The notes under the pieces are model-generated. The model saw only the letters and a program-made list of their open reading frames with translations. It had not been told where the DNA came from and did no database searches. Both the position numbers and the translations under genes were made by a program. This document shows, in pieces, positions 1 to 64,000 of a DNA stretch of 64,000 bases. The DNA comes from an uncultured Latescibacterota bacterium (GTDB lineage: Bacteria > Latescibacterota > UBA2968), in NCBI GenBank assembly GCA_951812755.1, contig OX638329.1, positions 4,348,522 through 4,412,521 on the forward strand, written 5' to 3'. Numbering within the stretch: position 1 is the stretch's first letter; every line of letters starts with the position of its first letter.

Positions 1-31
1 AGAACTACCTATTGTCCAAAAGGAGAAATAA

Positions 32-1270
32 TTGATTCATCTGAATAGAGACGGGGCATGGGCTGGCGGCTTCTTTACTATATGGACGGGACAAACGCTG
101 TCGTCTCTTGGAACTCAAGTTGCACAGTTTGCTCTGGTGTGGTGGCTTACGGAAAAGACAGGATCTGCGACCATTCTCGCGACCTCACTTCTCGTTGCCT
201 ACCTACCAGAAGTCTTCTTGGCTCCCATCATTGGCACACTGAACGATAGATGGAACCGCCGAATCGTAATGATCATCTCGGATACGCTTGTTGCGATAGC
301 CATGGCCGGTCTTGCTGGTCTTTTCTGGATGGACATTATCGAGATATGGCATATCTACGCAGTAAACTTCCTGGCGAGTATTGGTCGTGCATTTCAGGGC
401 CTGGCGATGATAACTTCCACGCCTCTGATGGTGCCCGAAAAACATCTGGCCAGGATCCAGGGAACGAATCAAACCCTGCATGGAGTACTCAGTATGGGAG
501 GGCCTCCCCTTGGAGCACTGGCACTGGCTGTGTTTGAGATACATATCATATTGGCCATCGATGTTTTGACTGCGATGCTTGCTATCGGCCCCCTCATCTT
601 CATTATGATTCCACAGCCAAAAAGGATGGAGGGGAAGCATAACCCAGGGAGTGGAATCTGGGCTGATATGCTGGGAGGATTTCGTTATTTGTGGAGATGG
701 ACTGGTCTTCGGAACTTAATCTTAATTGCTGCCGTATTAAACATATTTGGGAACACGAAGATGACCATCTCGCCCCTCTTGATAACAGATCACTTCAATG
801 GAGGTGCTGCCGAACTTGGTTGGTTTAATTCTGCCTGGGGAGCCGGCATTGTCCTGGGAGGCCTTCTGGTCGGGGCCTGGGGAGGCTTCCGTCGCCGAAT
901 CCTGACGACGATCTTCGGCTGGATAGTGTATGGCATTGGAACAATACTCGTAGGTATAGCCCCTCATACCCGTCTTACTTTAGCCATCACAGGCATAGCT
1001 TTAAGCGGCGTGGGTAGCTCGCTTATCAACGCGCCTCTCCGGGCGCTCCTTCAGGCCAATGTCGATCCCCATCTACAAGGCCGCGTATTTGGCGCTCTTC
1101 ATAGTTCCGTGCAGTTTACAACGATGCTCGGTCTCATCGTGATAGGTCCCGTAACCGATGTATTTGGCCCGCAGCCGTGGTTCCTAACAGGAGGATTACT
1201 GACCCTCGTTCTTGGAACATCTGCTCGGATGATTCCGTCTGTTGTTCATATCGAAGACAAAGAACCATGA
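32..1270 (+). CDS. MFS transporter (drug/metabolite exporter type)
   Basis: A 412-residue integral membrane protein of the major facilitator superfamily, most like the MFS_3 exporter group; substrate unknown. The start is TTG, six bases after an AGGAG ribosome site at 21-25. The sequence shows about 12 hydrophobic segments and the motif-A loop between TM2 and TM3 (residues 68-77, GTLNDRWNRR), with the usual charged central loop near residues 190-212. It ends in a charged tail after TM12, so it looks complete. Immediately downstream, in another frame, is a relic of a second MFS carboxy terminus. Family is confident; export of a drug or metabolite is inferred from family only. Confidence 0.9.
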   Translation: MIHLNRDGAWAGGFFTIWTGQTLSSLGTQVAQFALVWWLTEKTGSATILATSLLVAYLPEVFLAPIIGTLNDRWNRRIVMIISDTLVAIAMAGLAGLFWMDIIEIWHIYAVNFLASIGRAFQGLAMITSTPLMVPEKHLARIQGTNQTLHGVLSMGGPPLGALALAVFEIHIILAIDVLTAMLAIGPLIFIMIPQPKRMEGKHNPGSGIWADMLGGFRYLWRWTGLRNLILIAAVLNIFGNTKMTISPLLITDHFNGGAAELGWFNSAWGAGIVLGGLLVGAWGGFRRRILTTIFGWIVYGIGTILVGIAPHTRLTLAITGIALSGVGSSLINAPLRALLQANVDPHLQGRVFGALHSSVQFTTMLGLIVIGPVTDVFGPQPWFLTGGLLTLVLGTSARMIPSVVHIEDKEP

Positions 1271-1271
1271 C

Positions 1272-1427
1272 CTGGATCTATTTGCAGCGTTATCAGGTGG
1301 CTACCTTGGTGAAACTTTTGGCTGGGAGGCAACACTATTGATTTCAGCTACTGTAATGATGGTGGCCTTTACCTACTTGATATTGTCATCCGTTCGTGTC
1401 TCACCCGAAGCGATTGTGACAGAATAG
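1272..1427 (+). pseudogene. Relic of a second MFS transporter C-terminus
   Basis: This is an open segment of about 51 codons directly after the MFS gene, in a different frame and without its own ribosome site. Its translation contains GGYLGETFGW followed by one long hydrophobic helix (LLISATVMMVAFTYLILSSV) and a short polar tail. That is the pattern of the loop plus TM12 at the end of many MFS proteins. It does not match the tail of the neighbouring MFS protein, so it is probably the remaining 3' end of another transporter gene. Translation is not expected. Confidence 0.5.
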
Positions 1428-1516
1428 ACAAGTCAGTCCTCATCGCAGCGACGAAAAACCCGGTCGATGCACTTCGAGACAAATAATGTGTAGTCGCCCC
1501 TATTAAGGAATAAAAC

Positions 1517-3496
1517 ATGTTAAAAAAAATAAAGCTACTCCGCACCGTTTCCATCGTGCTAACCTCGATTTCAGCAGCCGATACCGCCGAGTTCACCCTC
1601 GTCGATAAAAAAGCCGGGATCAAACCGGCGCCGCTGATCCTCTTTCCAGATGCACCACCTTTCACGCGCGAAGCCGCGATTGACCTTGCCGATTACATCG
1701 AGAAAACCTGTGGCACTCGACCGGAATGGATCGACGGTCCACCCCGCCAACTCCCAGATCGGGCCATCTGGGTGGGTTACCAACCGGCGCTTGATTCGCT
1801 GTTTCCAAAGATCGACTTCAACTTCCAACACCCCGAGGAAATCGTCATCGCAGCGAGCGAAAAGCACCTCGTAATCGCGGGGCGAGATCGTTGGGACCCC
1901 AACCACCTGATTGCACAGATCAACGGGAAACGGATCGAGGGAATCCAGCAAGAGTATGGGACTGTAAATGCGATCTATACGTTTCTGCACGATCGACTCG
2001 GCGTGCGTTGGCTCTGGCCCGGCGATCTCGGCGAGGATATCGTCCCGCAGGAATCCATCCGCTTCGCGACCTTCAGGTATCGCTACCACCCCAGTCTTCG
2101 TTACCGGGCCGGACTGTTCAGTTATTCCAGGCTCGCGCCCAGGGGAAAATACGGTCGATCCCAGAAGTGGACACGCCGTCAACGGCTGCAGTTGGGTTCC
2201 CTCGAAATGGAAGGGGGGCATGGATTCCGCGACTGGTGGGAGCGATTTCACGAAACACACCCCGAATACTTCGCACTTCAGCCTGATGGAACGCGGAGCG
2301 GATTTCCACAACCCAAAAACGCCAAGCTCTGCCAATCGAACCCGGAGGTGCCGCAGCAATGGCTCGCGGATGTCGAGGAAGCACTAAAACAAAACCCAAA
2401 TCAACGCGTCTTTAATGCGTCGCCTAACGACGGCTGGGCCAGCGGGCATTGTGTTTGTGAGCCTTGTCGCGCCTGGGACCATCCGGATGGCGAGCCCCGT
2501 TCGTTTCACTGGAAAGGAACCAGGCAGGAACTGCCCGCGCTATCCGATCGGCACGTCCGGTTTGCTAACACATGTGCGCGGCTCCTCAAGCAGCACTATC
2601 CGGATCGAGACTACTATGTCATGATGCTCGCCTACGGGCATTCCCGGCCTGCTCCGATTCGCGAAGTTCCGGCAGAGAATGTCATTGTGGCAAGCGTGGC
2701 AAATTTCCTCAACCGGGACGGCCTGATCGACCGTGGTTCGACCAGGGGTTCCACACACAAAGAGCAATACATCGCGTGGTCGAAGGTCGCGAAGCACATG
2801 ATGTGGCGACCCAATGTCGGTGAGCCCGCGGGCTGGCCTCAGGGACAGCCGGATGTGGCTCTCACACAAGCAACCGAGGACTTCAAACTGATCGGCGAAA
2901 AAGCGATGGGCATCTTTGTCGATATGGTATGGGAACACTGGGCAACGCACGGGCCACAATACTATCTCATGGCGCATCTCTTGTGGGATCCGTCGCAGGA
3001 TGGGCAGGCGATTCTACAGGATTACTATCAACGCGCATTCGGCCCAGCAGCCACGGAACTCGAGGCATATTGGAATCTGATGGAGGAGGCGCGCAGCATC
3101 TTTTGGGCAAGTGAACGAGCATACCCGGATGTCTATGACAAGGCCTTCTTCGACCGCGCTTACGCGCTACTCGAACAGGCGTCACGCAAGGTCGCGGACG
3201 AACCGGAACGATTCGGGGCGCGGATCGATTTCGTCCGCATAGGCCTGGATCACACCCGCCACATGATCGACATTCGCGCTGGAATGACCCTGTATTGGAA
3301 CGGAGACAAAAGCGAACAGGCGAACGTACTCGCCGCCTGGGAAAAGATCGAGCAACTCTGTAAGGATCACCCCTATGCGATCAATTGGGGACCGATCCGG
3401 CCTCAGACGCCGCGAATGGCCGGGTTGCACCCGGATTATCCTCCAAGGAAGAGGGCTCCCGTCGTGAAGCGGATAAAGTCGCCGGAGCAACGTTAA
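1517..3496 (+). CDS. DUF4838 domain protein (glycoside-hydrolase-like, secreted)
   Basis: A 659-residue protein of the DUF4838 family, which is related to alpha-glucuronidase-like glycosidases and often found in glycan-degradation loci. The first 24 residues (two lysines, a hydrophobic stretch, then SISAADTA) resemble a short signal peptide. Residues 50-170 look like the glucuronidase amino-terminal fold, with the segment GTVNAIYTFLHDRLGVRWLWPG typical of this family. A Cys cluster HCVCEPC lies near residue 311 and is shared by many DUF4838 proteins. Catalytic activity is not established for the family; a role in polysaccharide breakdown is inferred. Confidence 0.82.
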   Translation: MLKKIKLLRTVSIVLTSISAADTAEFTLVDKKAGIKPAPLILFPDAPPFTREAAIDLADYIEKTCGTRPEWIDGPPRQLPDRAIWVGYQPALDSLFPKIDFNFQHPEEIVIAASEKHLVIAGRDRWDPNHLIAQINGKRIEGIQQEYGTVNAIYTFLHDRLGVRWLWPGDLGEDIVPQESIRFATFRYRYHPSLRYRAGLFSYSRLAPRGKYGRSQKWTRRQRLQLGSLEMEGGHGFRDWWERFHETHPEYFALQPDGTRSGFPQPKNAKLCQSNPEVPQQWLADVEEALKQNPNQRVFNASPNDGWASGHCVCEPCRAWDHPDGEPRSFHWKGTRQELPALSDRHVRFANTCARLLKQHYPDRDYYVMMLAYGHSRPAPIREVPAENVIVASVANFLNRDGLIDRGSTRGSTHKEQYIAWSKVAKHMMWRPNVGEPAGWPQGQPDVALTQATEDFKLIGEKAMGIFVDMVWEHWATHGPQYYLMAHLLWDPSQDGQAILQDYYQRAFGPAATELEAYWNLMEEARSIFWASERAYPDVYDKAFFDRAYALLEQASRKVADEPERFGARIDFVRIGLDHTRHMIDIRAGMTLYWNGDKSEQANVLAAWEKIEQLCKDHPYAINWGPIRPQTPRMAGLHPDYPPRKRAPVVKRIKSPEQR

Positions 3497-3574
3497 TGAG
3501 GGAAATAGTCACTGATCCGTCAACTCTTAAAGCCTTTCAAAGGCTCCAAACGTAATTCAAAATGGCCTTTCTAT

Positions 3575-4144
3575 ATGGAAAAACTGACTGAACGCCTGCT
3601 TCTGAGAGAGTTCACCAAACAAGACGTGGACGCCATCGCTGAGTTTAGAAGAGACCCGAGGTATCTGGAATACTACTACCGGCCCGCCTACACCAGAGAG
3701 GAGTGCGTCCGCTTTGTAGATACGTGCATCGCGTGGTCCAAAGAAAGTCCGAGATGCAAGTTCCAGTTGGCCATCACAGACCGCTCAAATGGGATATTAC
3801 TCGGTAACTGCGGAATACGCACAGAAAGCATTGAGAGTCAACGGGGCGACATAGGCTACGAGTTGTCGCCCATTTATTGGGGTCAGGGCTTTGCGTCAGA
3901 AGCTGTCCGGAGTATCTTGCAGGTGGGTTTTGAAGATTTGGACCTGGACGAGATTGAAGCCAGATGCGTTGTAGCTAACAAACGGTCTGTCCGGCTTCTC
4001 TACCGGCTGGGTTTTGAGGAAATTGAGCATGTACCCCCCAGACCAAGTAGAGGCGAATTTGTGGACCGCCAGTTGCCTGAGCGGTCTGTATTTCTCTTGC
4101 GTCGGGACAAATGGACCCACTGCTATAGGAGAATGATATCATGA
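3575..4144 (+). CDS. GNAT N-acetyltransferase, RimJ/RimL type
   Basis: A 189-residue GNAT-fold acetyltransferase that transfers acetyl from acetyl-CoA to an amine; the substrate is not known. It begins with the RimJ/RimL signature TERLLLREF and has the acetyl-CoA loop at residues 101-107 (YWGQGFA), followed by the N-x-x-S-x-R-L-x-x-x-L-G-F segment (NKRSVRLLYRLGF) near residue 140. Its stop codon overlaps the start of the epimerase gene (ATGA), so the two are probably co-translated. Family call is firm, function open. Confidence 0.88.
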   Translation: MEKLTERLLLREFTKQDVDAIAEFRRDPRYLEYYYRPAYTREECVRFVDTCIAWSKESPRCKFQLAITDRSNGILLGNCGIRTESIESQRGDIGYELSPIYWGQGFASEAVRSILQVGFEDLDLDEIEARCVVANKRSVRLLYRLGFEEIEHVPPRPSRGEFVDRQLPERSVFLLRRDKWTHCYRRMIS

Positions 4145-5172
4145 ACATACTCGTCATCGGTGGCACGCGCTTCATCGGTGCCTATACTGTCGCCAGGCTG
4201 GCTGAAGCCGGTCATACCGTCACCGTCTTCCACCGGGGAAAGCACAACGCCGATCTCGTGCCGGACAGCGTCGAGCATATTCACGGCAATCGACTGGATC
4301 TGGGCGCCTTCCGCGAACAGTTCCTGTCGCTGAAGGCGGACGTCCTCCTCGACACGATTGCCATGAACGAGCAATTCACACAGACATTCGTCGATACCAT
4401 GCGGGATGTCGCGCCCAGAGTTGTCATCCTCTCAAGCGGTGACGTCTATCGTGCCTATGACATCATGAGAGGATACGAAACAGGACCGCTTCAGGAAGTC
4501 CCCATCCGCGAAGACGGAGACCTCCGAACGCGACTGTATCCCTACCGCGGCGAATCGCTTCGGTCTGACGACGACCCGCACAAGCACATGGATTTCTACG
4601 ACAAGATCCCCGTGGAGCAAATGCTTTCACAGGCGTTCGACACGACGATTCTCAGATTGCCGGCTGTTTATGGTCCCGGCGATCACCGTCCCTGGGGATA
4701 CCTCAAGAAGATGCTCGATGGCAGGCCAGCGATTTTGCTGGGTGAAAAGAGCGCGCACTGGCGTTTCATCCGCGGATACATCGACGATGTCGCACAGGCC
4801 ATTGTCGCCGCGACAGTAAACGCCTCAGCTACCGGACGTATCTACAACGTGGGAGATGGAAATTACTGCACGGAGCGAGAATGGGTTGAATCGATTGCAA
4901 AGGCTGCGGACTGGAAGGGTGAAATCCGAACCCTCCCCGAGGACAAGTTGCCCGACCATCTCGGACAACTGGCGAATCCCGCACAAGACCTGATCTATGA
5001 CGTCAGCAGGATCTGCGACGAGTTAGGCTGGAAACACAGGACGGATTTGAACGTGGGCATGAAGCGCACCGTTGACTGGGAACGCGAGAATCCTCCAGAG
5101 GAATACGACCAGTCCATCTTCGACTATGAAGCAGAAGATCGGGCACTGGCAAGCACTGGTACCGAAGGATAG
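4141..5172 (+). CDS. NAD-dependent epimerase/dehydratase family protein
   Basis: A 343-residue extended short-chain dehydrogenase/reductase. The nucleotide-binding loop is at residues 7-13 (GGTRFIG), and the second strand ends in the V-F-H-R-G segment often seen in mRNA-binding/epimerase-like members. SSGDVYRAYD and LRLPAVYGPGDHRPWG are typical of sugar-nucleotide epimerases. The catalytic tyrosine region reads FYDKIPVE, not a textbook YxxxK, so catalysis may differ. It overlaps the GNAT gene upstream by four bases. Substrate, probably a nucleotide sugar or other small carbonyl compound, is not determined. Confidence 0.87.
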   Translation: MNILVIGGTRFIGAYTVARLAEAGHTVTVFHRGKHNADLVPDSVEHIHGNRLDLGAFREQFLSLKADVLLDTIAMNEQFTQTFVDTMRDVAPRVVILSSGDVYRAYDIMRGYETGPLQEVPIREDGDLRTRLYPYRGESLRSDDDPHKHMDFYDKIPVEQMLSQAFDTTILRLPAVYGPGDHRPWGYLKKMLDGRPAILLGEKSAHWRFIRGYIDDVAQAIVAATVNASATGRIYNVGDGNYCTEREWVESIAKAADWKGEIRTLPEDKLPDHLGQLANPAQDLIYDVSRICDELGWKHRTDLNVGMKRTVDWERENPPEEYDQSIFDYEAEDRALASTGTEG

Positions 5173-5411
5173 TCTTTAGGATTCTTTTTGGGATATTATG
5201 CACACCCCTCAATTAAAACGGGATCGCCATGCTGAAAAATTATCTTAATGTGTAATCTCCCCTATCCAGCCGAAACATTCCATTTTATGATATCGTCGTA
5301 TTATTGAGCAGGGGGTGAGAGCCGTTCGAATCGACATCCGTCTAACCTCGAAGGAGGCGACGCGTCCTGCGCCATCCAAAAGAATTTCACTGAGACTTCT
5401 GGAGGTTTATC

Positions 5412-5783
5412 ATGCGGTTCACTGGCATTTGTATAATAACGCAGAATGTGGACAGATTGTGCGCTTTCTACAGAGAAATACTAAAACTTGAATCAGAAGA
5501 AGGGAATGTATTTGAGATTATTCCAACGGAGGGTGCAGATTTGTCAATATTCTCCTCAGAACGCACGGAGAAGATGGCTCCTGGATGCCTGAAGAGAGCT
5601 GGATATGGTAACTATACTATCGAGTTTGAGGTAGAAGACGTCGACCGGGAATTTGAGCGTTTGAAGGCCCTGAATGTCGAGATTGTTAAACCGCCTACAA
5701 CCCAATCGTGGGGGCGCCGATCCGTTTGGTTTCGTGACCCGGATGGGAACATCGTCAATTTCTATGCCAATGTGAAGGTGTGA
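5412..5783 (+). CDS. VOC family protein (glyoxalase/bleomycin-resistance fold)
   Basis: A 123-residue single-domain vicinal-oxygen-chelate protein. It opens with the typical TQNVDRLCAFYREILKLE segment and closes with WGRRSVWFRDPDGNIVNFY, where the late glutamate/asparagine metal ligand position usually falls. A good ribosome site (GGAGG, 5400-5404) precedes the ATG. Members include dioxygenases, lyases and antibiotic-sequestering proteins. The 239-bp gap upstream holds no convincing gene or RNA. Confidence 0.85.
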   Translation: MRFTGICIITQNVDRLCAFYREILKLESEEGNVFEIIPTEGADLSIFSSERTEKMAPGCLKRAGYGNYTIEFEVEDVDREFERLKALNVEIVKPPTTQSWGRRSVWFRDPDGNIVNFYANVKV

Positions 5784-5881
5784 TTACTCCCAACGCTAAA
5801 TCAGTTGGGCTTCTTGGCGGTCAAACCGCCTGACTTTGTAATCCCAAAGTTAATATGTTTATCGCAGCAGTGAGGTAAAAT

Positions 5882-6625
5882 GTGAGTACTGAGTGGTGGA
5901 CCACTTTTTTTTCTGGAAACTGGCTCGACGTTCAAAGAAACATGCGAGCAGAGCGTACCTCAGAAGAGATAGACTTTCTCGTGCGCGTGCTCTATTTGAA
6001 GCCAGGATGTCGGGTTCTCGATGTGCCGTGTGGCAATGGTAGATTGGCGATTCCGCTGGCTGAGAAAGGCTATAAAGTAACCGGCGTTGACATTACGACC
6101 ATCCTTCTTCAAGAGGCGCAATCCGCTTCACAAGGAGCGAATCCTGGTCTTGAGCTTGTTGAGATGGATATGAGGGATCTGTCCTGGATTGAGACATTTG
6201 ATGCAGCATTCTGTTTTTGGGGAAGTTTCGGATACTTCGACGACGACGGAAATAGGCGATTCCTCAAGGCAGTGCATCGAACGCTCAAGACTGGTTCGAG
6301 ATTTGCTCTGGATATTCCCAACGTCGCAGAAACAATACTCCCAAAACTCCAGCTTCGCAGTGGGGATTGGAGCAAAGTAGGTGAAACAACTGTCCTGGAG
6401 GACATAAAATACAGACACACGGAGAGCCGGATTGATACTGAATGGACTTTGGTTGCGAACGGAATTTCCGAGACTAAGACGAGCTCTATGCGGGTCTATG
6501 GGTTTCGAGAGTTGATATTTCTCTTTTCCGAGGTAGGTTTCGAGGTGTGCGATACTTTTTCATCACTGGATTGCGAGCCTTATGAACTGGGCAGACGTGC
6601 ATACTTCATAGTCCGAAAAATGTAA
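5882..6625 (+). CDS. Class I SAM-dependent methyltransferase
   Basis: A 247-residue Rossmann-fold methyltransferase. Motif I is VLDVPCGNGRLAIPLAEKG (near residues 47-65), followed by the acidic end of strand 2 (VTGVDI) and the motif AAFCFWGSFGYFDDD after strand 4. GTG is the only reasonable start, because the ATG overlapping it is followed at once by a stop. The substrate is unknown. It stands between a VOC protein and a GNAT, all on the same strand with short gaps. Confidence 0.87.
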   Translation: MSTEWWTTFFSGNWLDVQRNMRAERTSEEIDFLVRVLYLKPGCRVLDVPCGNGRLAIPLAEKGYKVTGVDITTILLQEAQSASQGANPGLELVEMDMRDLSWIETFDAAFCFWGSFGYFDDDGNRRFLKAVHRTLKTGSRFALDIPNVAETILPKLQLRSGDWSKVGETTVLEDIKYRHTESRIDTEWTLVANGISETKTSSMRVYGFRELIFLFSEVGFEVCDTFSSLDCEPYELGRRAYFIVRKM

Positions 6626-6676
6626 TCGTGGAAATAGATCGACTTCGGCTAACAAAAGCATACAGAGTGAGACACC

Positions 6677-7492
6677 ATGCACCGACTTTCCAGTGAAGAG
6701 ACCTCGTCGATTCGCCCTCATTTTGACACGCCCAACCTCCGCCTCGTTGTAGATAGCATTATTGATGGCAAAACCCCCGCCAGAGTCTGGGCAGACGACA
6801 TAGCTGCGCCGAGGACCGCATTGGCCTGGGAAGGCCGGTGTATCTACCTCGCAGGAGACTGTGAAGGCGTTGAAGCCAACAAAGGGCTGCGAGAGATCTT
6901 CTCGACTGAAATCCAGCCAGAGGGTCAATCGAGAGAACTCGGGTTCTTCAAGCTCTACTATTCACCAGATGCATGGAGCCTCCGGCTGGAGGAGATTTTC
7001 GGCCCGCTCTCGCACAAGAACGTGGAAAGACGGATTTACTGCTCTGTTCGGGACATCTCATCGAGAATTGACGTCCCATCGCCCCCACTGAAGCTCAGGC
7101 AGATCGACGCCCAATTGCTCAAAAGTGACTTTGCACACATTGGCGCAGTCAAAGATGAAATCCTGGGAGGTTGGCCATCCCTCGAAACATTTCTCGACCA
7201 GGGATTCGGCTTCGTGATGCTCGATGGAACTTCTGTTGTCTGTTGGTGTACAGCAGAATACGTGAGCGAAGGCAAGTGCGGCATAGGCATCGAGACGATT
7301 GAAGCATACGAGAGAAGGGGCATTGCTACTGCAGTAGCTGGAGAGTTTGTCAGGCACGCCCTCACTTCAGGAATGAATCCCCACTGGGATTGTTGGGCAA
7401 GCAACATACCATCGGTCAGGGTGGCAGAAAAGGTGGGGTTCGCCGACAATCACGACTACGAGATCGCAATTGGCACATTCGGCGACGGATAG
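6677..7492 (+). CDS. GNAT acetyltransferase, PF12746-like (ZmaR-related)
   Basis: A 271-residue protein with a divergent amino-terminal half and a GNAT carboxy half. The acetyl-CoA site is IETIEAYERRGIATAV near residue 215, followed by WASNIPSVRVAEKVGF, the alpha4/beta5 region typical of GNATs. The overall organisation matches the GNAT_acetyltran (PF12746) group, which includes the zwittermicin A self-resistance protein ZmaR. A similar two-part protein occurs at 37619. Antibiotic or small-molecule acetylation is a family-based guess. Confidence 0.8.
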   Translation: MHRLSSEETSSIRPHFDTPNLRLVVDSIIDGKTPARVWADDIAAPRTALAWEGRCIYLAGDCEGVEANKGLREIFSTEIQPEGQSRELGFFKLYYSPDAWSLRLEEIFGPLSHKNVERRIYCSVRDISSRIDVPSPPLKLRQIDAQLLKSDFAHIGAVKDEILGGWPSLETFLDQGFGFVMLDGTSVVCWCTAEYVSEGKCGIGIETIEAYERRGIATAVAGEFVRHALTSGMNPHWDCWASNIPSVRVAEKVGFADNHDYEIAIGTFGDG

Positions 7493-7525
7493 AGGGTCGC
7501 ACGACATATAACACGACCGTAAGAA

Positions 7526-8773
7526 ATGAGTAAGTCTATGATGAGCGAAGTAATCATGGCATCTTTTGATCGGGATTCGGCTACCTCGGGGATTCAGGAG
7601 GCGATTGACGCCCTTGGCGAACGAGGTGGGAGCGTCCGGATTCCGGCAGGCAAATGGCGGCTACGTCAGTCGATTGTCCTCCGAAGTGGCGTGAGCCTCA
7701 TCGGGGATGGATCAGCTACTGAACTGACGATAGCTGCACCCAGAGCACTGTTCCTGATTCGAGATGCACGCAAAGGTTCCCGCAGCGTCCGCTTGCGTGG
7801 GCAAGTGCCCTTCGCAGCAGACGATGGCGTCGGGCTGAACGACCGTCCTCGCCAATGGTGGGATGGGACCCACGCGCTGGTGAAGTCCGTAAAGGGCAAC
7901 CTCGTTCGCTTGAGCGAGCCACTGAACAGGGGCCTGAGGGTGAAAGAGGAAGCCCAGATCGTCGGCCTCTTCCCGGGCATTACCGCTGTCAGGAGAGATG
8001 ACGTGAGCTTGCGCGATCTGACGCTACGCGGGTCAAGAGATCCCAAAGGGCGCTGGTGGCAAGACTTCACTTACAGCGCTGTACACACTGTCCATTGTAG
8101 AGGTGTACGCATCCAGAATGTAGCGGTTATCGACTGGCCGAGTGACGGCATCAGCGTGCAGGGAGGCTCGGATGTGCAGGTCACCCACTGTCAGGTTCGC
8201 TTTTGTCGCGGACACGGATACCACCCCGGCACTGGTATAGAACGCAGCATCTGGTCACACAACATTGCCATTGGAAACGGCGGAGACGGTCTGTACTTCT
8301 GCGGCCATGTGCGCGACTCTATATGTAGCGACAGTGTGTTCACAGGCAACGACTACAGTGGCATCGGCGGCGTGGGGCATGGGGAGGATCATCACAACGT
8401 CATCAGCAACAATGTGTGCTCAGAGAATGGCAAATGGGGCATTAATGCAAGCGATGGCGTGGAACATGTAATCGTCGGGAACATCCTCCGGAGCAATTCA
8501 TGGAAGAAGCCAGGAGCTTATCCCGCCCTGCGCCTGCATAATGCCAAAAGGTTTCTTGTTCAGGGCAACCGTTGCGCCGATGATGTTGACAAATCTCCGA
8601 CGGTTGGAGGGGACACGCCGTGCCAGACGCGAGGCATCGTCGAGAGTGGTCACAGTGACTGGAATCTTGTGAGTGGCAATGTCTGTATAGGAATGGATGA
8701 GCCGATCACCGTGATAGGCCACAACTCCCGCGCACAAGGGAATCTTCATGAAAAAAGAAACATTGAAAAATGA
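7526..8773 (+). CDS. Right-handed parallel beta-helix protein
   Basis: A 415-residue protein without a clear signal peptide. Residues 15-60 match the pectate-lyase-3-like entry segment (SGIQEAIDALGERGGSVRIPAG), and residues 130-400 are short repeating coils of the type V-x-x-N-x-I/V-x-x-N, including GVRIQNVAVIDWPSDGI and HVIVGNILRSN. This is the right-handed beta-helix fold of polysaccharide lyases, epimerases and related glycan-binding enzymes. Asp/His-rich stretches (GVGHGEDHHN) could bind metal or substrate. Enzymatic type cannot be assigned. Confidence 0.82.
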   Translation: MSKSMMSEVIMASFDRDSATSGIQEAIDALGERGGSVRIPAGKWRLRQSIVLRSGVSLIGDGSATELTIAAPRALFLIRDARKGSRSVRLRGQVPFAADDGVGLNDRPRQWWDGTHALVKSVKGNLVRLSEPLNRGLRVKEEAQIVGLFPGITAVRRDDVSLRDLTLRGSRDPKGRWWQDFTYSAVHTVHCRGVRIQNVAVIDWPSDGISVQGGSDVQVTHCQVRFCRGHGYHPGTGIERSIWSHNIAIGNGGDGLYFCGHVRDSICSDSVFTGNDYSGIGGVGHGEDHHNVISNNVCSENGKWGINASDGVEHVIVGNILRSNSWKKPGAYPALRLHNAKRFLVQGNRCADDVDKSPTVGGDTPCQTRGIVESGHSDWNLVSGNVCIGMDEPITVIGHNSRAQGNLHEKRNIEK

Positions 8774-8859
8774 GGCTAATGGCTTTCGTTTATCTACACA
8801 TTTTGATATATTGCCAGGAGATTTAGATAAGCACTTACGAGGATGAGAAAGGACCTGCC

Positions 8860-9075
8860 ATGGCAAGAAATTCACAAGCAACCAATGGCAAAAGAGTGCA
8901 TGTCATCTCAAGAAAAGATGGTTGGGCAGTCAAGAAGGAAGGGAATTCCAAAGCTTCAAAAATCTACCGCACTAAGTCCGCTGCCGAAAGAAACGCAAGC
9001 CAGATTTCGAAGGGCAGGGATGTCGTCATCCACGAACGAGATGGATCCATACAAAAATGGAAACGGGCTAAGTGA
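8860..9075 (+). CDS. DUF2188 domain protein
   Basis: A 71-residue basic protein that matches the small DUF2188 family: VHVISRKDGWAVKKEGNSKASKIYRTKSAA, then GRDVVIHERDGSIQKW. The family consists of short proteins with two copies of a strand-helix unit and no established function. The gene has its own ribosome site (GAGAAAGGA) and is followed by a terminator-like hairpin, so it may be a monocistronic unit. Confidence 0.85.
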   Translation: MARNSQATNGKRVHVISRKDGWAVKKEGNSKASKIYRTKSAAERNASQISKGRDVVIHERDGSIQKWKRAK

Positions 9076-9116
9076 ACAAATGATGCCTGTGCCTGAGGAT
9101 GGATTCGTGTTTTCAG

Positions 9117-9139
9117 CCCCGTGTGAATTTCCCACGGGG
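9117..9139 (+). terminator. Terminator-like hairpin after the DUF2188 gene
   Basis: CCCCGTG at 9117-9123 pairs perfectly with CACGGGG at 9133-9139 across a 9-base loop, and the stem is followed by TCTTCGTTT. The run of T is interrupted, so termination may be partial. It lies in the 97-bp gap between the DUF2188 gene and the HAD gene. Confidence 0.55.
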
Positions 9140-9172
9140 TCTTCGTTTAGTAAAGAAAAACAGAAAACGTAA

Positions 9173-9778
9173 ATGACGAACGTAATCTTGACAGACCTCG
9201 ATGGGGTGATTCGGATCTGGTCCCCTGAGATACACCTGAAGGCGGAGCGAGCAATCGGACTTCCCGAAGGAGCCATCCTCGGAACTGCGTTCTCAGATGA
9301 CTTACTCCCCCTGGTGATCACAGGACAAATCTCTGACGATGAGTGGCGTCGGAGAATTGCGGACCTGCTCAGCCAGGACTTCCCTAACACCAACGCGGAA
9401 CGCGCGGTTGAACTCTGGTCTGCATCGCCAGGAGAAGTCGATACGGAGGTTCTGGGGATCTTGCGGGCTTGTCGAAAGAAGGCTAAGTTAGTCCTCATCA
9501 GCAATGCGACATCGAGATTACCCTCAGACCTTCAACGATTGGGTATCGCCGAGGATTTCGACTACATTATTAACTCCTCAGAAGTCGGATTCGCAAAACC
9601 TGATCCCAACATCTACTTCGCAGCCCTAAATACCGTGGAAGCAACTCCAGAACAGGCTCTGTTTATAGATGACAACGCCGGGCATGTGGCAGCGGCGACG
9701 AGATTGGGTATAGCCGGATACACCTATGCTGGAACCGATGCTCTTCGGCAGAAACTGAATCATCTGAGACTTCTTTAA
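9173..9778 (+). CDS. HAD-superfamily hydrolase (subfamily IA)
   Basis: A 201-residue HAD phosphatase-like enzyme. Motif I is DLDGVIRIW (the usual second Asp of DxD is replaced, giving D-L-D-G), motif II is LISNAT, motif III Lys is in GFAKPDPNIY, and motif IV is FIDDNAGHV. This pattern is that of small phosphatases and haloacid dehalogenases using an aspartyl-enzyme intermediate. The cap between motifs I and II is helical and short. Substrate unknown. Confidence 0.88.
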   Translation: MTNVILTDLDGVIRIWSPEIHLKAERAIGLPEGAILGTAFSDDLLPLVITGQISDDEWRRRIADLLSQDFPNTNAERAVELWSASPGEVDTEVLGILRACRKKAKLVLISNATSRLPSDLQRLGIAEDFDYIINSSEVGFAKPDPNIYFAALNTVEATPEQALFIDDNAGHVAAATRLGIAGYTYAGTDALRQKLNHLRLL

Positions 9779-9791
9779 TAACGAGGATACT

Positions 9792-10679
9792 TTGACGGAA
9801 CCCATTTTCACACTCCTGCGCCGAACCTACGCTTTCAAGAAGACGGCAGACTGCGACATCCATCTCGACGTGTACTCGTCAGAAGCCATGACCGAGATAT
9901 CCCCCGCCGTAGTGTGGATTCACGGCGGAGCACTCATAATGGGCAGCCGAGAAAGCGGTCAGAACCACGCGGCTCGCTACATAGATGCGGGATACAAAGT
10001 CATATCGATCGACTACCGGCTCGCCCCTGAGACCAAACTACCAGAGATCATCGCAGACGTCCGCGATGCGTTTGGGTGGATTCGGTCGAACGCAGATGAA
10101 CTCGGTGTCGATCCCGCGCGAATTGGCGTGGTCGGACATTCCGCAGGCGGTTACCTGACGTTGATGTCCGGCACGTTCGACTCAAAGCCCAAAGCCCTGG
10201 TGTCCTTCTATGGATATGGAGATCTGATCGGTTCGTGGTATGCAAAACCGTCCCCTTTCTACCTGAAGCAGCGGCACATCGGGCGCGAAGAGGCGATGGA
10301 GCAGGTCGAGCCGAGAGCGATTTCGGAAGGCAGACGTCCAGGCACGTTCTACCTGTACACGCGACAGCAGGGCATCTGGCCGATCGAAGTCAGCGGCTTC
10401 GATCCCGCGAAGGATCCCGCGTTTTTCACCCCATACTGTCCAGATCAAAACGTCGATGCGAACTATCCGCCAACGCTGCTGCTACACGGGACAGACGACA
10501 CCGACGTTCCGTACGAACTGTCTGTGCGTATGCAGAACCACCTGAAGGAGGCGGGCGTAGATCACGAGATGGTCACGATCGAGGGCGGCGGCCACGGATT
10601 CGACGGACGCTGGTGGGACCCTCAAGTAAAAGCCGCCTTCGCGAGAGTATTGGAATTCCTGGAAAAACACTTGAATTGA
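9792..10679 (+). CDS. Alpha/beta hydrolase (esterase/lipase, HSL-like)
   Basis: A 295-residue hydrolase with a TTG start and GAGG ribosome site. The oxyanion segment WIHGGALIMGSRE is near residue 42, the nucleophile elbow is GHSAGG near residue 118, the acid is in HGTDDTDVPYE and the catalytic His is in GGGHGFDGR near the end. This is the complete triad of the hormone-sensitive-lipase/carboxylesterase group. No signal peptide, so it is cytoplasmic and probably cleaves small acyl esters. Confidence 0.88.
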   Translation: MTEPIFTLLRRTYAFKKTADCDIHLDVYSSEAMTEISPAVVWIHGGALIMGSRESGQNHAARYIDAGYKVISIDYRLAPETKLPEIIADVRDAFGWIRSNADELGVDPARIGVVGHSAGGYLTLMSGTFDSKPKALVSFYGYGDLIGSWYAKPSPFYLKQRHIGREEAMEQVEPRAISEGRRPGTFYLYTRQQGIWPIEVSGFDPAKDPAFFTPYCPDQNVDANYPPTLLLHGTDDTDVPYELSVRMQNHLKEAGVDHEMVTIEGGGHGFDGRWWDPQVKAAFARVLEFLEKHLN

Positions 10680-10701
10680 CAGAGTCCTTCCGTTCGCTGG
10701 C

Positions 10702-10731
10702 TTGACAAAAGATTTCGTTGTTTGCTATATT
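10702..10731 (+). promoter_or_regulatory. Sigma-70-type promoter for the DUF1552/DUF1592 operon
   Basis: TTGACA at 10702-10707 and TATATT at 10726-10731 are separated by 18 bases. The predicted start of transcription lies near 10738, about 40 bases before the ATG at 10782, leaving room for the AAGGA ribosome site. It sits in the 102-bp gap after the esterase gene. Confidence 0.65.
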
Positions 10732-10781
10732 AGAACGAATCTTGGCGTAGAGATTCTAACTTATATAGAAAAGGATAAAGC

Positions 10782-12035
10782 ATGAACGTCATTTCTGAAC
10801 TTTTGCAAGCGAGGGTTAATCGTCGGCACTTTTTACAGGGTGCAGGCATAGCACTATCTTTGCCTTTCTTAGAAAGCAGAATGGTGTACGGAGCGGCAAA
10901 TCCGAGGCGTCTGGTCTGCGTGGGCACTCATCTGGGATTTTGGCCGGGCGGACTTTTTCCCGAGCAGTCCGGTAAGGACTATGAGACGAGCCTGACGCTG
11001 AAGTATATCGATTCACACCGAAATGATTTTACTATCTTTTCTAATCTCGATCACGGTACCGGCGGTGGACACTCCGGCGTGCATGTATTCCTGAGCAGCA
11101 TACGCAAAGAAGAAGCCGCGGGTTTCCCCGAAAAGAATATGACGCTGGACCAGGTAGCGGCGGAGCATGTGGGCAGTACAACGCGCTTTCCCTCGATTAC
11201 TGCAGGGTTGGGCAGAGGTACAGACATGGTATGGACGCGGTCGGGCGTAAACGTGGCACCAATTAACAACCCCGCCCGCATTTTTCAGGCTTTGTTTGTA
11301 CAGAATGATGAAGCTATGCGAAGCGCAGAGCGTCGTACATTATCAAACCGGGGCAGTGTGCTTGACGCCTTGCTCGAGTCGGCAAAGACACTCGATGGGC
11401 AGTTGAATGCCGCGGACCGCGGTAAGCTCGATCAATATCTGACTTCGGTGCGCGATGTCGAGCGTCGTCTGCAAATGTCGCGCGAATGGCTCGACAAACC
11501 CAAGCCAGAATCCCCAATTGAACCTGTGGAAGACCTCGAACGGATGCAAATTGAGGAAATGCCACTTTTTTATGATCTGCTAACGCTGGCATTACAAACC
11601 GACTCGACACGGGTTGTGACCTTTGAAATTCCTCTGGGCTTTAAGACGTCCGAACTCAACCTGGGCGGATATCACGGCCTTTCGCATCACGGCAAGAATG
11701 AAGAGCTATTGAAAGACCTCCAGGTTGTGGAAAAATATTTGATGACTCAATTTAGTCGGTTTCTGGATCGCCTCAAAGAAACAAATGTGTTTGACGACAC
11801 GCTGGTCGTTCTGGGAAGTGGCATGGGCGATGGCTCAAGGCATTCCAATAGGAATTTGCCGGTGATTCTCGCTGGGGGCGGTTTGAAACACCAGGGGCAT
11901 CTCGTGTGTCCTGCTGAGGCACACAAACGAATTCCCCTGTCAAACCTCTGGCTTTCCGCCTTGCAGTGGTTTGGTTTAGAGCGAGATAGCTTTGGCAAAA
12001 GCACAGGGACCTTTTCTGCGATGGAGATTTCATGA
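10782..12035 (+). CDS. DUF1552 domain protein, Tat-type export signal
   Basis: A 417-residue member of the DUF1552 family. The amino terminus NRRHFLQGAGIALSLPFL is a twin-arginine-like signal. The body resembles the alkaline-phosphatase/sulfatase-like DUF1501/DUF1552 superfamily, with GHSGVHVFLSS and GGYHGLSHHGKN, both rich in potential metal ligands. Its stop overlaps the next start (ATGA). In Planctomycetes, Verrucomicrobia and Poribacteria, DUF1552 and DUF1592 genes are habitually paired; a joint periplasmic role is inferred but undefined. Confidence 0.88.
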   Translation: MNVISELLQARVNRRHFLQGAGIALSLPFLESRMVYGAANPRRLVCVGTHLGFWPGGLFPEQSGKDYETSLTLKYIDSHRNDFTIFSNLDHGTGGGHSGVHVFLSSIRKEEAAGFPEKNMTLDQVAAEHVGSTTRFPSITAGLGRGTDMVWTRSGVNVAPINNPARIFQALFVQNDEAMRSAERRTLSNRGSVLDALLESAKTLDGQLNAADRGKLDQYLTSVRDVERRLQMSREWLDKPKPESPIEPVEDLERMQIEEMPLFYDLLTLALQTDSTRVVTFEIPLGFKTSELNLGGYHGLSHHGKNEELLKDLQVVEKYLMTQFSRFLDRLKETNVFDDTLVVLGSGMGDGSRHSNRNLPVILAGGGLKHQGHLVCPAEAHKRIPLSNLWLSALQWFGLERDSFGKSTGTFSAMEIS

Positions 12036-14488
12036 AACGGATTTTGATGGTTATTGTCTTCACGCTATGCGCGCATTCTGTCTGGGCAGAACTGCCCAGG
12101 GCATTTCTCACACAATATTGCGTAAAGTGTCACGGTTCAAGCGTACAAAAAGCCGATCGGCGCTTTGATCAGTTTTCCGAGACAATTGCCAACTTCAAAG
12201 AATTAGAACTCTGGCAGGATATTGTCGATCAGCTCAACCTGCAGTCGATGCCACCAAAGCGCCAGATGCAGCCGGGTAAAGATGAGGTACTCGCCACAGT
12301 TCAGACAATTACAGCATCAATTGCTGAAGCGCGTATGCGATTGTCGGGCAAAAGACAGCACACACCTCTAAGGCGGCTCAACGCCTGGGAATATCGCCAA
12401 ACACTCGGTGATTTACTCGGCCTGAATATGGAAGCCTGGGACCCAACGGAGGACTTTCCGCCCGAAGTAAAGATCAAGGGCTTTGATAACAATGCTGCCG
12501 GGCTTGTCACGTCGGGCATGTTGCTCGATCACTATTTGCGTGTTGCCGAAGAAGCCGTCACACGTGCCACGCGTTTTGAAGCCAGACCCGAAGCCAAAAA
12601 TTACGTGCAAAAATCACCCTTCTATTTTACAGGCAAACAGGCCAGTTCCTTGCCCAAGGTCTTTAGAGTGGATCGCTTTCGATTTGTGTCAGACACGGGA
12701 TACGATGATCTGACTGGACGTCACTACCGGGGCGGTCATATTGGCTTTTATCCGCTGGTGGATGGTGGTGCCCCTGTCAGCGGCACCTACACCATAAGGG
12801 TGCGGGCGGCGGCAATTGATCGCAATCACCATTATGACAGAGAACTCAACGATTTTCCCAAAGGCGATCCGCTTGTGCTGGAACTGGCAGCCGTAGATCG
12901 CAAAGGCAGTGTGGAGAGCACCGGCAATATTTCTCGCGAATACACGCTTGCAACTGTTGAACTGACCCGTGAAGAGCCTCAGTGGTTTGAATGGGATGTT
13001 TATCTGGAAAAAGGATTTGAGCCTGAGGTTCGGTTCCGCAATGGAACATTGGCAACCAAAGCCCTGGTTCGCAAACTTACCAAAGCAAAAAATCCAAAAC
13101 CCGAAATCCTGCCCTTTGTGGATCAGAAAGCGGGCAATAAAAGAAATCACGCGCTACTCAAGATTTACCGCGGACCTAAGCTAAGGGTTTGGGAAATTCA
13201 GGTTAGCGGCCCCCAGATGAAAGACTGGCCTCCACGCGGGCACCAGTTGATGTATGGCGATTTAAAACCCGAAGATTTGGATCAAAAGCGTATTTCAGAG
13301 CGTCTGCACGCATTTGCCACAGCCGCTTTTCGCAGACCTTTGCGCCCGGGAGAACTCGCACCATTTGAGTCGCTTGTGCATGAAAAACTCAGCAATGGCA
13401 TGGAGCCGCTAAACGCATTACAACTGGGTTTTCAGGCCATTCTAAGTTCGCCTGCTTTTCTATTTTTGCATGAAGGCGAAGGCGCTCTGGATGATTATTC
13501 TCTATCTGCCCGATTATCCTATTTTCTGTGGTCTGCAGCACCAGATGATGAACTGCTATCACTTGCTCAACAGAAAAAACTCAGCGACCCGGCCACGCTC
13601 AGTAGGCAGATCCATCGTATGCTCAAAGACAAAAAGTCGCACCGCTTTGTTAAAAATTTCATTCGCGTGTGGCTCAACTATGACAACATTGGTGAGATGC
13701 CTCCCTCCCCCGATTTTAGAGTCTATTTCCGCGACAATCTCGGCCCTGCTATGTTGACCGAAACAGAGACATTTTTTCGGCACGTACTCGACAACAATCT
13801 TTCGCTCCGCGAATTTCTATCTGCTGATTATTCCTTTCTCAATCGGGAACTCGCCCGGCATTATGGGATAGAAAATATTGAGGGAGATCATTTTCGCCGG
13901 GTTCCGCTCACAGGGACACCACGCGGTGGTCTGCTGGGCCAGGGCAGTTTTCTCATGGCTTCGGCCAATGGCGTAGATACTTCGCCTGTGGTGCGTGGGA
14001 TTTACGTGCTGGAAAATTTGCTGGGATACACACCGCCGCCACCGCCGGACGATGTGCCTGAGATTGAACCAGACACGCGAGGAGCAACGACCGTCAGGGA
14101 TCAACTGGTCAAGCACCGCGAGATGCCGACCTGCGCCCAATGCCATAGCAAAATCGATCCGCCTGGTTTTGCACTGGAAAACTTTGATGCAATCGGCGGT
14201 TGGCGAACCCACTATACCAGAAGCGCAGTGATCGATCCTTCGGGACAATTGCCGAGTGGCGAGACCTTTCAATCCTTCGTCGAATTTCGCAAGATAATAG
14301 CAAAGCGCCACGCAGAATTCACGCGTTGTCTGACAGAAAAATTGCTGACCTATGCAATTGGTCGCGAGTTGGGTATTTCTGACCGACCGGGGATTGATAC
14401 AATAGTTCGGGAGATACAGGAGGAAGACAAAGGCCTGCGCGATCTTATCACCCTCGTTGTTTTGAGCGACCCTTTCAAAAGCAACTAA
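12032..14488 (+). CDS. DUF1592 multi-domain cytochrome-c-like protein
   Basis: An 818-residue secreted protein (signal peptide at residues 1-19 ending SVWA). The order is a cytochrome-like CVKCH haem motif near residue 31, a DUF1587-like segment (RRLNAWEYRQTLGDLLGL), a beta-rich insert, DUF1592 (SARLSYFLWSAAPDDEL), DUF1588 (RGGLLGQGSFLMASANGV) and DUF1585 near the end, with a second haem-like motif CAQCHSKIDPPGFALE. This architecture is typical of Planctomycetes-type proteins. Together with the overlapping DUF1552 gene it likely forms an exported redox pair; the reaction is unknown. Confidence 0.9.
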   Translation: MKRILMVIVFTLCAHSVWAELPRAFLTQYCVKCHGSSVQKADRRFDQFSETIANFKELELWQDIVDQLNLQSMPPKRQMQPGKDEVLATVQTITASIAEARMRLSGKRQHTPLRRLNAWEYRQTLGDLLGLNMEAWDPTEDFPPEVKIKGFDNNAAGLVTSGMLLDHYLRVAEEAVTRATRFEARPEAKNYVQKSPFYFTGKQASSLPKVFRVDRFRFVSDTGYDDLTGRHYRGGHIGFYPLVDGGAPVSGTYTIRVRAAAIDRNHHYDRELNDFPKGDPLVLELAAVDRKGSVESTGNISREYTLATVELTREEPQWFEWDVYLEKGFEPEVRFRNGTLATKALVRKLTKAKNPKPEILPFVDQKAGNKRNHALLKIYRGPKLRVWEIQVSGPQMKDWPPRGHQLMYGDLKPEDLDQKRISERLHAFATAAFRRPLRPGELAPFESLVHEKLSNGMEPLNALQLGFQAILSSPAFLFLHEGEGALDDYSLSARLSYFLWSAAPDDELLSLAQQKKLSDPATLSRQIHRMLKDKKSHRFVKNFIRVWLNYDNIGEMPPSPDFRVYFRDNLGPAMLTETETFFRHVLDNNLSLREFLSADYSFLNRELARHYGIENIEGDHFRRVPLTGTPRGGLLGQGSFLMASANGVDTSPVVRGIYVLENLLGYTPPPPPDDVPEIEPDTRGATTVRDQLVKHREMPTCAQCHSKIDPPGFALENFDAIGGWRTHYTRSAVIDPSGQLPSGETFQSFVEFRKIIAKRHAEFTRCLTEKLLTYAIGRELGISDRPGIDTIVREIQEEDKGLRDLITLVVLSDPFKSN

Positions 14489-14521
14489 AAAAGGATCCAT
14501 CATCTCCCCTACCCCGAACAC

Positions 14522-15769
14522 ATGATACACAGACCAAATATCCTATTCATATTTCCCGACCAGCTTAGTGCCAGATGGTTGTCGTGCTATGGGAACCATA
14601 TAGTTCACTCCCCCAACCTATCGCGATTTGCCGCACAAAACGCGCAATTCAATCGCGCTTATACGAATGTACCGCTATGCACCCCATACAGAGCTTGTCT
14701 ATTAACTGGTCAATACCCCAGCCAAACCGGCGTGACATGGAATGGTATGCCCCTCCCCGTGAATCAGCCGACCATTGCTCATTATCTGAACCGGGCGGGT
14801 TATGACACGCACTATATCGGGAAATGGCATTTGAGCGGTAAATCACAGAACAGATGGGTCCCACCAGAACTGCGGGGAGGCTTTCAACACTTCATTGGAT
14901 GGGAAAGCCACCATGTAGATCACAATGCCGGACTGATCTGGTACGATAACCCTGACAACCCCATAAAGCTGCGCGGACACGAAACCGATGGCTTGACAGA
15001 TATTGTCTGCGAAGAACTGGAATCGCTATCATCCCCGGAATCCCCATTCTTCATGGCCGTGTCGTATCAAGCACCCCACCCTCCGTGTTCCCCCCCGATG
15101 GCCGACATGCAGCGATATGATAAGTCCGTACTGGATAACCCACCCAACACAGACCACGACGCCTGGTTCAAGAACACAGGCTGGAATGCGGACTACGGCG
15201 TAGAAGAATTCAGGAAGCGGTACTTTGGGGAAATCTCTCAGTTGGACACCGCATTTGGCCGCGTATTGAAAACGCTGGAGAAGACTGGACTGGCAGATGA
15301 TACTGTCGTCATCTTCACATCGGACCATGGCGATATGGCCGGTTGTCATGGCTTGTTTGGAAAGGGCGTTATGTTTGATGAGTCTGTTCGCGTACCCCTG
15401 CTCATCCGCGTACCCGGAACAGCACAACGCGTTATTGAGAACCCAGTATCTACAGTAGATCTATTCTCCACTATTCTCCATCTGGCCGATGCTGAAAATT
15501 CAGGAGAAACTGAAGGACGCTCTCTGCTGCCCTGTATGACCGGAGAACCAGATATCTCAACCGATGTCTTCATCGAGCACAAAGATGATTGCATTATCAG
15601 GGGCGACGTAAAGCTAATTACAAAGCGGAACGAGAACGAAATTACGCATTGCTTTGATCTGACGGACGACCCATATGAACTCAATAACCTGGCCCAGAGT
15701 CTGGACCGCGAAACCAGAGACAGCATGCTCCTGGCTCTGAACCAATGGAGAAATCGAATAAGGAGTTGA
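14522..15769 (+). CDS. Sulfatase, formylglycine type (1)
   Basis: A 415-residue arylsulfatase-superfamily enzyme. The metal-binding start is NILFIFPDQ (Asp13), and the maturation motif is C53-T-P-Y-R57, whose Cys must become formylglycine. Later motifs are GYDTHYIGKWHL, FTSDHGDMAG and GDVKLI. There is no signal peptide, so it is cytoplasmic unless exported otherwise, which suggests substrates imported as small sulfated molecules or oligosaccharides. It follows the DUF1592 gene by 33 bases and converges with the next sulfatase. Confidence 0.92.
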   Translation: MIHRPNILFIFPDQLSARWLSCYGNHIVHSPNLSRFAAQNAQFNRAYTNVPLCTPYRACLLTGQYPSQTGVTWNGMPLPVNQPTIAHYLNRAGYDTHYIGKWHLSGKSQNRWVPPELRGGFQHFIGWESHHVDHNAGLIWYDNPDNPIKLRGHETDGLTDIVCEELESLSSPESPFFMAVSYQAPHPPCSPPMADMQRYDKSVLDNPPNTDHDAWFKNTGWNADYGVEEFRKRYFGEISQLDTAFGRVLKTLEKTGLADDTVVIFTSDHGDMAGCHGLFGKGVMFDESVRVPLLIRVPGTAQRVIENPVSTVDLFSTILHLADAENSGETEGRSLLPCMTGEPDISTDVFIEHKDDCIIRGDVKLITKRNENEITHCFDLTDDPYELNNLAQSLDRETRDSMLLALNQWRNRIRS

Positions 15770-15794
15770 AGGCGATCTGGTAAATCGCGCTATC

Positions 15795-17114
15795 TCACAT
15801 ACCACAAAGGCCCTTCACCTCCTGCAGCATCGGATCTTCTGTCTTCTTTGCCATCTGTACGAGTAGCTCCGATAGCCGCTTCTTCTCACCTGAAATCTGT
15901 GGTGCGTCGATGAGATTTTCCATCTCCAGCGGATCGGATTCGTGGTCATATAGAACATTGTGAATACCTGGCGAAAACACGTAATGGCCATCCCATACAG
16001 CACGCCATCCACCGGGCTTGCGTGCGCCTCGGAGTCCCATATACACACAGTCGTTCTCCACGCCCTTCCCTTCTATACACCAGTCCGCCATACTGTCGCC
16101 CTGCATCACATCGGGAATCCCCAATCCCGCCAGATCCAGAATCGTGGGCGTGAGATCCACGCTACTCACCAGTGCGTCACACACCTGATTTGACTTAATG
16201 CGATCGGGCCATCGCACGATGAACGGAATGCGAAACGCAGTTGCAAAGGGACTCCCCTTGCCCCGAAAATTGCGCTCATCGGGTTCGCAGTGACTGCCCA
16301 GCTTGTCACCGTGATCGCTTACATAGACCACGATCGTATTGTCTGCTATTCCCAGATCCTCCAGGCCAGCCATCACACGTCCGATCTCCACATCCACCGC
16401 CGTTACCTGACCGTAATACATCTGGTATTGCCACCGAAGCTCGTGTTCCCATTCTCCAAACCGTCCTTTCACGTCGTCTGGAAGATCAAAGGTATCAGGA
16501 TCGTACATATCCAGGTACTTCTGCGGGCACTGTTCGGGCTTGTGCGGCGGACCATATCCCAAATAGTAGAGCCAGGGACGGCCAGCGTCGCGATTTCGTT
16601 TCGCAAAGTCCAGAGCCATATCCGTATGCCACGTCGGCTCCCAGTCATAGCCTTCGATCCGCACTCTCGCGCGATTCTCGTTGTAGTCCCAGACTTCGAA
16701 AAACTCGTGCCCCTTCTGGTACCCGTGCCATTCCTGCCATCCCGCTCGCCTTGGACCAGACTCGATGAATCCCCCTCCTCCTTCGGGCTTGCCCCCATCC
16801 AAGTGCCACTTCCCGATATAGCCTGTGGCGTACCCAGCGTCCGCAAACAGGTCGGCAAATGTGATCAACTCAGGATCCAGCAGAATATTGTTCCCATCCA
16901 CGCCGTGCGTGTGGCAATACAAACCGGTCTGCATCGTCCCCCGAAATGGGGAGCACACAGGACTGGACGAGGCGCAGCGCGAAAACCGGACCCCCTCCGA
17001 CGCCAAACTGTCCAGATTCGGCGTTTTCACTTGCGAGTCACCTGCGCAACCCATCACCGTTCCGCGGTGCTGATCGGGTTGAATCACCAGCACATTCGGC
17101 TTTTCATTCGACAT
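15795..17114 (-). CDS. Sulfatase, formylglycine type (2)
   Basis: A 439-residue sulfatase on the minus strand, with NVLVIQPDQHRGTVMGC, the maturation motif C54-S-P-F-R58, IGKWHLDGG, YVSDHGDKLGSHCE and the carboxy ENLID segment. No signal peptide. It is convergent to sulfatase 1 and divergent from the 241-residue unknown protein, so the intergenic region 17115-17323 probably holds promoters in both directions. Exact sulfate ester is unknown. Confidence 0.92.
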   Translation of the reverse strand: MSNEKPNVLVIQPDQHRGTVMGCAGDSQVKTPNLDSLASEGVRFSRCASSSPVCSPFRGTMQTGLYCHTHGVDGNNILLDPELITFADLFADAGYATGYIGKWHLDGGKPEGGGGFIESGPRRAGWQEWHGYQKGHEFFEVWDYNENRARVRIEGYDWEPTWHTDMALDFAKRNRDAGRPWLYYLGYGPPHKPEQCPQKYLDMYDPDTFDLPDDVKGRFGEWEHELRWQYQMYYGQVTAVDVEIGRVMAGLEDLGIADNTIVVYVSDHGDKLGSHCEPDERNFRGKGSPFATAFRIPFIVRWPDRIKSNQVCDALVSSVDLTPTILDLAGLGIPDVMQGDSMADWCIEGKGVENDCVYMGLRGARKPGGWRAVWDGHYVFSPGIHNVLYDHESDPLEMENLIDAPQISGEKKRLSELLVQMAKKTEDPMLQEVKGLCGM

Positions 17115-17323
17115 TATCGGTCCTCCATCAGTTGCTTCTACAGTACAATTCGTGACTCGACATAATAGCGACTTAGCCTTTCCGGGTCAAGGCCAAAGTG
17201 GGTCATAGAGCATTTTCCAACACCCTTTGGAATCCATACCAGATGATACTTGCACTTCCCCCTTGTATGTCGTAGAATCTGAATGCCCTTCATTGAGAGC
17301 CTTACTCAGAAAGGAGCGTGAAA

Positions 17324-18049
17324 ATGGCTGAGCCATGGGAATATATCCATACAAAGAGGGTATTGAACAAATACGGTTTGCCCGCCGGAGCCTTTGATCC
17401 GGAGGCACCGGGAGAGCAGACATACGATATCTACTGGATGAACATTCGGACGAAGCGAGGGACTCCCAGCAGGTCTCACGAGCCTGAGGCTACACTCGAG
17501 ATTTCCGCCAGGAATGAAGGTGAAGACCGTCATTTGGGAATCACCTGCTCGGACCTGAAGTTCGATAACACGACAGAGATTAATGTACAATGCGAGAACA
17601 ACGCACTCACATCTCCAAAGACCTGGACACTGAAGTATTCCAACGGGAGCCAGGCGGGAAAAGGACTGGTTGGCTACACCCAGAAAGGAGAAATCCGAAA
17701 TAGCCAGCTTTTGATGGATGGCAAAGAGCCTGCACATTCAAAAACGCTTGGGTCCTATACCGCCGACTGGTGTCTTTTTGACGCAGTCCAGCGCCTAAGT
17801 GCCGGAAAGGACACTGCAAAGCACACATTTGACCTTATAGAAGAGTTCTCGATGATCCGAGAAAATCAGTTTCTAATTTATCGCGGGACATCGGAGATCA
17901 CAACAGATCAAAGTGCTGTAACTGCCGATGTGTATTGCCATTACGGAGAATCCGTTATTCCCACCTGTTATTATGTAGATGCGAATGGGCGATTATTTTT
18001 GGTGGTGAGCACGCGTCGGACGGTGATCCTCAAAAGGGAGGGATCATAA
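17324..18049 (+). CDS. Hypothetical protein in the sulfatase cluster
   Basis: A 241-residue protein I do not recognise. The start chosen is ATG 17324, seven bases after AAGGAG, rather than the GTG six bases upstream. It is predicted soluble and beta-rich, with no signal peptide or membrane segment. Its second half, TWTLKYSNGSQAGKGLVGYTQKGEI then TADWCLFDAVQRL, suggests a single globular domain. It ends four bases before sulfatase 3 and is probably co-translated with it. Confidence 0.7.
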   Translation: MAEPWEYIHTKRVLNKYGLPAGAFDPEAPGEQTYDIYWMNIRTKRGTPSRSHEPEATLEISARNEGEDRHLGITCSDLKFDNTTEINVQCENNALTSPKTWTLKYSNGSQAGKGLVGYTQKGEIRNSQLLMDGKEPAHSKTLGSYTADWCLFDAVQRLSAGKDTAKHTFDLIEEFSMIRENQFLIYRGTSEITTDQSAVTADVYCHYGESVIPTCYYVDANGRLFLVVSTRRTVILKREGS

Positions 18050-18052
18050 GCG

Positions 18053-19318
18053 ATGGAACAGAGACCGAATATTCTTCTGATTACGACCGACCAGCATAGC
18101 GCGGAAGCCCTTGGACATCTGGGGTGCAATGACGTGAAAACACCCGGTATGGACCGACTTGCAGCAAGAGGAATCAGCTTTGCAAAGTCCTATAGCGCGA
18201 ATCCAGTCTGCTGTCCGGCGCGTGCGAGCTGGTTTACCGGACGCCACACCCCCGAAAACGGAGTCGTGGCCAATGGTTCCAACATGGTTCCATCGATGCC
18301 GGACCTGGGACAATGGCTGAACAAAAATGATTACAACGCCTACTACAGCGGGAAATGGCATATTCCCGGCAGAGATGTTGCACAGAGTTTCCACTATATA
18401 TGCCCGGACCCTCGGAATACGGCTGAGACCGGAGACATTGCTTCGACCCGCAGTGCAATCGGATTTCTCCAGAACTACCAGGAGAAAGAACCCTTCTTCC
18501 TGTCGGTCGGGCTCTTAAATCCGCACGATATCTGCTCCTTCGTACTGACGCATACGATGTACGATGGGGAAATGCCGTTCCCCGAGATTGACGACCTTCC
18601 TCCACTGCCCCCCAATTTCGAGACAGACATGGCAGAGCCAGAAAAAATCAGAAGCTCCCGGAATCAGAAACTGGCAGATCGAGGCGAAGAATCGGGCATG
18701 GAAAAGTGGGAAGAGAAACTCTACCGTTACTATATCTGGACCTACTACCGCTACATTGAAAAGGTGGATGGGCAGATTGGCCTGATCCTGGATGCGCTCG
18801 AGAATTCAGCATTTAAGGACAATACGGTCGTAATCCTTACGTCCGACCATGGAGACGGGCATCTTCGACACAAGATGGTTTTTAAGAGCTTTTTATACGA
18901 TGAGGCCGCGCGGGTACCCTTTATCATAAGCTGGCCCGGTCACATCGAAGAACAGGTAATAGACCAGGATCATCTCGTATCGGGCGTAGATGTATTTCCG
19001 ACAGTTTGTGACTATGCCGGGATCTCGCCGCCCCCTATGATGCGGGGATACAGCCTGCGTGCGATTGCTGAGGGGAAGAATCCAGATTGGCGGGATTTTG
19101 TGATAGCACACGCCACCGGGGGCGGTAAAATGCTCCGCACCAACACACATAAGCTCATTACCTATGAGGGTGATCCAGTAATCCAGCTCTTCGATATGGA
19201 AGCGGATCCCTGGGAAACCAGGAACCTGGCGGAAACGCCCGAACCGAGGGCATTGGCAAGTGAAATGCAGGAATCTCTGACTGCGTTTGAGAGTAACTTC
19301 GAGTTGGCGGATGCCTGA
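18053..19318 (+). CDS. Sulfatase, formylglycine type (3)
   Basis: A 421-residue sulfatase. NILLITTDQH begins the metal site, C53-C-P-A-R57 is the maturation motif (an unusual Cys-Cys pair, only the first being the expected formylglycine), and YSGKWHIPG and LTSDHGDGHLRHK follow. Shared operon with the preceding unknown gene and, after 29 bases, the next sulfatase. No signal peptide. Substrate undetermined. Confidence 0.92.
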   Translation: MEQRPNILLITTDQHSAEALGHLGCNDVKTPGMDRLAARGISFAKSYSANPVCCPARASWFTGRHTPENGVVANGSNMVPSMPDLGQWLNKNDYNAYYSGKWHIPGRDVAQSFHYICPDPRNTAETGDIASTRSAIGFLQNYQEKEPFFLSVGLLNPHDICSFVLTHTMYDGEMPFPEIDDLPPLPPNFETDMAEPEKIRSSRNQKLADRGEESGMEKWEEKLYRYYIWTYYRYIEKVDGQIGLILDALENSAFKDNTVVILTSDHGDGHLRHKMVFKSFLYDEAARVPFIISWPGHIEEQVIDQDHLVSGVDVFPTVCDYAGISPPPMMRGYSLRAIAEGKNPDWRDFVIAHATGGGKMLRTNTHKLITYEGDPVIQLFDMEADPWETRNLAETPEPRALASEMQESLTAFESNFELADA

Positions 19319-19347
19319 ATATCCCTTAATTGAAAGGAGATTTATTG

Positions 19348-20640
19348 ATGAATGTACTTGTTTTGATGAGCGATCATCACAGATTTGATGCGTTGGGGTG
19401 TCTGGGGAATCCACTGGCACATACGCCCAATCTGGATCGTCTGGCTGAAATGAGTGTGCGATTTGACCAGTGTTATACACAGTCGCCTGTATGTTCGCCA
19501 GCGCGGCACAGTTTGGCAACCGGTCAATATGTCCATGCACATGGCGTTTTTACCAATAACTCAATGCCTTATCCGGAGATGTTCACGATTGCCCACGCTG
19601 TGCAACCCTTGAATTATCGTCGATTTCATCTGGGCCATATGCACTGGAAAGATCCCGATGTGGACAATGGCTATGAGCCAGAAATTACACAACAGATGTG
19701 GCGCGAGACAATGCCTGAGAATATGCTGGCCCGATACGATTGGGAAAATGAGGGTGTATTGCGGCGATCATCTGGCGGGCCAAGTCCGCGAAGTCGGGAG
19801 CAGTATTGGGGATATCATGTGGCGACGGAGTCGATTCGACAAATTGAAGAGGCTGTCAGTAAAGGGGAGAAATTTCTGTCCTGGACGAGTTTTACGGAGC
19901 CTCATCCCCCGTTTTATCCACCCAAAGAGATTTATGAAAAGATCGATCAGTCAAAGATCGAATTACCAGAACAAGCACCTGCTGATGCGCCCCTGCCCCA
20001 CAGTGATATTTTGAGAAAACGGAAAGAGTGGGAACACTTGACACCTGTGGAACTGCGGCAGGTGATTGCTGGATATTACGGGATGATTGAGCTTGTGGAT
20101 GGGTATTGTGGAATGGTTTTAGATGCGTTGGATCGATTGGGGATCAGGGACGAGACTATTGTGATTTGGACAGCAGATCACGGCGATCAGATGTGGGAGC
20201 ATGAGATGTTTTTGAAGTTTAATATGCGAGAGGCTTCGGTGCATGTGCCGTTGTTGATTTCTGATCCAGGAATGCAAGCAGGGGTACGGAAGGAACTGGT
20301 AGAACATATTGATTTGTTTCCGACGATTTGTGATCTGATTGGGGCTGAGGTTCCCAATTCTGTTCATGGACGTTCGTTGAAACCGTTGCTGGATGGAGAG
20401 CCGCCCCCTGATGATTGGCGGGATGCGGTATTCAGTCAGATTGGTGATACTCAGATGATCCGGACAGAGACGGAAAAGTTGAATGTATATCAGGATGAGG
20501 CAGGAGAGTATTATGATTTGGCGAAGGATCCGAAGGAGTTTTATAATCGGATTGAGGATGAAAGATATCAAGAACGCGTGGGCGTGTTGTTTGAACGAGT
20601 GAAGGCGTGGGAGAGCGCGTATGGGCGTGATAGCGGTTAG
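19348..20640 (+). CDS. Sulfatase, formylglycine type (4)
   Basis: A 430-residue sulfatase. The start is set at ATG 19348, preceded by GAAAGGAG; an upstream in-frame TTG lies inside the ribosome site. NVLVLMSDHHRFDALGC, maturation motif C49-S-P-A-R53, WTADHGDQMWEHEM and the final YYDLAKDP segment are all present. Its DNA is visibly richer in A/T at third positions than the sulfatases before it, hinting at separate acquisition. No signal peptide. Confidence 0.9.
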   Translation: MNVLVLMSDHHRFDALGCLGNPLAHTPNLDRLAEMSVRFDQCYTQSPVCSPARHSLATGQYVHAHGVFTNNSMPYPEMFTIAHAVQPLNYRRFHLGHMHWKDPDVDNGYEPEITQQMWRETMPENMLARYDWENEGVLRRSSGGPSPRSREQYWGYHVATESIRQIEEAVSKGEKFLSWTSFTEPHPPFYPPKEIYEKIDQSKIELPEQAPADAPLPHSDILRKRKEWEHLTPVELRQVIAGYYGMIELVDGYCGMVLDALDRLGIRDETIVIWTADHGDQMWEHEMFLKFNMREASVHVPLLISDPGMQAGVRKELVEHIDLFPTICDLIGAEVPNSVHGRSLKPLLDGEPPPDDWRDAVFSQIGDTQMIRTETEKLNVYQDEAGEYYDLAKDPKEFYNRIEDERYQERVGVLFERVKAWESAYGRDSG

Positions 20641-20741
20641 ATCGGAACGCACCCCGGGCACAAAGCGCATCATCGTATAGAATCATTACCATAAGATCCC
20701 TATTTCGAGCCGCCAACCTCAGTACTGCCATCATCAGGTAA

Positions 20742-21671
20742 TTGAATTCGAGAAATGTCGCCTTGACCCTCACCGCCATCATCCTCATCCTCATCTCCGC
20801 CTTCACCCATGTGGGCTGGAACCTGTTGTGTAAGCGGGAACATCCGTCCTCCGCTTTCTTCCTCCTGGTCAACACATTGGGAACTCTGTGCCTGATTCCC
20901 GCACTCATCCTGTTCGGCTCGGCAATTCCCACATTCCCCGCCTCCGTATGGCTCTTGCTTATCTCAACAGGTATTTTTCAGACCATCTACATCCTCGGCT
21001 TGGCCAATGCCTACCAGAGAGGAGACCTATCCATCCTCTACCCCATCGCCCGGTCCTCTCCAGTCATCGTGGTCATTATCGTGACGCTTTTTTTTGACCG
21101 CGCCGACCAGATCAGCGCACAGTGCATTTGGGGCATTGCTCTGGTTGCCGTTGGAATGTTTGTCCTGCCCATGAAGCATCTGAGTGATTTCCATATTGAC
21201 AACTACCTGAATTCATCAGTATTGTTTGCATTGATGGCCGCCTTCGCCACAGCCGGTTATTCAATCATCGACGACGAGGCTTTGCGTCTCCTCAGAGATT
21301 CTCCCGCTCTCCCCATTGCAGGCTGGCAAGCTACGATCCTCTACGCCTTTTTCGAAGGTCTCATTACCTCTCTCTGGCTGGGCGTTTGGGTTCTATTTCG
21401 AGAACGCGGTCGCATCCTTATGCGGGAAATCCTGAAAACGCGGGCATCCCGCGCCCTGCTGGCAGGCGCTGGCATGGCCGCCGCTTATACACTGGTCCTG
21501 ATCAGCCTGGCTTTTGTCTCAAACGTCAGCTATGTCGTTACTTTTCGCCAGATCAGCATTCCCCTGGGCACTATTTTCGGCATTCTCCTGCTCAAAGAAC
21601 CCGGCTACACACCCAAATATCTCGGAACCGCCATCATCTTCACAGGGCTTGTTTTTGTCGGAACTGGATAG
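20742..21671 (+). CDS. DMT/EamA family transporter
   Basis: A 309-residue membrane protein with about ten hydrophobic helices in two repeats, as in the drug/metabolite transporter EamA family. The second repeat ends with the typical VVTFRQISIPLGTIFGILLLKEP segment. The start is uncertain: TTG 20742 is used, and there is no strong ribosome site. An inner-membrane exporter or importer of small metabolites; substrate unknown. Confidence 0.82.
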   Translation: MNSRNVALTLTAIILILISAFTHVGWNLLCKREHPSSAFFLLVNTLGTLCLIPALILFGSAIPTFPASVWLLLISTGIFQTIYILGLANAYQRGDLSILYPIARSSPVIVVIIVTLFFDRADQISAQCIWGIALVAVGMFVLPMKHLSDFHIDNYLNSSVLFALMAAFATAGYSIIDDEALRLLRDSPALPIAGWQATILYAFFEGLITSLWLGVWVLFRERGRILMREILKTRASRALLAGAGMAAAYTLVLISLAFVSNVSYVVTFRQISIPLGTIFGILLLKEPGYTPKYLGTAIIFTGLVFVGTG

Positions 21672-21705
21672 AGGAAATACATAACTCAGATAAGAAAGGA
21701 AACTC

Positions 21706-22368
21706 ATGCCATTCAAAATCGCTGACGATCCGGAAACCAATTATCGGGAACTGGTAAGGACCGCCTATAACCGGTGTGCGAGAGATTACGCTGGACAAAG
21801 GAGTACCACGCCAGAAGCGGAACTCGACTTGATAACTAAGCATCTGATCCCTGGCTCAAAGGTCCTTGACATTGGATGTGGTGCTGGTATCCCGGTCGCA
21901 CGACATTTTGCAGAGACGTTCAGCCTCACCGGGATCGACATCTCCTCAAACATGATCGCTTTAGCAAAGAAACACGTTCCCACAGCCAAATTCGTCATCT
22001 CCGACGTAATGGAGACCGAATTCCCTACAGGCAGCTTCGATGCAATTGTCAGCTTTTACGCCATCTTCCATATCCCGAGACAAGAGCATCAGGAACTCTT
22101 TCGTAGATTTGCACAATGGCTTCGGCCCGGTGGTCTCCTTCTGTTTACGGTTGCAAGGTACGACGATGGACCTGGATATACTGAAGATGACTTCTTCGGC
22201 GGGACCATGTACTGGAGCAACTTTGGTCCCTCAACCTACAAGAAGTTTCTTACTGATACTGGGTTTCAGATTGAACAGGAAGGTACCGTAGGAGGAGGAT
22301 CCAAAAGTGTTGATGCGCCGGAGGAGGTTCACCCATTTTTCTTTGCTATTAAAAGAGAAGAATTGTAG
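21706..22368 (+). CDS. Class I SAM-dependent methyltransferase
   Basis: A 220-residue methyltransferase. Motif I is VLDIGCGAGIPVARHF near residue 47, followed by GIDISSNMI, FDAIVSFYAIFHIP and LRPGGLLLFTVA, all in the order expected for the UbiE/Coq5-like small-molecule group. A good AAGGAA ribosome site precedes the ATG. It is followed by a strong terminator-like hairpin. Substrate unknown. Confidence 0.9.
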   Translation: MPFKIADDPETNYRELVRTAYNRCARDYAGQRSTTPEAELDLITKHLIPGSKVLDIGCGAGIPVARHFAETFSLTGIDISSNMIALAKKHVPTAKFVISDVMETEFPTGSFDAIVSFYAIFHIPRQEHQELFRRFAQWLRPGGLLLFTVARYDDGPGYTEDDFFGGTMYWSNFGPSTYKKFLTDTGFQIEQEGTVGGGSKSVDAPEEVHPFFFAIKREEL

Positions 22369-22429
22369 AGGGGCCTTTGCATTTGTCACAATCGGCGCAC
22401 TTGTTTATCTGGAAAGGTAGGCTACCAAT

Positions 22430-22458
22430 GCCCACTGCCCTAAATGGTAGTGGGCTTT
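22430..22458 (+). terminator. Rho-independent-type terminator
   Basis: GCCCACTGCC at 22430-22439 pairs with GGTAGTGGGC at 22446-22455 (ten base pairs including one G-T), with a six-base loop, followed by TTT and a second T run a few bases later. It separates the methyltransferase gene from the sigma-factor gene. Confidence 0.7.
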
Positions 22459-22540
22459 ACAATTTTGTACACCACTATCTTATTCGTGCCCTCTAATATA
22501 TGAAAGCGTCACCTGGAATTGAATTTCGGAAGCCTGTCAA

Positions 22541-24217
22541 ATGAGTCAATCTGATAACGATACGGTTCTTATTCAAAAATCTGTGCAAGGTGATCGGCAA
22601 GCATTTAGTGAGTTGGTTGACAGGTATGGTTCTCTGTTGCTTCAAACAGCTTATCGTTTGACAAGAAACTGGGATGATGCTCGGGATATAGTTCAGGAGG
22701 CGTTACTATATGCACACGCCTCATTGGATAGTCTAAGGGATCCACAGCGTTTTCTTCCCTGGGTTCGAGCCATTATTTTTCGAACATATCAAGGCCACCA
22801 GAAAAAGCAGATGCGACGCACAGAATTATTGAATTTCTATATCTCCTCCGAAGGCAATGATCCCTCAGTTTCTGCACACTCCGTGCTTCCAGATCAATAT
22901 TTATATCAGAAAGAACTGGCCTCTCTACTCCATCATTCCCTTCAATTATTGACCGAGCGCAACAGGCGCATTGTTGAATTGTTCTATCTTGAAGATTGGC
23001 CAATTAGAAAGATCAGTGACTTTCTTAAACTTTCAACAGATACAATAAAAAACCAACTGCGCAACGCCCGCATTCAAATGAGAAAGGAGATATTAGGAAT
23101 GCAAACACTGAATCCAATGCCGCGATTAAAACCGCAGCGCATTGCCCGTTTCAGAATCTCAGGGAGTTTTTCTGGTGATTCTTCCAACCCGTTTGAGTTA
23201 AATAATACCCTGTTGTATCAGCGCATACTGACAGCCTGTCGAAAAACGCCTCTTACGCCATTTGAATTAGCAAAGCAAATCGATGCAGATGAAGCTTATG
23301 TTGTAGATGCTTTGTTATCGTTGCTTAAAATGGAGATTATTGCAGAAGCAGAACCCAACCATTATGTGGCAAATTTCTTTTTTCCAACAGTTTCAGATGA
23401 TCAAGTCTTTTTAGAACGATGCCAGCCATATGTAAAAAAAGTGACTCAAGAGTTACAAAAAAATCTGGCTACTATCAAGAAGACAATTGCTGACTGTTCT
23501 TTTTCTCAATGGGGATTCGGTTGGAATGAAATACACTGGATTGTTCTGTATGAATGGTTGCCTCAGCCTCCAATTCCAGGCCAACCACAACCACTATCTG
23601 CAAAAGAAATAAATCGATTTATAGGACCGCTTAGACCCGATGGTGGACGCTGGTATTTATCAGGCCATGACTTGACTTCCCCTTTTTCGGAAAGAATAGG
23701 CAGTCGTGCTTTCACCGAGTATGATGGCTCGGGAAGACATTATAAAGTGGGTTGGTCTGGTTCGGGGAGGTTCATGACAGAGAAGGAATTTGCGATAGCA
23801 GTGAAGTTAGCTAATGGTCCAAAAACTGAAACAGAGGTAATGGCGGACTTGTCCAATGAAATGGGAAGGGAAGTGCTCGCGGAGTGTATGAATGCGGGCT
23901 TCATAACGCGAATTGATGGGTGCTACCACCTCAGATTTCCGTTTGTTTCGCCAGAGGATGAAAAAAAAATTGCAGATGCCTTACGTCCTGTATCTACTGC
24001 GTTGACTGAAGCTCGAGATGAATGGCAGGTCGAGGCACCGAATGTAGCGGAGGAATTGGGATTCGACTGGCTTATAGAGAATCAACCAGACTCTTTAATA
24101 GCCGGAATTGAGGGACTTTGGGGGTTGAATCAGCAATTGCAAATGGAGGGGCTTATTCATCTCCCACCAGATGATAATCCCTGCTGGGCTATGTGGGCAA
24201 AAGTCTGGAAAGCCTGA
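22541..24217 (+). CDS. ECF-type RNA polymerase sigma factor with long winged-helix-like C-terminal extension
   Basis: A 558-residue protein. Residues 15-90 are sigma region 2 (AFSELVDRYGSLLLQTAYRL, then DDARDIVQEAL) and residues 130-185 are region 4 (LTERNRRIVELFYLEDWPIR, then STDTIKNQLRNAR). ECF sigma factors are normally about 180-220 residues. Here a further 360 residues follow, with two winged-helix-like segments (about 226-285 and 425-495) and an aromatic-rich middle. No anti-sigma gene is adjacent and a terminator lies upstream, so the extension may itself be the sensor or inhibitor. That role is inference. Confidence 0.85.
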   Translation: MSQSDNDTVLIQKSVQGDRQAFSELVDRYGSLLLQTAYRLTRNWDDARDIVQEALLYAHASLDSLRDPQRFLPWVRAIIFRTYQGHQKKQMRRTELLNFYISSEGNDPSVSAHSVLPDQYLYQKELASLLHHSLQLLTERNRRIVELFYLEDWPIRKISDFLKLSTDTIKNQLRNARIQMRKEILGMQTLNPMPRLKPQRIARFRISGSFSGDSSNPFELNNTLLYQRILTACRKTPLTPFELAKQIDADEAYVVDALLSLLKMEIIAEAEPNHYVANFFFPTVSDDQVFLERCQPYVKKVTQELQKNLATIKKTIADCSFSQWGFGWNEIHWIVLYEWLPQPPIPGQPQPLSAKEINRFIGPLRPDGGRWYLSGHDLTSPFSERIGSRAFTEYDGSGRHYKVGWSGSGRFMTEKEFAIAVKLANGPKTETEVMADLSNEMGREVLAECMNAGFITRIDGCYHLRFPFVSPEDEKKIADALRPVSTALTEARDEWQVEAPNVAEELGFDWLIENQPDSLIAGIEGLWGLNQQLQMEGLIHLPPDDNPCWAMWAKVWKA

Positions 24218-24232
24218 CGATATAAAGTCGTA

Positions 24233-25045
24233 CTACTCACGCTTGTTATCGCGAAACCGGAATGCTTTGCCTCCTACCAACTGATCACTTGTAACGGTTG
24301 GACACCAGTACTTTCCGATGTGTTCGAGCGTGAGATCCGTGCCATGGAAATGACCTCCGTGATCACAGTGATGGGAGTCGGTCAGATCGCGACACAGCAA
24401 TGGTTTCTTACCCAGATAGACGAGTTGACGAATACCAAATGGCCGACCGAGTACACAGATGTTCACAGCAACACCCATCACGAGTACGTTCTCGACGCCA
24501 CGCTGTTGAAGCAAATTATATACTTCCTGCCCATCGTCGCTGATCGCATCCTCCTCAGCAATTTCAATCGTCTCGATCTGGCGAACCCAGGACGCATAAC
24601 TCTCTTTACAACAAGGCTCAGGGGTATGGCACGAGCACGCTCCTGGATTGGTGATTCCAATCGGTAATGGTGATTCCTCGAGTTGGCGAACCTCGCGGGA
24701 TTGCTCCCACCCGTTCCATCTGAATTCAACCGAAGCCTCTACAAAGGGCGCGTCCTCAGCGCGTTTGCGTTGAGGTGTCTTGTCGTAAAATCCCATACAA
24801 CTGCTGGGAGCGTGTACGATCAGAGCACCTTCTTTTCGAATGCTTGCTACAACTTCATTCATGCGAGGTGCCATTTCAGCAACCCGTTCGGCAGTCGAAA
24901 TGCAGTGATGGGTATCCCACATATCACAGATGATAACAGCGGCCTGTGCCGGATCCCATTCTACTGTTTTTGTCGCGATGTCAAACGTGTCCTTGCTATC
25001 GTCAGCTTTCGCGCGTATGCGTGTATGCAAAGTAAATCCAGCCAT
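24233..25045 (-). CDS. Isochorismatase-like cysteine hydrolase
   Basis: A 270-residue protein of the isochorismatase/nicotinamidase superfamily. The catalytic Asp is in AVIICDMWDTHHC, and the nucleophile Cys is in GVAVNICVLGRP. The start is placed at the ATG of MAGFTLHTR (25045), with GGAGAG just upstream; an in-frame ATG at 25066 would add seven residues. It is longer than typical nicotinamidases (about 200), with an insert around TNPGACSCHTPEPCCKES that carries several Cys. It is convergent with the sigma-factor gene. Substrate unknown. Confidence 0.87.
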   Translation of the reverse strand: MAGFTLHTRIRAKADDSKDTFDIATKTVEWDPAQAAVIICDMWDTHHCISTAERVAEMAPRMNEVVASIRKEGALIVHAPSSCMGFYDKTPQRKRAEDAPFVEASVEFRWNGWEQSREVRQLEESPLPIGITNPGACSCHTPEPCCKESYASWVRQIETIEIAEEDAISDDGQEVYNLLQQRGVENVLVMGVAVNICVLGRPFGIRQLVYLGKKPLLCRDLTDSHHCDHGGHFHGTDLTLEHIGKYWCPTVTSDQLVGGKAFRFRDNKRE

Positions 25046-25189
25046 AGCTCTCTCCATGAAAATCACCGATTCTTAGCATTGTAGATCTCCATATATCACA
25101 GTATATTAATGATATATTTAAAAAATGTAAACTCTATAGCGAGCAAAGAGTCAAGGAAAAACCTCTAAAAACCTCTCATTCCGAAAATT

Positions 25190-25786
25190 ATGACGCTTTG
25201 GACAATTCAATCTATGCCTGCCTGGAAGATCTTGCAGCGGGAACAAGTGCTTTTCACCGATCAGAGATATTCAGAGGATCTGTTTCTCGACGCTTACAGG
25301 TGGATGACAAAGCAAATGAAGCACCGAATAGAATCCAAATCTGAGACTGTGTCTTTGCCTTTATGGGCCTGGTATCAATGGGATGGTATTGAAAGACGTA
25401 AACCCGATTTACGCAGCAGTGGTCATTTACCCAAAGGCCAACGCGGTGTAAGGATCGAATTCGAGCAATCAGCCACAGAAGTGTTGTTATCCGATTTTGA
25501 TCTATGGCACTATGTCCTCAATTACTGGTATCTGCCTCAAACCGTAGCTGAAGGAGAAGCATTTGAGACCGAGTTATCTGAGCACAATTTGTCTTTTTTT
25601 GAGATGAAGCCTCTACCAGTTCGCGCATATCATCAACGCATAGAAGATAGTTGGAATCGTATATTTGACCTCGATTGGGTTGAAGAAGATATATCAGAAC
25701 CTTACGATAGAAAGCGAATTCAAGCTACGTTCTGGAAGTTGCATTTTGATCAGATCAAAGATGTGCAGGTTTTCACTGCACGGTAG
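25190..25786 (+). CDS. DUF3841 domain protein
   Basis: A 198-residue protein that matches DUF3841: it begins MTLWTIQSMPAWKILQREQV and contains PLWAWYQWDG and the EFEQSATEVLLSDFDLWHYVLN segment. Family function is unknown; members are scattered, small, cytoplasmic proteins in accessory regions. It is the first of a co-oriented series of one-gene units that extends to the transposons. Confidence 0.85.
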   Translation: MTLWTIQSMPAWKILQREQVLFTDQRYSEDLFLDAYRWMTKQMKHRIESKSETVSLPLWAWYQWDGIERRKPDLRSSGHLPKGQRGVRIEFEQSATEVLLSDFDLWHYVLNYWYLPQTVAEGEAFETELSEHNLSFFEMKPLPVRAYHQRIEDSWNRIFDLDWVEEDISEPYDRKRIQATFWKLHFDQIKDVQVFTAR

Positions 25787-25815
25787 CACTATTCTGATGA
25801 ACGAAAGTGGAAAAA

Positions 25816-25878
25816 ATGACTACAGATAGCCACGGACAGCGAAAGCCGCGCCGGTTATCCCGGGAGGTCATCTATGAA
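25816..25878 (+). pseudogene. Fossil of a NUDIX gene head (codons 1-21)
   Basis: These 63 bases match codons 1-21 of the intact NUDIX gene at 31920 at about 56 positions. Most differences are synonymous or conservative (Glu to Asp, Asn to Ser), so the piece diverged as coding sequence before it was cut off. The reading frame meets a stop eight codons later. Its GGGAGG and the ATG inside it now serve as ribosome site and start for the next small gene. Confidence 0.75.
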
Positions 25879-26047
25879 GAAAGTGACGCAGGCAGAGCAG
25901 GATAAGATTTGGGAGGATGTTCGGAAGGAATTTCCGAATGATGAGATGATGCAGGAAATACACTTCATTCGGCAAGTGCATTATTTGCAGACCAAAGATT
26001 TATCAATGGAAGAACGCCTTCGCTTTTTTGAAAGTTCAAAAAATTAG
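25874..26047 (+). CDS. Small hypothetical protein (57 residues)
   Basis: A short gene encoding MKKVTQAEQDKIWEDVRKEF and ending MEERLRFFESSKN, charged and predicted helical, with no recognised family. It starts inside the fossil NUDIX head, using that fragment's GGGAGG six bases upstream of the ATG, and ends eight bases before the GNAT gene. Spacing suggests co-expression with the GNAT. The coding call rests on start, ribosome site and tight packing only. Confidence 0.6.
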   Translation: MKKVTQAEQDKIWEDVRKEFPNDEMMQEIHFIRQVHYLQTKDLSMEERLRFFESSKN

Positions 26048-26055
26048 GAGACTCT

Positions 26056-26856
26056 ATGTTAGGGTCAATCTTGAAGTCAACATCACTCTCTGGCTTGATG
26101 TCTGCGAATGAAAACAATCTATACGATATCTACAGATTTCTTGCACAGAAAGGTGGACGTACTCTTGTAGAAAAGGATGATGTCAGTTGGGTTATAGCTA
26201 AACCTTCGTGGCCAAATTTTATTTTTTCTCCCTGTTTTGACCCACAACAGGTAGATGAAAGACTTGACGAGGTCATGGACGCAATAAAAGATTTTGTCGT
26301 CCCACCTGTCATAAAACTGAGTGCGAGTAGTAAACCCGATAATCTGGAGGAAAGGCTGATAGAGAAAGATTTTGAACCGTTTCTCTCTCGCCCTGCAATG
26401 GCTGCCGATCTGAGCGAATGCAAATTCGATTCTCATAAATCTGAAGATGTATCTATCGAGGTTGTCGATGCTATCGAAAAACTCAGTCAATGGTGTCAAA
26501 TGGGAAGTGGTTTTGAGTTCAGCCTCTACGAAAGGCTATTATCAGAACCGAATTTGCGGCTCTATTCAGGATCGCTAAGTGGAAAAGTTGTTGGCAGGTC
26601 TATGATGTTTTATTCTTCCGGTGTAGCTGGACTCTACAATGTTATGGTTTTGCCAGAATTTAGGAACCGAGGAATTGGAACTGCTTTAACGATTGTGCCA
26701 TTGATGGATGCATTAGAGACGGGTTTTCAAATTGCAACACTTCAGGCGTCACCAATGGGCGAGCCAATTTACCAAAAAATCGGGTTTGAACGACTTTTCG
26801 ATTTCACCTATTGCAGCCCCAAGCAGATCAATTTTAGCGATTTTATGAAGATCTAA
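26056..26856 (+). CDS. GNAT family N-acetyltransferase
   Basis: A 266-residue protein whose carboxy half is a GNAT domain: GLYNVMVLPEFRNRGIGTAL is the strand-4 and acetyl-CoA loop, and ASPMGEPIYQKIGFERLFDF the end of the fold. The amino-terminal 110 residues are an additional, poorly conserved domain, as in two-domain GNATs. Probably translated with the 57-residue gene eight bases upstream. Substrate unknown. Confidence 0.87.
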   Translation: MLGSILKSTSLSGLMSANENNLYDIYRFLAQKGGRTLVEKDDVSWVIAKPSWPNFIFSPCFDPQQVDERLDEVMDAIKDFVVPPVIKLSASSKPDNLEERLIEKDFEPFLSRPAMAADLSECKFDSHKSEDVSIEVVDAIEKLSQWCQMGSGFEFSLYERLLSEPNLRLYSGSLSGKVVGRSMMFYSSGVAGLYNVMVLPEFRNRGIGTALTIVPLMDALETGFQIATLQASPMGEPIYQKIGFERLFDFTYCSPKQINFSDFMKI

Positions 26857-26977
26857 ATGTTGATGATTTAAGGCTGTTAGGAAAAATAAGGAGCTTGTTT
26901 TCCATATTGTGGAACTTCACGCCTACAATATCCCAACTCCTCCCAAAAAACATCGTTGAATCATATATGGAGAATTC

Positions 26978-28054
26978 ATGCCAGACGTGACCATTCAAGA
27001 TCAGATTGATGCGATTATAGAAAATGCGATAAATGAGATCCAATTGGTGGGGGCATCAGGGGGTGTTATGCGGAACAATGAGGTCATTCTTGCGCGGGGA
27101 TATGGCTATGCAGATTTAAATAAAAAAGTAGAGGCTACTGAACATACTGTTTACCGAATTGGCTCAATCACGAAACAATTTACGGCCCTCGCCATCATGG
27201 TTCTTGTTGAACAGGGCAAGGTGAACTTGAATGATATTATGTTGGACTATCTGCCCAATTATCCCCAAAGAGATCATAAAGTCACGATTGATCAGCTTCT
27301 CAACCATACATCGGGCATCAAAAGCTATACAGATATCGAGAAATTTTGGGAAATATCTGAACGCGATCTTTCCCGAAATGAGATAGTTGATCTGTTCTCG
27401 TCAGAACCCATTGAATTTTCACCAGGTGAAAATTTCCAGTACAATAACTCGGGGTATTACCTACTGGGCTTGATAATCGAAAATGTATCTGGTATGAGCT
27501 ATGCTGACTTTCTTAAAACGAACGTATGGCAACCTCTGGAAATGTTTGACACCTACTATTTGGGGAAAATCAAAAACGTCAAGAATATTGCAACAGGTTA
27601 TGACCATAAGGATAATGGATTTGTTCTGGCGCGCGCCCTTGGCATGGATAACCCATTCTCTGGCGGCTCATTGGGTTCCAGTGTATTAGACCTGCTGAAA
27701 TGGCAGACTGCACTAAACGAGAATAAACTCATATCACGACAAAGCTATAATAAGATGATTGAGCCAGGTATTTTGACGGACGGGAAACATACTACATACG
27801 GGTATGGTTTTTTTATGAGCAATCTCAATGGGCATCGCAAAATTGATCATGGCGGAACCATAAACGGATTTCGTGCCCAATTATCTGCTTACCCCGATGA
27901 TGGTTTTACAGTCACTGTATTGTGCAATCTCAACTCTGCGCCACAGGCACAACTTGAGAGCCAAGTTTCACGCCTGATGTTGGGGATTCCTGAAATCGTA
28001 ATTGATGAAATCCATGTGTCAGAAGATGACCTCGAAATCTATACGGGAACTTAA
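26978..28054 (+). CDS. Serine hydrolase (class C beta-lactamase fold), C-terminally truncated by frameshift
   Basis: A 358-residue cytoplasmic member of the beta-lactamase/D-peptidase superfamily. The nucleophile motif is S-I-T-K (in RIGSITKQFTALA), the second motif is Y-N-N (FQYNNSGYYLLG) and the third is DHGGTINGF. The reading frame stops at 28052 in the middle of a tandem ACTTA duplication. Without one copy it would continue into a DUF3471-like tail encoded by 28057-28278. The catalytic domain is intact, so activity could remain. A peptidase or esterase role is more likely than antibiotic hydrolysis. Confidence 0.85.
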   Translation: MPDVTIQDQIDAIIENAINEIQLVGASGGVMRNNEVILARGYGYADLNKKVEATEHTVYRIGSITKQFTALAIMVLVEQGKVNLNDIMLDYLPNYPQRDHKVTIDQLLNHTSGIKSYTDIEKFWEISERDLSRNEIVDLFSSEPIEFSPGENFQYNNSGYYLLGLIIENVSGMSYADFLKTNVWQPLEMFDTYYLGKIKNVKNIATGYDHKDNGFVLARALGMDNPFSGGSLGSSVLDLLKWQTALNENKLISRQSYNKMIEPGILTDGKHTTYGYGFFMSNLNGHRKIDHGGTINGFRAQLSAYPDDGFTVTVLCNLNSAPQAQLESQVSRLMLGIPEIVIDEIHVSEDDLEIYTGT

Positions 28055-28056
28055 CT

Positions 28057-28278
28057 TACAAGTGGGGATCAACTATGGCACCCGTACCATTCACAGTATC
28101 AGTTGCAGAAGGTACACTCAGAGTAAGTGGTCGTCCACTTCGAGCCATAGGAAATCACACCTTCGTTTTTTCTAACGATCCGTATTACACGGTGACTTTC
28201 ACCGTTAAAGATGGCAAATCTATAAACTTTCGAGCTGAGAGGGAGGGGCAAGTAACGGATGCCCTTCGAGATGAATGA
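28057..28278 (+). pseudogene. Detached C-terminal DUF3471-like domain of the serine hydrolase
   Basis: This reading frame continues the serine hydrolase after removal of five bases, giving YTGTYKWGSTMAPVPFTV at the join. The remainder (PYYTVTFTVKDGKSINFRAE) is the beta-barrel tail usual in serine hydrolases of this type. An ATG at 28075 could start a separate 67-residue product, but no ribosome site is convincing. Its stop overlaps the ATG of the APH-like gene. Confidence 0.65.
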
Positions 28279-29201
28279 AGTTTCTGAATCCAACATTTGA
28301 GGAAAACCGATCAAACCTCACTGAATATTTGTCTATTGCAGTTGGCAAAGAAATCATAGGTCTCAGAAGACCGCCCCAACCTACGGTAGGTGGCATAGAG
28401 AATCGCAATTACTATATCTATGCAAAAACGGATGAAGGAAATGTTGATTTCGTCCTAAGATGTGAACCCGAACATATTCCCCAATGGCGAAAAAGCTATG
28501 ACCTGTATAATCTTCACCGCGAATACTTGATTTTGCAGGAACTACATAAACTAAATCTAAAGCTTCGCACGCCTCAAGTTTGGGGATTTGATCATGGAGA
28601 AACTTTTGGTGTCCCCAGTTTTCTGATGGAATGTCTGCCGGGCAAGCATCTAAGGTGGACATTCCATCCTTCCTATAGCGATCAATTGGTTTCGCAACTG
28701 GCAGAGTTGATTGCATATATTTCTACTATCGACTACATGGAATCCGATAGTCTCGAATCTATTCTTCCTATCCGCACAATGTGTAGCGATCTTGCCTGGT
28801 TAGATGAGAACTCTCGCATATTTAGAAATGATCCATTGGTGAAATATTCGCTCTCCTGGCTGAGTGAGCGGCGTCCAAATGCTCGTCCTCTAACCTTTTG
28901 TCACGGGGATCCGAACCCACAGAATTTTCTTCATAAAAATGGTGTTATATATGCTGCCATAGATTGGGAATTTGCGTGTTTGAAAAATGATCCACTCGGT
29001 GAAATTCTGTGCGTGGGTTGGTTACACCAAAAACCAGAACTTAAGACCATTTTTTGTCAGGCGTTTGGCAGGGATATTGCGGAGCTTCTATGGTTTGAAG
29101 TGTGTGGATTATTTGGTGCAACATACGTGAATGATAATAAAAAGAATTTTGAAGCAAACAGAAATAAACTTACTCAACTCGTGGGCTACAGGAAACACTG
29201 A
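28275..29201 (+). CDS. APH family phosphotransferase (PF01636)
   Basis: A 308-residue aminoglycoside/choline-kinase-like protein. The catalytic loop is CHGDPNPQNFL (Brenner motif HGDxxxxN) near residue 211, and the metal-binding Asp is in AAIDWEFACL. The amino-terminal kinase lobe contains the expected NRNYYIYAKTDEGNVDFVLR strand pair. The target could be an aminoglycoside, macrolide, amino alcohol or acyl-CoA-type substrate; none is shown. It overlaps the detached serine-hydrolase tail by four bases. Confidence 0.87.
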   Translation: MKFLNPTFEENRSNLTEYLSIAVGKEIIGLRRPPQPTVGGIENRNYYIYAKTDEGNVDFVLRCEPEHIPQWRKSYDLYNLHREYLILQELHKLNLKLRTPQVWGFDHGETFGVPSFLMECLPGKHLRWTFHPSYSDQLVSQLAELIAYISTIDYMESDSLESILPIRTMCSDLAWLDENSRIFRNDPLVKYSLSWLSERRPNARPLTFCHGDPNPQNFLHKNGVIYAAIDWEFACLKNDPLGEILCVGWLHQKPELKTIFCQAFGRDIAELLWFEVCGLFGATYVNDNKKNFEANRNKLTQLVGYRKH

Positions 29202-29205
29202 CATA

Positions 29206-29268
29206 TTATCTCGGGAGATAATCTACGAGAGCTCGTGGATGAATCTTTATACTGACAAGGTGGAGTTT
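29206..29268 (+). pseudogene. Fossil of a NUDIX gene head (codons 14-34)
   Basis: These 63 bases match codons 14-34 of the NUDIX gene at 31920 at about 54 positions and translate as LSREIIYESSWMNLYTDKVE. Similarity ends abruptly just after. It lies between the APH-like and phosphatase genes in the same orientation as the intact gene. It covers a different, overlapping part of the NUDIX head than the piece at 25816. Confidence 0.75.
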
Positions 29269-29300
29269 CTCCCTCTTCTGATTGATGATGGAGTTATTTT

Positions 29301-29939
29301 ATGAATGGTGATATCAAGATTATGTTCATGCGTCACGGACGCTCTCGCGCAGATGATGAGAATGTCATTGAGGGCCGATATGATGCACCTCTTACAGGCG
29401 TGGGTCGTGAACAAGCTGAAGTCCGAGCTAAGGAACTGAAGGCGAGAAAGATCAAATTTGACAGAATCATTGCAAGCCCATTAAAGCGTGCCTGCGAGAC
29501 AGCCCAAATTGTGGGTAATATCCTGGGGGTAGGTGTCGAGTTTGATGAAGACTGGATGGAAAAGGATAATGGTCCAATTGCAGGTTTGCCACATCAGGTC
29601 GCCAGAGCCAGATATCCATTACCTGCTTTTCATAATCCCTTTCAACCTCATGTTGTAAGTGCAGATGCTGGGGAAAGTGCTTGGGCATTTCACAGTCGAG
29701 CCGCACAGGCGCTGGAGAAAGTGATCAGACTGGGAAGAGGGCGCTATCTGGTGGTCGCACACGGAGGTATTTTAAATGCCGCGTTGCGATGCATAGTCGG
29801 TGCACAACCAGCGGTTAGTGGCCAGGGAATTGAGTTTTCATTTGGGGATACAGGATACATTCAAACACTTTATAAGCCAGATCAACATCTTTGGGTGATT
29901 CGTGAATTTGTTAGTGGTTTTCGAGTCGAAAATACATAG
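29301..29939 (+). CDS. Histidine phosphatase family protein
   Basis: A 212-residue phosphoglycerate-mutase-like phosphatase. The catalytic motif is FMRHGRSRADDE (residues 8-19), the helix LTGVGREQAEVRAKEL and the segment IIASPLKRACETAQIV follow, and the second His is in LVVAHGGI. These are the four phosphate-pocket elements of the family. It acts in the cytoplasm on an unknown phosphoester. The gene lies 32 bases after the NUDIX fossil. Confidence 0.9.
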   Translation: MNGDIKIMFMRHGRSRADDENVIEGRYDAPLTGVGREQAEVRAKELKARKIKFDRIIASPLKRACETAQIVGNILGVGVEFDEDWMEKDNGPIAGLPHQVARARYPLPAFHNPFQPHVVSADAGESAWAFHSRAAQALEKVIRLGRGRYLVVAHGGILNAALRCIVGAQPAVSGQGIEFSFGDTGYIQTLYKPDQHLWVIREFVSGFRVENT

Positions 29940-29951
29940 TAGAGATTCCAC

Positions 29952-31076
29952 ATGTTGAAGCCAGCTTTGGCCCTGTTCTTATGGTTCTTTTGCCTTTCCT
30001 GCATCGCAACGGCACAAGAAACCAGCGAATCTACCCTACCTAACACCTGGCCCTTATCACCACTTAAGTCTGAGCGGATCAATCCAGAACCAATTGTCCA
30101 GGTTGCGCATCAGATACGCAGCCAGGTGTACAAAAACATCCATAGCTTTCTGATCGTCAGAAATGGCAAGCTGGTATTTGAAGCGTATTACACCGACACA
30201 GATGGTGCAAGGGGCGAGGTCGAGTTCAGCGAACAAACCCTGCATGATACACGGTCCGTTTCCAAGAGCATCACATCTACACTAATCGGCATCGCCATCG
30301 ATCGTGGATATATCGACTCCGTAGATGTGCCGATGGCTCATTTTTTTCCGGAGTATGCCCACCTCTTGACAGAGGGGAAAGGGCAAATTACCCTGAAGCA
30401 TCTACTGACGATGACCGCCGGATTCAAATGGGATCAATCTGGCGCACATAACTCCGAGCCGGGTTCCCTCAATTCCGAAGCGCAAATGGAAAACGCCAGC
30501 GACTTCATAGAGTATGTGCTTTCCAGAGAAATGTCGGACGAACCAGGTTCACGATTCAACTACAACAGCGGTTGTTTCATCTTGCTCGCTGGCGTAATCA
30601 AGCGGGCATCGGGTATGCATGTGGACAAATTCGCAGATAACCATCTCTTTGCTCCGCTCGGAATAGATCATTCAGAATGGTGGTACACCAAAAGTGGCTT
30701 GCCCCAAACGCATGCTGGCTTGCGACTCAAGCCGCGCGACATGGCCAGGATCGGCCAACTCTATGTAGATAACGGGCGTTTTCAGGGCAGACAGATTGTA
30801 TCGGCAGCCTGGATCAGCGAGTCGGCAAAGGGGCATTACGGCAATAATCGATACGGGTTTGGCTGGTGGCTCGATCATTTTCCATACCGCGGGCGACCGG
30901 TTGACGTTCTTGCGGCCGAAGGAAACGGCGGTCAGTACATCTTCGCTATCCCAGAGTTGTCTCTGGTCATCGTCTTCACTGGCGGCAACTATGGTTCGTC
31001 TGTGGCCAATCAGGCATTCCGGATCGCGATTGATCATGTGTTGCCTGCGGTCAGCGAGACAGATAATGGCGAATAG
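29952..31076 (+). CDS. Serine hydrolase (beta-lactamase superfamily), exported
   Basis: A 374-residue protein with a signal peptide (residues 1-22, ending CIATA). The nucleophile motif is S-V-S-K (TRSVSKSITSTLIG), the Tyr motif lies in RFNYNSGCFILL and the late glycine motif in AEGNGGQYIF. This is the 6-aminohexanoate-dimer-hydrolase/EstB-like branch of the class C fold. Located in the periplasm or outside. Not closely similar to the serine hydrolase at 26978. Confidence 0.89.
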   Translation: MLKPALALFLWFFCLSCIATAQETSESTLPNTWPLSPLKSERINPEPIVQVAHQIRSQVYKNIHSFLIVRNGKLVFEAYYTDTDGARGEVEFSEQTLHDTRSVSKSITSTLIGIAIDRGYIDSVDVPMAHFFPEYAHLLTEGKGQITLKHLLTMTAGFKWDQSGAHNSEPGSLNSEAQMENASDFIEYVLSREMSDEPGSRFNYNSGCFILLAGVIKRASGMHVDKFADNHLFAPLGIDHSEWWYTKSGLPQTHAGLRLKPRDMARIGQLYVDNGRFQGRQIVSAAWISESAKGHYGNNRYGFGWWLDHFPYRGRPVDVLAAEGNGGQYIFAIPELSLVIVFTGGNYGSSVANQAFRIAIDHVLPAVSETDNGE

Positions 31077-31099
31077 AATAATAGCTGAAAGGATAAACT

Positions 31100-31906
31100 A
31101 TGAGCACTTCAGAATGGCCAGAGCTAACGTCCGAAACACGTGAATTTTGGGATCAGAATGCTGCCTTTTGGGATGAGTATATTGGGGAAGGCAACCATTT
31201 CCACAATCAGCTTATTCGACCGACCGTCGAAAGGCTGCTTGCCATAAAGCCAGGGGAAGTGGTTCTGGATGTTGCTTGTGGAAACGGCAATTTTTCTCGA
31301 CTACTTGCCACATTAGGTGCAAAAGTTGTGGCAATTGATTTTAGCAAAACATTTATTACTCAGGCGAGAAAACGAACGAACGATCAGGCTGACAAAATCA
31401 CATATCGAGTCATTGATGCAACTGATAGGACCCAATTACTCGGTCTCGGTGAGGATCATTTTGATGCGGTGGTATGCAACCAGGCTTTTATGGATATGGC
31501 TACCCTCCAGCCCCTATTTGCCGCCCTGAGTTCCATATTGAAATTGCAGGGACGTTTCGTCTTCACATTGGCACATCCTTGTTTTCAATCACCAGGAGCA
31601 ATCAAAATGGTTGAGGAAGAAGACTGTGACGGTGAAATCGAAGTACGTCACTCAATCAAAACTTCAACTTATATCACCCCCACCACGTATCGTGGTATTG
31701 GTATAAAAGGTCAGCCGGTACCCACACGTTATTTTCACAGACCATTGAGTCAGCTTTTTCAAAGTTGCTTTGACGCTGGGTTTGTGATCGATGGCATAGA
31801 AGAACCGGTATTTGAATCAAAACCCAATGAAAAACGATCACTCTCCTGGACAAATTATAGCGAGATCCCCCCGATTCTTGTCGCAAGAACTCGTCGTATG
31901 AATTAA
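31100..31906 (+). CDS. Class I SAM-dependent methyltransferase
   Basis: A 268-residue methyltransferase. The start follows GAAAGGA by six bases. Residues 12-25 (FWDQNAAFWDEYIG) are a common methyltransferase lead-in; motif I is VVLDVACGNGNFSRLLATLG near residue 55, followed by VVAIDFSKTF and FDAVVCNQAFMDM. The substrate is not known. It sits 13 bases before the intact NUDIX gene. Confidence 0.9.
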   Translation: MSTSEWPELTSETREFWDQNAAFWDEYIGEGNHFHNQLIRPTVERLLAIKPGEVVLDVACGNGNFSRLLATLGAKVVAIDFSKTFITQARKRTNDQADKITYRVIDATDRTQLLGLGEDHFDAVVCNQAFMDMATLQPLFAALSSILKLQGRFVFTLAHPCFQSPGAIKMVEEEDCDGEIEVRHSIKTSTYITPTTYRGIGIKGQPVPTRYFHRPLSQLFQSCFDAGFVIDGIEEPVFESKPNEKRSLSWTNYSEIPPILVARTRRMN

Positions 31907-31919
31907 AAAAGAGGAAGGA

Positions 31920-32468
31920 ATGACTACAGAAAACCACGGACAGCGAAAGCCGCGCCGATTGTCCCGGGAGGTAATCTACGAGAGTTCGTGGATGAATCTT
32001 TACGCCGACAAAGTGGCGTTTCCTCAAGGCAGGATAATTGATCGCCATTACTTCCTGGATTTTAAGAAGGAGGCAGTCGCTGTACTTGTTGAGAATGATG
32101 ATGGACAGATCCTGATGATCGAATCTTACCGATACACGACCGATACTATCGAGTGGGAAATTCCAGCAGGAGGAATTGAAAAGGGAGAGTCTGTTCTGGA
32201 AGCTGCCAGACGCGAAGTCATCGAAGAGACAGGGTATGATTCGAGTAATATGGAAATGCTCTACACTTTTCATCCCTCCAATGGTATTTCTAATCAGGTG
32301 TTCCACATTGCGAAGTGTTTGGCAACAGGGTCCCAAGGTGAGTTTGACAGGAATGAAGTGAAAAGTGTGAGGTGGTTTACTCGTGATGAAGTCCGTCAAC
32401 TGATCCAGGAAAGGAAACTCAGGGACGGCTTATCACTAACCGCCCTTTTGCTCAAACTGTTCAAGTAG
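31920..32468 (+). CDS. NUDIX hydrolase, ADP-ribose-pyrophosphatase type
   Basis: A 182-residue NUDIX enzyme with a complete box at residues 84-106 (GGIEKGESV, then REVIEETGY). The amino part RRLSREVIYESSWMNLYADK, with DRHYFLDF, is the dimerisation segment of ADP-sugar pyrophosphatases, and FHPSNGISNQ follows the box. It probably hydrolyses a nucleoside diphosphate linked to a sugar. Two partial copies of its 5' end lie upstream, at 25816 and 29206. It ends ten bases before the interrupted HAD gene. Confidence 0.92.
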   Translation: MTTENHGQRKPRRLSREVIYESSWMNLYADKVAFPQGRIIDRHYFLDFKKEAVAVLVENDDGQILMIESYRYTTDTIEWEIPAGGIEKGESVLEAARREVIEETGYDSSNMEMLYTFHPSNGISNQVFHIAKCLATGSQGEFDRNEVKSVRWFTRDEVRQLIQERKLRDGLSLTALLLKLFK

Positions 32469-32478
32469 GGAGTCAACA

Positions 32479-32501
32479 ATGAAATACCCAGGTGTAAAAG
32501 C
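32479..32501 (+). pseudogene. 5' end of the HAD hydrolase gene, cut by transposon insertion
   Basis: ATG at 32479 follows GGGAG by seven bases and reads M-K-Y-P-G-V-K before the insertion. The last nine bases, TGTAAAAGC, are repeated at 36907-36915. Joining 32501 to 36916 restores an uninterrupted frame, MKYPGVKALTFDVGGTVFDW, the typical start of a type II haloacid-dehalogenase-like protein. The restored gene would encode 238 residues. Confidence 0.85.
32493..32501. repeat. Left copy of the 9-bp target-site duplication
   Basis: TGTAAAAGC, identical to 36907-36915. The nine-base length fits the 8-9 bp duplications made by IS256-family elements. Confidence 0.85.
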
Positions 32502-32544
32502 GAGGTAAGTATCTAACCATGAGTTTTATGGTATAATGAAGACG

Positions 32545-33054
32545 TTACTGAAAAGCAATTTGATATTGCGTGCCCACCTGCACGAGAATATCAGCAACAG
32601 CCTTGCTGAGGGCATCGAAACTCACATAAGCCGAAAAGGGGAGCCAAGAATACTTGATCAAACGCCACAGGATTTCGATGAGATTCAATTCTGGCGCATA
32701 CGCGGGTAAAAAGTAAAGAAAGAGCCCTTTCGCCTCCCAAATCGGCACCTGTGTCTGAAAGGCCGCTGACCGATGGATGGACGCATTATCAAGGACAACG
32801 ATGGTTTTTCGCTTCAGCGTTTGACTAAACGCATCAAAGCATCCAATCACAAGGTCGGTATTGACACAGCCTGCCGCACAAAAGGAGATCAGATCATTGT
32901 CGAGATTGAAAAATCCTAAGACATTGAGACGCTTGCCTTTTGCGGCCGGAATTTCCAGCGTTTGCCCCACAGGTTGCCAGGCATAAGCAATGGCCGGATC
33001 AAGCGAAAAGCCAGCCTCATCAAAGTAGAAGAGGTCAATGGCTTTAACGCGATG
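32545..33054 (-). pseudogene. IS630 transposase, C-terminal (DDE) part in the second frame
   Basis: In this frame the sequence runs HRVKAIDLFYFDEAGFSLDP, then VVLDNASIHRS and LPAYAPELNLIEILWRLIK, giving the Asp-Asp-Glu catalytic residues of DDE_3-type IS630 transposases. The portion from the internal ATG at 32970 alone (141 residues) would lack the first Asp. The frame is joined to the upstream helix-turn-helix part by a one-base shift at the A8 run (33055-33062 on this strand). Confidence 0.75.
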
Positions 33055-33553
33055 TTTTTTTTAATGTTTCAAGCTCTTGCTGCGCGGTGCGAAACGCCTG
33101 TTCATCTCGCTTGGATTTCACAGATTTTCGCACGCGTTTCCAACGTAAACCGCTTCGTTTGGCAATCCGCCGCAGGCTGGAACTGCTGATGGTTTTCCCG
33201 GTCTTTTCCGCTAAGAGTCCCAAGACTGTCTTGGGAGCTTGCGGATGTGCCTGAATGAGGGCCTGGGCAACGGCTTGTTCTTGCTCATTCAGCTTGGGAG
33301 GACCGCCACTGCGAGGCTGATCATACAAGCCTGATAGCCCAGATGTGGTCCATCTATCGATCCAAGCAGATACCGTGTCTCGATGCACGCGGTAAATGCG
33401 GGCAATCTCATCTATGCTTTGACCTTGTGAACTTAACAAAATACTGTGGGCACGTCTGCGAACCCGTTTGGCGACCGCTGTGTCGAGAAGATGCTGCAAG
33501 TGCCTCATCTCTTCAGGCGTCAACGCAGAGACAAATTTCGTGGCAACTTTCAT
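33044..33553 (-). CDS. IS630 transposase, N-terminal helix-turn-helix part
   Basis: A 169-residue product from ATG 33553, which has GAGG five bases upstream; an in-frame ATG at 33634 is less well supported. It contains two helix-turn-helix units, SIDEIARIYRVHRDTVSAWI and SSSSLRRIAKRSGLRWKRVR, that bind the element ends. It ends LETLKKTSR immediately after an A8 run. With seven A the frame would continue directly into the DDE domain, so either slippage or a recent indel is involved. Confidence 0.8.
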   Translation of the reverse strand: MKVATKFVSALTPEEMRHLQHLLDTAVAKRVRRRAHSILLSSQGQSIDEIARIYRVHRDTVSAWIDRWTTSGLSGLYDQPRSGGPPKLNEQEQAVAQALIQAHPQAPKTVLGLLAEKTGKTISSSSLRRIAKRSGLRWKRVRKSVKSKRDEQAFRTAQQELETLKKTSR

Positions 33554-33773
33554 AACGACCTCATCAATAAGAGTGGATAAGTCTTTACCCCTGAAGGGCG
33601 CAGACAGGGAGCTATGGCTCTTGAATATAGCCATTTTTCAGACTCCCATTATACTAAAAAACTCTTGAATGACTACTTATATTCAAAAGTTGTGGATGAG
33701 AAAAAGAAAAGAGCGTATCCTATAGTATCACAAAAAACCTAAAATCCCTCAAGGAGGGAGAAAGGACACGCTC

Positions 33774-35012
33774 GTGAAAGAATATACCCCATTTGAAGTG
33801 GAAAGCATAGTGCAAGATACACTGGCCGAGAGCCTCGAAGAGGTTTTAAGAAAGGGTGCTGTCAAGATGCTTTGTGCGGCCTTAGAGTATGAAGTGAATG
33901 AATACATAGCCCGATTCGCCCACCAAGTGGATGAACAGGGTCATCGTCAGGTGGTCAAAAATGGGTATCATCCTGCCCGTGATGTCACCACTGGCATTGG
34001 TAAAATACCGATCAAACAACCCCGAGTTCACGATCGTCGAGAGGGAGAGCACTTCACCAGTGCGATCTTGCCTAAATATGCCCGTCGCAGTCCAAGTATT
34101 GACACGTTGATCCCGACCCTGTATCTGAAAGGGGTCTCGACCTCAGCCTTCCCACAAGCCCTTGAAGCCATCCTGGGCAAAGGCGCACCAGGCCTTTCAC
34201 CAGCCAATATCACGCGCTTAAAGCGTATTTGGGAAGATGAGTATAAACAATGGCAAAAGCGCGACTTGCACGATAAACACTATGTCTATATCTGGGCAGA
34301 CGGTATCTATTTTAACGTACGTCTGTCTGATGATCGCCCCTGTGTATTAGTACTCATTGGTACCACCGCAGAAGGTAAAAAGGAAGTCCTTGCCATAGAG
34401 CAGGGACAGCGTGAGAGCACCTTATCTTGGAAAACGCTCTTACAAGAGGTCAAAGCACGCGGGTTGAACCAAGCCCCTGCGCTTGCCATAGGCGATGGGG
34501 CAATGGGCTTCTGGCACGCATTAGAAGAGGCGTTTCCTGCCACGAAACATCAGCGCTGCTGGGTGCATAAGACAGCTAATGTGTTGGATAAGCTGCCCAA
34601 ATCTGTGCAACCGGATGCCAAAGGACTACTTCATGACATGTATCAGTCGCCGACAAAAGAGGCTGCTCACAAGGTCTATGAGCGATTCTTGTCCCTGTAT
34701 CAGGATCGCTATGAAAAAGCCTGTGATTGCCTCACCAAAGATTTTGAGACACTCTTCACCTTTTACGATTTTCCTGCCAAACACTGGATCCATCTACGCA
34801 CCACCAACCCGATTGAATCGACTTTTGCCACCGTGAGGCATCGCACGAGGCAGACCAAAGGCTGTGGATCGGTCAAGGCGACGATGGCGATGGTGTATAA
34901 ACTGGCGATGGAAGCCGAAAAAACATGGGTCAGATTACGCGGTTACAGGCTCATCCCCCTCGTCATTGAGGGCGTGAAATTTGTCGATGGTGAACGTAAA
35001 CTGGCGGCATAA
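33774..35012 (+). CDS. IS256-family (Transposase_mut) transposase
   Basis: A 412-residue mutator-type transposase of full length. The first catalytic Asp is in YIWADGIYFNVRL, the second in LAIGDGAMGFWHAL, followed by the C/H motif QRCWVHKTANVLD, and Glu lies in TNPIESTFATVRHRT. The amino part VKNGYHPARDVTTGIGKI is typical of the group. Intact, so the element may still move although its ends are interrupted by other insertions. Confidence 0.95.
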   Translation: MKEYTPFEVESIVQDTLAESLEEVLRKGAVKMLCAALEYEVNEYIARFAHQVDEQGHRQVVKNGYHPARDVTTGIGKIPIKQPRVHDRREGEHFTSAILPKYARRSPSIDTLIPTLYLKGVSTSAFPQALEAILGKGAPGLSPANITRLKRIWEDEYKQWQKRDLHDKHYVYIWADGIYFNVRLSDDRPCVLVLIGTTAEGKKEVLAIEQGQRESTLSWKTLLQEVKARGLNQAPALAIGDGAMGFWHALEEAFPATKHQRCWVHKTANVLDKLPKSVQPDAKGLLHDMYQSPTKEAAHKVYERFLSLYQDRYEKACDCLTKDFETLFTFYDFPAKHWIHLRTTNPIESTFATVRHRTRQTKGCGSVKATMAMVYKLAMEAEKTWVRLRGYRLIPLVIEGVKFVDGERKLAA

Positions 35013-36829
35013 TCACAAGAATACGCTCTACACCCATCCACAACATTTGACGGGTCGGCAAAAAGTCTTGCAAGCAAGGGAGAAAGGCATCTGTAAACCC
35101 TTGTCGTGGGTACTTCAAATCGTCTGTTCGTATTCCCTGATATAGGTTTGTACGGCCCAGGAACCCGTTGATGACCTTGCAAGGCACTCAAAAGCCTATC
35201 AAAAAGTCTTTGAGGGTAAAATGACCCCCGCCAGGCAGCGACACGATGGATATTGAGACCCAATGCGCGTAGCAATACCCGGTATTGAACCGCACTTTGC
35301 CCACGCACCCGCAGTTTTGCCAGTCCCATTTGATGCTTCAGACGCGATATGGTCCCTTCGATACCTGCGCGCCAGCGGTATTGGTCGCGGAAGGCGGCAG
35401 ACTGTTCAGATAGACGCCGGGCACGTTGCTTGACACGTTCGTGGGTGTATTGGAGACGCTCTTTGCCAGGGATTGGACAGCCCTCCTGCAAGGGGCATTG
35501 GTCACACACATCTATGGCAAATCGAACCTGAAGGCGTTTTTTGCTCACAGACATCTCAAGGGGTGCGTGGCCTGCTGGACATCGCTGGATGTGCCCAGAG
35601 GCATCTACTTCAAAGTCCTCCAATGTCAATTTACCTTGACCTTTGCCCTTGGGGGGCATCGACGGAGCCAATAGGGTGACACCTTTGGCTTTGGCATAAG
35701 CAATACATTGGTTCGAGCCGTAGTGCGTATCGGCCAGCAGATGCTCGGGTGCCACACCACGCGCTTGTGTATCCTTTATAGCAGGTAAGAGGGCTTTGCT
35801 GTCATGGACCGTCATCTTGCCAAGGGCCATATGCGTGATCAGGTCTGGCTTGGCTACTTCAGACACGGCTGATGTAGCTTCCTCTGCCTCCTCGTCTTTG
35901 TCGGTATCATCACAGAAGGTCTCCATGACCTGTATGAGATAGCCTACCCCCCGACGCTTGTTATAGCTGGCATCCGGATCTGCCGGATTAAGCGTATTAT
36001 CACACGATATAGCATGGGGATCCCGCATCTTTATGCTGCTTTGACCAGATGCCTCACAGATGCGTTCGCACTGTTCTTCAAAAACACGTTCCAACAGATG
36101 GTAGCTGTCCAACTGCGCTGCCTCGGTTGGACAAAACTGCCTCAGCAGTGCATCTATATCGGCAGCGGCTTCTGGCAATCGACGCTTTGACTGACTCGGC
36201 AGGGTGGAGGCGAAACACCCATCGCCTGTTCGGACAACATACTTGCGCCATAGTTCAGGATCCAGGCCCTGATACAACTCTGGATAGGTTCGACGCAACT
36301 GTCGCAAGAATTTACTGGTGGACTCGACCAGAATGCCCAAGCGCGTCAGGTTGCGCATAAAGCCTTGAACACCCGTCGAGTCGATCCGCTGCTTGCGGGT
36401 ATTAACGCCAACCGAGTGGATGAGCTTGTCGGTCAGACTTTGGAAGAGCACCTCGTCTATGTGATGCTTTATCACCAAACGACGATAGGTTCGCAGGGTG
36501 CGCTCACAAAAATAACAGTCGGCTTCGCTGCGCACATCAAGGGCATACTGCCAAGCTATGTTGAATGCAATGGCTTCCACCGTCTGTGCATCGGTCAAAT
36601 CATGCAGTTGTTGTAGCACCAGTGCCCCAAGCACAACGTGGTGGTCTTTACTCGGACGTCCAAAGTCTTTGCTGAAATGGGGGGCCAGTGCCTCAACGGG
36701 CAGTTCCAAAAGCAGATACTCTCGGAAGACGCCAGCCCAAGAACGATCAAGAAGTTGCCTGCGTTTGGCCCCAAGCTGTATCCACAGATCTGATGGGGCC
36801 GCGGAAGTGTGGTCTCGTAAGGTAAGCAT
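34943..36829 (-). CDS. IS1182-family transposase with read-through tail
   Basis: A 628-residue DDE transposase from ATG 36829 (or 635 from 36850). The amino-terminal DUF772-like domain has FGRPSKDHHVVLGALVLQQL; the catalytic core includes QRIDSTGVQGFMRN, LLADTHYGSNQC and the final RWRAGIEGTISRLKHQMG, where the Glu lies. CDQCPLQEGCP is the usual Cys cluster. No stop occurs before the element's end at 35052, so about 36 residues are translated from antisense IS256 sequence. Confidence 0.9.
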   Translation of the reverse strand: MLTLRDHTSAAPSDLWIQLGAKRRQLLDRSWAGVFREYLLLELPVEALAPHFSKDFGRPSKDHHVVLGALVLQQLHDLTDAQTVEAIAFNIAWQYALDVRSEADCYFCERTLRTYRRLVIKHHIDEVLFQSLTDKLIHSVGVNTRKQRIDSTGVQGFMRNLTRLGILVESTSKFLRQLRRTYPELYQGLDPELWRKYVVRTGDGCFASTLPSQSKRRLPEAAADIDALLRQFCPTEAAQLDSYHLLERVFEEQCERICEASGQSSIKMRDPHAISCDNTLNPADPDASYNKRRGVGYLIQVMETFCDDTDKDEEAEEATSAVSEVAKPDLITHMALGKMTVHDSKALLPAIKDTQARGVAPEHLLADTHYGSNQCIAYAKAKGVTLLAPSMPPKGKGQGKLTLEDFEVDASGHIQRCPAGHAPLEMSVSKKRLQVRFAIDVCDQCPLQEGCPIPGKERLQYTHERVKQRARRLSEQSAAFRDQYRWRAGIEGTISRLKHQMGLAKLRVRGQSAVQYRVLLRALGLNIHRVAAWRGSFYPQRLFDRLLSALQGHQRVPGPYKPISGNTNRRFEVPTTRVYRCLSPLLARLFADPSNVVDGCRAYSCDYAASLRSPSTNFTPSMTRGMSL

Positions 36830-36885
36830 AAACCAAAGATAGATCATCATACACAGCAGGGCAATCTCTGACTTTTTGCCGACCC
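35052..36885. mobile_element. IS1182-family element inside the right end of the IS256 element
   Basis: The ends are a perfect 16-bp inverted repeat, GGGTCGGCAAAAAGTC at 35052-35067 and its complement at 36870-36885. The match can be extended outward by five bases with one mismatch (TTGAC against TTGAT). Imperfect direct copies, CAACATTTGAC before (35041-35051) and CAACTTTTGAC after (36888-36898), probably reflect duplicated IS256 end sequence. Length is 1.83 kb, normal for the family. It carries a minus-strand transposase. Confidence 0.82.
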
Positions 36886-36906
36886 ATCAACTTTTGACAA
36901 TATCTC

Positions 36907-36915
36907 TGTAAAAGC
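36907..36915. repeat. Right copy of the 9-bp target-site duplication
   Basis: TGTAAAAGC, identical to 32493-32501. It belongs to the HAD gene, whose frame resumes here. Confidence 0.85.
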
Positions 36916-37609
36916 GCTTACATTTGATGTCGGAGGTACTGTTTTCGATTGGAGAGGGACAATTGAGGCTGAACTCCGCGCCTTGTCAGCAGAAAAAGGT
37001 GTAAAATTTGACGTACGTCAGTTCGCCACTGACTGGCGCAGTAGCATGTTTGAGATGTTGGCGCGAGTAAAAACAGGAGAGTTGCCAAAGATGAACGCCG
37101 ATGCGATTCATCGGCGCGTACTTGACGATATTCTCGATAAACACAACACCATTCATCTTTCAGCAAAGGAAAGGGACGACCTGAATCTGGTGTGGCACAG
37201 GATGAAGACCTGGCCTGATGCTGTTAGCGCAATACACAAATTGCGAGATCATTATTCAGTCATCGTATTAACTGTATTGAGTTACGCAATTGCAGTAGAT
37301 TGCTCGAAGTATAACAACCTCAGTTGGGACGGTATATTATCGTGTGAATTCCTGGAGCGATATAAAACAGACACGCGAGCTTATCAACAGGCCGCTGAAC
37401 TCCTCGGTTCCGCACCACATGAGGTGATGATGGTGGCGGCGCATGCGAACGATCTCAAGGGTGCCAAAGACGCAGGCCTGAAAACCGCATACGTACATCG
37501 GGAAGACGATTGGTGGAGGGGCTATCCGACGGATGAGCCTACTATGTCCCTTGAGACCTTCGATGTAAGCGCATCTGACTTCGATGATCTGGTCGAAAAA
37601 CTAACCTGA
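36907..37609 (+). pseudogene. HAD hydrolase (haloacid dehalogenase type II), 5'-truncated by the transposon nest
   Basis: This is the main part of the interrupted HAD gene. Motif I, LTFDVGGTVFDW, directly follows the insertion (residues 9-20 of the restored protein); TVLSYA occupies the motif II position, and AAHANDLKGAKDAGLKTAYV is the motif IV region typical of L-2-haloacid dehalogenase-like proteins. The only in-frame start after the insertion (TTG 36983) lies beyond motif I, so any product would be inactive. All internal sequence is open, so the insertion looks recent. Confidence 0.85.
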
Positions 37610-37618
37610 GTAATATCA

Positions 37619-38389
37619 ATGGCATACGACATCGCACAACTGGATTTAGCGGATTTCGCCGTACTCGCGGATACTCTGGGTGATACCCCCGAGACTGTAG
37701 TGGCAGTACACCTTCTGAGAAAGAAACTGTGCAAGGCCTTTGTCGCGGGAAGTCCCACCTGCTTCAGCGCAGCTATCGTCCAGGGACACTTCGATTCAGA
37801 AGAACCCAGAGGATTTGGGACCGAGGCGCAAGCACTGTGGGAATTGCTTCAGTTAGTGGAGGGTTGGGATTGTATAGGTGTGAATCGACAATGCGCCAAA
37901 TCGCTTGGTGATCTGATAGAGAAATCCAACGGAGTAAAAGTACGCTACTACTACGACGTTTATCATTCGTTGACGAGACCAATCCAACTGTTCACCAATG
38001 ACCAAGTCCGCGAATTGACCATTCACGACCGAAACTTAATTGCCTCTGCACCTATCGAAATACAGGGTAGTAGCTACGAGAATACGGAAACAATGCTCTC
38101 AGAGGGGATTGTGGCGGGAGCTATTGATGCAGGTCAATTGGTATCCATAGCTCACACAAGCGGCGTCACTGATCTTCATGGTGAGATTGGTGTTGGCACC
38201 CTTGAACCCTGGCGCAAAAGAGGCCTGTGTAGTGCCGCCGCCTCAATAGTATCGAATCGGCTTCAGGAACAAGGACGAGTTCCCGTTTGGAGCACAGGAG
38301 AGGACAACTTTGCCTCTTTGCGAGTTGCAGCGAAACTCGGCTTTCAAGAGGTCTCCCGCAGGACCTACGTGATTCTGGTCAAGAATTGA
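37619..38389 (+). CDS. GNAT acetyltransferase, PF12746-like
   Basis: A 256-residue two-part GNAT with the carboxy acetyl-CoA region GEIGVGTLEPWRKRGLCSAA near residue 190 and WSTGEDNFASLRVAAKLGF after it. The amino half (residues 1-125) is the extra domain of the ZmaR-like group, as in the protein at 6677, but sequence similarity between the two looks low. It begins nine bases after the HAD frame and was probably co-transcribed with it before the insertion. Confidence 0.82.
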   Translation: MAYDIAQLDLADFAVLADTLGDTPETVVAVHLLRKKLCKAFVAGSPTCFSAAIVQGHFDSEEPRGFGTEAQALWELLQLVEGWDCIGVNRQCAKSLGDLIEKSNGVKVRYYYDVYHSLTRPIQLFTNDQVRELTIHDRNLIASAPIEIQGSSYENTETMLSEGIVAGAIDAGQLVSIAHTSGVTDLHGEIGVGTLEPWRKRGLCSAAASIVSNRLQEQGRVPVWSTGEDNFASLRVAAKLGFQEVSRRTYVILVKN

Positions 38390-38465
38390 ACAATTTTTAA
38401 TAATTAGAAGACGTGCTTCCCCGCCTCAAAGAGAGATGTCTCAATTATATGACTGGAGAGTCTAA

Positions 38466-39065
38466 ATGAGTACGTGGCGCGAATTGACATTTTCGACCAA
38501 CGCCTTAAAGAAGACGGTAATCGTTATTGAGGATGATCGCGCGAACATACTTGCCGATCCACTGCGTTGGCTCATCCTCGAAACCCTTGGCGACGGAAAG
38601 TCGGTTGCAGAAATTTCGCAGACATTGGAAATTACCGATGCCCGGGTGCTATACCACTTGAAAAAGCTGGCAGAAACAGGTGTCGTACATTTACAGAAAG
38701 ATGAAATAGGCATCCCTGACTGGCATTGTTCGCCAGCAGCGGGTAAGATTCGCGTTCGAGAGGACCTCCTGGCAAACAACCAGGTTGCAGAGGCCATGCC
38801 AACTGATGTTGTCAACCAGTTCAATCAAGCATTTCGCGAAGCTGCCGAAGGCTTGTACGGTTCGACATTCCAGACATCAGTCAATCACAACCGCGCGCGA
38901 CTATCTGAAGAACAGGCATCCGAATTCAGTCGTCGATTATTGGCACTTATAGAAGAATACTTTCCGCCCGGAAAGGGAGATCGGTCGGGCATTAAATACG
39001 GTTTTTACGGGATACTCACACCAATTGACCTTCATCCTCTTGAGGACACTGAAACTGAGGAGTAA
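38466..39065 (+). CDS. ArsR-like winged-helix transcriptional regulator
   Basis: A 199-residue protein. Residues 28-85 are the DNA-binding domain: ILADPLRWLILETLGDGKSV, then AEISQTLEITDARVLYHLKK, the recognition helix. The carboxy 100 residues are helical and unlike classic metal-sensing ArsR proteins, and no obvious metal-binding Cys cluster is present. The transglutaminase-like gene starts six bases after its stop, so the two are likely a regulator/effector pair. Confidence 0.82.
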   Translation: MSTWRELTFSTNALKKTVIVIEDDRANILADPLRWLILETLGDGKSVAEISQTLEITDARVLYHLKKLAETGVVHLQKDEIGIPDWHCSPAAGKIRVREDLLANNQVAEAMPTDVVNQFNQAFREAAEGLYGSTFQTSVNHNRARLSEEQASEFSRRLLALIEEYFPPGKGDRSGIKYGFYGILTPIDLHPLEDTETEE

Positions 39066-39071
39066 TTTGAC

Positions 39072-39644
39072 ATGAATGAATATCTCCGTCCCACAGACAT
39101 AATAGATTATGACCACCTTGAGGTGCAACGTCTCGCGAGCACTTTAGCAGAAGGAACCTCAGATCAAACGATAATCGCAAAGCGCTGCTTTGAGTGGGTG
39201 CGTGACAAAATTAAGCACAGCGGCGACTTCAAAATGAATCCAACAACCTGCGCTGCATCCGAGGTATTGCATCACAAGACAGGATGGTGTTTTGCCAAAA
39301 GCCATCTGCTTGCTGCGCTCTTAAGAGCAAACCGCATACCCGCAGGTCTTTGTTACCAACGGCTCACGCGAAATGGCAAGACACCTCCCTTTACACTACA
39401 TGGTTTGAATACCGTTCTACTACCCAAATTTGGGTGGTATAGAATTGATCCAAGGGGCAACAGAAGTAGCATAGATGCTCAATTCGATCCGCCTCATGAG
39501 AAATTGGCGTGGCCTATAGCCATTGAGGGAGAAGGAAATTTCCAGGAGATATGGGCTGATCCCCTACCGGAGGTAGTTGCTGTCTTGCGGGGCTATGATA
39601 CCTGGGAAGAGGTCCGCGCTCATCTTCCAGATCGACCCTTTTAA
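39072..39644 (+). CDS. Transglutaminase-like (cysteine protease fold) protein
   Basis: A 190-residue single-domain transglutaminase-like enzyme. The catalytic Cys is in HKTGWCFAKSHLLAALLRA (near residue 73), the His in TLHGLNTV and the Asp in WYRIDPRGN, completing the triad. The family includes peptidases, amidases and cross-linking enzymes. No signal peptide; cytoplasmic. Tight coupling to the ArsR-like regulator suggests joint control. Substrate unknown. Confidence 0.86.
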   Translation: MNEYLRPTDIIDYDHLEVQRLASTLAEGTSDQTIIAKRCFEWVRDKIKHSGDFKMNPTTCAASEVLHHKTGWCFAKSHLLAALLRANRIPAGLCYQRLTRNGKTPPFTLHGLNTVLLPKFGWYRIDPRGNRSSIDAQFDPPHEKLAWPIAIEGEGNFQEIWADPLPEVVAVLRGYDTWEEVRAHLPDRPF

Positions 39645-39694
39645 CAAAAGGCAAGACTCAGCCCTAACTCTCAAAGACAAAGAACTAAATCATT

Positions 39695-40507
39695 ATGGCG
39701 AAAACAGATTTGCCAGTAATTACGCGAAGCAGGTTGGTATCTGACTTATCAAAACTGGGGCTTGTCCCGGGCGATACCCTGATGCTGCACGCTTCTGTCA
39801 AGGCAGTCGGCTGGATCGTTGGCGGACCTGATATGGTGATTCAGGCACTTTTGGACGTGATTGGACCTGCGGGCACCTTGATGATGTACATAAAATGTGA
39901 GGAACCTCTAAACGAAATTGAAGATTGGCCGGAGAACTGGCAAAAAGCGTACATGGCAGAATGCCCACCGTTTGATCCCAATCGGACACGCGCCTTCCGC
40001 AAGTGGAGTATCCTCACCGAGTACCTGCGAACATGGCCCGGCGCATATTGCAGCAACCATCCCGAGGCAAGAATGGCGGCAGTTGGCGCCAAAGCGAAGT
40101 GGATAACATCAGATCATCCCCTCCAATTTGGTTATGGCGCAGGTTCCCCACTCGCAAAGTTGTGCAAAATCAAAGGGCGAATACTACTGCTTGGACCACT
40201 CTTTGATAGCCTGACAATTCTGCATCACGCAGAACATATTGCTAACGTACCCAACAAGAAAACCGAGCGCTATCAATGGCCCATCTTGCGTGATGGCAAG
40301 TGCGAATGGATAAAATTTGAGCAGTTTGACACTTCTGGTGGAATCGTCGATTGGCCCGATGGCGACTATTTTCTTCGTATTGTAGAGGAGTACATGACCC
40401 AGGCAAGCTATGCAACGGGACAAGTTGGAGCCGCAGACTCTTATTTATTCGACGCCAGGGATCTGACCGATTTCGCCGTTGCCTGGTTAGAGAAGCATTT
40501 CGGTTAG
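39695..40507 (+). CDS. AAC(3)-family aminoglycoside N-acetyltransferase
   Basis: A 270-residue member of the Antibiotic_NAT family (PF02522), not a GNAT. Signature parts are GDTLMLHASVKAVGWIVGG at residues 26-44, the FDPNRTRAF segment, SNHPEARMAAVG with the conserved His, and GRILLLGPLFDSLTILHHAE. Close relatives modify the 3-amino group of 2-deoxystreptamine aminoglycosides. Chromosomal copies in environmental bacteria often have other or untested substrates, so resistance is not assumed. Confidence 0.9.
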   Translation: MAKTDLPVITRSRLVSDLSKLGLVPGDTLMLHASVKAVGWIVGGPDMVIQALLDVIGPAGTLMMYIKCEEPLNEIEDWPENWQKAYMAECPPFDPNRTRAFRKWSILTEYLRTWPGAYCSNHPEARMAAVGAKAKWITSDHPLQFGYGAGSPLAKLCKIKGRILLLGPLFDSLTILHHAEHIANVPNKKTERYQWPILRDGKCEWIKFEQFDTSGGIVDWPDGDYFLRIVEEYMTQASYATGQVGAADSYLFDARDLTDFAVAWLEKHFG

Positions 40508-40541
40508 CTGGAAAAATTGCCAGTAATGGACTAAATGTAAA

Positions 40542-41033
40542 ATGACTATTACAATCCTTGAGGCAAAAAAGGCGGATATAGCCGCCATCCTTTCGATGCA
40601 GCAAAATCTGGCATCCGAAGGCGCAATATGGGGCTATGGACCCGATTCGGCAGAAGTGTGGAACGCCCGCGACCTGGATTGGCTCTTTCTGGCTATAGAT
40701 GGCAGTGAGCCTGTTGGATTCATCTATTGTGAGGAACGACCCTACGAAGGCGAATGTGTATTCCCAAAAGACAGCCATATTCTTGAAATCATTGAACTGT
40801 ATGTGCGTCCACAATCCCGCCACAGTGGAATAGGCCAGCAACTGGTCAAAACTGTCCAATCAAAAGCAAAATCCGCTGGCTTCAGTCACATGCGGCTCTA
40901 CTCGGCAGCGAAGCGTTTCGATGACATCCTGGCATTTTATCGAGATTGTGGCTTTGTCCCCTGGTACCTTGAAATGGTGAAACCGATCGAAGAGTTGGAT
41001 TGGGGAAAGCCTGTAGGGAAAGAAGTGTGGTAA
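40542..41033 (+). CDS. GNAT family N-acetyltransferase
   Basis: A 163-residue GNAT. ILEIIELYVRPQSRHSGIGQ is strand 4 and the acetyl-CoA loop (Q/R-x-x-G-x-G), and AFYRDCGFVPWYLEM the end of the fold. Spacing to the AAC(3) gene (34 bases) and to the following GNAT suggests one transcript. The residues that would contact substrate are not diagnostic. Confidence 0.87.
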   Translation: MTITILEAKKADIAAILSMQQNLASEGAIWGYGPDSAEVWNARDLDWLFLAIDGSEPVGFIYCEERPYEGECVFPKDSHILEIIELYVRPQSRHSGIGQQLVKTVQSKAKSAGFSHMRLYSAAKRFDDILAFYRDCGFVPWYLEMVKPIEELDWGKPVGKEVW

Positions 41034-41066
41034 ATGCCAGGATATATTTCAATAAAAGGTCTCTCC

Positions 41067-41531
41067 ATGGAAGAGTTGAACATTCGCAAAGCAGATGCAT
41101 TTGACAGCGACTTCGTCTTTGCCGTAAAAAAGGCCGCATTCCGCAAATATGTGGAGCAGGTCGAGGGCTGGGACGATACACATCAGAGGGAATTACACAA
41201 TAAGCGGTTTGATTCGCATAACTTTCGCATTATTCAATTTCAAGGAAACGATGTTGGTTTCTTCTCCACATCCTGTACTTCCGATTCTCTCAAGATCCAT
41301 CAGCTCTTTATCCATCCAGAGTATCAGGTTAGAGGGATTGGGTCAGCGTGCATGACAAGCATTCTCGCCGATGCCCACGTTGCGGGAAAGGCTGTGAACC
41401 TGCAAGTATTAAAGATCAACATCCGTGGCATCGCCTTCTACCAGAGACTGGGATTCTCAATCATCGATGAAGATTCCACACATGTTCAGATGAAAAAACT
41501 CCCAGCACTTACAGACCAGGTGCTTCAATAA
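41067..41531 (+). CDS. GNAT family N-acetyltransferase
   Basis: A 154-residue GNAT. The start is ATG 41067, seven bases after AAAGG; the ATG at 41034, immediately after the previous stop, has no ribosome site. KIHQLFIHPEYQVRGIGSAC is the acetyl-CoA loop, and FYQRLGFSIIDEDSTHVQMKK the typical end. Its last 23 bases overlap the 3' end of the convergent PhyH gene. Confidence 0.87.
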   Translation: MEELNIRKADAFDSDFVFAVKKAAFRKYVEQVEGWDDTHQRELHNKRFDSHNFRIIQFQGNDVGFFSTSCTSDSLKIHQLFIHPEYQVRGIGSACMTSILADAHVAGKAVNLQVLKINIRGIAFYQRLGFSIIDEDSTHVQMKKLPALTDQVLQ

Positions 41532-42360
41532 AACGCGTCAGTTCACAGATTTTACCGCCCAAACAGATTGGTGGTCGATCTGGATTCATTCCCCAGGGAT
41601 TGGACATTTGCCGTATCGTATCTTCATCGGCTTTGGACATATAAACACTCGCTTTGCCAATCCTCGGACGATCCGACATATTAGCGGAAGATCGGTGAAT
41701 CAAATCCTGATGCCACACAATCACATCGCCTGGATCAGTCTCAACACGAACCACATCGTCCTCGGAAAAGCCATGCTTAAATGGATCCATCTCCCTCAAA
41801 ATCTTACCCGTATGCTCGTGCTCCAAACGCCCCAGAGTATGCGATCCAGGAATCAGTTCCATACACCCATTTTCAACATCTGCCGCATCCAGCCCCAGCC
41901 AGAAATCAAAAAGCACAGGCACGGGGATACCCTCTGAACCATCGAAAGGACTCGCATCCTGGTGCCACGGTACCTCACCGCCACAACGGGGAGGCTTCAT
42001 AAAGAACCCACCGCCATTAAGTGGATAAATATCGGGACCCAATACTTCCATAGCCAATGCGATAAGCCTGGGGTGTGCAGCAGAATATTTCCACAATACC
42101 CGATCTCGAAACGAAATCTCATTGATCCAATCAAATCGCAACAGAGGATCGGGATGGTTCTGATATGCCTCGTCCTGCACATCTATAATTGCCCGAATCT
42201 TATCGCGGTAAAAATCAATACGGAGCGCAATCTCTCGCAATCGATCCTTACAAACCTCAATATCCGAATCGCTCAGGATACCCTTTTCTACAAAATAACC
42301 GGTATCGAGCAAAACCTCTCGTTTCGACCTCACACCTGCATTTGCCATCTCCTGCTCCAT
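41509..42360 (-). CDS. Phytanoyl-CoA dioxygenase family protein (PhyH 1)
   Basis: A 283-residue Fe(II)/2-oxoglutarate-dependent oxygenase. The iron-binding H-x-D is in VPWHQDASPFDG, the distal His in VIVWHQDLIHRSSANM, and ENGCMELIPGSHTLG is the hallmark strand between them; the 2-oxoglutarate-binding Arg is probably in DRPRIG. Substrates in this family range from fatty acyl groups to amino acids and natural products. It is the only minus-strand gene of this area and ends within the GNAT gene. Confidence 0.92.
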   Translation of the reverse strand: MEQEMANAGVRSKREVLLDTGYFVEKGILSDSDIEVCKDRLREIALRIDFYRDKIRAIIDVQDEAYQNHPDPLLRFDWINEISFRDRVLWKYSAAHPRLIALAMEVLGPDIYPLNGGGFFMKPPRCGGEVPWHQDASPFDGSEGIPVPVLFDFWLGLDAADVENGCMELIPGSHTLGRLEHEHTGKILREMDPFKHGFSEDDVVRVETDPGDVIVWHQDLIHRSSANMSDRPRIGKASVYMSKADEDTIRQMSNPWGMNPDRPPICLGGKICELTRFIEAPGL

Positions 42361-42588
42361 GTGCTAAAACGCAATCTCTCTACAGATAATTGCATTATAT
42401 TTATTTTTTTCAGATATTAAAGAATACGCTCTTTGCTTTTACTCATCCGCAACTTTCAAATATACCTCTCACAATGGGCAAAGTCGAGTCTAAAGGAATC
42501 TCAGATATCATAAATACCAGAGTTCGGTGACAAAGCACTACAAGGCAACTCTCGACTTCCGATCGATCATCAGCAGAAAGACAAAACC

Positions 42589-42951
42589 GTGGACATACAT
42601 CGCATCACCGCAATGGTTCCAATAACCGATTTGGACCAATCTATGACCTTCTACTCACAAGGCCTGGGCCTCCAGGTCATCCAACGTAAAGACGAATGGG
42701 GCCACGCCCTTCTGGAAGGTGAACACGGTTGCCAGGTGATGATAGACCGATCTATTCGCACGGAATCTAATGCCTCAACCGTCGTTTACTACTATACGTC
42801 CGATATTGAAACGCTAAGAGACCGCGTGATCGCCGCTGGTTTCGAACCCGACCCTATCCGTGTAACCTTCTATGGCATGACAGAATTTCGAGTTCGCGAT
42901 CCCGATGGCAATCAAATCTGGATCGGCGTACCTGAGTCTCCCACCACCTGA
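42589..42951 (+). CDS. VOC family protein
   Basis: A 120-residue glyoxalase-fold protein with a GTG start. ITAMVPITDLDQSMTFYSQG opens the domain and FRVRDPDGNQIWIGVP closes it with the usual metal-ligand region. Distinct from the VOC protein at 5412. The segment 42361-42588 upstream shows no gene. Confidence 0.83.
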   Translation: MDIHRITAMVPITDLDQSMTFYSQGLGLQVIQRKDEWGHALLEGEHGCQVMIDRSIRTESNASTVVYYYTSDIETLRDRVIAAGFEPDPIRVTFYGMTEFRVRDPDGNQIWIGVPESPTT

Positions 42952-42955
42952 CATA

Positions 42956-42984
42956 TTGACATAGCATGAGGTTCGTGTTATGAT
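42956..42984 (+). promoter_or_regulatory. Consensus promoter driving higBA, predicted leaderless
   Basis: TTGACA at 42956-42961 and TATGAT at 42979-42984 are 17 bases apart, an almost perfect sigma-70 promoter. The higB ATG begins at 42991, only six bases after the -10 box, so transcription should begin at or next to the start codon. No ribosome site precedes the ATG. HigA proteins usually repress their own operon, and an operator overlapping this promoter is expected but was not identified. Confidence 0.75.
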
Positions 42985-42990
42985 GCGATC

Positions 42991-43284
42991 ATGATTCAAT
43001 CGTTCCGGCGTACTGGCACTGAAGATATTTTTAATGGACGGGACACACGTGCCGCACGCGGTACTTGTCCATCGTCATTGTGGACTGTAGCCGCACGAAA
43101 GCTCGAACAACTGGACTCAGCCGATGAACTGCGCGACCTACGCAATCCACCGGGCAACCATCTCGAGATCTTGCGGGGCAGGCGTTCTGGGCAACACAGT
43201 ATTCGGATCAATGATCAATATCGGATTTGCTTTGTGTGGTCGGATGCTGGTCCCTGGGATGTTGAGATCATTGACTATCACTAA
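42991..43284 (+). CDS. higB: HigB-type toxin (RelE superfamily)
   Basis: A 97-residue ribosome-dependent mRNA interferase candidate. It starts MIQSFRRTGTEDIF, the characteristic HigB opening, has NPPGNHLEILRGRR and HSIRINDQYRICFVW in the core strands and ends VEIIDYH. Length and order (toxin before antitoxin, 23 bases apart) match higBA. The amino part between residues 15 and 35 is slightly unusual. The transcript is probably leaderless. Confidence 0.9.
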   Translation: MIQSFRRTGTEDIFNGRDTRAARGTCPSSLWTVAARKLEQLDSADELRDLRNPPGNHLEILRGRRSGQHSIRINDQYRICFVWSDAGPWDVEIIDYH

Positions 43285-43307
43285 TCACTGAATAAAAGGT
43301 ATCGACC

Positions 43308-43622
43308 ATGGTACGTATTCCAACAAATCGTGTTCCAACTCATCCAGGTGAGATGCTGCTGGAGGAGTTTCTAAATCCTTTGAGTTTAACGCAACGCGAA
43401 TTGGCTGACGCCATTCATGTTCCTTATCAGCGGGTCAACGAATTGGTGAATGGTCACCGCGGTATGACGCCGAGCATAGCCCTGCGTCTAGCAAAATATT
43501 TCGATGTATCACCCGCGTTTTGGATGAATCTCCAACTTCGCTGGGATCTGTATCAAACGATCCAATCTGAAGCTCAAGAATTAGAGACGATTGAACCACA
43601 TGACATAGGGCTTAAAGTATAA
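43308..43622 (+). CDS. higA: HigA-type antitoxin (XRE helix-turn-helix)
   Basis: A 104-residue antitoxin. HPGEMLLEEFLNPLSLTQRE is the family hallmark, followed by the helix-turn-helix LADAIHVPYQRVNELVNGHR and SPAFWMNLQLRWDLY. It should bind and neutralise HigB and repress the shared promoter at 42956. A second HigA-like protein without toxin is at 59149. Confidence 0.93.
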   Translation: MVRIPTNRVPTHPGEMLLEEFLNPLSLTQRELADAIHVPYQRVNELVNGHRGMTPSIALRLAKYFDVSPAFWMNLQLRWDLYQTIQSEAQELETIEPHDIGLKV

Positions 43623-43695
43623 GCAGATTCGCAAACTCTAAAATGTTACTGATAATCGTTCCAAATCCACTCCAAAAACACTCAGGAGATCGTAT

Positions 43696-44547
43696 ATGAA
43701 AAACCCAGCAACACCATTAAAAATAAATACCAATCGCATGACACCTGATGAAATTCAGCACTGGGAACGCAACGGATATTTTGTGCGCGAAAACGTCTTT
43801 TCACATAAAGAGAACGATCACCTGCGACAGGTCGCCGAAGACATTGTCGCAGGAAAACGAAAAATGCCAATGGCTCACATCGACCGCAATGCCCTTGTCC
43901 GAGACGGCAAAGACCCGCGATCTGGTATCTATGGTATGCACAAGATCCACCACCCCAGTTGCTACATCCCGGAATTTCTCGCCCGCGTGCGCGACCCACG
44001 CCTGACGGACCCAGTTGCAGATATTCTCGGACCAGACGTTCTGGGCATCAACAACCTCTTCATCTGGAAAGCCCCAAAAATCGGATTGGGATTCCCCTGG
44101 CACCAGGACAAATTTTACTTTGGCAAACGGTTCAGAACAGCGACAACCGTCGGTACCTGGACGGCAATCGACCCCGCTGACCGCGAAAACGGTTGCCTCT
44201 ATGTAATCCCCGGTAGTCACAAACAGGCAATTTCCGAACACGACGACATTGAGGGATCACAGCAAAATGAATTCAAACTCGCGCGCAATGCCCGCGATGA
44301 GGATGGCATTCCCGTGGAAGTGCCCCCCGGAGCGGTCATCTGGTTCCACTCTCACCTCCTGCACAAAAGCACAAATAACCACAGCCAGCGATTCAGGCGC
44401 AGCTATGTATCGCATTACCTTAGCGCGCAAGCAGAATGGATGAATTCGGAAAACGCCGGCAATGGCCAGCCCATTATGTGGATAAGAGGACAAACCTATC
44501 CCGGTAAAGTTCAGGAAGTCACGCGAGAAGTTATTCCCGCCGAGTAA
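43696..44547 (+). CDS. Phytanoyl-CoA dioxygenase family protein (PhyH 2)
   Basis: A 283-residue 2-oxoglutarate/iron oxygenase. H-x-D is in GFPWHQDKFYFGKRF, ENGCLYVIPGSHKQAI is the signature strand, and the distal His in VIWFHSHLLHKSTNNHSQRF, with the Arg pair FRRSYVSHYL beyond it. It precedes the glycosidase-like gene by 31 bases and may share its transcript, suggesting action on a carbohydrate-linked or small organic substrate. Confidence 0.92.
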   Translation: MKNPATPLKINTNRMTPDEIQHWERNGYFVRENVFSHKENDHLRQVAEDIVAGKRKMPMAHIDRNALVRDGKDPRSGIYGMHKIHHPSCYIPEFLARVRDPRLTDPVADILGPDVLGINNLFIWKAPKIGLGFPWHQDKFYFGKRFRTATTVGTWTAIDPADRENGCLYVIPGSHKQAISEHDDIEGSQQNEFKLARNARDEDGIPVEVPPGAVIWFHSHLLHKSTNNHSQRFRRSYVSHYLSAQAEWMNSENAGNGQPIMWIRGQTYPGKVQEVTREVIPAE

Positions 44548-44578
44548 AATACTCTGATAACTATTCAAAGGTACCCGA

Positions 44579-45937
44579 ATGAACCGACATAAATCGCACC
44601 GGGACACCGCCGAACGCGATCAATACGGCGGCTGGACTGGGAAAAAATTTGCAGCAACGGGCTTCTTCCGCGTAGAAAAAGACGAAAGATGGTGGCTCGT
44701 GACACCCGAGGGAAATGCGTTTCTGAGCTTCGGAATAAACCACCTGCATCCCCATCTGTGGAAGCAGGACTACAATCGCGAAGCCTGGAAAAAGCGATTG
44801 GGCATAGACAATCTGGACAGCCGCGAATTCACATCTGCCCTCAAAACCTGGTTCCTGCAAACATGTCGTCAATACGGCTTCAACACAGTAGGCGTACACA
44901 CAGAGTTGTCAGCCGTCAATCGTCCACAGCCATCTATCCCCTATATGCAGTCGATTCACTTTGTCGATATCCCACATTGGCAGACAGAAATACCCGACAG
45001 CAATTTTTTGGATGTCTTTTCAGAAGCGTTTGCCTCACACTGCGATCAGATGGCAAAGGAATTTGCCGCGCCTGCAAAAGATGATCCTTTTCTGCTCGGT
45101 TATGCCATGACCGACTGTCCGTTATTTACAGAAGAAGATTGCAGGGAACGCCCCGACGTGATCGGCGGCGCACGCAGGGAAGCTCGCATCGGCTGGCCGC
45201 GACGGTTGCGCAATTTGGGTGCCAATGCACCGGGCAAAAAGGCTTATGTTCAGACCATGTGCGATATCTATCGCGCGCAAATCAGCGATTTCAACACAAC
45301 TTATGGCACACAATTTGATTCGTTTGACGCGCTCCAAACAGCCGAGAACTGGCGGCCACACACCGATCTTTCCAATGGAAACGAAACCCGCGACAATATT
45401 GAATTCCTCCAAAAAGTCGTCGAAAAATACTACCAGACAGCGCGGGATGCGATCCGCCGATACGATCCAAACCATCTGTTCGTCGGCGACAAAATCAATG
45501 CCAACACAGATGCGCTGGATACCCTGTTGCCCATTACAAGCCAGTTTACCGACATCGTGTTCTATCAGATGTACGCCCAATACGAGGTGCAAAAACCCGG
45601 GTTAGATCGCTGGTACAGGATCGCCGACAAGCCGCTGATCAATGGCGATTCTGCTTTCACGATGATTACAGACACCATGCCGCGCCCCTACGGTCCCGTG
45701 GCCGACAACATCGAACAGCGAGCCGAATGGACCGATGAGTTCTTCCGGAACGCCTTTGCGCGTCCAGAATTTGTCGGCTGGCACTATTGCGGTCTGATCG
45801 ACGCCTCCAACCTGGTCGCCCGGAAACAGGACCGCCAGCATTCCGGACTGCTCACCGGCTACGGCGAACCATATCCCGAACTCCTCAAAGTACTCGAGAC
45901 CTGCACAAACGAAATGTACGAGATTGCTACACACTAA
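44579..45937 (+). CDS. Glycosidase-like protein (agarase-like TIM barrel)
   Basis: A 452-residue protein resembling the beta-agarase/GH-A clan type. GFFRVEKDERWWLVTPEGNA followed by FLSFGINHLHP is the usual opening of these proteins, CRQYGFNTVGVHTE is an early barrel strand, and YDPNHLFVGDKINAN and KPLINGDSAF supply the late strands. No signal peptide is visible. Possible acid residues are present but the catalytic pair cannot be fixed. Located between PhyH 2 and a nucleotidyltransferase. Confidence 0.75.
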   Translation: MNRHKSHRDTAERDQYGGWTGKKFAATGFFRVEKDERWWLVTPEGNAFLSFGINHLHPHLWKQDYNREAWKKRLGIDNLDSREFTSALKTWFLQTCRQYGFNTVGVHTELSAVNRPQPSIPYMQSIHFVDIPHWQTEIPDSNFLDVFSEAFASHCDQMAKEFAAPAKDDPFLLGYAMTDCPLFTEEDCRERPDVIGGARREARIGWPRRLRNLGANAPGKKAYVQTMCDIYRAQISDFNTTYGTQFDSFDALQTAENWRPHTDLSNGNETRDNIEFLQKVVEKYYQTARDAIRRYDPNHLFVGDKINANTDALDTLLPITSQFTDIVFYQMYAQYEVQKPGLDRWYRIADKPLINGDSAFTMITDTMPRPYGPVADNIEQRAEWTDEFFRNAFARPEFVGWHYCGLIDASNLVARKQDRQHSGLLTGYGEPYPELLKVLETCTNEMYEIATH

Positions 45938-45975
45938 CGCTTGCAGGCATTTGAAAAGTCGAGGGATGTCAAGAC

Positions 45976-46710
45976 GTGAACAAACCCATTTCTGAAGCCC
46001 GTGCCTGGGAAATCGCCCGAGAATTTGCGACAGAGGCAACGAGCCAGGACATTAACCGCTACATCCTTGGAATTTTCATGATCGGCTCCCTCGCAGCAAA
46101 ACAGTATCGTCCTGGTTGGAGCGACATCGACACTGTGATTGTTACGCGTGATTCCATATCTGATGAGTTTCGTGCGAGTCTAAAAGAAATGAGAGCCTCC
46201 TACCAGTCGAAATATGGTATTCCAAAAGGTTTTGGCGGCATTGTCCTGCGGGAACAGGACCTGAAACCCCCGTATGATCCTGAGAAAGAGCTTGTTCCCG
46301 AGATATACAGGCTTCTTCAGCAAGGCAAACCGCTCTGGGGCGAATATGATCTATCGGACATTCCTACGCCTTCTCGCGATGATTTTCGGGCATACGCGGA
46401 AGTATTCTATACCTGGTTGAGGGGGTTGAAGGGGCCAGACCGGGAGCGTACAATCGTTGCTACTGTAAACAGAATACTGATAGAGATCAGACTGTTCATT
46501 TGGGATCGAACGGATGCCTTCATTCTAAACAAACGAGAACTGATCCCGATATTTCTGGAGACCGAACACGGAGAGCACTATCGAGATACTCTCCGAGACG
46601 TCCACGAATACGTCCTTGGAAACGTTCAACTGCATGATCTCGATCTCCTCGAAAGACTACTTGAGGACATAACAAATCTTGTGGCTAAGGAAGTAAATCT
46701 CTCAGCATAG
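45976..46710 (+). CDS. Nucleotidyltransferase domain protein
   Basis: A 244-residue protein with a GTG start ten bases after GAGGG. The active-site pattern GS-x-D-x-D is GSLAAKQYRPGWSDIDTVIV near residues 36-55, followed by a helical carboxy half. The family includes aminoglycoside adenylyltransferases and MNT/HEPN-type antitoxins. No HEPN partner is adjacent; small-molecule nucleotidylation is possible but unproven. Confidence 0.8.
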   Translation: MNKPISEARAWEIAREFATEATSQDINRYILGIFMIGSLAAKQYRPGWSDIDTVIVTRDSISDEFRASLKEMRASYQSKYGIPKGFGGIVLREQDLKPPYDPEKELVPEIYRLLQQGKPLWGEYDLSDIPTPSRDDFRAYAEVFYTWLRGLKGPDRERTIVATVNRILIEIRLFIWDRTDAFILNKRELIPIFLETEHGEHYRDTLRDVHEYVLGNVQLHDLDLLERLLEDITNLVAKEVNLSA

Positions 46711-46805
46711 ATCTCACCAATTAGAGGGAATTACAAAAATACTGTAAACATGAAAGATCTACTGTTCAGAGATTCAGCCTGATTCTTTAGGAAGGAGTAA
46801 AACAA

Positions 46806-47030
46806 ATGACCCCACTTCTTCAAAAGGCTTTCGAAAGAGCCACCAAACTCCCGCAAGAAGAACAAGATAAATTTGCGCGTTTCCTGCTGGCCGAACTTGA
46901 GTCGGATCAGCGATGGGCTGAGTTGTTTAGCCGCCCCGAGTCTGAGGATTTATTGGAGCGGTTGGCCGATGAGGCCATTGTAGCACACAGAGCAGGACTG
47001 ACAAAACCTCTCAATATAGAAGAATTATAA
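46806..47030 (+). CDS. Putative type II antitoxin
   Basis: A 74-residue acidic, helical protein (FERATKLPQEEQDKFARFLL, then LLERLADEAIVAHRAGLTKP) of the kind that precedes RelE/ParE-like toxins. It has a strong ribosome site (GGAAGGAG) and its stop is two bases before the next start. Function is inferred from this arrangement. Confidence 0.75.
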   Translation: MTPLLQKAFERATKLPQEEQDKFARFLLAELESDQRWAELFSRPESEDLLERLADEAIVAHRAGLTKPLNIEEL

Positions 47031-47032
47031 GC

Positions 47033-47302
47033 GTGCATTCGTTTACACAGCCGAGTTTCTGGGATGCATATCACCGCCTCCCAGAACACATAAAGCGGCA
47101 AGCGCGCGAATCCTATCGATTCTTCGTGTCAGATCCTCGCCACCCAAGTTTGGATTTCAAGCGCGTGAGTCAACGTCGTCCAGTGTTTTCGGTGCGCGTA
47201 AGCATTGACTATCGTGCCCTTGGCGTACTGGACGAAGACGACATCGTGTGGTTCTGGATTGGTCCACACCATGAGTACGATCAACTTCTTAAACGAATAT
47301 AA
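47033..47302 (+). CDS. Putative RelE/ParE-like toxin
   Basis: An 89-residue basic protein with a GTG start, two bases after the antitoxin. LPEHIKRQARESYRFFVSDP and HPSLDFKRVSQRRPVFSVRV, then DYRALGVLDEDDIVWFWIG with a final HHEYDQLL, are the helix-strand pattern of RelE-fold toxins. It probably acts on mRNA at the ribosome or on gyrase. Last base overlaps the following ATG. Confidence 0.8.
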   Translation: MHSFTQPSFWDAYHRLPEHIKRQARESYRFFVSDPRHPSLDFKRVSQRRPVFSVRVSIDYRALGVLDEDDIVWFWIGPHHEYDQLLKRI

Positions 47303-47557
47303 TGACCAAATACGAATTCGCCTTAATTCTCAAAGGACAATTCGAACTAACAGAAGAAATTGCAGACGAATTGTTCGAAGCCGGTTGTGACGATGGAACA
47401 CCAGGGATATGCAATGGTGTCTTTTCGATTGATTTTCACCGAGAGGGAGATTTCCCTGGAAGCTGCTATTTGTTCAGCCATAGCGAATGTAAAATCGGCA
47501 GGTTACGAGGTAGCGCGCGCGGAAATTGAAACTGAAGCCATGTCGCAGCCTGTATAA
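47302..47557 (+). pseudogene. Small helical-protein gene broken by a one-base insertion
   Basis: Two frames overlap. The first (MTKYEFALILKGQFELTEEI, then CDDGTPGICNGVFSIDFHRE) fits the beginning of a small family seen in environmental bacteria, and the second gives SLEAAICSAIANVKSAGYEV, then ARAEIETEAMSQPV. Deleting one T in the run 47451-47453 joins them as ...HREGDSLEAAICSA..., an 84-residue protein. Translation beyond that point would give a non-native tail. A sequencing error is possible. Confidence 0.7.
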
Positions 47558-47577
47558 AACATCAATTGAAACTTTAA

Positions 47578-48246
47578 ATGAATACAAGCAAAATTATACC
47601 ATTTTACGGATCGGAAAACCGCCACCTATTTGAGATTGAGCGGCGATGTATGGATAAAGATGGTGTCGTTATTGAGTACCTGAACCAAATCTTGCCTTCT
47701 GGACTGGCGATTGACATTGGCGCGGGAAATGGATATATAGCAACTTCGCTAACCAGAAGTAATAGAAGGGTTATACCGTATGAGCCGTCCAATAATATGA
47801 TTGATCGAAATCAATCCCTTCTCTGGGTCAGGGGTATTGCACAGGAACTTCCCTTCAGATCAAATTCCTTTGAAGGAGCCTATGCTACATGGGCGTATTT
47901 TTTTCCTGCCATAGGATATGGAGAAGAGGGATTGGAAGAATTGATCAGAGTAGTCAAGCCTCAAGGCCCAATCTGCATTGTAGATAATGCAGGAGATGAT
48001 GCATTCTGCGATCTTTTTGAACGCGATATTTCCAGTGACTCATCCTGGTGGCACAAGAGAGGTTTTGACAGTCATATTTTGGAGACCAGTTTTAAGTTTG
48101 ACTCCATAGAGGAAGCCCAGGAGCTTCTGTCATTTTATTGGACGCTCAATGGGCGTAAATTAGGTAGCAAAGTAGATATGGAGATTGAGTATAAAGTGGT
48201 AATTTTTACAGGCAGATCAGGTGATAAATCAATGAAAGGAACTTAA
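47578..48246 (+). CDS. SAM-dependent methyltransferase
   Basis: A 222-residue methyltransferase. LAIDIGAGNGYIATSLTRSN is motif I near residue 43, IPYEPSNNMI ends strand 2, and GIAQELPFRSNSFEGAYATW is the strand-4 region; RVVKPQGPICIVDN follows. Strand order is standard for class I enzymes. Substrate unknown. Its 3' end holds one copy of a 22-bp repeat found again at 51645. Confidence 0.85.
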   Translation: MNTSKIIPFYGSENRHLFEIERRCMDKDGVVIEYLNQILPSGLAIDIGAGNGYIATSLTRSNRRVIPYEPSNNMIDRNQSLLWVRGIAQELPFRSNSFEGAYATWAYFFPAIGYGEEGLEELIRVVKPQGPICIVDNAGDDAFCDLFERDISSDSSWWHKRGFDSHILETSFKFDSIEEAQELLSFYWTLNGRKLGSKVDMEIEYKVVIFTGRSGDKSMKGT

Positions 48247-48258
48247 ATTGATTATAGG
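48237..48258. repeat. 22-bp direct repeat, copy 1 (start of the metallophosphoesterase gene)
   Basis: These 22 bases are identical to 51645-51666. They include the ribosome site (AGGA) and the first four codons (TTG start, M-I-I-G) of the truncated metallophosphoesterase gene. Similarity stops just after. Confidence 0.7.
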
Positions 48259-48448
48259 GTTCATAGGTGATATACACGGACGCGCATGCCATGCCCTTGC
48301 CATTCTTCTGATCTGGCAATCAATGCGAGAAAAGGTGTTTGACCTTGTCGTTCAGGTTGGCGATCTGGGGGTTATGCCACTGCCGCAGAGTGGTGAGATT
48401 CCCTACGACAGGTTCTCCCAGTGGGATCCGGCCGTGTACGATTTGTGA
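48248..48448 (+). CDS. Metallophosphoesterase, truncated (N-terminal part only)
   Basis: A 66-residue product from TTG 48248. It opens MIIGFIGDIHGRACHALAIL with the first metal motif G-D-x-H-G and continues FDLVVQVGDLGVMP with the second metal motif G-D-L-G, as in calcineurin-like phosphoesterases. The family normally needs about 200-250 residues, including the later GNHE and His motifs, which are absent. Translation ends at 48448. It is either a pseudogene or a short remnant peptide. The 144 bases after it show only a 30-odd-codon open frame. Confidence 0.7.
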   Translation: MIIGFIGDIHGRACHALAILLIWQSMREKVFDLVVQVGDLGVMPLPQSGEIPYDRFSQWDPAVYDL

Positions 48449-48592
48449 GCGGAGATTGGCTGAGCACCTATAAACGTGACGGAGGATTCCAATTGCTGGC
48501 TGACGCTATAAATAAAACATCGACGGCTTTTGGTTAAGCCCTGGAGGAACCGAGTTAGCCAAATACCGCCGCTAAAAGGAGACATACGCGAA

Positions 48593-49099
48593 ATGGCAAC
48601 GCACTACACTTCTATAACGGATGAGCAAGCCGCGCTCATCAGGAACGCTCCCTTATTTTTTGTGGCAACAGCCGATCCAAATTTGGAAAACGGACCTGAT
48701 GGGACAGGTGCTTTAAATTTGTCGCCAAAGGGAGGAACGCCCCTGCATATTCTCACGCCAAATCGCGTTGCCTACCTCGACTATCCCGGTAGTGGGAACG
48801 AGACAGCACGCCATGCGATCTCTGGAGGTCCAATCACGATCATGGTATGCTCCTTTGAGGAAGGTGACGCGGGCATTGTTCGACTCTATGGGCATGCGCG
48901 GATCGCTGAACTTGACGACTCACCTCTCGCACGTCAGATGCTCGAAACGCCTGCTCAAGAATTGAAGAAACCTCGGCAAGTGATCGAAGTGAACATTGAA
49001 AAAACGCAAACGAGTTGTGGTTATGGTGTCCCAATCATGGCTCGGGTCAGAGAGCGTCGGACGGCTGATCGCGGACGAAAATACAAAGGCCCAAGATAG
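48593..49099 (+). CDS. Pyridoxamine 5'-phosphate oxidase family protein
   Basis: A 168-residue flavin-binding-fold protein. ATG 48593 follows AAAGGAGA. The fold is shown by PLFFVATADPNLENGPDG, LNLSPKGGTPLHIL and RVAYLDYPGSGNETARHAIS, with GIVRLYGHARI in the later strand. The group covers FMN- and F420-dependent reductases. Cofactor and substrate are unknown. An upstream in-frame ATG at 48530 lacks a ribosome site. Confidence 0.83.
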   Translation: MATHYTSITDEQAALIRNAPLFFVATADPNLENGPDGTGALNLSPKGGTPLHILTPNRVAYLDYPGSGNETARHAISGGPITIMVCSFEEGDAGIVRLYGHARIAELDDSPLARQMLETPAQELKKPRQVIEVNIEKTQTSCGYGVPIMARVRERRTADRGRKYKGPR

Positions 49100-49124
49100 C
49101 ATTCAAAAGAAGGAAAAGAACTAT

Positions 49125-50093
49125 ATGAAAGGATTTGAACTATCAGAGCGGTTCTTTCGGGAAATTGGGCTACCTGCCATTGAGCAACAATTGCCCGAAT
49201 GTGTCCCGGGACTGGCAGTAGGCGTTGGTTTAGGCTCTCAAGCACACAAAAACGACGATGATGTATCTCGTGATCATGGCTGGGGACCAGAATTCAGGGT
49301 GTGGCTTGCCAAAGACGATTTCGATGATCATGGCGAGCGTCTCCAGGAAATACTGGATACCCTTCCCCATGAATATGACGGATTTCGATGGCAAAAACCA
49401 ACGGTCAGGACCTGTATTGTAATGGAAATTAGTAGCTATATAGAATCTACGGTCGGATTCCCAGAGCCGCCTCAGTCACCCGTGGACTGGTTGCGAATAC
49501 CAGAGCCGTATCTGTTTGAATTGACTCCGAGCAGACTTTATCACGATGGGCCTGGCATTGTTAGTGCTCGCTTTCGATCATTCTCCAAATACCCGGATGA
49601 TGTATGGAAGCAGCGGCTGGGAGCTTGCCTCTCCTGGTGCTATGAGTGGGGACGAAAGCAACTCTTCAGGGCGGAGGCTCGCGGAGACCATGTGAGTGCG
49701 TGTTGCTATTGGACCAAATTCGCAGAGTACGCAATGAAGGTTGGTTTTCTGATGAGTCAGCGTTATGCACCCTACCACAAATGGTTGTGGACAGAATTCA
49801 GGAAGTTAGGCACTATTGCCGACAAAGTTTCTCCCCTACTTGAGGAAGGATTCGAGAAGGTAAATGGCAAACGAGACCTGGTTGACCGCATAGAGATGAT
49901 TTATATGGAGCAGTTGCAACAGCTTGGCTTTTCTCCAACGGGCCGAGCAGGCACGGCCTATCCGGACAATGAAATATATCAATATGCCCAGGGGGTTCGC
50001 AGCAAGATTGGAGATCCAGAAGTGAAGAAATTGCGTTTGGGAGAAGAAATAGCCTATCCAGCAACTCGAGCCGCGTGGACCTGGCTACGATAA
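49125..50093 (+). CDS. DUF4037 domain protein (nucleotidyltransferase-like)
   Basis: A 322-residue protein of the DUF4037 family. The amino-terminal segment GVGLGSQAHKNDDDVSRDHG, followed by WGPEFRVWL, matches the family's G-S-x(n)-D-D-x-S-R-D-H-x-W-G-P hallmark, which is related to nucleotidyltransferase active sites. The remainder is helical. Start chosen at ATG 49125 after AAGGAAAAG, since upstream codons overlap the previous gene. Function is not established. Confidence 0.85.
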   Translation: MKGFELSERFFREIGLPAIEQQLPECVPGLAVGVGLGSQAHKNDDDVSRDHGWGPEFRVWLAKDDFDDHGERLQEILDTLPHEYDGFRWQKPTVRTCIVMEISSYIESTVGFPEPPQSPVDWLRIPEPYLFELTPSRLYHDGPGIVSARFRSFSKYPDDVWKQRLGACLSWCYEWGRKQLFRAEARGDHVSACCYWTKFAEYAMKVGFLMSQRYAPYHKWLWTEFRKLGTIADKVSPLLEEGFEKVNGKRDLVDRIEMIYMEQLQQLGFSPTGRAGTAYPDNEIYQYAQGVRSKIGDPEVKKLRLGEEIAYPATRAAWTWLR

Positions 50094-50144
50094 GGGATAT
50101 TAGAATATGCCGTACCCTGAGTTGCATAAAAAAAGGAGACATCC

Positions 50145-51638
50145 ATGGATTTCAAAGAAAGCCCGATAGACTACGAGGCTTTCGGTGCAAAGGGCGACGG
50201 CGTCACGGATGACATGCCGGCGATATGCGAGGCACACGCCTACGCCAACGCGCACGGCCTGAGTGTCAGGACAAAGCCCGACGCGACGTACCATCTCGGC
50301 GGCCAGGCGCTGACCGCCGTGATCGCAACCGATACCGACTGGAACACCTCTCGTTTCACAGTTGACGACACACAGGTTGAAGACCACAAGGCGCATCTCT
50401 TTGAGGTACGCTCGCTACTGGAACCGGAGGAACTGCAGATCGATCGGCTCACGAGAGACCAGAGACAGGTGGATGCGCGGCCAGAGCACGACTGCCACGT
50501 CCTCGTGGAAAACGCGCACAAGAGGCTGTATATTCGGCGGGGGCTTAACCAAAACGACGGCGCACCCCAGCACGACTGCTTCGTCCTGCGTAGAGACGGC
50601 TCAGTAGAGTCGGACATCGATTGGGAATACGATCAGGTCACCCGGGTGGAGGCGAGGCCAATTGACGAGCAGACGCTCTACCTGTGCGGCGGCGTCTTTA
50701 CCACGTATGCCAACCGCGAGCATCATCCAAATGGTTACAACTACTGGAACCGGAACATTGTGATCTCCCGCTCGAACACGGAAGTCGCGGGTCTGACCCA
50801 CTATGTCGTCGGCGAGACAGCCGTGGGCTGTCCCTATTCCGGATTCATTAGCGTGCAACAGTGTGCCCACATCACGCTGCGCAACTGCTTCGCCACCGGA
50901 CACAAAATTTACTCGACCATCGGCGCGGCGGGTAAGCCAGTCAGCATGGGCACCTACGACTACAATGCGAACAACGTCGTGGGATTCACAATGATTGGAT
51001 GTCGGATGAACCACATCACCGACCGCACGCGCTGGGGCGTAATCGGATCTAACTTCTGCAAGGACATTCTGCTCGAGGACTGCCATCTCTCCAGAATGGA
51101 CACGCACATGGGCGTTTCCGGCACCTACGTTATCCGTCGCTGTACCCTGGGCCATATGGGGCTGAACGCGATCGGCCGGGGCCAGCTAACACTCGAGGAT
51201 TCTACGGTGTACGGCAGCAGCCTGGTTTCCTTTCGGCGCGACTATGGCAGCACTTGGGAGGGATCGCTCAAGATCCGCAACTGCCGATGGATTCCGGCCT
51301 GTGGAGACATCTGTCAGCCTCATATGATCAATGTTTCCAACGACGGCATGCACGATTTCGGATATCCCTGCTCTATGCCTGAAGAAGTCGTTATCGACGG
51401 ACTATTCGTAGATGACTCCAATACGCCCGAGAATTATCAGGGCATGTACTTCTTCACCGAGCCAGACGACTTCCACGATGGCGTTGAACAGGCCTCCGCA
51501 TCTGAGGAACGTCCTTTTCCATACACCCCTTGCCAGCAAGTAAGGCTCCGGGGTCTGACGACTGCCAGCGGCCTGAGGCCGCGACTCTCGCCCAGTGCGA
51601 CGATGACTGCCCACACGGTCGTGATCGAAGAGGAATGA
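50145..51638 (+). CDS. Pectate-lyase-like beta-helix protein
   Basis: A 497-residue protein. DYEAFGAKGDGVTDDMPAIC is the Pectate_lyase_3/endopolygalacturonase-type opening; the middle and end are parallel beta-helix coils such as HITLRNCFATGHKIYSTIGA, DILLEDCHLSRMDTHMGVSG and LTLEDSTVYGSSLVSF. No signal peptide is seen. It has a strong ribosome site (AAAAGGAG). Role in glycan cleavage or binding is inferred from the fold. Confidence 0.85.
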   Translation: MDFKESPIDYEAFGAKGDGVTDDMPAICEAHAYANAHGLSVRTKPDATYHLGGQALTAVIATDTDWNTSRFTVDDTQVEDHKAHLFEVRSLLEPEELQIDRLTRDQRQVDARPEHDCHVLVENAHKRLYIRRGLNQNDGAPQHDCFVLRRDGSVESDIDWEYDQVTRVEARPIDEQTLYLCGGVFTTYANREHHPNGYNYWNRNIVISRSNTEVAGLTHYVVGETAVGCPYSGFISVQQCAHITLRNCFATGHKIYSTIGAAGKPVSMGTYDYNANNVVGFTMIGCRMNHITDRTRWGVIGSNFCKDILLEDCHLSRMDTHMGVSGTYVIRRCTLGHMGLNAIGRGQLTLEDSTVYGSSLVSFRRDYGSTWEGSLKIRNCRWIPACGDICQPHMINVSNDGMHDFGYPCSMPEEVVIDGLFVDDSNTPENYQGMYFFTEPDDFHDGVEQASASEERPFPYTPCQQVRLRGLTTASGLRPRLSPSATMTAHTVVIEEE

Positions 51639-51644
51639 GGGAAG

Positions 51645-51666
51645 AGGAACTTAAATTGATTATAGG
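51645..51666. repeat. 22-bp direct repeat, copy 2 (fossil of a metallophosphoesterase gene start)
   Basis: Identical to 48237-48258 over 22 bases. Here the TTG and the next codons read L-I-I-G-F-T-M before diverging. It lies between the beta-helix gene and the beta-barrel gene and seems to be the remains of a second copy of that gene's start. Confidence 0.65.
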
Positions 51667-51718
51667 CTTTACAATGCTGACACTATCAATAAAACCTCTC
51701 AGAATATGGGGTAAACCA

Positions 51719-52570
51719 ATGATATATCGAAGTCTGTTTTTTCTCGCTATTTGCATGACCTGTTTAGGTCTGACATCTGCGGCCTTTGCCGGCGCGTGGA
51801 CTCAGAAAAAGGGTGGCTATTATTTTAAGGTTGGCGCCAGCTATTTGAACTCGACCATAGATATTGATGCTAACGGCAAGCAGATTCAGAAGGCAAATAT
51901 GGGAGAACTGAGAGATCTCAATTATTCGACCTACCTGGAATACGGCTTGCTGGATCGACTCACACTTGTGTCGTCCGTCCCCTACAAACAGCTAAGGGAT
52001 ACCCGCATCTGGAGGGATCTCAATGAAGTTATTACGGGAACAACACTGGAGCGCCGATGGGGTTTTGGCGACATGGATATGCGTTTGCGCTGGCTTTTAT
52101 CCAACAACCCCGTGGTCGCATCGATTGCTGTGGGGGGCAAAATTCCACTGTGGTACGAAGAAGACCCCAGCACGCTGGTTCCCCTGAGTTCCAAAAAGGT
52201 AGATGCAGATGTTCGGATACTACTGGGCCAGTCCCTGTACCCCCTTCCGATTTACGTGACCGGAGAGGCGGGTTACCGGGTCCGCGGAGGAGATTTCAGT
52301 AATGAGGGGTTTTATGCTCTGGAAGTTGGGATTACGGTGGACCGATTCCTGTTCAAAGGGTATCTTTCGGGTATCCGTACCTTTGGAACGTGCAACCCGG
52401 TTGAAGAAGTTGAATTGATCGGTGATCAGAATATCTTAAAACTCTCCCCTGGAATGATTTACCGCTTAACCAACTGGATGGAACTGAGTGTGGAAATGAT
52501 TCGCATCGCAGCGGGTTGCAACACCTCTGCGGGAAATACATTTTTGTTTGGAATCGCATTTAAGAGATGA
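51719..52570 (+). CDS. Outer-membrane beta-barrel-like protein
   Basis: A 283-residue exported protein with a signal peptide (residues 1-25, ending SAAFA). The mature part begins GAWTQKKGGYYFKVGASYLN and alternates short amphipathic strands, ending in GNTFLFGIAFKR, with an aromatic residue near the end as in outer-membrane barrels. It resembles the phenol-degradation-meta-pathway/transporter-like barrel group. Its stop is followed by the msrP-like gene, so a shared transcript is likely. Confidence 0.72.
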   Translation: MIYRSLFFLAICMTCLGLTSAAFAGAWTQKKGGYYFKVGASYLNSTIDIDANGKQIQKANMGELRDLNYSTYLEYGLLDRLTLVSSVPYKQLRDTRIWRDLNEVITGTTLERRWGFGDMDMRLRWLLSNNPVVASIAVGGKIPLWYEEDPSTLVPLSSKKVDADVRILLGQSLYPLPIYVTGEAGYRVRGGDFSNEGFYALEVGITVDRFLFKGYLSGIRTFGTCNPVEEVELIGDQNILKLSPGMIYRLTNWMELSVEMIRIAAGCNTSAGNTFLFGIAFKR

Positions 52571-52596
52571 GCCGGGACCTCATCAAGGAGATCGAT

Positions 52597-53682
52597 ATGC
52601 CAAAACGAGGTTGGGAAATACCCGAGAGAGAAGCAACGCCAGAAGATGTTTATATGAACCGACGAAAGTTTATGGTAGCCGCAGGAGGTGCCCTGGGGGC
52701 GTTAGCAGGCTGCGGACATGAGAAGATTTTTACCCCTGCTGAAAGAGCACCCACTACGCCGACTGAGGAGCCTCAGCAGCCGCAACAACCTCAGCAACCT
52801 CAGGATCCACAGCAACCGCCACAACCGCCACAGCAACCGCCCGATCCGCCACAACCACCACAGCCGCCGCAGCCGCCGCAGCCGCTTTATCCCGCCAGAC
52901 TCAATGAGGAATTCAAGGAACTGGACCGGCCTTTAACCGAGGAGTCAATAGCAGGATCGTACAATAATTTTTATGAATTCAGCACCGGCAAAACTCAGGT
53001 AAAGCCCCTATCGGAAAACTTCATGACAGACCCCTGGACAGTGGTAATCAAGGGAGAGGTTCCACAGGAAAAGACATACGATTTTGGCGACCTTGTCCGC
53101 GCTATTCCGCTGGAGGAACGGCTTTACCGATTGCGGTGTGTGGAGGCGTGGTCTATGGCGATACCGTGGACCGGTTTTCCGATGAAAGCCCTCATAGACC
53201 TGGTACAACCGCTTTCTACGGCAAGATTCGTCAAGCTGACCACCTTCCTGGACCCAAATCAGGCTCCTGGTCAGCTCAACGCCCCCCACTATCCCTGGCC
53301 CTATGTCGAAGGGCTGACGATGGAAGAAGCGGCAAATGAACTCGCTTTTATCGCCACGGGGATTTACGGTCACGAAATGCCCAACCAGCACGGGTCGCCC
53401 ATTCGCCTGGTCGTGCCCTGGAAATACGGTTTTAAGAGCATCAAATCGCTTGTGAGCATTGAGTTTGTCCGTGAGCAGCCGAGAACCTTCTGGAATACGC
53501 TCGTTCCGAGAGAATACGGCTTCTTTGCCAATGTCAATCCCAAGGTCGATCATCCCCGGTGGTCTCAAGCCCAGGAACGGTTCATCACCACCAATGCTTC
53601 AAACCCCGAAATGCGTCCGACCCTGCTGTTCAACGGATATGATCAATATGTCGGAAATTTATATCCTAACGAGCCGAGATAA
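52597..53682 (+). CDS. msrP: Tat-exported molybdopterin oxidoreductase (MsrP-like) with lipobox and P/Q stalk
   Basis: A 361-residue protein; ATG 52597 follows AAGGAG by six bases. NRRKFMVAAGGALGALAGC is a twin-arginine signal that ends in a lipobox (L-A-G-C39). Residues 53-97 are a proline/glutamine-rich stalk. The catalytic domain has RLRCVEAWSMAIPWTGFP with the molybdenum ligand Cys181, LNAPHYPWPYVEGLTMEEA and VVPWKYGFKSIKSL, as in MsrP, the periplasmic methionine-sulfoxide reductase. No msrQ haem subunit follows. The lipoprotein form is inferred. Confidence 0.85.
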   Translation: MPKRGWEIPEREATPEDVYMNRRKFMVAAGGALGALAGCGHEKIFTPAERAPTTPTEEPQQPQQPQQPQDPQQPPQPPQQPPDPPQPPQPPQPPQPLYPARLNEEFKELDRPLTEESIAGSYNNFYEFSTGKTQVKPLSENFMTDPWTVVIKGEVPQEKTYDFGDLVRAIPLEERLYRLRCVEAWSMAIPWTGFPMKALIDLVQPLSTARFVKLTTFLDPNQAPGQLNAPHYPWPYVEGLTMEEAANELAFIATGIYGHEMPNQHGSPIRLVVPWKYGFKSIKSLVSIEFVREQPRTFWNTLVPREYGFFANVNPKVDHPRWSQAQERFITTNASNPEMRPTLLFNGYDQYVGNLYPNEPR

Positions 53683-53719
53683 CGAAAAGTGCCACAAGCA
53701 TATAGAGCAATCCTCTGAC

Positions 53720-54535
53720 ATGACGGACGACCTGACCGACATACGCGAATTTTACAATGCTGCCTGGGACGCTGAGGAAAACAGGTTGGAACGCCACCAA
53801 CTCGAAGCGGATATCACCTGGCGCTATCTGAATCTACACCTCCCACCTCGCGGCAGGCTCCTCGAAATTGGTTTCGGCACGGGAGCTTACACCTTTCCCC
53901 TGGCAAAGCGAGGCTACCGGATCACGGCTATTGACCTCGCCGACGAGTACGTCACCCGATGCAAGGCGAAAGCCGAAGAGCTTGGACTTTCTGATCAGAT
54001 CGATTTCCGCACTGGCGATGCGCGCAAACTGAATGGAATTCCGCGCGGAGAGTTCAAGGCTGTGCTCCTCATGGGGCCTCTGTATCACCTGCCGCTTGAA
54101 ACCGACCGAACAGCAGCCCTGCGGTCCGCCTATGCCTGCCTAAAACCAGGAGGCGTGATCTTTTCTGCAATGATCTCCAGATTTGGCATTCTTGGGGACC
54201 TCATCAAGGACAACCCTTCGTGGATTGAGAATCAGGAAACGGTTTGGTCACACATAGAACAAGGCCACCGCCCCGCCAATGCCCCAAAAGGTGGCTTTCG
54301 GGGCTATTTTGTTCGGCTGGAAGAAATCGCCCCCATGCATGAGCGCGTGGGATTCCGCACCCTCAAAATTGCAGGTATCGAGCCTGCTATCTCCGCAAAC
54401 GACGAAAGCTATAACACGCTTGAAGGAAAGCAGAGAGACCTCTGGTTGGATCTCCTATTCGAAATCAGCGCAGAACAAAGCATGGTGGCTTCATCCAGAC
54501 ACATACTCTACATCGGGCAAAGGCCAGATGATTAA
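53720..54535 (+). CDS. SAM-dependent methyltransferase
   Basis: A 271-residue methyltransferase. The likely start is ATG 53720; the longer open frame overlaps msrP. Motif I is LLEIGFGTGAYTFPLAKRGY near residue 50, ITAIDLADEYV ends strand 2, and FKAVLLMGPLYHLPLETDR follows. RHILYIGQ closes the protein. Substrate not known. It precedes PhyH 3 closely. Confidence 0.85.
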   Translation: MTDDLTDIREFYNAAWDAEENRLERHQLEADITWRYLNLHLPPRGRLLEIGFGTGAYTFPLAKRGYRITAIDLADEYVTRCKAKAEELGLSDQIDFRTGDARKLNGIPRGEFKAVLLMGPLYHLPLETDRTAALRSAYACLKPGGVIFSAMISRFGILGDLIKDNPSWIENQETVWSHIEQGHRPANAPKGGFRGYFVRLEEIAPMHERVGFRTLKIAGIEPAISANDESYNTLEGKQRDLWLDLLFEISAEQSMVASSRHILYIGQRPDD

Positions 54536-54548
54536 ATTGGAATCAGCC

Positions 54549-55772
54549 ATGAAACTCAACCGCGACGAATTCTTGGAAACCGGCTACCTCATCGTCAAAG
54601 AAGCCGTGCCACGCGACAAAATCGAACGCGTCCGGCAGGCGTACGAAACGCTCGTTGACCGCCAGCGCGAAAACTGGAAGGCAGAGCGTACGGAAAATGA
54701 TCCACCTGGAGGCGTATGGGAAACAGCGCCGCAACCTCGCCTGCAACTCTCAAGACAGCCGCTCGTCAATCAGATTGACCGAGAGACCGCGCCAGCAGTC
54801 GAAGTATGGCTCGAGGAGAACATCCACGGAGTCAGCACAGAGCTTCTAAACGTAGCGGACGGAGCCGTCACAGAAATGATGATGATGTGTAATCCCGTCA
54901 GAGATCACGGCCCGGCAAAGTGGCACCGCGATCTCCATCCGATAGACACAGCACCGCTCCAGGGCTATATCGACGACATCCTCGAAGGAGGTCCGCGTTA
55001 CGTCCAGTGGAACATCCCGCTCTACGACGACAGCGTCCTCTGGGTGATACCGGGTAGCCATCTCCGACTGAACACCCCCGAAGAAAACGAACTATTGTTG
55101 GCAGACCCCTGCCGCCCACTACCCAATGGCGTACAAACCCACCTCGAAGCCGGTGACGGCGTCGTCTATATACTCCCGATCCTCCACTGGGGCAGCAACT
55201 ACAGCCCCAAAATGCGGCGAACCATCCACGGTGGCTTCTCGACCCACACTTCAATTGACGACCTCTCGTTTACCGACCACATCTCTCCGCAGGCGCAGGA
55301 GGCGTTCGCGCGCTGGAACGACCACAGCGACCAGATGAAGCAGCATACGGAAGATGCACTGAGAGCCGTTCTCGCTGGCGACGGCAGTGCGTATCTCAGC
55401 GCCCTGGACCGCCTCCACCCGGAGCGAGCCGGAAAAGGCAGAATGCTGTCAACCGTATTCCTCTGCAAAGCGGCACTTGCGATTCGGCTGCAAAAAGATC
55501 CCCCGCTTCGGGGCATTGCCGAAGACCTCCAACGCCGCGTTCTCGGAAAACATCCCATCACGCTCAACTGGGGACCGAAGTTCGCCAATCAATTCACCTC
55601 TGATGAAGCTCGCTTGCTCTGGGATCGCTTCAGCCCACTCGAAGCACTGCTCCAATCGGACGAGGAACACTTTGTGCCGGGCTTTCAGTCCATCCCTATG
55701 AAGCACTATTTCAACGAAATGCCCGCGGACTATGACACGGCGGACTTCATCGCCAGTTGGACGGAACAGTAG
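54549..55772 (+). CDS. Phytanoyl-CoA dioxygenase family protein (PhyH 3), long form
   Basis: A 407-residue 2-oxoglutarate/iron oxygenase. H-x-D is in AKWHRDLHPIDT, VLWVIPGSHLRLN is the signature strand, the distal His lies in VYILPILHWGSNYS, and RRTIHGGF carries the cosubstrate Arg. Typical members have 250-300 residues; here about 130 residues follow the core, rich in helix. An ATG at 54528 overlaps the previous gene and could be used. Confidence 0.87.
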   Translation: MKLNRDEFLETGYLIVKEAVPRDKIERVRQAYETLVDRQRENWKAERTENDPPGGVWETAPQPRLQLSRQPLVNQIDRETAPAVEVWLEENIHGVSTELLNVADGAVTEMMMMCNPVRDHGPAKWHRDLHPIDTAPLQGYIDDILEGGPRYVQWNIPLYDDSVLWVIPGSHLRLNTPEENELLLADPCRPLPNGVQTHLEAGDGVVYILPILHWGSNYSPKMRRTIHGGFSTHTSIDDLSFTDHISPQAQEAFARWNDHSDQMKQHTEDALRAVLAGDGSAYLSALDRLHPERAGKGRMLSTVFLCKAALAIRLQKDPPLRGIAEDLQRRVLGKHPITLNWGPKFANQFTSDEARLLWDRFSPLEALLQSDEEHFVPGFQSIPMKHYFNEMPADYDTADFIASWTEQ

Positions 55773-55794
55773 TTCCACCTCGCAGGAGACTTTC

Positions 55795-56784
55795 ATGCCC
55801 GTTTATATTCCCGAAGACGCCAGGCGTATAATGCCCAATTTGTTGCGCGACTTTGCTACCGAAGCATTGCTCAAAGTCCATTTGTCCGATGGCGATGCCG
55901 CGTTGATCGCGCGCTATCTGGTAGAGGTGGATTTGCGCGGCGTGGCCTCACACGGCACGCGACAGTTACGGCGGTATGTGGCTGAGTTTCGAGAAGGGCG
56001 TATTAACCCACAGCCCGAAATTGCCCAAATCATGGACGCCCCTTCAATGGCGATTTTTGACGGCGACGGCGGTGCGGGTTACCTCGTGGCAACGCGGGCA
56101 ACAGAGGCAGTTATTGAAAAGGCGAAAACAAATGGCATTGCCGTTGCGAGCACGCGCAATCACGGGCATGTGGGTAGCGCGGGAATTTATGCAAGGCTGG
56201 CACTAACACGCGATCTGGCGACCTTTTGCGTGGCAGGAGGAATCGCCTGGACAAAACCGACGCGCCCCGATGCAACGGTATGGGATGCGATGTCTGCCCC
56301 TCCGATGTGTTTTGGCATACCAACGGCGGAAGGCCCGCCTTTTGTGCTGGACATGAATGCGAACATGTTGAAAGACCGCAGCAAACTCGCCGAAGCATTG
56401 CAGACATTTCCAGATTTTATTTTCAAAAGTTTGGGAATGCGATTTACATCGTGGTTCCTGGCGGGTATTCTATCGGGCACAGCGACACCTGAATCGCACA
56501 AACCAAAATTTTCAAGCGCTACGCGGGGATTTATGATTGTGGCGATTGATGTGGCGCGGTTAGGCGATCTGGAGGCTTATAAGGCAGAAATCTCTCGCAT
56601 CTTGCGCGAAAGCCGGTCACTGAACCCCATGCCGGGACTGGCAAGTGCCGAAGTCCCCGGCAGTTTGGAATGGCAACGCGAACAAGAACGCGAGCAAAGC
56701 GGTATCCCGCTAACCGAAGAACATCTCGACATGTTGCAACACATTGCCACAGAGATCAATGTACCTATTCCCTGGGAGTCATAA
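55795..56784 (+). CDS. Ldh family (malate/L-lactate dehydrogenase type 2) oxidoreductase
   Basis: A 329-residue Ldh_2-fold protein after a GCAGGAGAC ribosome site. VEVDLRGVASHGTRQLRRYV supplies the catalytic S-H-G, and NHGHVGSAGIYARLAL the cofactor region. It is shorter than usual (about 340-360): the G-K-G-Y-G-L cofactor-binding stretch of classic members is not visible and the middle is replaced by FPDFIFKSLGMRFTSWFLAG. Activity on a 2-hydroxyacid is thus uncertain. Confidence 0.8.
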   Translation: MPVYIPEDARRIMPNLLRDFATEALLKVHLSDGDAALIARYLVEVDLRGVASHGTRQLRRYVAEFREGRINPQPEIAQIMDAPSMAIFDGDGGAGYLVATRATEAVIEKAKTNGIAVASTRNHGHVGSAGIYARLALTRDLATFCVAGGIAWTKPTRPDATVWDAMSAPPMCFGIPTAEGPPFVLDMNANMLKDRSKLAEALQTFPDFIFKSLGMRFTSWFLAGILSGTATPESHKPKFSSATRGFMIVAIDVARLGDLEAYKAEISRILRESRSLNPMPGLASAEVPGSLEWQREQEREQSGIPLTEEHLDMLQHIATEINVPIPWES

Positions 56785-57285
56785 ATGGACAACCCAAATT
56801 TCATCGAAATTCAGCAATTTCGACAGGGCTGGCTATTGGCTCTTGTACTTGTACCTTGCATCTCAGCTTTGATCTATATAGGGTTCACGGTATTTCGGAA
56901 CTGGCCAATGTCTGGCACCAAGATGCTCATTTATGGTGCCATTGCGCTGGCTCTGGTATTGGTACCGGTGTTTATGCTTTCGATAAAGATGGTAACTGAA
57001 GTCAAAAATGACGCCATTCACATCCGATTCTTTCCGCTAAAGAGAGAGGTAATCCCATTCTCAGAAATTGCAAAATGCACTGCCAGACAGTACAGCCCCA
57101 TCAAAGAATACGGTGGATGGGGGATTCGATATGGGGCTAAAGGAATGACTTATAATATAAGCGGGGATCATGGCGTACAATTGGAATTAGCCAATGGAAA
57201 GCGATTATTGATTGGCTCTCAGCGATCCGAAGAACTGGCAAAAACAATTCGTTTCAAAACCTTTACAAAAGAGGAGGAAGGATGA
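56785..57285 (+). CDS. DUF6141 family membrane protein
   Basis: A 166-residue protein with two transmembrane helices (about residues 17-38 and 46-67) and a cytoplasmic PH-like beta domain. The hallmark TVFRNWPMSG, TEVKNDAIHIRFFPLKR, EYGGWGIRYGAKGMTYNISG and GKRLLIGSQRSEELA match DUF6141. It starts directly after the Ldh stop (ATAA) and overlaps the PhoD gene by four bases. Function unknown. Confidence 0.82.
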   Translation: MDNPNFIEIQQFRQGWLLALVLVPCISALIYIGFTVFRNWPMSGTKMLIYGAIALALVLVPVFMLSIKMVTEVKNDAIHIRFFPLKREVIPFSEIAKCTARQYSPIKEYGGWGIRYGAKGMTYNISGDHGVQLELANGKRLLIGSQRSEELAKTIRFKTFTKEEEG

Positions 57286-58625
57286 AAATTTTGACCCTGA
57301 TGATACTGATGCTTGTTCCAACGCGGATGATGGCGGCAGAACTACTTGCAGGCCCAATGATAAGCCACACGACGACATCATCGGCGATAATCTGGATTGA
57401 AACAGACGCGCCAGCGAAGGTCACAGTAGATTACTGGACACAGACGGGCAGAGCAATGACGATCACCCGTGCAGCAGTAGAAACGATGACCTCAGAAAGC
57501 TATCCCCACACTGGCACGGTGACACTGAACGGACTTGTGCAGAACACGAGGGTTCACTACGCGATTTCGGTAAACGGGAAACAGGTACGAGCACTGGTTC
57601 CCCAGGTCTTCCGCACAATGCCCGCGAGGCAGCCGCGGCGAAATGATTCAACCTACGTCGCGGATTTTTCAGTCGGATTCGGATCCTGTCTAAACCCGGG
57701 AACACAGCCCATGCAACCTGCTTTTTCAGAAGTCTTACAGCACCGCCCAAACGCATTCCTCTTTATTGGCGACATCAACTACATGCCGGGACGATCCAGT
57801 CACTACGGCGAGGATCCGGATCCAGTCCGCTATGCAATGGCGGGATATCATCGAGAAGTGCGACATGTGCCGGAGATCAGAGCACTAATGGCGACAACGC
57901 CCAGCTATGGGATCTGGGACGACCACGACTATGGCCCCAATAACTCTGATCGGACCTTCTCCTATCGGGAAGAGACCCTGGAACTGTACCGACGATATTG
58001 GCCAAACTCAGGCGGAGGCACTTCCCAAACGAAGGGTATTTTCCACAAGTTCCGAATCGCCGATGTCGAGTTCTTCATGCTCGACGATCGCTACCATCGA
58101 GACCCGAACGAAGCAGAGGACCGCAAGACAATGTTCGGCCAGGGCCAGATCGATTGGTTGAAAGCATCCCTGAAGGCGAGTACGGCGACGTTCAAAGTGA
58201 TCGCCAACGGAAATAGCATGGTCGTTGACTTCAAGGGACGTGGCGAGCGCTGGGACAACTTCAGTACAGAGCGAGATGACTTCCTGAAATGGATGTTTGC
58301 CCAAGGCATCACCGGTGTCGTCTTCATCGCAGGCGATTGGCATGTCGGGACACTCAACCGCCTCTATCGCGAGGGCCAAGACACCTATCCCCTCTTTGAA
58401 TTGCTCAGTTCCAACGCCGCTGTCAGGACAGATCCAATCGTTCAGAGACCCCGCTCGGGCTGGCGAGGAAACCCACAGAGTATCGCAACAGTCTATCCCG
58501 GTTTCAACTTCGGGCTGCTCGGTTTCTCAGGCCCCAAAGGCAACCGCGAGTTAAACATGAAAATCGTCGATAAAGATGGGAACGTACAGATCAAATACGT
58601 GTTGGGGGAAAATGATCTGAGGTAA
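57282..58625 (+). CDS. PhoD-like alkaline phosphatase/phosphodiesterase
   Basis: A 447-residue exported enzyme with a signal peptide (residues 1-19). A beta-sandwich of about 120 residues (GPMISHTTTSSAIIWIETDA) precedes the metallophosphatase domain: SVGFGSCLNPG, FLFIGDINYMPGR, TTPSYGIWDDHDYGPNNSDR and FIAGDWHVGTLN are the metal-ligand motifs of PhoD. It likely releases phosphate or alcohol groups from phosphodiesters outside the cytoplasm. Confidence 0.9.
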   Translation: MKILTLMILMLVPTRMMAAELLAGPMISHTTTSSAIIWIETDAPAKVTVDYWTQTGRAMTITRAAVETMTSESYPHTGTVTLNGLVQNTRVHYAISVNGKQVRALVPQVFRTMPARQPRRNDSTYVADFSVGFGSCLNPGTQPMQPAFSEVLQHRPNAFLFIGDINYMPGRSSHYGEDPDPVRYAMAGYHREVRHVPEIRALMATTPSYGIWDDHDYGPNNSDRTFSYREETLELYRRYWPNSGGGTSQTKGIFHKFRIADVEFFMLDDRYHRDPNEAEDRKTMFGQGQIDWLKASLKASTATFKVIANGNSMVVDFKGRGERWDNFSTERDDFLKWMFAQGITGVVFIAGDWHVGTLNRLYREGQDTYPLFELLSSNAAVRTDPIVQRPRSGWRGNPQSIATVYPGFNFGLLGFSGPKGNRELNMKIVDKDGNVQIKYVLGENDLR

Positions 58626-58655
58626 ATAGCGTGAGGTTCGCTTGAGGTATCTATT

Positions 58656-59111
58656 ATGAACTTGCGAAATGCAGCCAAAGCTCTGATCCAGAGAGGCGAC
58701 AAAATTCTCGTTACCGAGAATATCGATGACAAAGGCCTTTGGTACATTCTGCCAGGGGGAGGCATGGAATCTGGAAAAGAGACACTTATAGATGCTCTCA
58801 AGCGAGAATGCCAGGAAGAAATAGGTGCAAATGTCGCAGTTGAAGATTTAAAATTTATTCGAGAATATATCACTGACAATCACACCGACTCCCGGACAAA
58901 GGGGGGCCATTTAATTGACTTCATCTTCCGATGTTCCGTTGATGAAGAATATAATGCCTCCAAAGCCCCAGCGGGAGATCCGATGCAGGTTGGGGTAAAA
59001 TGGATGAGCATTAGTGAACTCAAGAACCTGAGATTCTATCCTAAGCCCTTACTCGATTATCTTGACTCTGGAACCGGATCACCTCCCATATACCTGGGAG
59101 ATATTACCTGA
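58656..59111 (+). CDS. NUDIX hydrolase
   Basis: A 151-residue NUDIX protein with a complete box: LPGGGMESGKETLIDALKRE, then CQEEIGA. It is not closely related to the NUDIX protein at 31920. The carboxy part VGVKWMSISELKNLRFYPKP is the common end of the MutT-like group. Substrate could be a nucleoside triphosphate or dinucleotide. Ends 37 bases before the orphan HigA. Confidence 0.88.
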   Translation: MNLRNAAKALIQRGDKILVTENIDDKGLWYILPGGGMESGKETLIDALKRECQEEIGANVAVEDLKFIREYITDNHTDSRTKGGHLIDFIFRCSVDEEYNASKAPAGDPMQVGVKWMSISELKNLRFYPKPLLDYLDSGTGSPPIYLGDIT

Positions 59112-59148
59112 CAGAGTCACAGGAGATGATTATCATTGGGGTGAGACC

Positions 59149-59448
59149 ATGACCAAACGCGATTTTCCACCAATCCATCCAGGTGAAATCCTGTTCGAGG
59201 ATTTTCTCAAGCCCCTGCAGATCAGTCAACATCATTTGGCTCAGGCAATCAGTGTGCCACCGCGTCACATCAATGAAATTGTGCATGGTAAACGAGAGAT
59301 CACGGCAGACACGGCTTTACGGCTGGGTCGTTTTTTTGGGATGGAAGCACAATTCTGGATGAATCTTCAAACGCGGTATGAACTCGAAACGACGCTTGAA
59401 GCCTTAGCTGACAGACTGGATCAAGAAGTCCAGATGCATCCGGTATAG
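59149..59448 (+). CDS. HigA-type antitoxin, without adjacent toxin
   Basis: A 99-residue XRE helix-turn-helix protein: HPGEILFEDFLKPLQISQHH, then LAQAISVPPRHINEIVHGKR and FWMNLQTRYELE. No higB lies upstream, but the codons just before its ATG read TGDDYHWGE, recalling the D-Y-H end of HigB, so the toxin may have been lost. It could still repress promoters. Start is ATG 59149, since the longer open frame runs through the NUDIX gene. Confidence 0.87.
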   Translation: MTKRDFPPIHPGEILFEDFLKPLQISQHHLAQAISVPPRHINEIVHGKREITADTALRLGRFFGMEAQFWMNLQTRYELETTLEALADRLDQEVQMHPV

Positions 59449-59471
59449 CGGATGTAACAGGCGAGAAAGAA

Positions 59472-60245
59472 ATGAGCATTAATCAAACCGACATCAAGCG
59501 ATTTCAGGCCGATGGTCTTGTGACCTTGTCGCCGGGTTTTCCTCGTGCATTGCTCAATGCAGCGAATGAGGCCATTGACGCAATTGATGACGCTGATTTC
59601 TTTCCCGAAGGGCGAGGGGATGCCTTTGGATGGTATAAAGGCGATGTCCTGCAACCCGAACTATTGAGACTTGTCTGTGATCCTTTTTTCGAGCGCGTTT
59701 CCAGGACGATCTTGCGTACTGAGGCCGTCGAACTGACGTTGGTATCTCTGCGCGTGACAAAACCCAGGCCCAATGCGCAGGCAGAACGCGAGCCAGAACA
59801 CGTTGATTTCAAATGGGGAACTACCTCTACCCAGATTACGCCCGTTACCATGCCCAGTAGCTTTTTCGTGTGGCTAACCGATGTCCAGGCCGACAACTGC
59901 CCATTGTACTACCGCCCTGGCAGTCACTTGCAGGTAATGCGCTACATGGACGATCATCCACACGACAACAATGACGAACTCAAGCAAATACCACCCGATC
60001 TCGAGTACGCAGATCCCATCCCAGTTTTTGCAAAACAGGGACAGGCCTCCCTGATCTCAGGCCCAGTCGTCCACGGCGGATCGGTGACACCAGGAAATCA
60101 AGATCGCAGACTTCTGGTGATCGAATTCAGAGCAAAAGGCACTACATTCCCTCTGTATGCTCAGTTAGCAGAACAAAGCCAAAGGCATCTGCGGGAACTA
60201 AAAAACCATCTGCCAGCTAATAAACTCCATCTCCTTCCTGAGTAA
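59472..60245 (+). CDS. Phytanoyl-CoA dioxygenase family protein (PhyH 4)
   Basis: A 257-residue 2-oxoglutarate/iron oxygenase. The first ligands are probably EHVDF (H-x-D), followed by CPLYYRPGSHLQVM and GPVVHGGSVTPG with the distal His; RRLLVIEF supplies an Arg. The H-x-D lies in a more acidic context (EREPEHVDFKWG) than in the others, so the assignment is somewhat less sure. It starts 23 bases after the orphan HigA gene. Confidence 0.82.
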   Translation: MSINQTDIKRFQADGLVTLSPGFPRALLNAANEAIDAIDDADFFPEGRGDAFGWYKGDVLQPELLRLVCDPFFERVSRTILRTEAVELTLVSLRVTKPRPNAQAEREPEHVDFKWGTTSTQITPVTMPSSFFVWLTDVQADNCPLYYRPGSHLQVMRYMDDHPHDNNDELKQIPPDLEYADPIPVFAKQGQASLISGPVVHGGSVTPGNQDRRLLVIEFRAKGTTFPLYAQLAEQSQRHLRELKNHLPANKLHLLPE

Positions 60246-60295
60246 ACGACCACAAATATTAACCGAAACCACCTCAGCAAGAAGGACGCCTCCCC

Positions 60296-61249
60296 ATGAA
60301 AGCCGTCTGGGCTATCGACCGACTCAGAACCGATACCGAACGCGAACAAGCTGTCGATTTTGTGGCTGACATTGGCTGCAACATGCTTATTACCAATAGC
60401 GCCACCTCCGAAATGGTCGCGCGAGCCAATAAACGGAATATTCAGATCATCGCCACTGTCTTCCCCTATTCCGACGACGACTTTGAAAATGCCCATCCGC
60501 ATTGCCTTCAGAAAATGCGCGAATTCGAATACAAAGTCTCGGACGCCATCGCCGGACAACCCTGGTTCCGGTTGCACGGAGAGAGCTACCGCTGGCAATC
60601 GTTCGTCTTACCGAGAACGCTCCTCTGTTTCGAGCACTCCGAATCGCAGGCCGAACTCAAAAAGCGGGTTGAGCGCGCCCTCGACATCGCCGACGGGATC
60701 GCCCTCGACGGCTTTGGTTTTGCCAACTACTACGCCTGTTTCTGCGACCGCTGTGAAACCCTCCGTAAAGAAGCACGCGCGCAAACCCCCGACCTGTCCG
60801 ACATCGAAATCATGGGCAAAGTCTCCACGCAAACACTCATTGACGTTCATCGCCTCCTCTACGATCACGCTAAATCCATAGATCCCAATGCCATTGTCAC
60901 TAACCACGTCTGGCCGCACTTCCTTCCCGACGAGTACATTGGTGCCAAATACAAACTCGACTATTGCACACAGACCATCTCCTGGTTTTATCCCCCCGAA
61001 TGGCGACTCGAACGCGTTGAAATGGAAGCCGCCGAAATGAAGCGTCTGGAAAATCCAGAGATCAACCGCTTTGTCCCCTTCATCGGCATCCACGACCTGC
61101 CCGGCTTCGTGCGCACGCCCGAACGCCTTGCCAGGGAGATAGAAATCGCCCTGAAATACGGCGGCGGCAATCTCGTCATCTCTCGCTTGAACACTCTGCA
61201 GAAGTACCCGGGACTCGCCAGAGCAGCAAGAGACGCACTCAAGGAATGA
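60296..61249 (+). CDS. Putative glycosidase-like TIM-barrel protein
   Basis: A 317-residue protein with (beta/alpha)-barrel strand patterns: VWAIDRLRTDTEREQAVDFV, NIQIIATVFP, ADGIALDGFGFANYYACFCD with the CxxC-like pair CFCDRC, and DPNAIVTNHVWPHFLP. It resembles hypothetical GHL-type glycoside hydrolases. No signal peptide. The Asp of LDGFG is a candidate catalytic acid; identity of substrate is unknown. Confidence 0.7.
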   Translation: MKAVWAIDRLRTDTEREQAVDFVADIGCNMLITNSATSEMVARANKRNIQIIATVFPYSDDDFENAHPHCLQKMREFEYKVSDAIAGQPWFRLHGESYRWQSFVLPRTLLCFEHSESQAELKKRVERALDIADGIALDGFGFANYYACFCDRCETLRKEARAQTPDLSDIEIMGKVSTQTLIDVHRLLYDHAKSIDPNAIVTNHVWPHFLPDEYIGAKYKLDYCTQTISWFYPPEWRLERVEMEAAEMKRLENPEINRFVPFIGIHDLPGFVRTPERLAREIEIALKYGGGNLVISRLNTLQKYPGLARAARDALKE

Positions 61250-61289
61250 GGGAACGCGCCATCACTTTGAAATTAAGGAGCCGATCACA

Positions 61290-61799
61290 ATCATAATCCG
61301 AGAACCTTCTAAAGACGACGCCAGAGGCCTGGCCGAGGTCCACGTCCGATCATGGCAGGCTGCGTACAAGGGGCAAGTGCCCGACGACTTTCTCGACAGT
61401 TTGTCTATTGACCGCAGAGAGAAGGATTGGCGCCAACTTCTGAGATCTCCTTCAAATAAAGTACTCGTAGCCGAAGCAGAGCAAAGAATCGTTGCATTCA
61501 GCAGCTTCGGTCCCGTACGTGATGAAGGACTGGATAAAAACTCCGTTGGCGAAGTCTATGCAATCTACGCCCTTGAAGAATTCTGGGATTGTGGCATTGG
61601 TCAAAGACTGATGGAGGCTTCTCTCGCAGTCCTTCGTGAAATGGATTGCTCAACAGTAAAAGTCTGGGTCCTCGATACCAACCAGAGGGCGATTTCCTTC
61701 TATCAAAAATTCGGATTCACTGCGGAGGACATACAAAAAGTGGAAGCCCGTGGAGGGGTTGAACTCAGAGAAATCCGATACAGCCTGAGTATGGTCTGA
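61290..61799 (+). CDS. GNAT family N-acetyltransferase with non-standard start
   Basis: A 169-residue GNAT. The full domain is recovered only if translation begins at ATC 61290 or ATA 61293, nine or twelve bases after AAGGAG (61275-61280); it then reads IIREPSKDDARGLAEVHVRS. Later motifs are YAIYALEEFWDCGIGQRLME (acetyl-CoA loop) and FYQKFGF. The first standard in-frame start, GTG 61377, would remove strand 1. Substrate unknown. Confidence 0.8.
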   Translation: MIIREPSKDDARGLAEVHVRSWQAAYKGQVPDDFLDSLSIDRREKDWRQLLRSPSNKVLVAEAEQRIVAFSSFGPVRDEGLDKNSVGEVYAIYALEEFWDCGIGQRLMEASLAVLREMDCSTVKVWVLDTNQRAISFYQKFGFTAEDIQKVEARGGVELREIRYSLSMV

Positions 61800-61816
61800 A
61801 ATCCAAAGGAGGAATC

Positions 61817-62173
61817 GTGCCACAGAAACACAGTACAATACGCAATGGTAAACAGCTCGTGTGGTACACCGAAAAACTCTGGAACCAGTCCAGAGATCTT
61901 TCTCCATTTGAAATTGAAATATCATCGATCAAAGAATTAGACAAAGACTGCTGGTTTGGGCAAAAAAAACCTACCCTCAGAGAGATCGCGCGACATTGTA
62001 AAAAAATTAACAACGCTTCCTTAAAATATCCTATCATTCTAAATGCAGATGGCTCGCTCATGGATGGTGGCCATCGCCTGTGCAAAGCGATCCTTCAAGG
62101 CCGTAAAACGATAAAAGCTGTCCAATTCACATCCATGCCCGAACCAGACGAAATTCATGAGTTGGACCCCTGA
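61817..62173 (+). CDS. ParB-like domain protein
   Basis: A 118-residue protein with a GTG start four bases after AGGAGG. The second half, YPIILNADGSLMDGGHRLCK followed by AILQGRKTIKAVQF, is a ParB/sulfiredoxin-fold core, with G-G-H-R-L at the position where such proteins bind nucleotide. No helix-turn-helix follows, so it is not a chromosome-partition ParB. Standalone ParB-like proteins may be small enzymes; role unknown. Confidence 0.75.
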   Translation: MPQKHSTIRNGKQLVWYTEKLWNQSRDLSPFEIEISSIKELDKDCWFGQKKPTLREIARHCKKINNASLKYPIILNADGSLMDGGHRLCKAILQGRKTIKAVQFTSMPEPDEIHELDP

Positions 62174-62201
62174 CGCGGGTCCTAACGCATTCAAAAAATG
62201 A

Positions 62202-62226
62202 CATCGCTTTGAGCCTTCAAGCGATG
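62202..62226 (+). terminator. Stem-loop after the ParB-like gene
   Basis: CATCGCTT at 62202-62209 pairs perfectly with AAGCGATG at 62219-62226 across a nine-base loop. No T run follows, so it may be a rho-dependent or processing element rather than a standard terminator. Confidence 0.4.
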
Positions 62227-62310
62227 ATAGGGATTTCGCGCTTGTCCAAACAGCGTAGAAATCGTATAAAACAACAATAAAAGGGTAATCACTAAAGAGA
62301 GGACTACCGT

Positions 62311-63204
62311 ATGGCAATGATTGACATGAAGCAAATCGAGGCGCCGGAGGATGCGACAGCTTTGTTGCAGAATCCTGAGGCGCTTCGAGAACAGGCAAAG
62401 GAGAACGGGTATCTGTTCTTTCGCAACCTGCTCAATCCCACACGTGTACTCGAGGTTCGGCACCAGATTCTCGACGTCTGCCGGGATCACGGGTGGCTGG
62501 CAGATGGCTCTGAACTGACGGCAGGCATTGCAAATCTCGACATTCAGGTCGTCGAGAGCAGAGATCCGCGCTGGCAAGCGTTTTATGAAGATGTTCTGAA
62601 AATTCGAGACTTTCACGCACTGGCACTCGAACCCCCTCTGATTCGGGCGTTTGAAGTTCTATTCGGCGAACAGGTGCTGCCGCACAGCCGAAATATCTGC
62701 CGCCTTGTCTTCCCCAATACGAATACCCATTCGACCCCGCCGCATCAGGACAATTACTTCATCGGAGGATCGGACGAGACCTGGACAGCATGGATTCCCT
62801 GCGGTGACTGTCCAGAAGGACTCGGTGGACTCGCTGTCGCCAGTAGATCGCACCGGCGCGGTAAACTGGAGACATTCGAAGGCGTGGGACCGGGAGGCCG
62901 TCAGGTTCCCGTCGAAGAGGATTCCGTCTGGGTCGGTGGCGACTATATGTGCGGTGACGTCATTATTCTACACAGCCTGACGATTCATCAAGGACGAGAT
63001 AACGAGTCGGCAGACCGTCTGCGACTTTCATCTGATTACCGATATCAACCGCGAAGCCATCCGGTTCGAGATGATTCGCTACAGCCGCACATGAATTGGC
63101 TGACATGGGAAGATGTATATGAAAAATGGGATACGAGCGACCCGGTGAAATATTACTGGCAAAAATGGGACCTGAATATTGTTCCGAGAGAAGTGCATGT
63201 CTAA
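62311..63204 (+). CDS. Phytanoyl-CoA dioxygenase family protein (PhyH 5)
   Basis: A 297-residue oxygenase. H-x-D is in TPPHQDNYFIGG, LGGLAVASRSHRRGKL is the signature strand, and the distal His lies in DVIILHSLTIHQGRDN with Arg at DRLRLSSDYRYQP. The amino part NGYLFFRNLLNPTRVLEVRH is usual for PhyH proteins. It is followed after 17 bases by a partial unknown gene in the same orientation. Confidence 0.9.
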   Translation: MAMIDMKQIEAPEDATALLQNPEALREQAKENGYLFFRNLLNPTRVLEVRHQILDVCRDHGWLADGSELTAGIANLDIQVVESRDPRWQAFYEDVLKIRDFHALALEPPLIRAFEVLFGEQVLPHSRNICRLVFPNTNTHSTPPHQDNYFIGGSDETWTAWIPCGDCPEGLGGLAVASRSHRRGKLETFEGVGPGGRQVPVEEDSVWVGGDYMCGDVIILHSLTIHQGRDNESADRLRLSSDYRYQPRSHPVRDDSLQPHMNWLTWEDVYEKWDTSDPVKYYWQKWDLNIVPREVHV

Positions 63205-63221
63205 AAGAGGGATAAACACCG

Positions 63222-64000
63222 ATGAGTAAGGAGTGGGTATCTGCTCTGGATATAGTCCGTGTACTGCAATCAGGTACGTGGTGGGAGAGCCAGTTTCGGT
63301 ATGCCGAGACAGCCTGTCTGGAGACGGAGGATAATGGCGCTGCCTTGACGTTTGAATTCACCGGTAAGGGAGTGGCACTTGGTCTGGGGCAACACGCTGT
63401 ATCGGCCTACGGACGACCGTCTTTGGGAAAGCTAATAGCGACAGTGGATGATGGGAGTCCGCGCGTCTTGTATCCGGGTAACGAAGCACGAGAGGTGGTA
63501 CTGGTGAGGGGACTGACACAAGGGAAACATAAGGTACGCGTTGAGCATCGTCAGAACAGGGGCGAGATGGGCTGCCGTATATCTGGATTTCGAGTCCTGG
63601 CGGAACATTCTGGAGATTTGTCATTTGTACTCAACGGCGAAGAAAATGGATTCTTCGTAGATGCACGAGCGGTAATACGCCAGGGTGGTCAAATAGTACG
63701 AAACACGCTGGTGCGGAACTGGCTATCGGGGGCGTGTCGTCTGACTGGCCTACCCGCAGGAAAGGGATATTCGCTGGAATTGGTTGCGTACGGATGGGAG
63801 CCCCAAAGAATTGAAGAAATCGCGATTCAAAAAGAAAAAGAAACGCGCCTGCCACCAGTGTATCTGCACCGAAATCTGGAGACCAGACCACAAGGCGTCC
63901 GATTCCCGGTTCTGGGGCACCCGGCCATCCGTCGGCCCGGTGAATCTTTTCGGGTGCGGTTGGGGGCCTACGATCACACGATTGAGCAAGTGAAGCTGTC
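63222..64000 (+). CDS. Hypothetical protein, 3' end outside the window
   Basis: An open frame from ATG 63222 that continues past the right edge (259 codons seen). It starts MSKEWVSALDIVRVLQSGTW and has long beta-rich stretches such as LTFEFTGKGVALGLGQHAVS and LVRGLTQGKHKVRVEHRQN, suggesting a carbohydrate-binding or jelly-roll-like amino domain. I do not recognise the family. AGAGGG precedes the start by ten bases, and it probably shares a transcript with PhyH 5. Confidence 0.75.
   Translation, partial: MSKEWVSALDIVRVLQSGTWWESQFRYAETACLETEDNGAALTFEFTGKGVALGLGQHAVSAYGRPSLGKLIATVDDGSPRVLYPGNEAREVVLVRGLTQGKHKVRVEHRQNRGEMGCRISGFRVLAEHSGDLSFVLNGEENGFFVDARAVIRQGGQIVRNTLVRNWLSGACRLTGLPAGKGYSLELVAYGWEPQRIEEIAIQKEKETRLPPVYLHRNLETRPQGVRFPVLGHPAIRRPGESFRVRLGAYDHTIEQVKL

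Follow-up and report, generated by a model that had tools for sequence, protein, structure and literature searches.

How is an ECF sigma factor controlled when its chain continues for some 370 residues beyond the sigma domains and no gene for an anti-sigma factor lies beside its own? This question is raised by a gene of an uncultured Latescibacterota bacterium that is located in the 64,000-nucleotide stretch of DNA analysed here (referred to as the window). The source genome consists of a single contig of 6.53 Mb and encodes about 16 factors of ECF size, four of which are long-tailed. An earlier note on this DNA, made from the letters alone, had proposed an open reading frame of 558 codons at 22541-24217 whose sigma regions 2 and 4 end near residue 185. 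We found one intact gene at these coordinates, and Pfam places both regions within the proposed limits:

22541..24217, + strand: ECF sigma factor gene with a long C-terminal tail, 558 aa (open frame; full-length orthologues)
22613..22816, + strand: sigma region 2, residues 25-92 (PF04542, Sigma70_r2, 5.7e-9, above cut-off)
22928..23086, + strand: sigma region 4, residues 130-182 (PF08281, Sigma70_r4_2, and PF04545, Sigma70_r4, above cut-off)

The 558-residue protein scores 81.2 bits against the ECF superfamily model TIGR02937 (cut-off 42.9) and has the layout of a group IV factor, namely regions 2 and 4 connected by a short linker, without region 3. Since no Pfam family reached its cut-off past residue 185 in a scan of the whole protein, the residues following this position represent a true extension. 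No membrane helix is predicted (maximum 19-residue hydropathy 1.33). The gene product is a genuine bacterial sigma factor that carries a soluble extension of about 370 residues.

Two congeners (L018 and L019) possess orthologues of exactly 558 residues with about 90% identity, the orthologue of a third congener (L020; likewise ~90% identical) is cut by a contig end, and a bacterium of the same class but of another family (L022) encodes a 568-residue homologue without stops whose tail is 26% identical. The extension of ~370 residues after region 4 is hence conserved at full length in several species. GFxW (residues 325-328) and PLRPDGxRW (363-371) are among the tail stretches best kept at the 26% identity that separates the window protein from L022. 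When the window gene was compared with L018 and L019, dN/dS values of 0.17-0.22 were obtained for the tail and of 0.14-0.16 for the sigma part; against the contig-end-cut L020 gene, which offers fewer sites, the value for the tail was higher (0.35). Judged by these substitution rates, the purifying selection acting on the tail is similar to that acting on the sigma part.

These data bear on whether the long reading frame might be a gene-calling artefact, produced when a missed frameshift merged a sigma gene with a separate gene that follows it, or else a functionless gene in decay. In favor of such a reading, several relatives lack the gene or have lost its interior (see below), but the complete orthologues keep both the open frame and its length, the constraint on the tail equals that on the sigma part, and a homologous sigma-tail fusion is present in Clostridia. 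We consider it hardly credible. The frameshift that the earlier note had named as a possible refutation was looked for and not found: the full-length orthologues and the L022 homologue keep the frame, and because this frame is unbroken and both parts of the protein are under like purifying selection, there is neither a missed frameshift nor a fused second gene.

Two features precede the coding region:

22430..22455, + strand: 10-bp hairpin, then TTTACAATTTT; weak terminator or operator (kept in five genomes; absent from terminator-scan output)
22456..22540, + strand: conserved leader with TAATAT (22494-22499), presumed promoter (five-genome alignment)

The gene had been described as insulated by a terminator. 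This holds in so far as a conserved 10-bp hairpin precedes it, but this hairpin has a weak T tract and went unreported in the terminator scan. A promoter scan of the leader (22456-22540) revealed no sigma-70 consensus; TAATAT is the only conserved −10-like element. In L018 and L019 the DNA upstream of the hairpin is different, yet hairpin, leader and gene are kept; their joint preservation in five genomes, these two included, indicates that they act as a unit. Encoded in the neighborhood are a sulfatase, an EamA transporter, a methyltransferase, an isochorismatase-like protein, a DUF3841 protein, a GNAT protein and beta-lactamase-like proteins. Upstream, at 18053-20640 of the window, two sulfatase-like genes adjoin each other, the second recognized by Pfam and the first by sequence only. 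None of the seven neighboring genes scanned encodes an anti-sigma domain, in line with what had been claimed for this locus.

In two further congeners (G031, L171; G035, L172) the hairpin-leader-gene unit is absent, and an unrelated spacer of ~70 bp separates the methyltransferase and isochorismatase genes. In genome G030 (L025), a 1280-bp internal deletion has left only the ends of the gene, joined out of frame at a junction with only about 3 shared bases; a comparable internal deletion in genome G055 (L130) likewise left both gene ends and an out-of-frame junction. These are two independent deletions, although assembly error might account for them. Relatives with no gene, or with only a remnant of it, can dispense with its function; the sigma gene is accessory and has been lost repeatedly.

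The full-length AlphaFold2 model of the protein was poor (pLDDT 49.6), and no sigma-tail contacts were predicted. A model of the tail alone (residues 201-558; mean pLDDT 62.6, pTM 0.58), together with the conservation data, allowed the extension to be divided as follows:

23207..23371, + strand: winged-helix unit 1, residues 223-277 (tail-only model, block pLDDT ~75-94; weak ArsR/AdcR profile matches)
23390..23557, + strand: long helix of unit 1 and GFGW segment, residues 284-339 (tail-only model; GFxW kept in the 26%-identical homologue)
23600..23779, + strand: middle segment, residues 354-413, with PLRPDGxRW at 363-371 (conservation; low pLDDT, no confident fold)
23780..23932, + strand: winged-helix unit 2, residues 414-464 (tail-only model; unit 1/unit 2 profile match E 1.8e-6)
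23951..24214, + strand: long helix of unit 2 and C-terminal helices, residues 471-558 (tail-only model)

In this model, unit 1 comprises helices 223-232, 240-247 and 251-263 and strands 267-271 and 274-277, followed by a 34-residue helix (284-317) and then short helices. The corresponding elements of unit 2 are helices 414-424, 430-434 and 439-452 and strands 455-458 and 461-464 (block pLDDT ~60-77 for residues 414-464), after which a 35-residue helix (471-505) and short helices are again found. Equivalent elements of both units are offset by 187-191 residues, and model confidence is low between them, at about 340-410. The tail is thus predicted to consist of two units of one topology: winged helix, long helix, short helices. 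The earlier note had perceived two winged-helix-like segments and had proposed structure prediction as a check; the tail-only model supports such segments at 223-277 and 414-464. The repeat was not significant in a simple pairwise alignment of the tail halves or with a close-family-only profile, while profiles of unit 1 and unit 2 that included the Clostridia sequences matched with E 1.8e-6 (probability 89.8%); a plain HMM of unit 1 placed only one of five unit-2 sequences clearly above the decoys.

A fold search with the tail model returned the winged-helix proteins ZBP1 Z-alpha, IclR, MarR, IdeR and Sso10a, none at E <= 0.001, and the same search against viral models gave generic winged helices only, again none at E <= 0.001. 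The sequence profile of unit 1 matched ArsR and AdcR weakly, and the L022 protein yielded an ArsR HTH_5 match slightly below cut-off. Unit 1 shares its fold with the ArsR/AdcR regulators and with Sso10a, in which a long helix also follows the winged helix. It differs from them in that its recognition helix is acidic with invariant Tyr and Asp residues, in that it is fused to a sigma factor, and in that it stays below the cut-offs of the curated families.

When the tail was compared with the curated Pfam and NCBIfam models, none was reached at its cut-off. A SnoaL domain, a match to which had been named as a possible refutation, was not detected by the Pfam scan even with E values up to 10; nor were TPR repeats (E up to 10), which the same scan detected in the tails of other ECF factors, and the tail matches no catalytic family in Pfam or NCBIfam. 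A search of 386 sampled genomes, representing 312 genera, with the tail profile gave matches in Latescibacterota only; this sample may contain few or no Clostridia, and Spo0A was found in none of 32 genomes tested from it.

Beyond Latescibacterota, a collinear tail is carried by a sigma-70 family sigma factor (WP_013483710.1; 512 aa) encoded on plasmid pRUMAL02 of Ruminococcus albus 7. The first lead to this protein came from a composed query resembling Clostridia sigma tails, whose matches to the window tail were given no weight; the homology rests on profiles of real sequences. The profile of the Latescibacterota tails matched that of the R. albus tail and a related gut contig over 243 columns spanning both winged-helix units (hhalign probability 95.8%; E 6.7e-9, a value that applies to a single comparison), while 17 other Latescibacterota ECF tail groups, used as negative controls, gave probabilities of at most 0.6%. 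Like the window protein, the R. albus protein has an ECF sigma domain followed by a tail with both winged-helix units, but identity of the tails is only ~17%, and the C-terminal end and the middle segment differ. No anti-sigma factor is annotated beside its gene; the hypothetical protein encoded upstream has no Pfam domain. The gut contig (MT837116.1; L161) is unannotated, and its sigma part is absent as the contig ends. It is named 'Bacteriophage sp.' and comes from human faeces; the tail adjoins HydG/ThiH-type radical-SAM-like and MutS-like genes (assigned by eye), and the contig looks like bacterial chromosome rather than phage. No relatives of the tail were found in the viral contigs searched. 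A match on a Nocardia plasmid proved to be a false positive, and one on an Enterococcus plasmid had an E value of about 1.

Because the Latescibacterota and R. albus tail profiles match, the tail is an ECF module present in at least two phyla. The family is common to sigma factors of Latescibacterota and of Clostridia and appears to be undescribed; no description of a winged-helix-tailed ECF factor was found in the literature searched, which was mainly open-access and did not include the 2021 ECF classification, so that the protein may already fall into a named group.

In other ECF groups, a regulatory role of C-terminal extensions is established, and control is exerted through conformational change, partner binding or proteolysis (PMC8999054). 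The SnoaL-type factors (ECF41, such as SigJ; ECF56, ECF205, ECF294 and ECF295) resemble the window protein in having regions 2 and 4, a soluble C-terminal extension and no adjacent anti-sigma gene (PMC8999054), but the window tail lacks a SnoaL match and comprises ~370 instead of 120-150 residues. ECF42 factors also carry a long soluble extension, thought to work by protein contact (PMC8999054); theirs consists of TPR repeats, whereas the window tail has winged-helix units and no TPR match. Two further assignments were rejected: ECF48, ECF52 and ECF53, with their fused membrane anti-sigma factors, on account of the lack of a zinc-finger anti-sigma Pfam match and the low hydropathy reported above, and the CorE-like ECF238 group with its Cys-rich tail, since no CXC motif is present in linker residues 93-129 and the few tail cysteines are scattered. 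The design had been called unusual; as a fused-tail arrangement it is of a known type, and the apparent novelty lies in the tail family.

Do the winged helices contact DNA or protein? In sigma-promoter complexes, the segment after region 4 would sit near the DNA upstream of the −35 element. A tail in this position might bind this DNA through its tandem winged helices, so that a single chain would be sigma factor and upstream activator at once and its promoter specificity would be extended. In favor of this, the tail-only model gives both units the topology of a winged helix, and they are similar to ArsR, AdcR and further proteins of this fold that bind DNA. However, unit 1 carries a net negative charge in every member (−3 in the window protein, −6 in L022, −3 in R. 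albus and −2 in the partial gut contig sequence). Tyr253 and Asp256 of the recognition helix (tail alignment positions 53 and 56) are invariant in six of six aligned sequences, placing an Asp where DNA binders carry polar or basic residues; the metal-responsive repressor AdcR, a sequence match, has SQAAVTKAIKSLVK at the position of the recognition helix. We therefore regard DNA binding by the tail as unlikely. On the strength of its net acidic character, although charge is only an indirect indication, and of the Tyr and Asp residues kept in its recognition helix, protein contact by unit 1 seems likelier than DNA contact.

The tail might instead bind another protein as a scaffold or for targeting, or be an enzyme-like domain, and exert no control over sigma activity. 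Protein-interaction or enzyme-like domains do occur on many other ECF tails of this phylum, but the window tail matches no catalytic family, and those ECF C-terminal extensions that have been tested so far do affect sigma activity (PMC8999054); we hold this explanation to be rather improbable. In its anatomy the protein fits the class of ECF factors with extensions, as its tail is soluble and no anti-sigma gene lies next to its own; we therefore prefer, with somewhat better than even confidence, to explain it as a one-component sigma factor regulated by its fused tail. In such a one-component factor, the first 185 residues would act as a standard ECF sigma factor that binds the RNA polymerase core and recognizes promoters of its own, while the fused soluble tail, with its two winged-helix/long-helix units on either side of the conserved PLRPDGxRW segment, would be the regulatory module that replaces an anti-sigma factor. 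The winged helices may contact protein and in this way hold or present the sigma domains, and the sigma factor might be switched on or off when the tail senses a small molecule or a partner protein. The built-in sensor or inhibitory domain envisaged earlier agrees with a fused, conserved, non-SnoaL tail of two units without a neighboring anti-sigma gene; the sensing or inhibitory action itself is what we infer.

Long, unrelated tails are common on the ECF factors of Latescibacterota. Among the 150 ECF matches listed in a sigma-domain search across the phylum, ranked by similarity to the window sigma domain, 75 are located in stop-to-stop frames that span 330 residues or more, lengths that are upper bounds. 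BLAST sorted 58 tails longer than 80 residues into 20 groups; five of the 58 belong to the winged-helix tail family. Other sampled tails (L066-L130) comprise ankyrin, TPR, HATPase, GNAT, FliG_C, bifunctional-nuclease, HEAT, LRR, FG-GAP, DUF4159 and 3-keto-disaccharide hydrolase domains. An ankyrin-repeat tail (L106) has an additional ATP-synt_ab match, a HATPase_c tail is combined with TPR, and a bifunctional nuclease tail has a KH-like match.

In one ECF group, the tail corresponds to domains II and III of the beta sliding clamp (DnaN) and has a DnaN-like end, LMPMRM. Members are L004 (G000:C1:2056692, outside the window), L086, L090, L102, L118, L125 and L126, and L174-L196. The profile of these tails matches PDB clamps with E 1.8e-11, and each of 23 Latescibacterota genomes, which span four families, has a single copy of the fusion, whereas the remaining genomes of the sample have none. 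No description of a sigma-beta clamp fusion was found in the literature searched. The arrangement recalls phage T4 late transcription, in which a sigma-like protein works with the sliding clamp, and it is probably more surprising than the winged-helix tail.

We suggest tentatively, and at slightly less than even confidence, that Latescibacterota use the ECF sigma domain as a general one-component output module with about 20 interchangeable and mostly undescribed tails, so that environmental sensing in this phylum would rely for the most part on tailed sigma factors and not on anti-sigma pairs. Pfam and NCBIfam hold no model for the winged-helix tail, and proteins of this kind are consequently annotated merely as sigma factors. 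The case described here would extend the range of self-regulating ECF factors, which need no anti-sigma partner, by a winged-helix tail that probably contacts protein, and it draws attention to a phylum whose ECF sigma factors often bear long tails.
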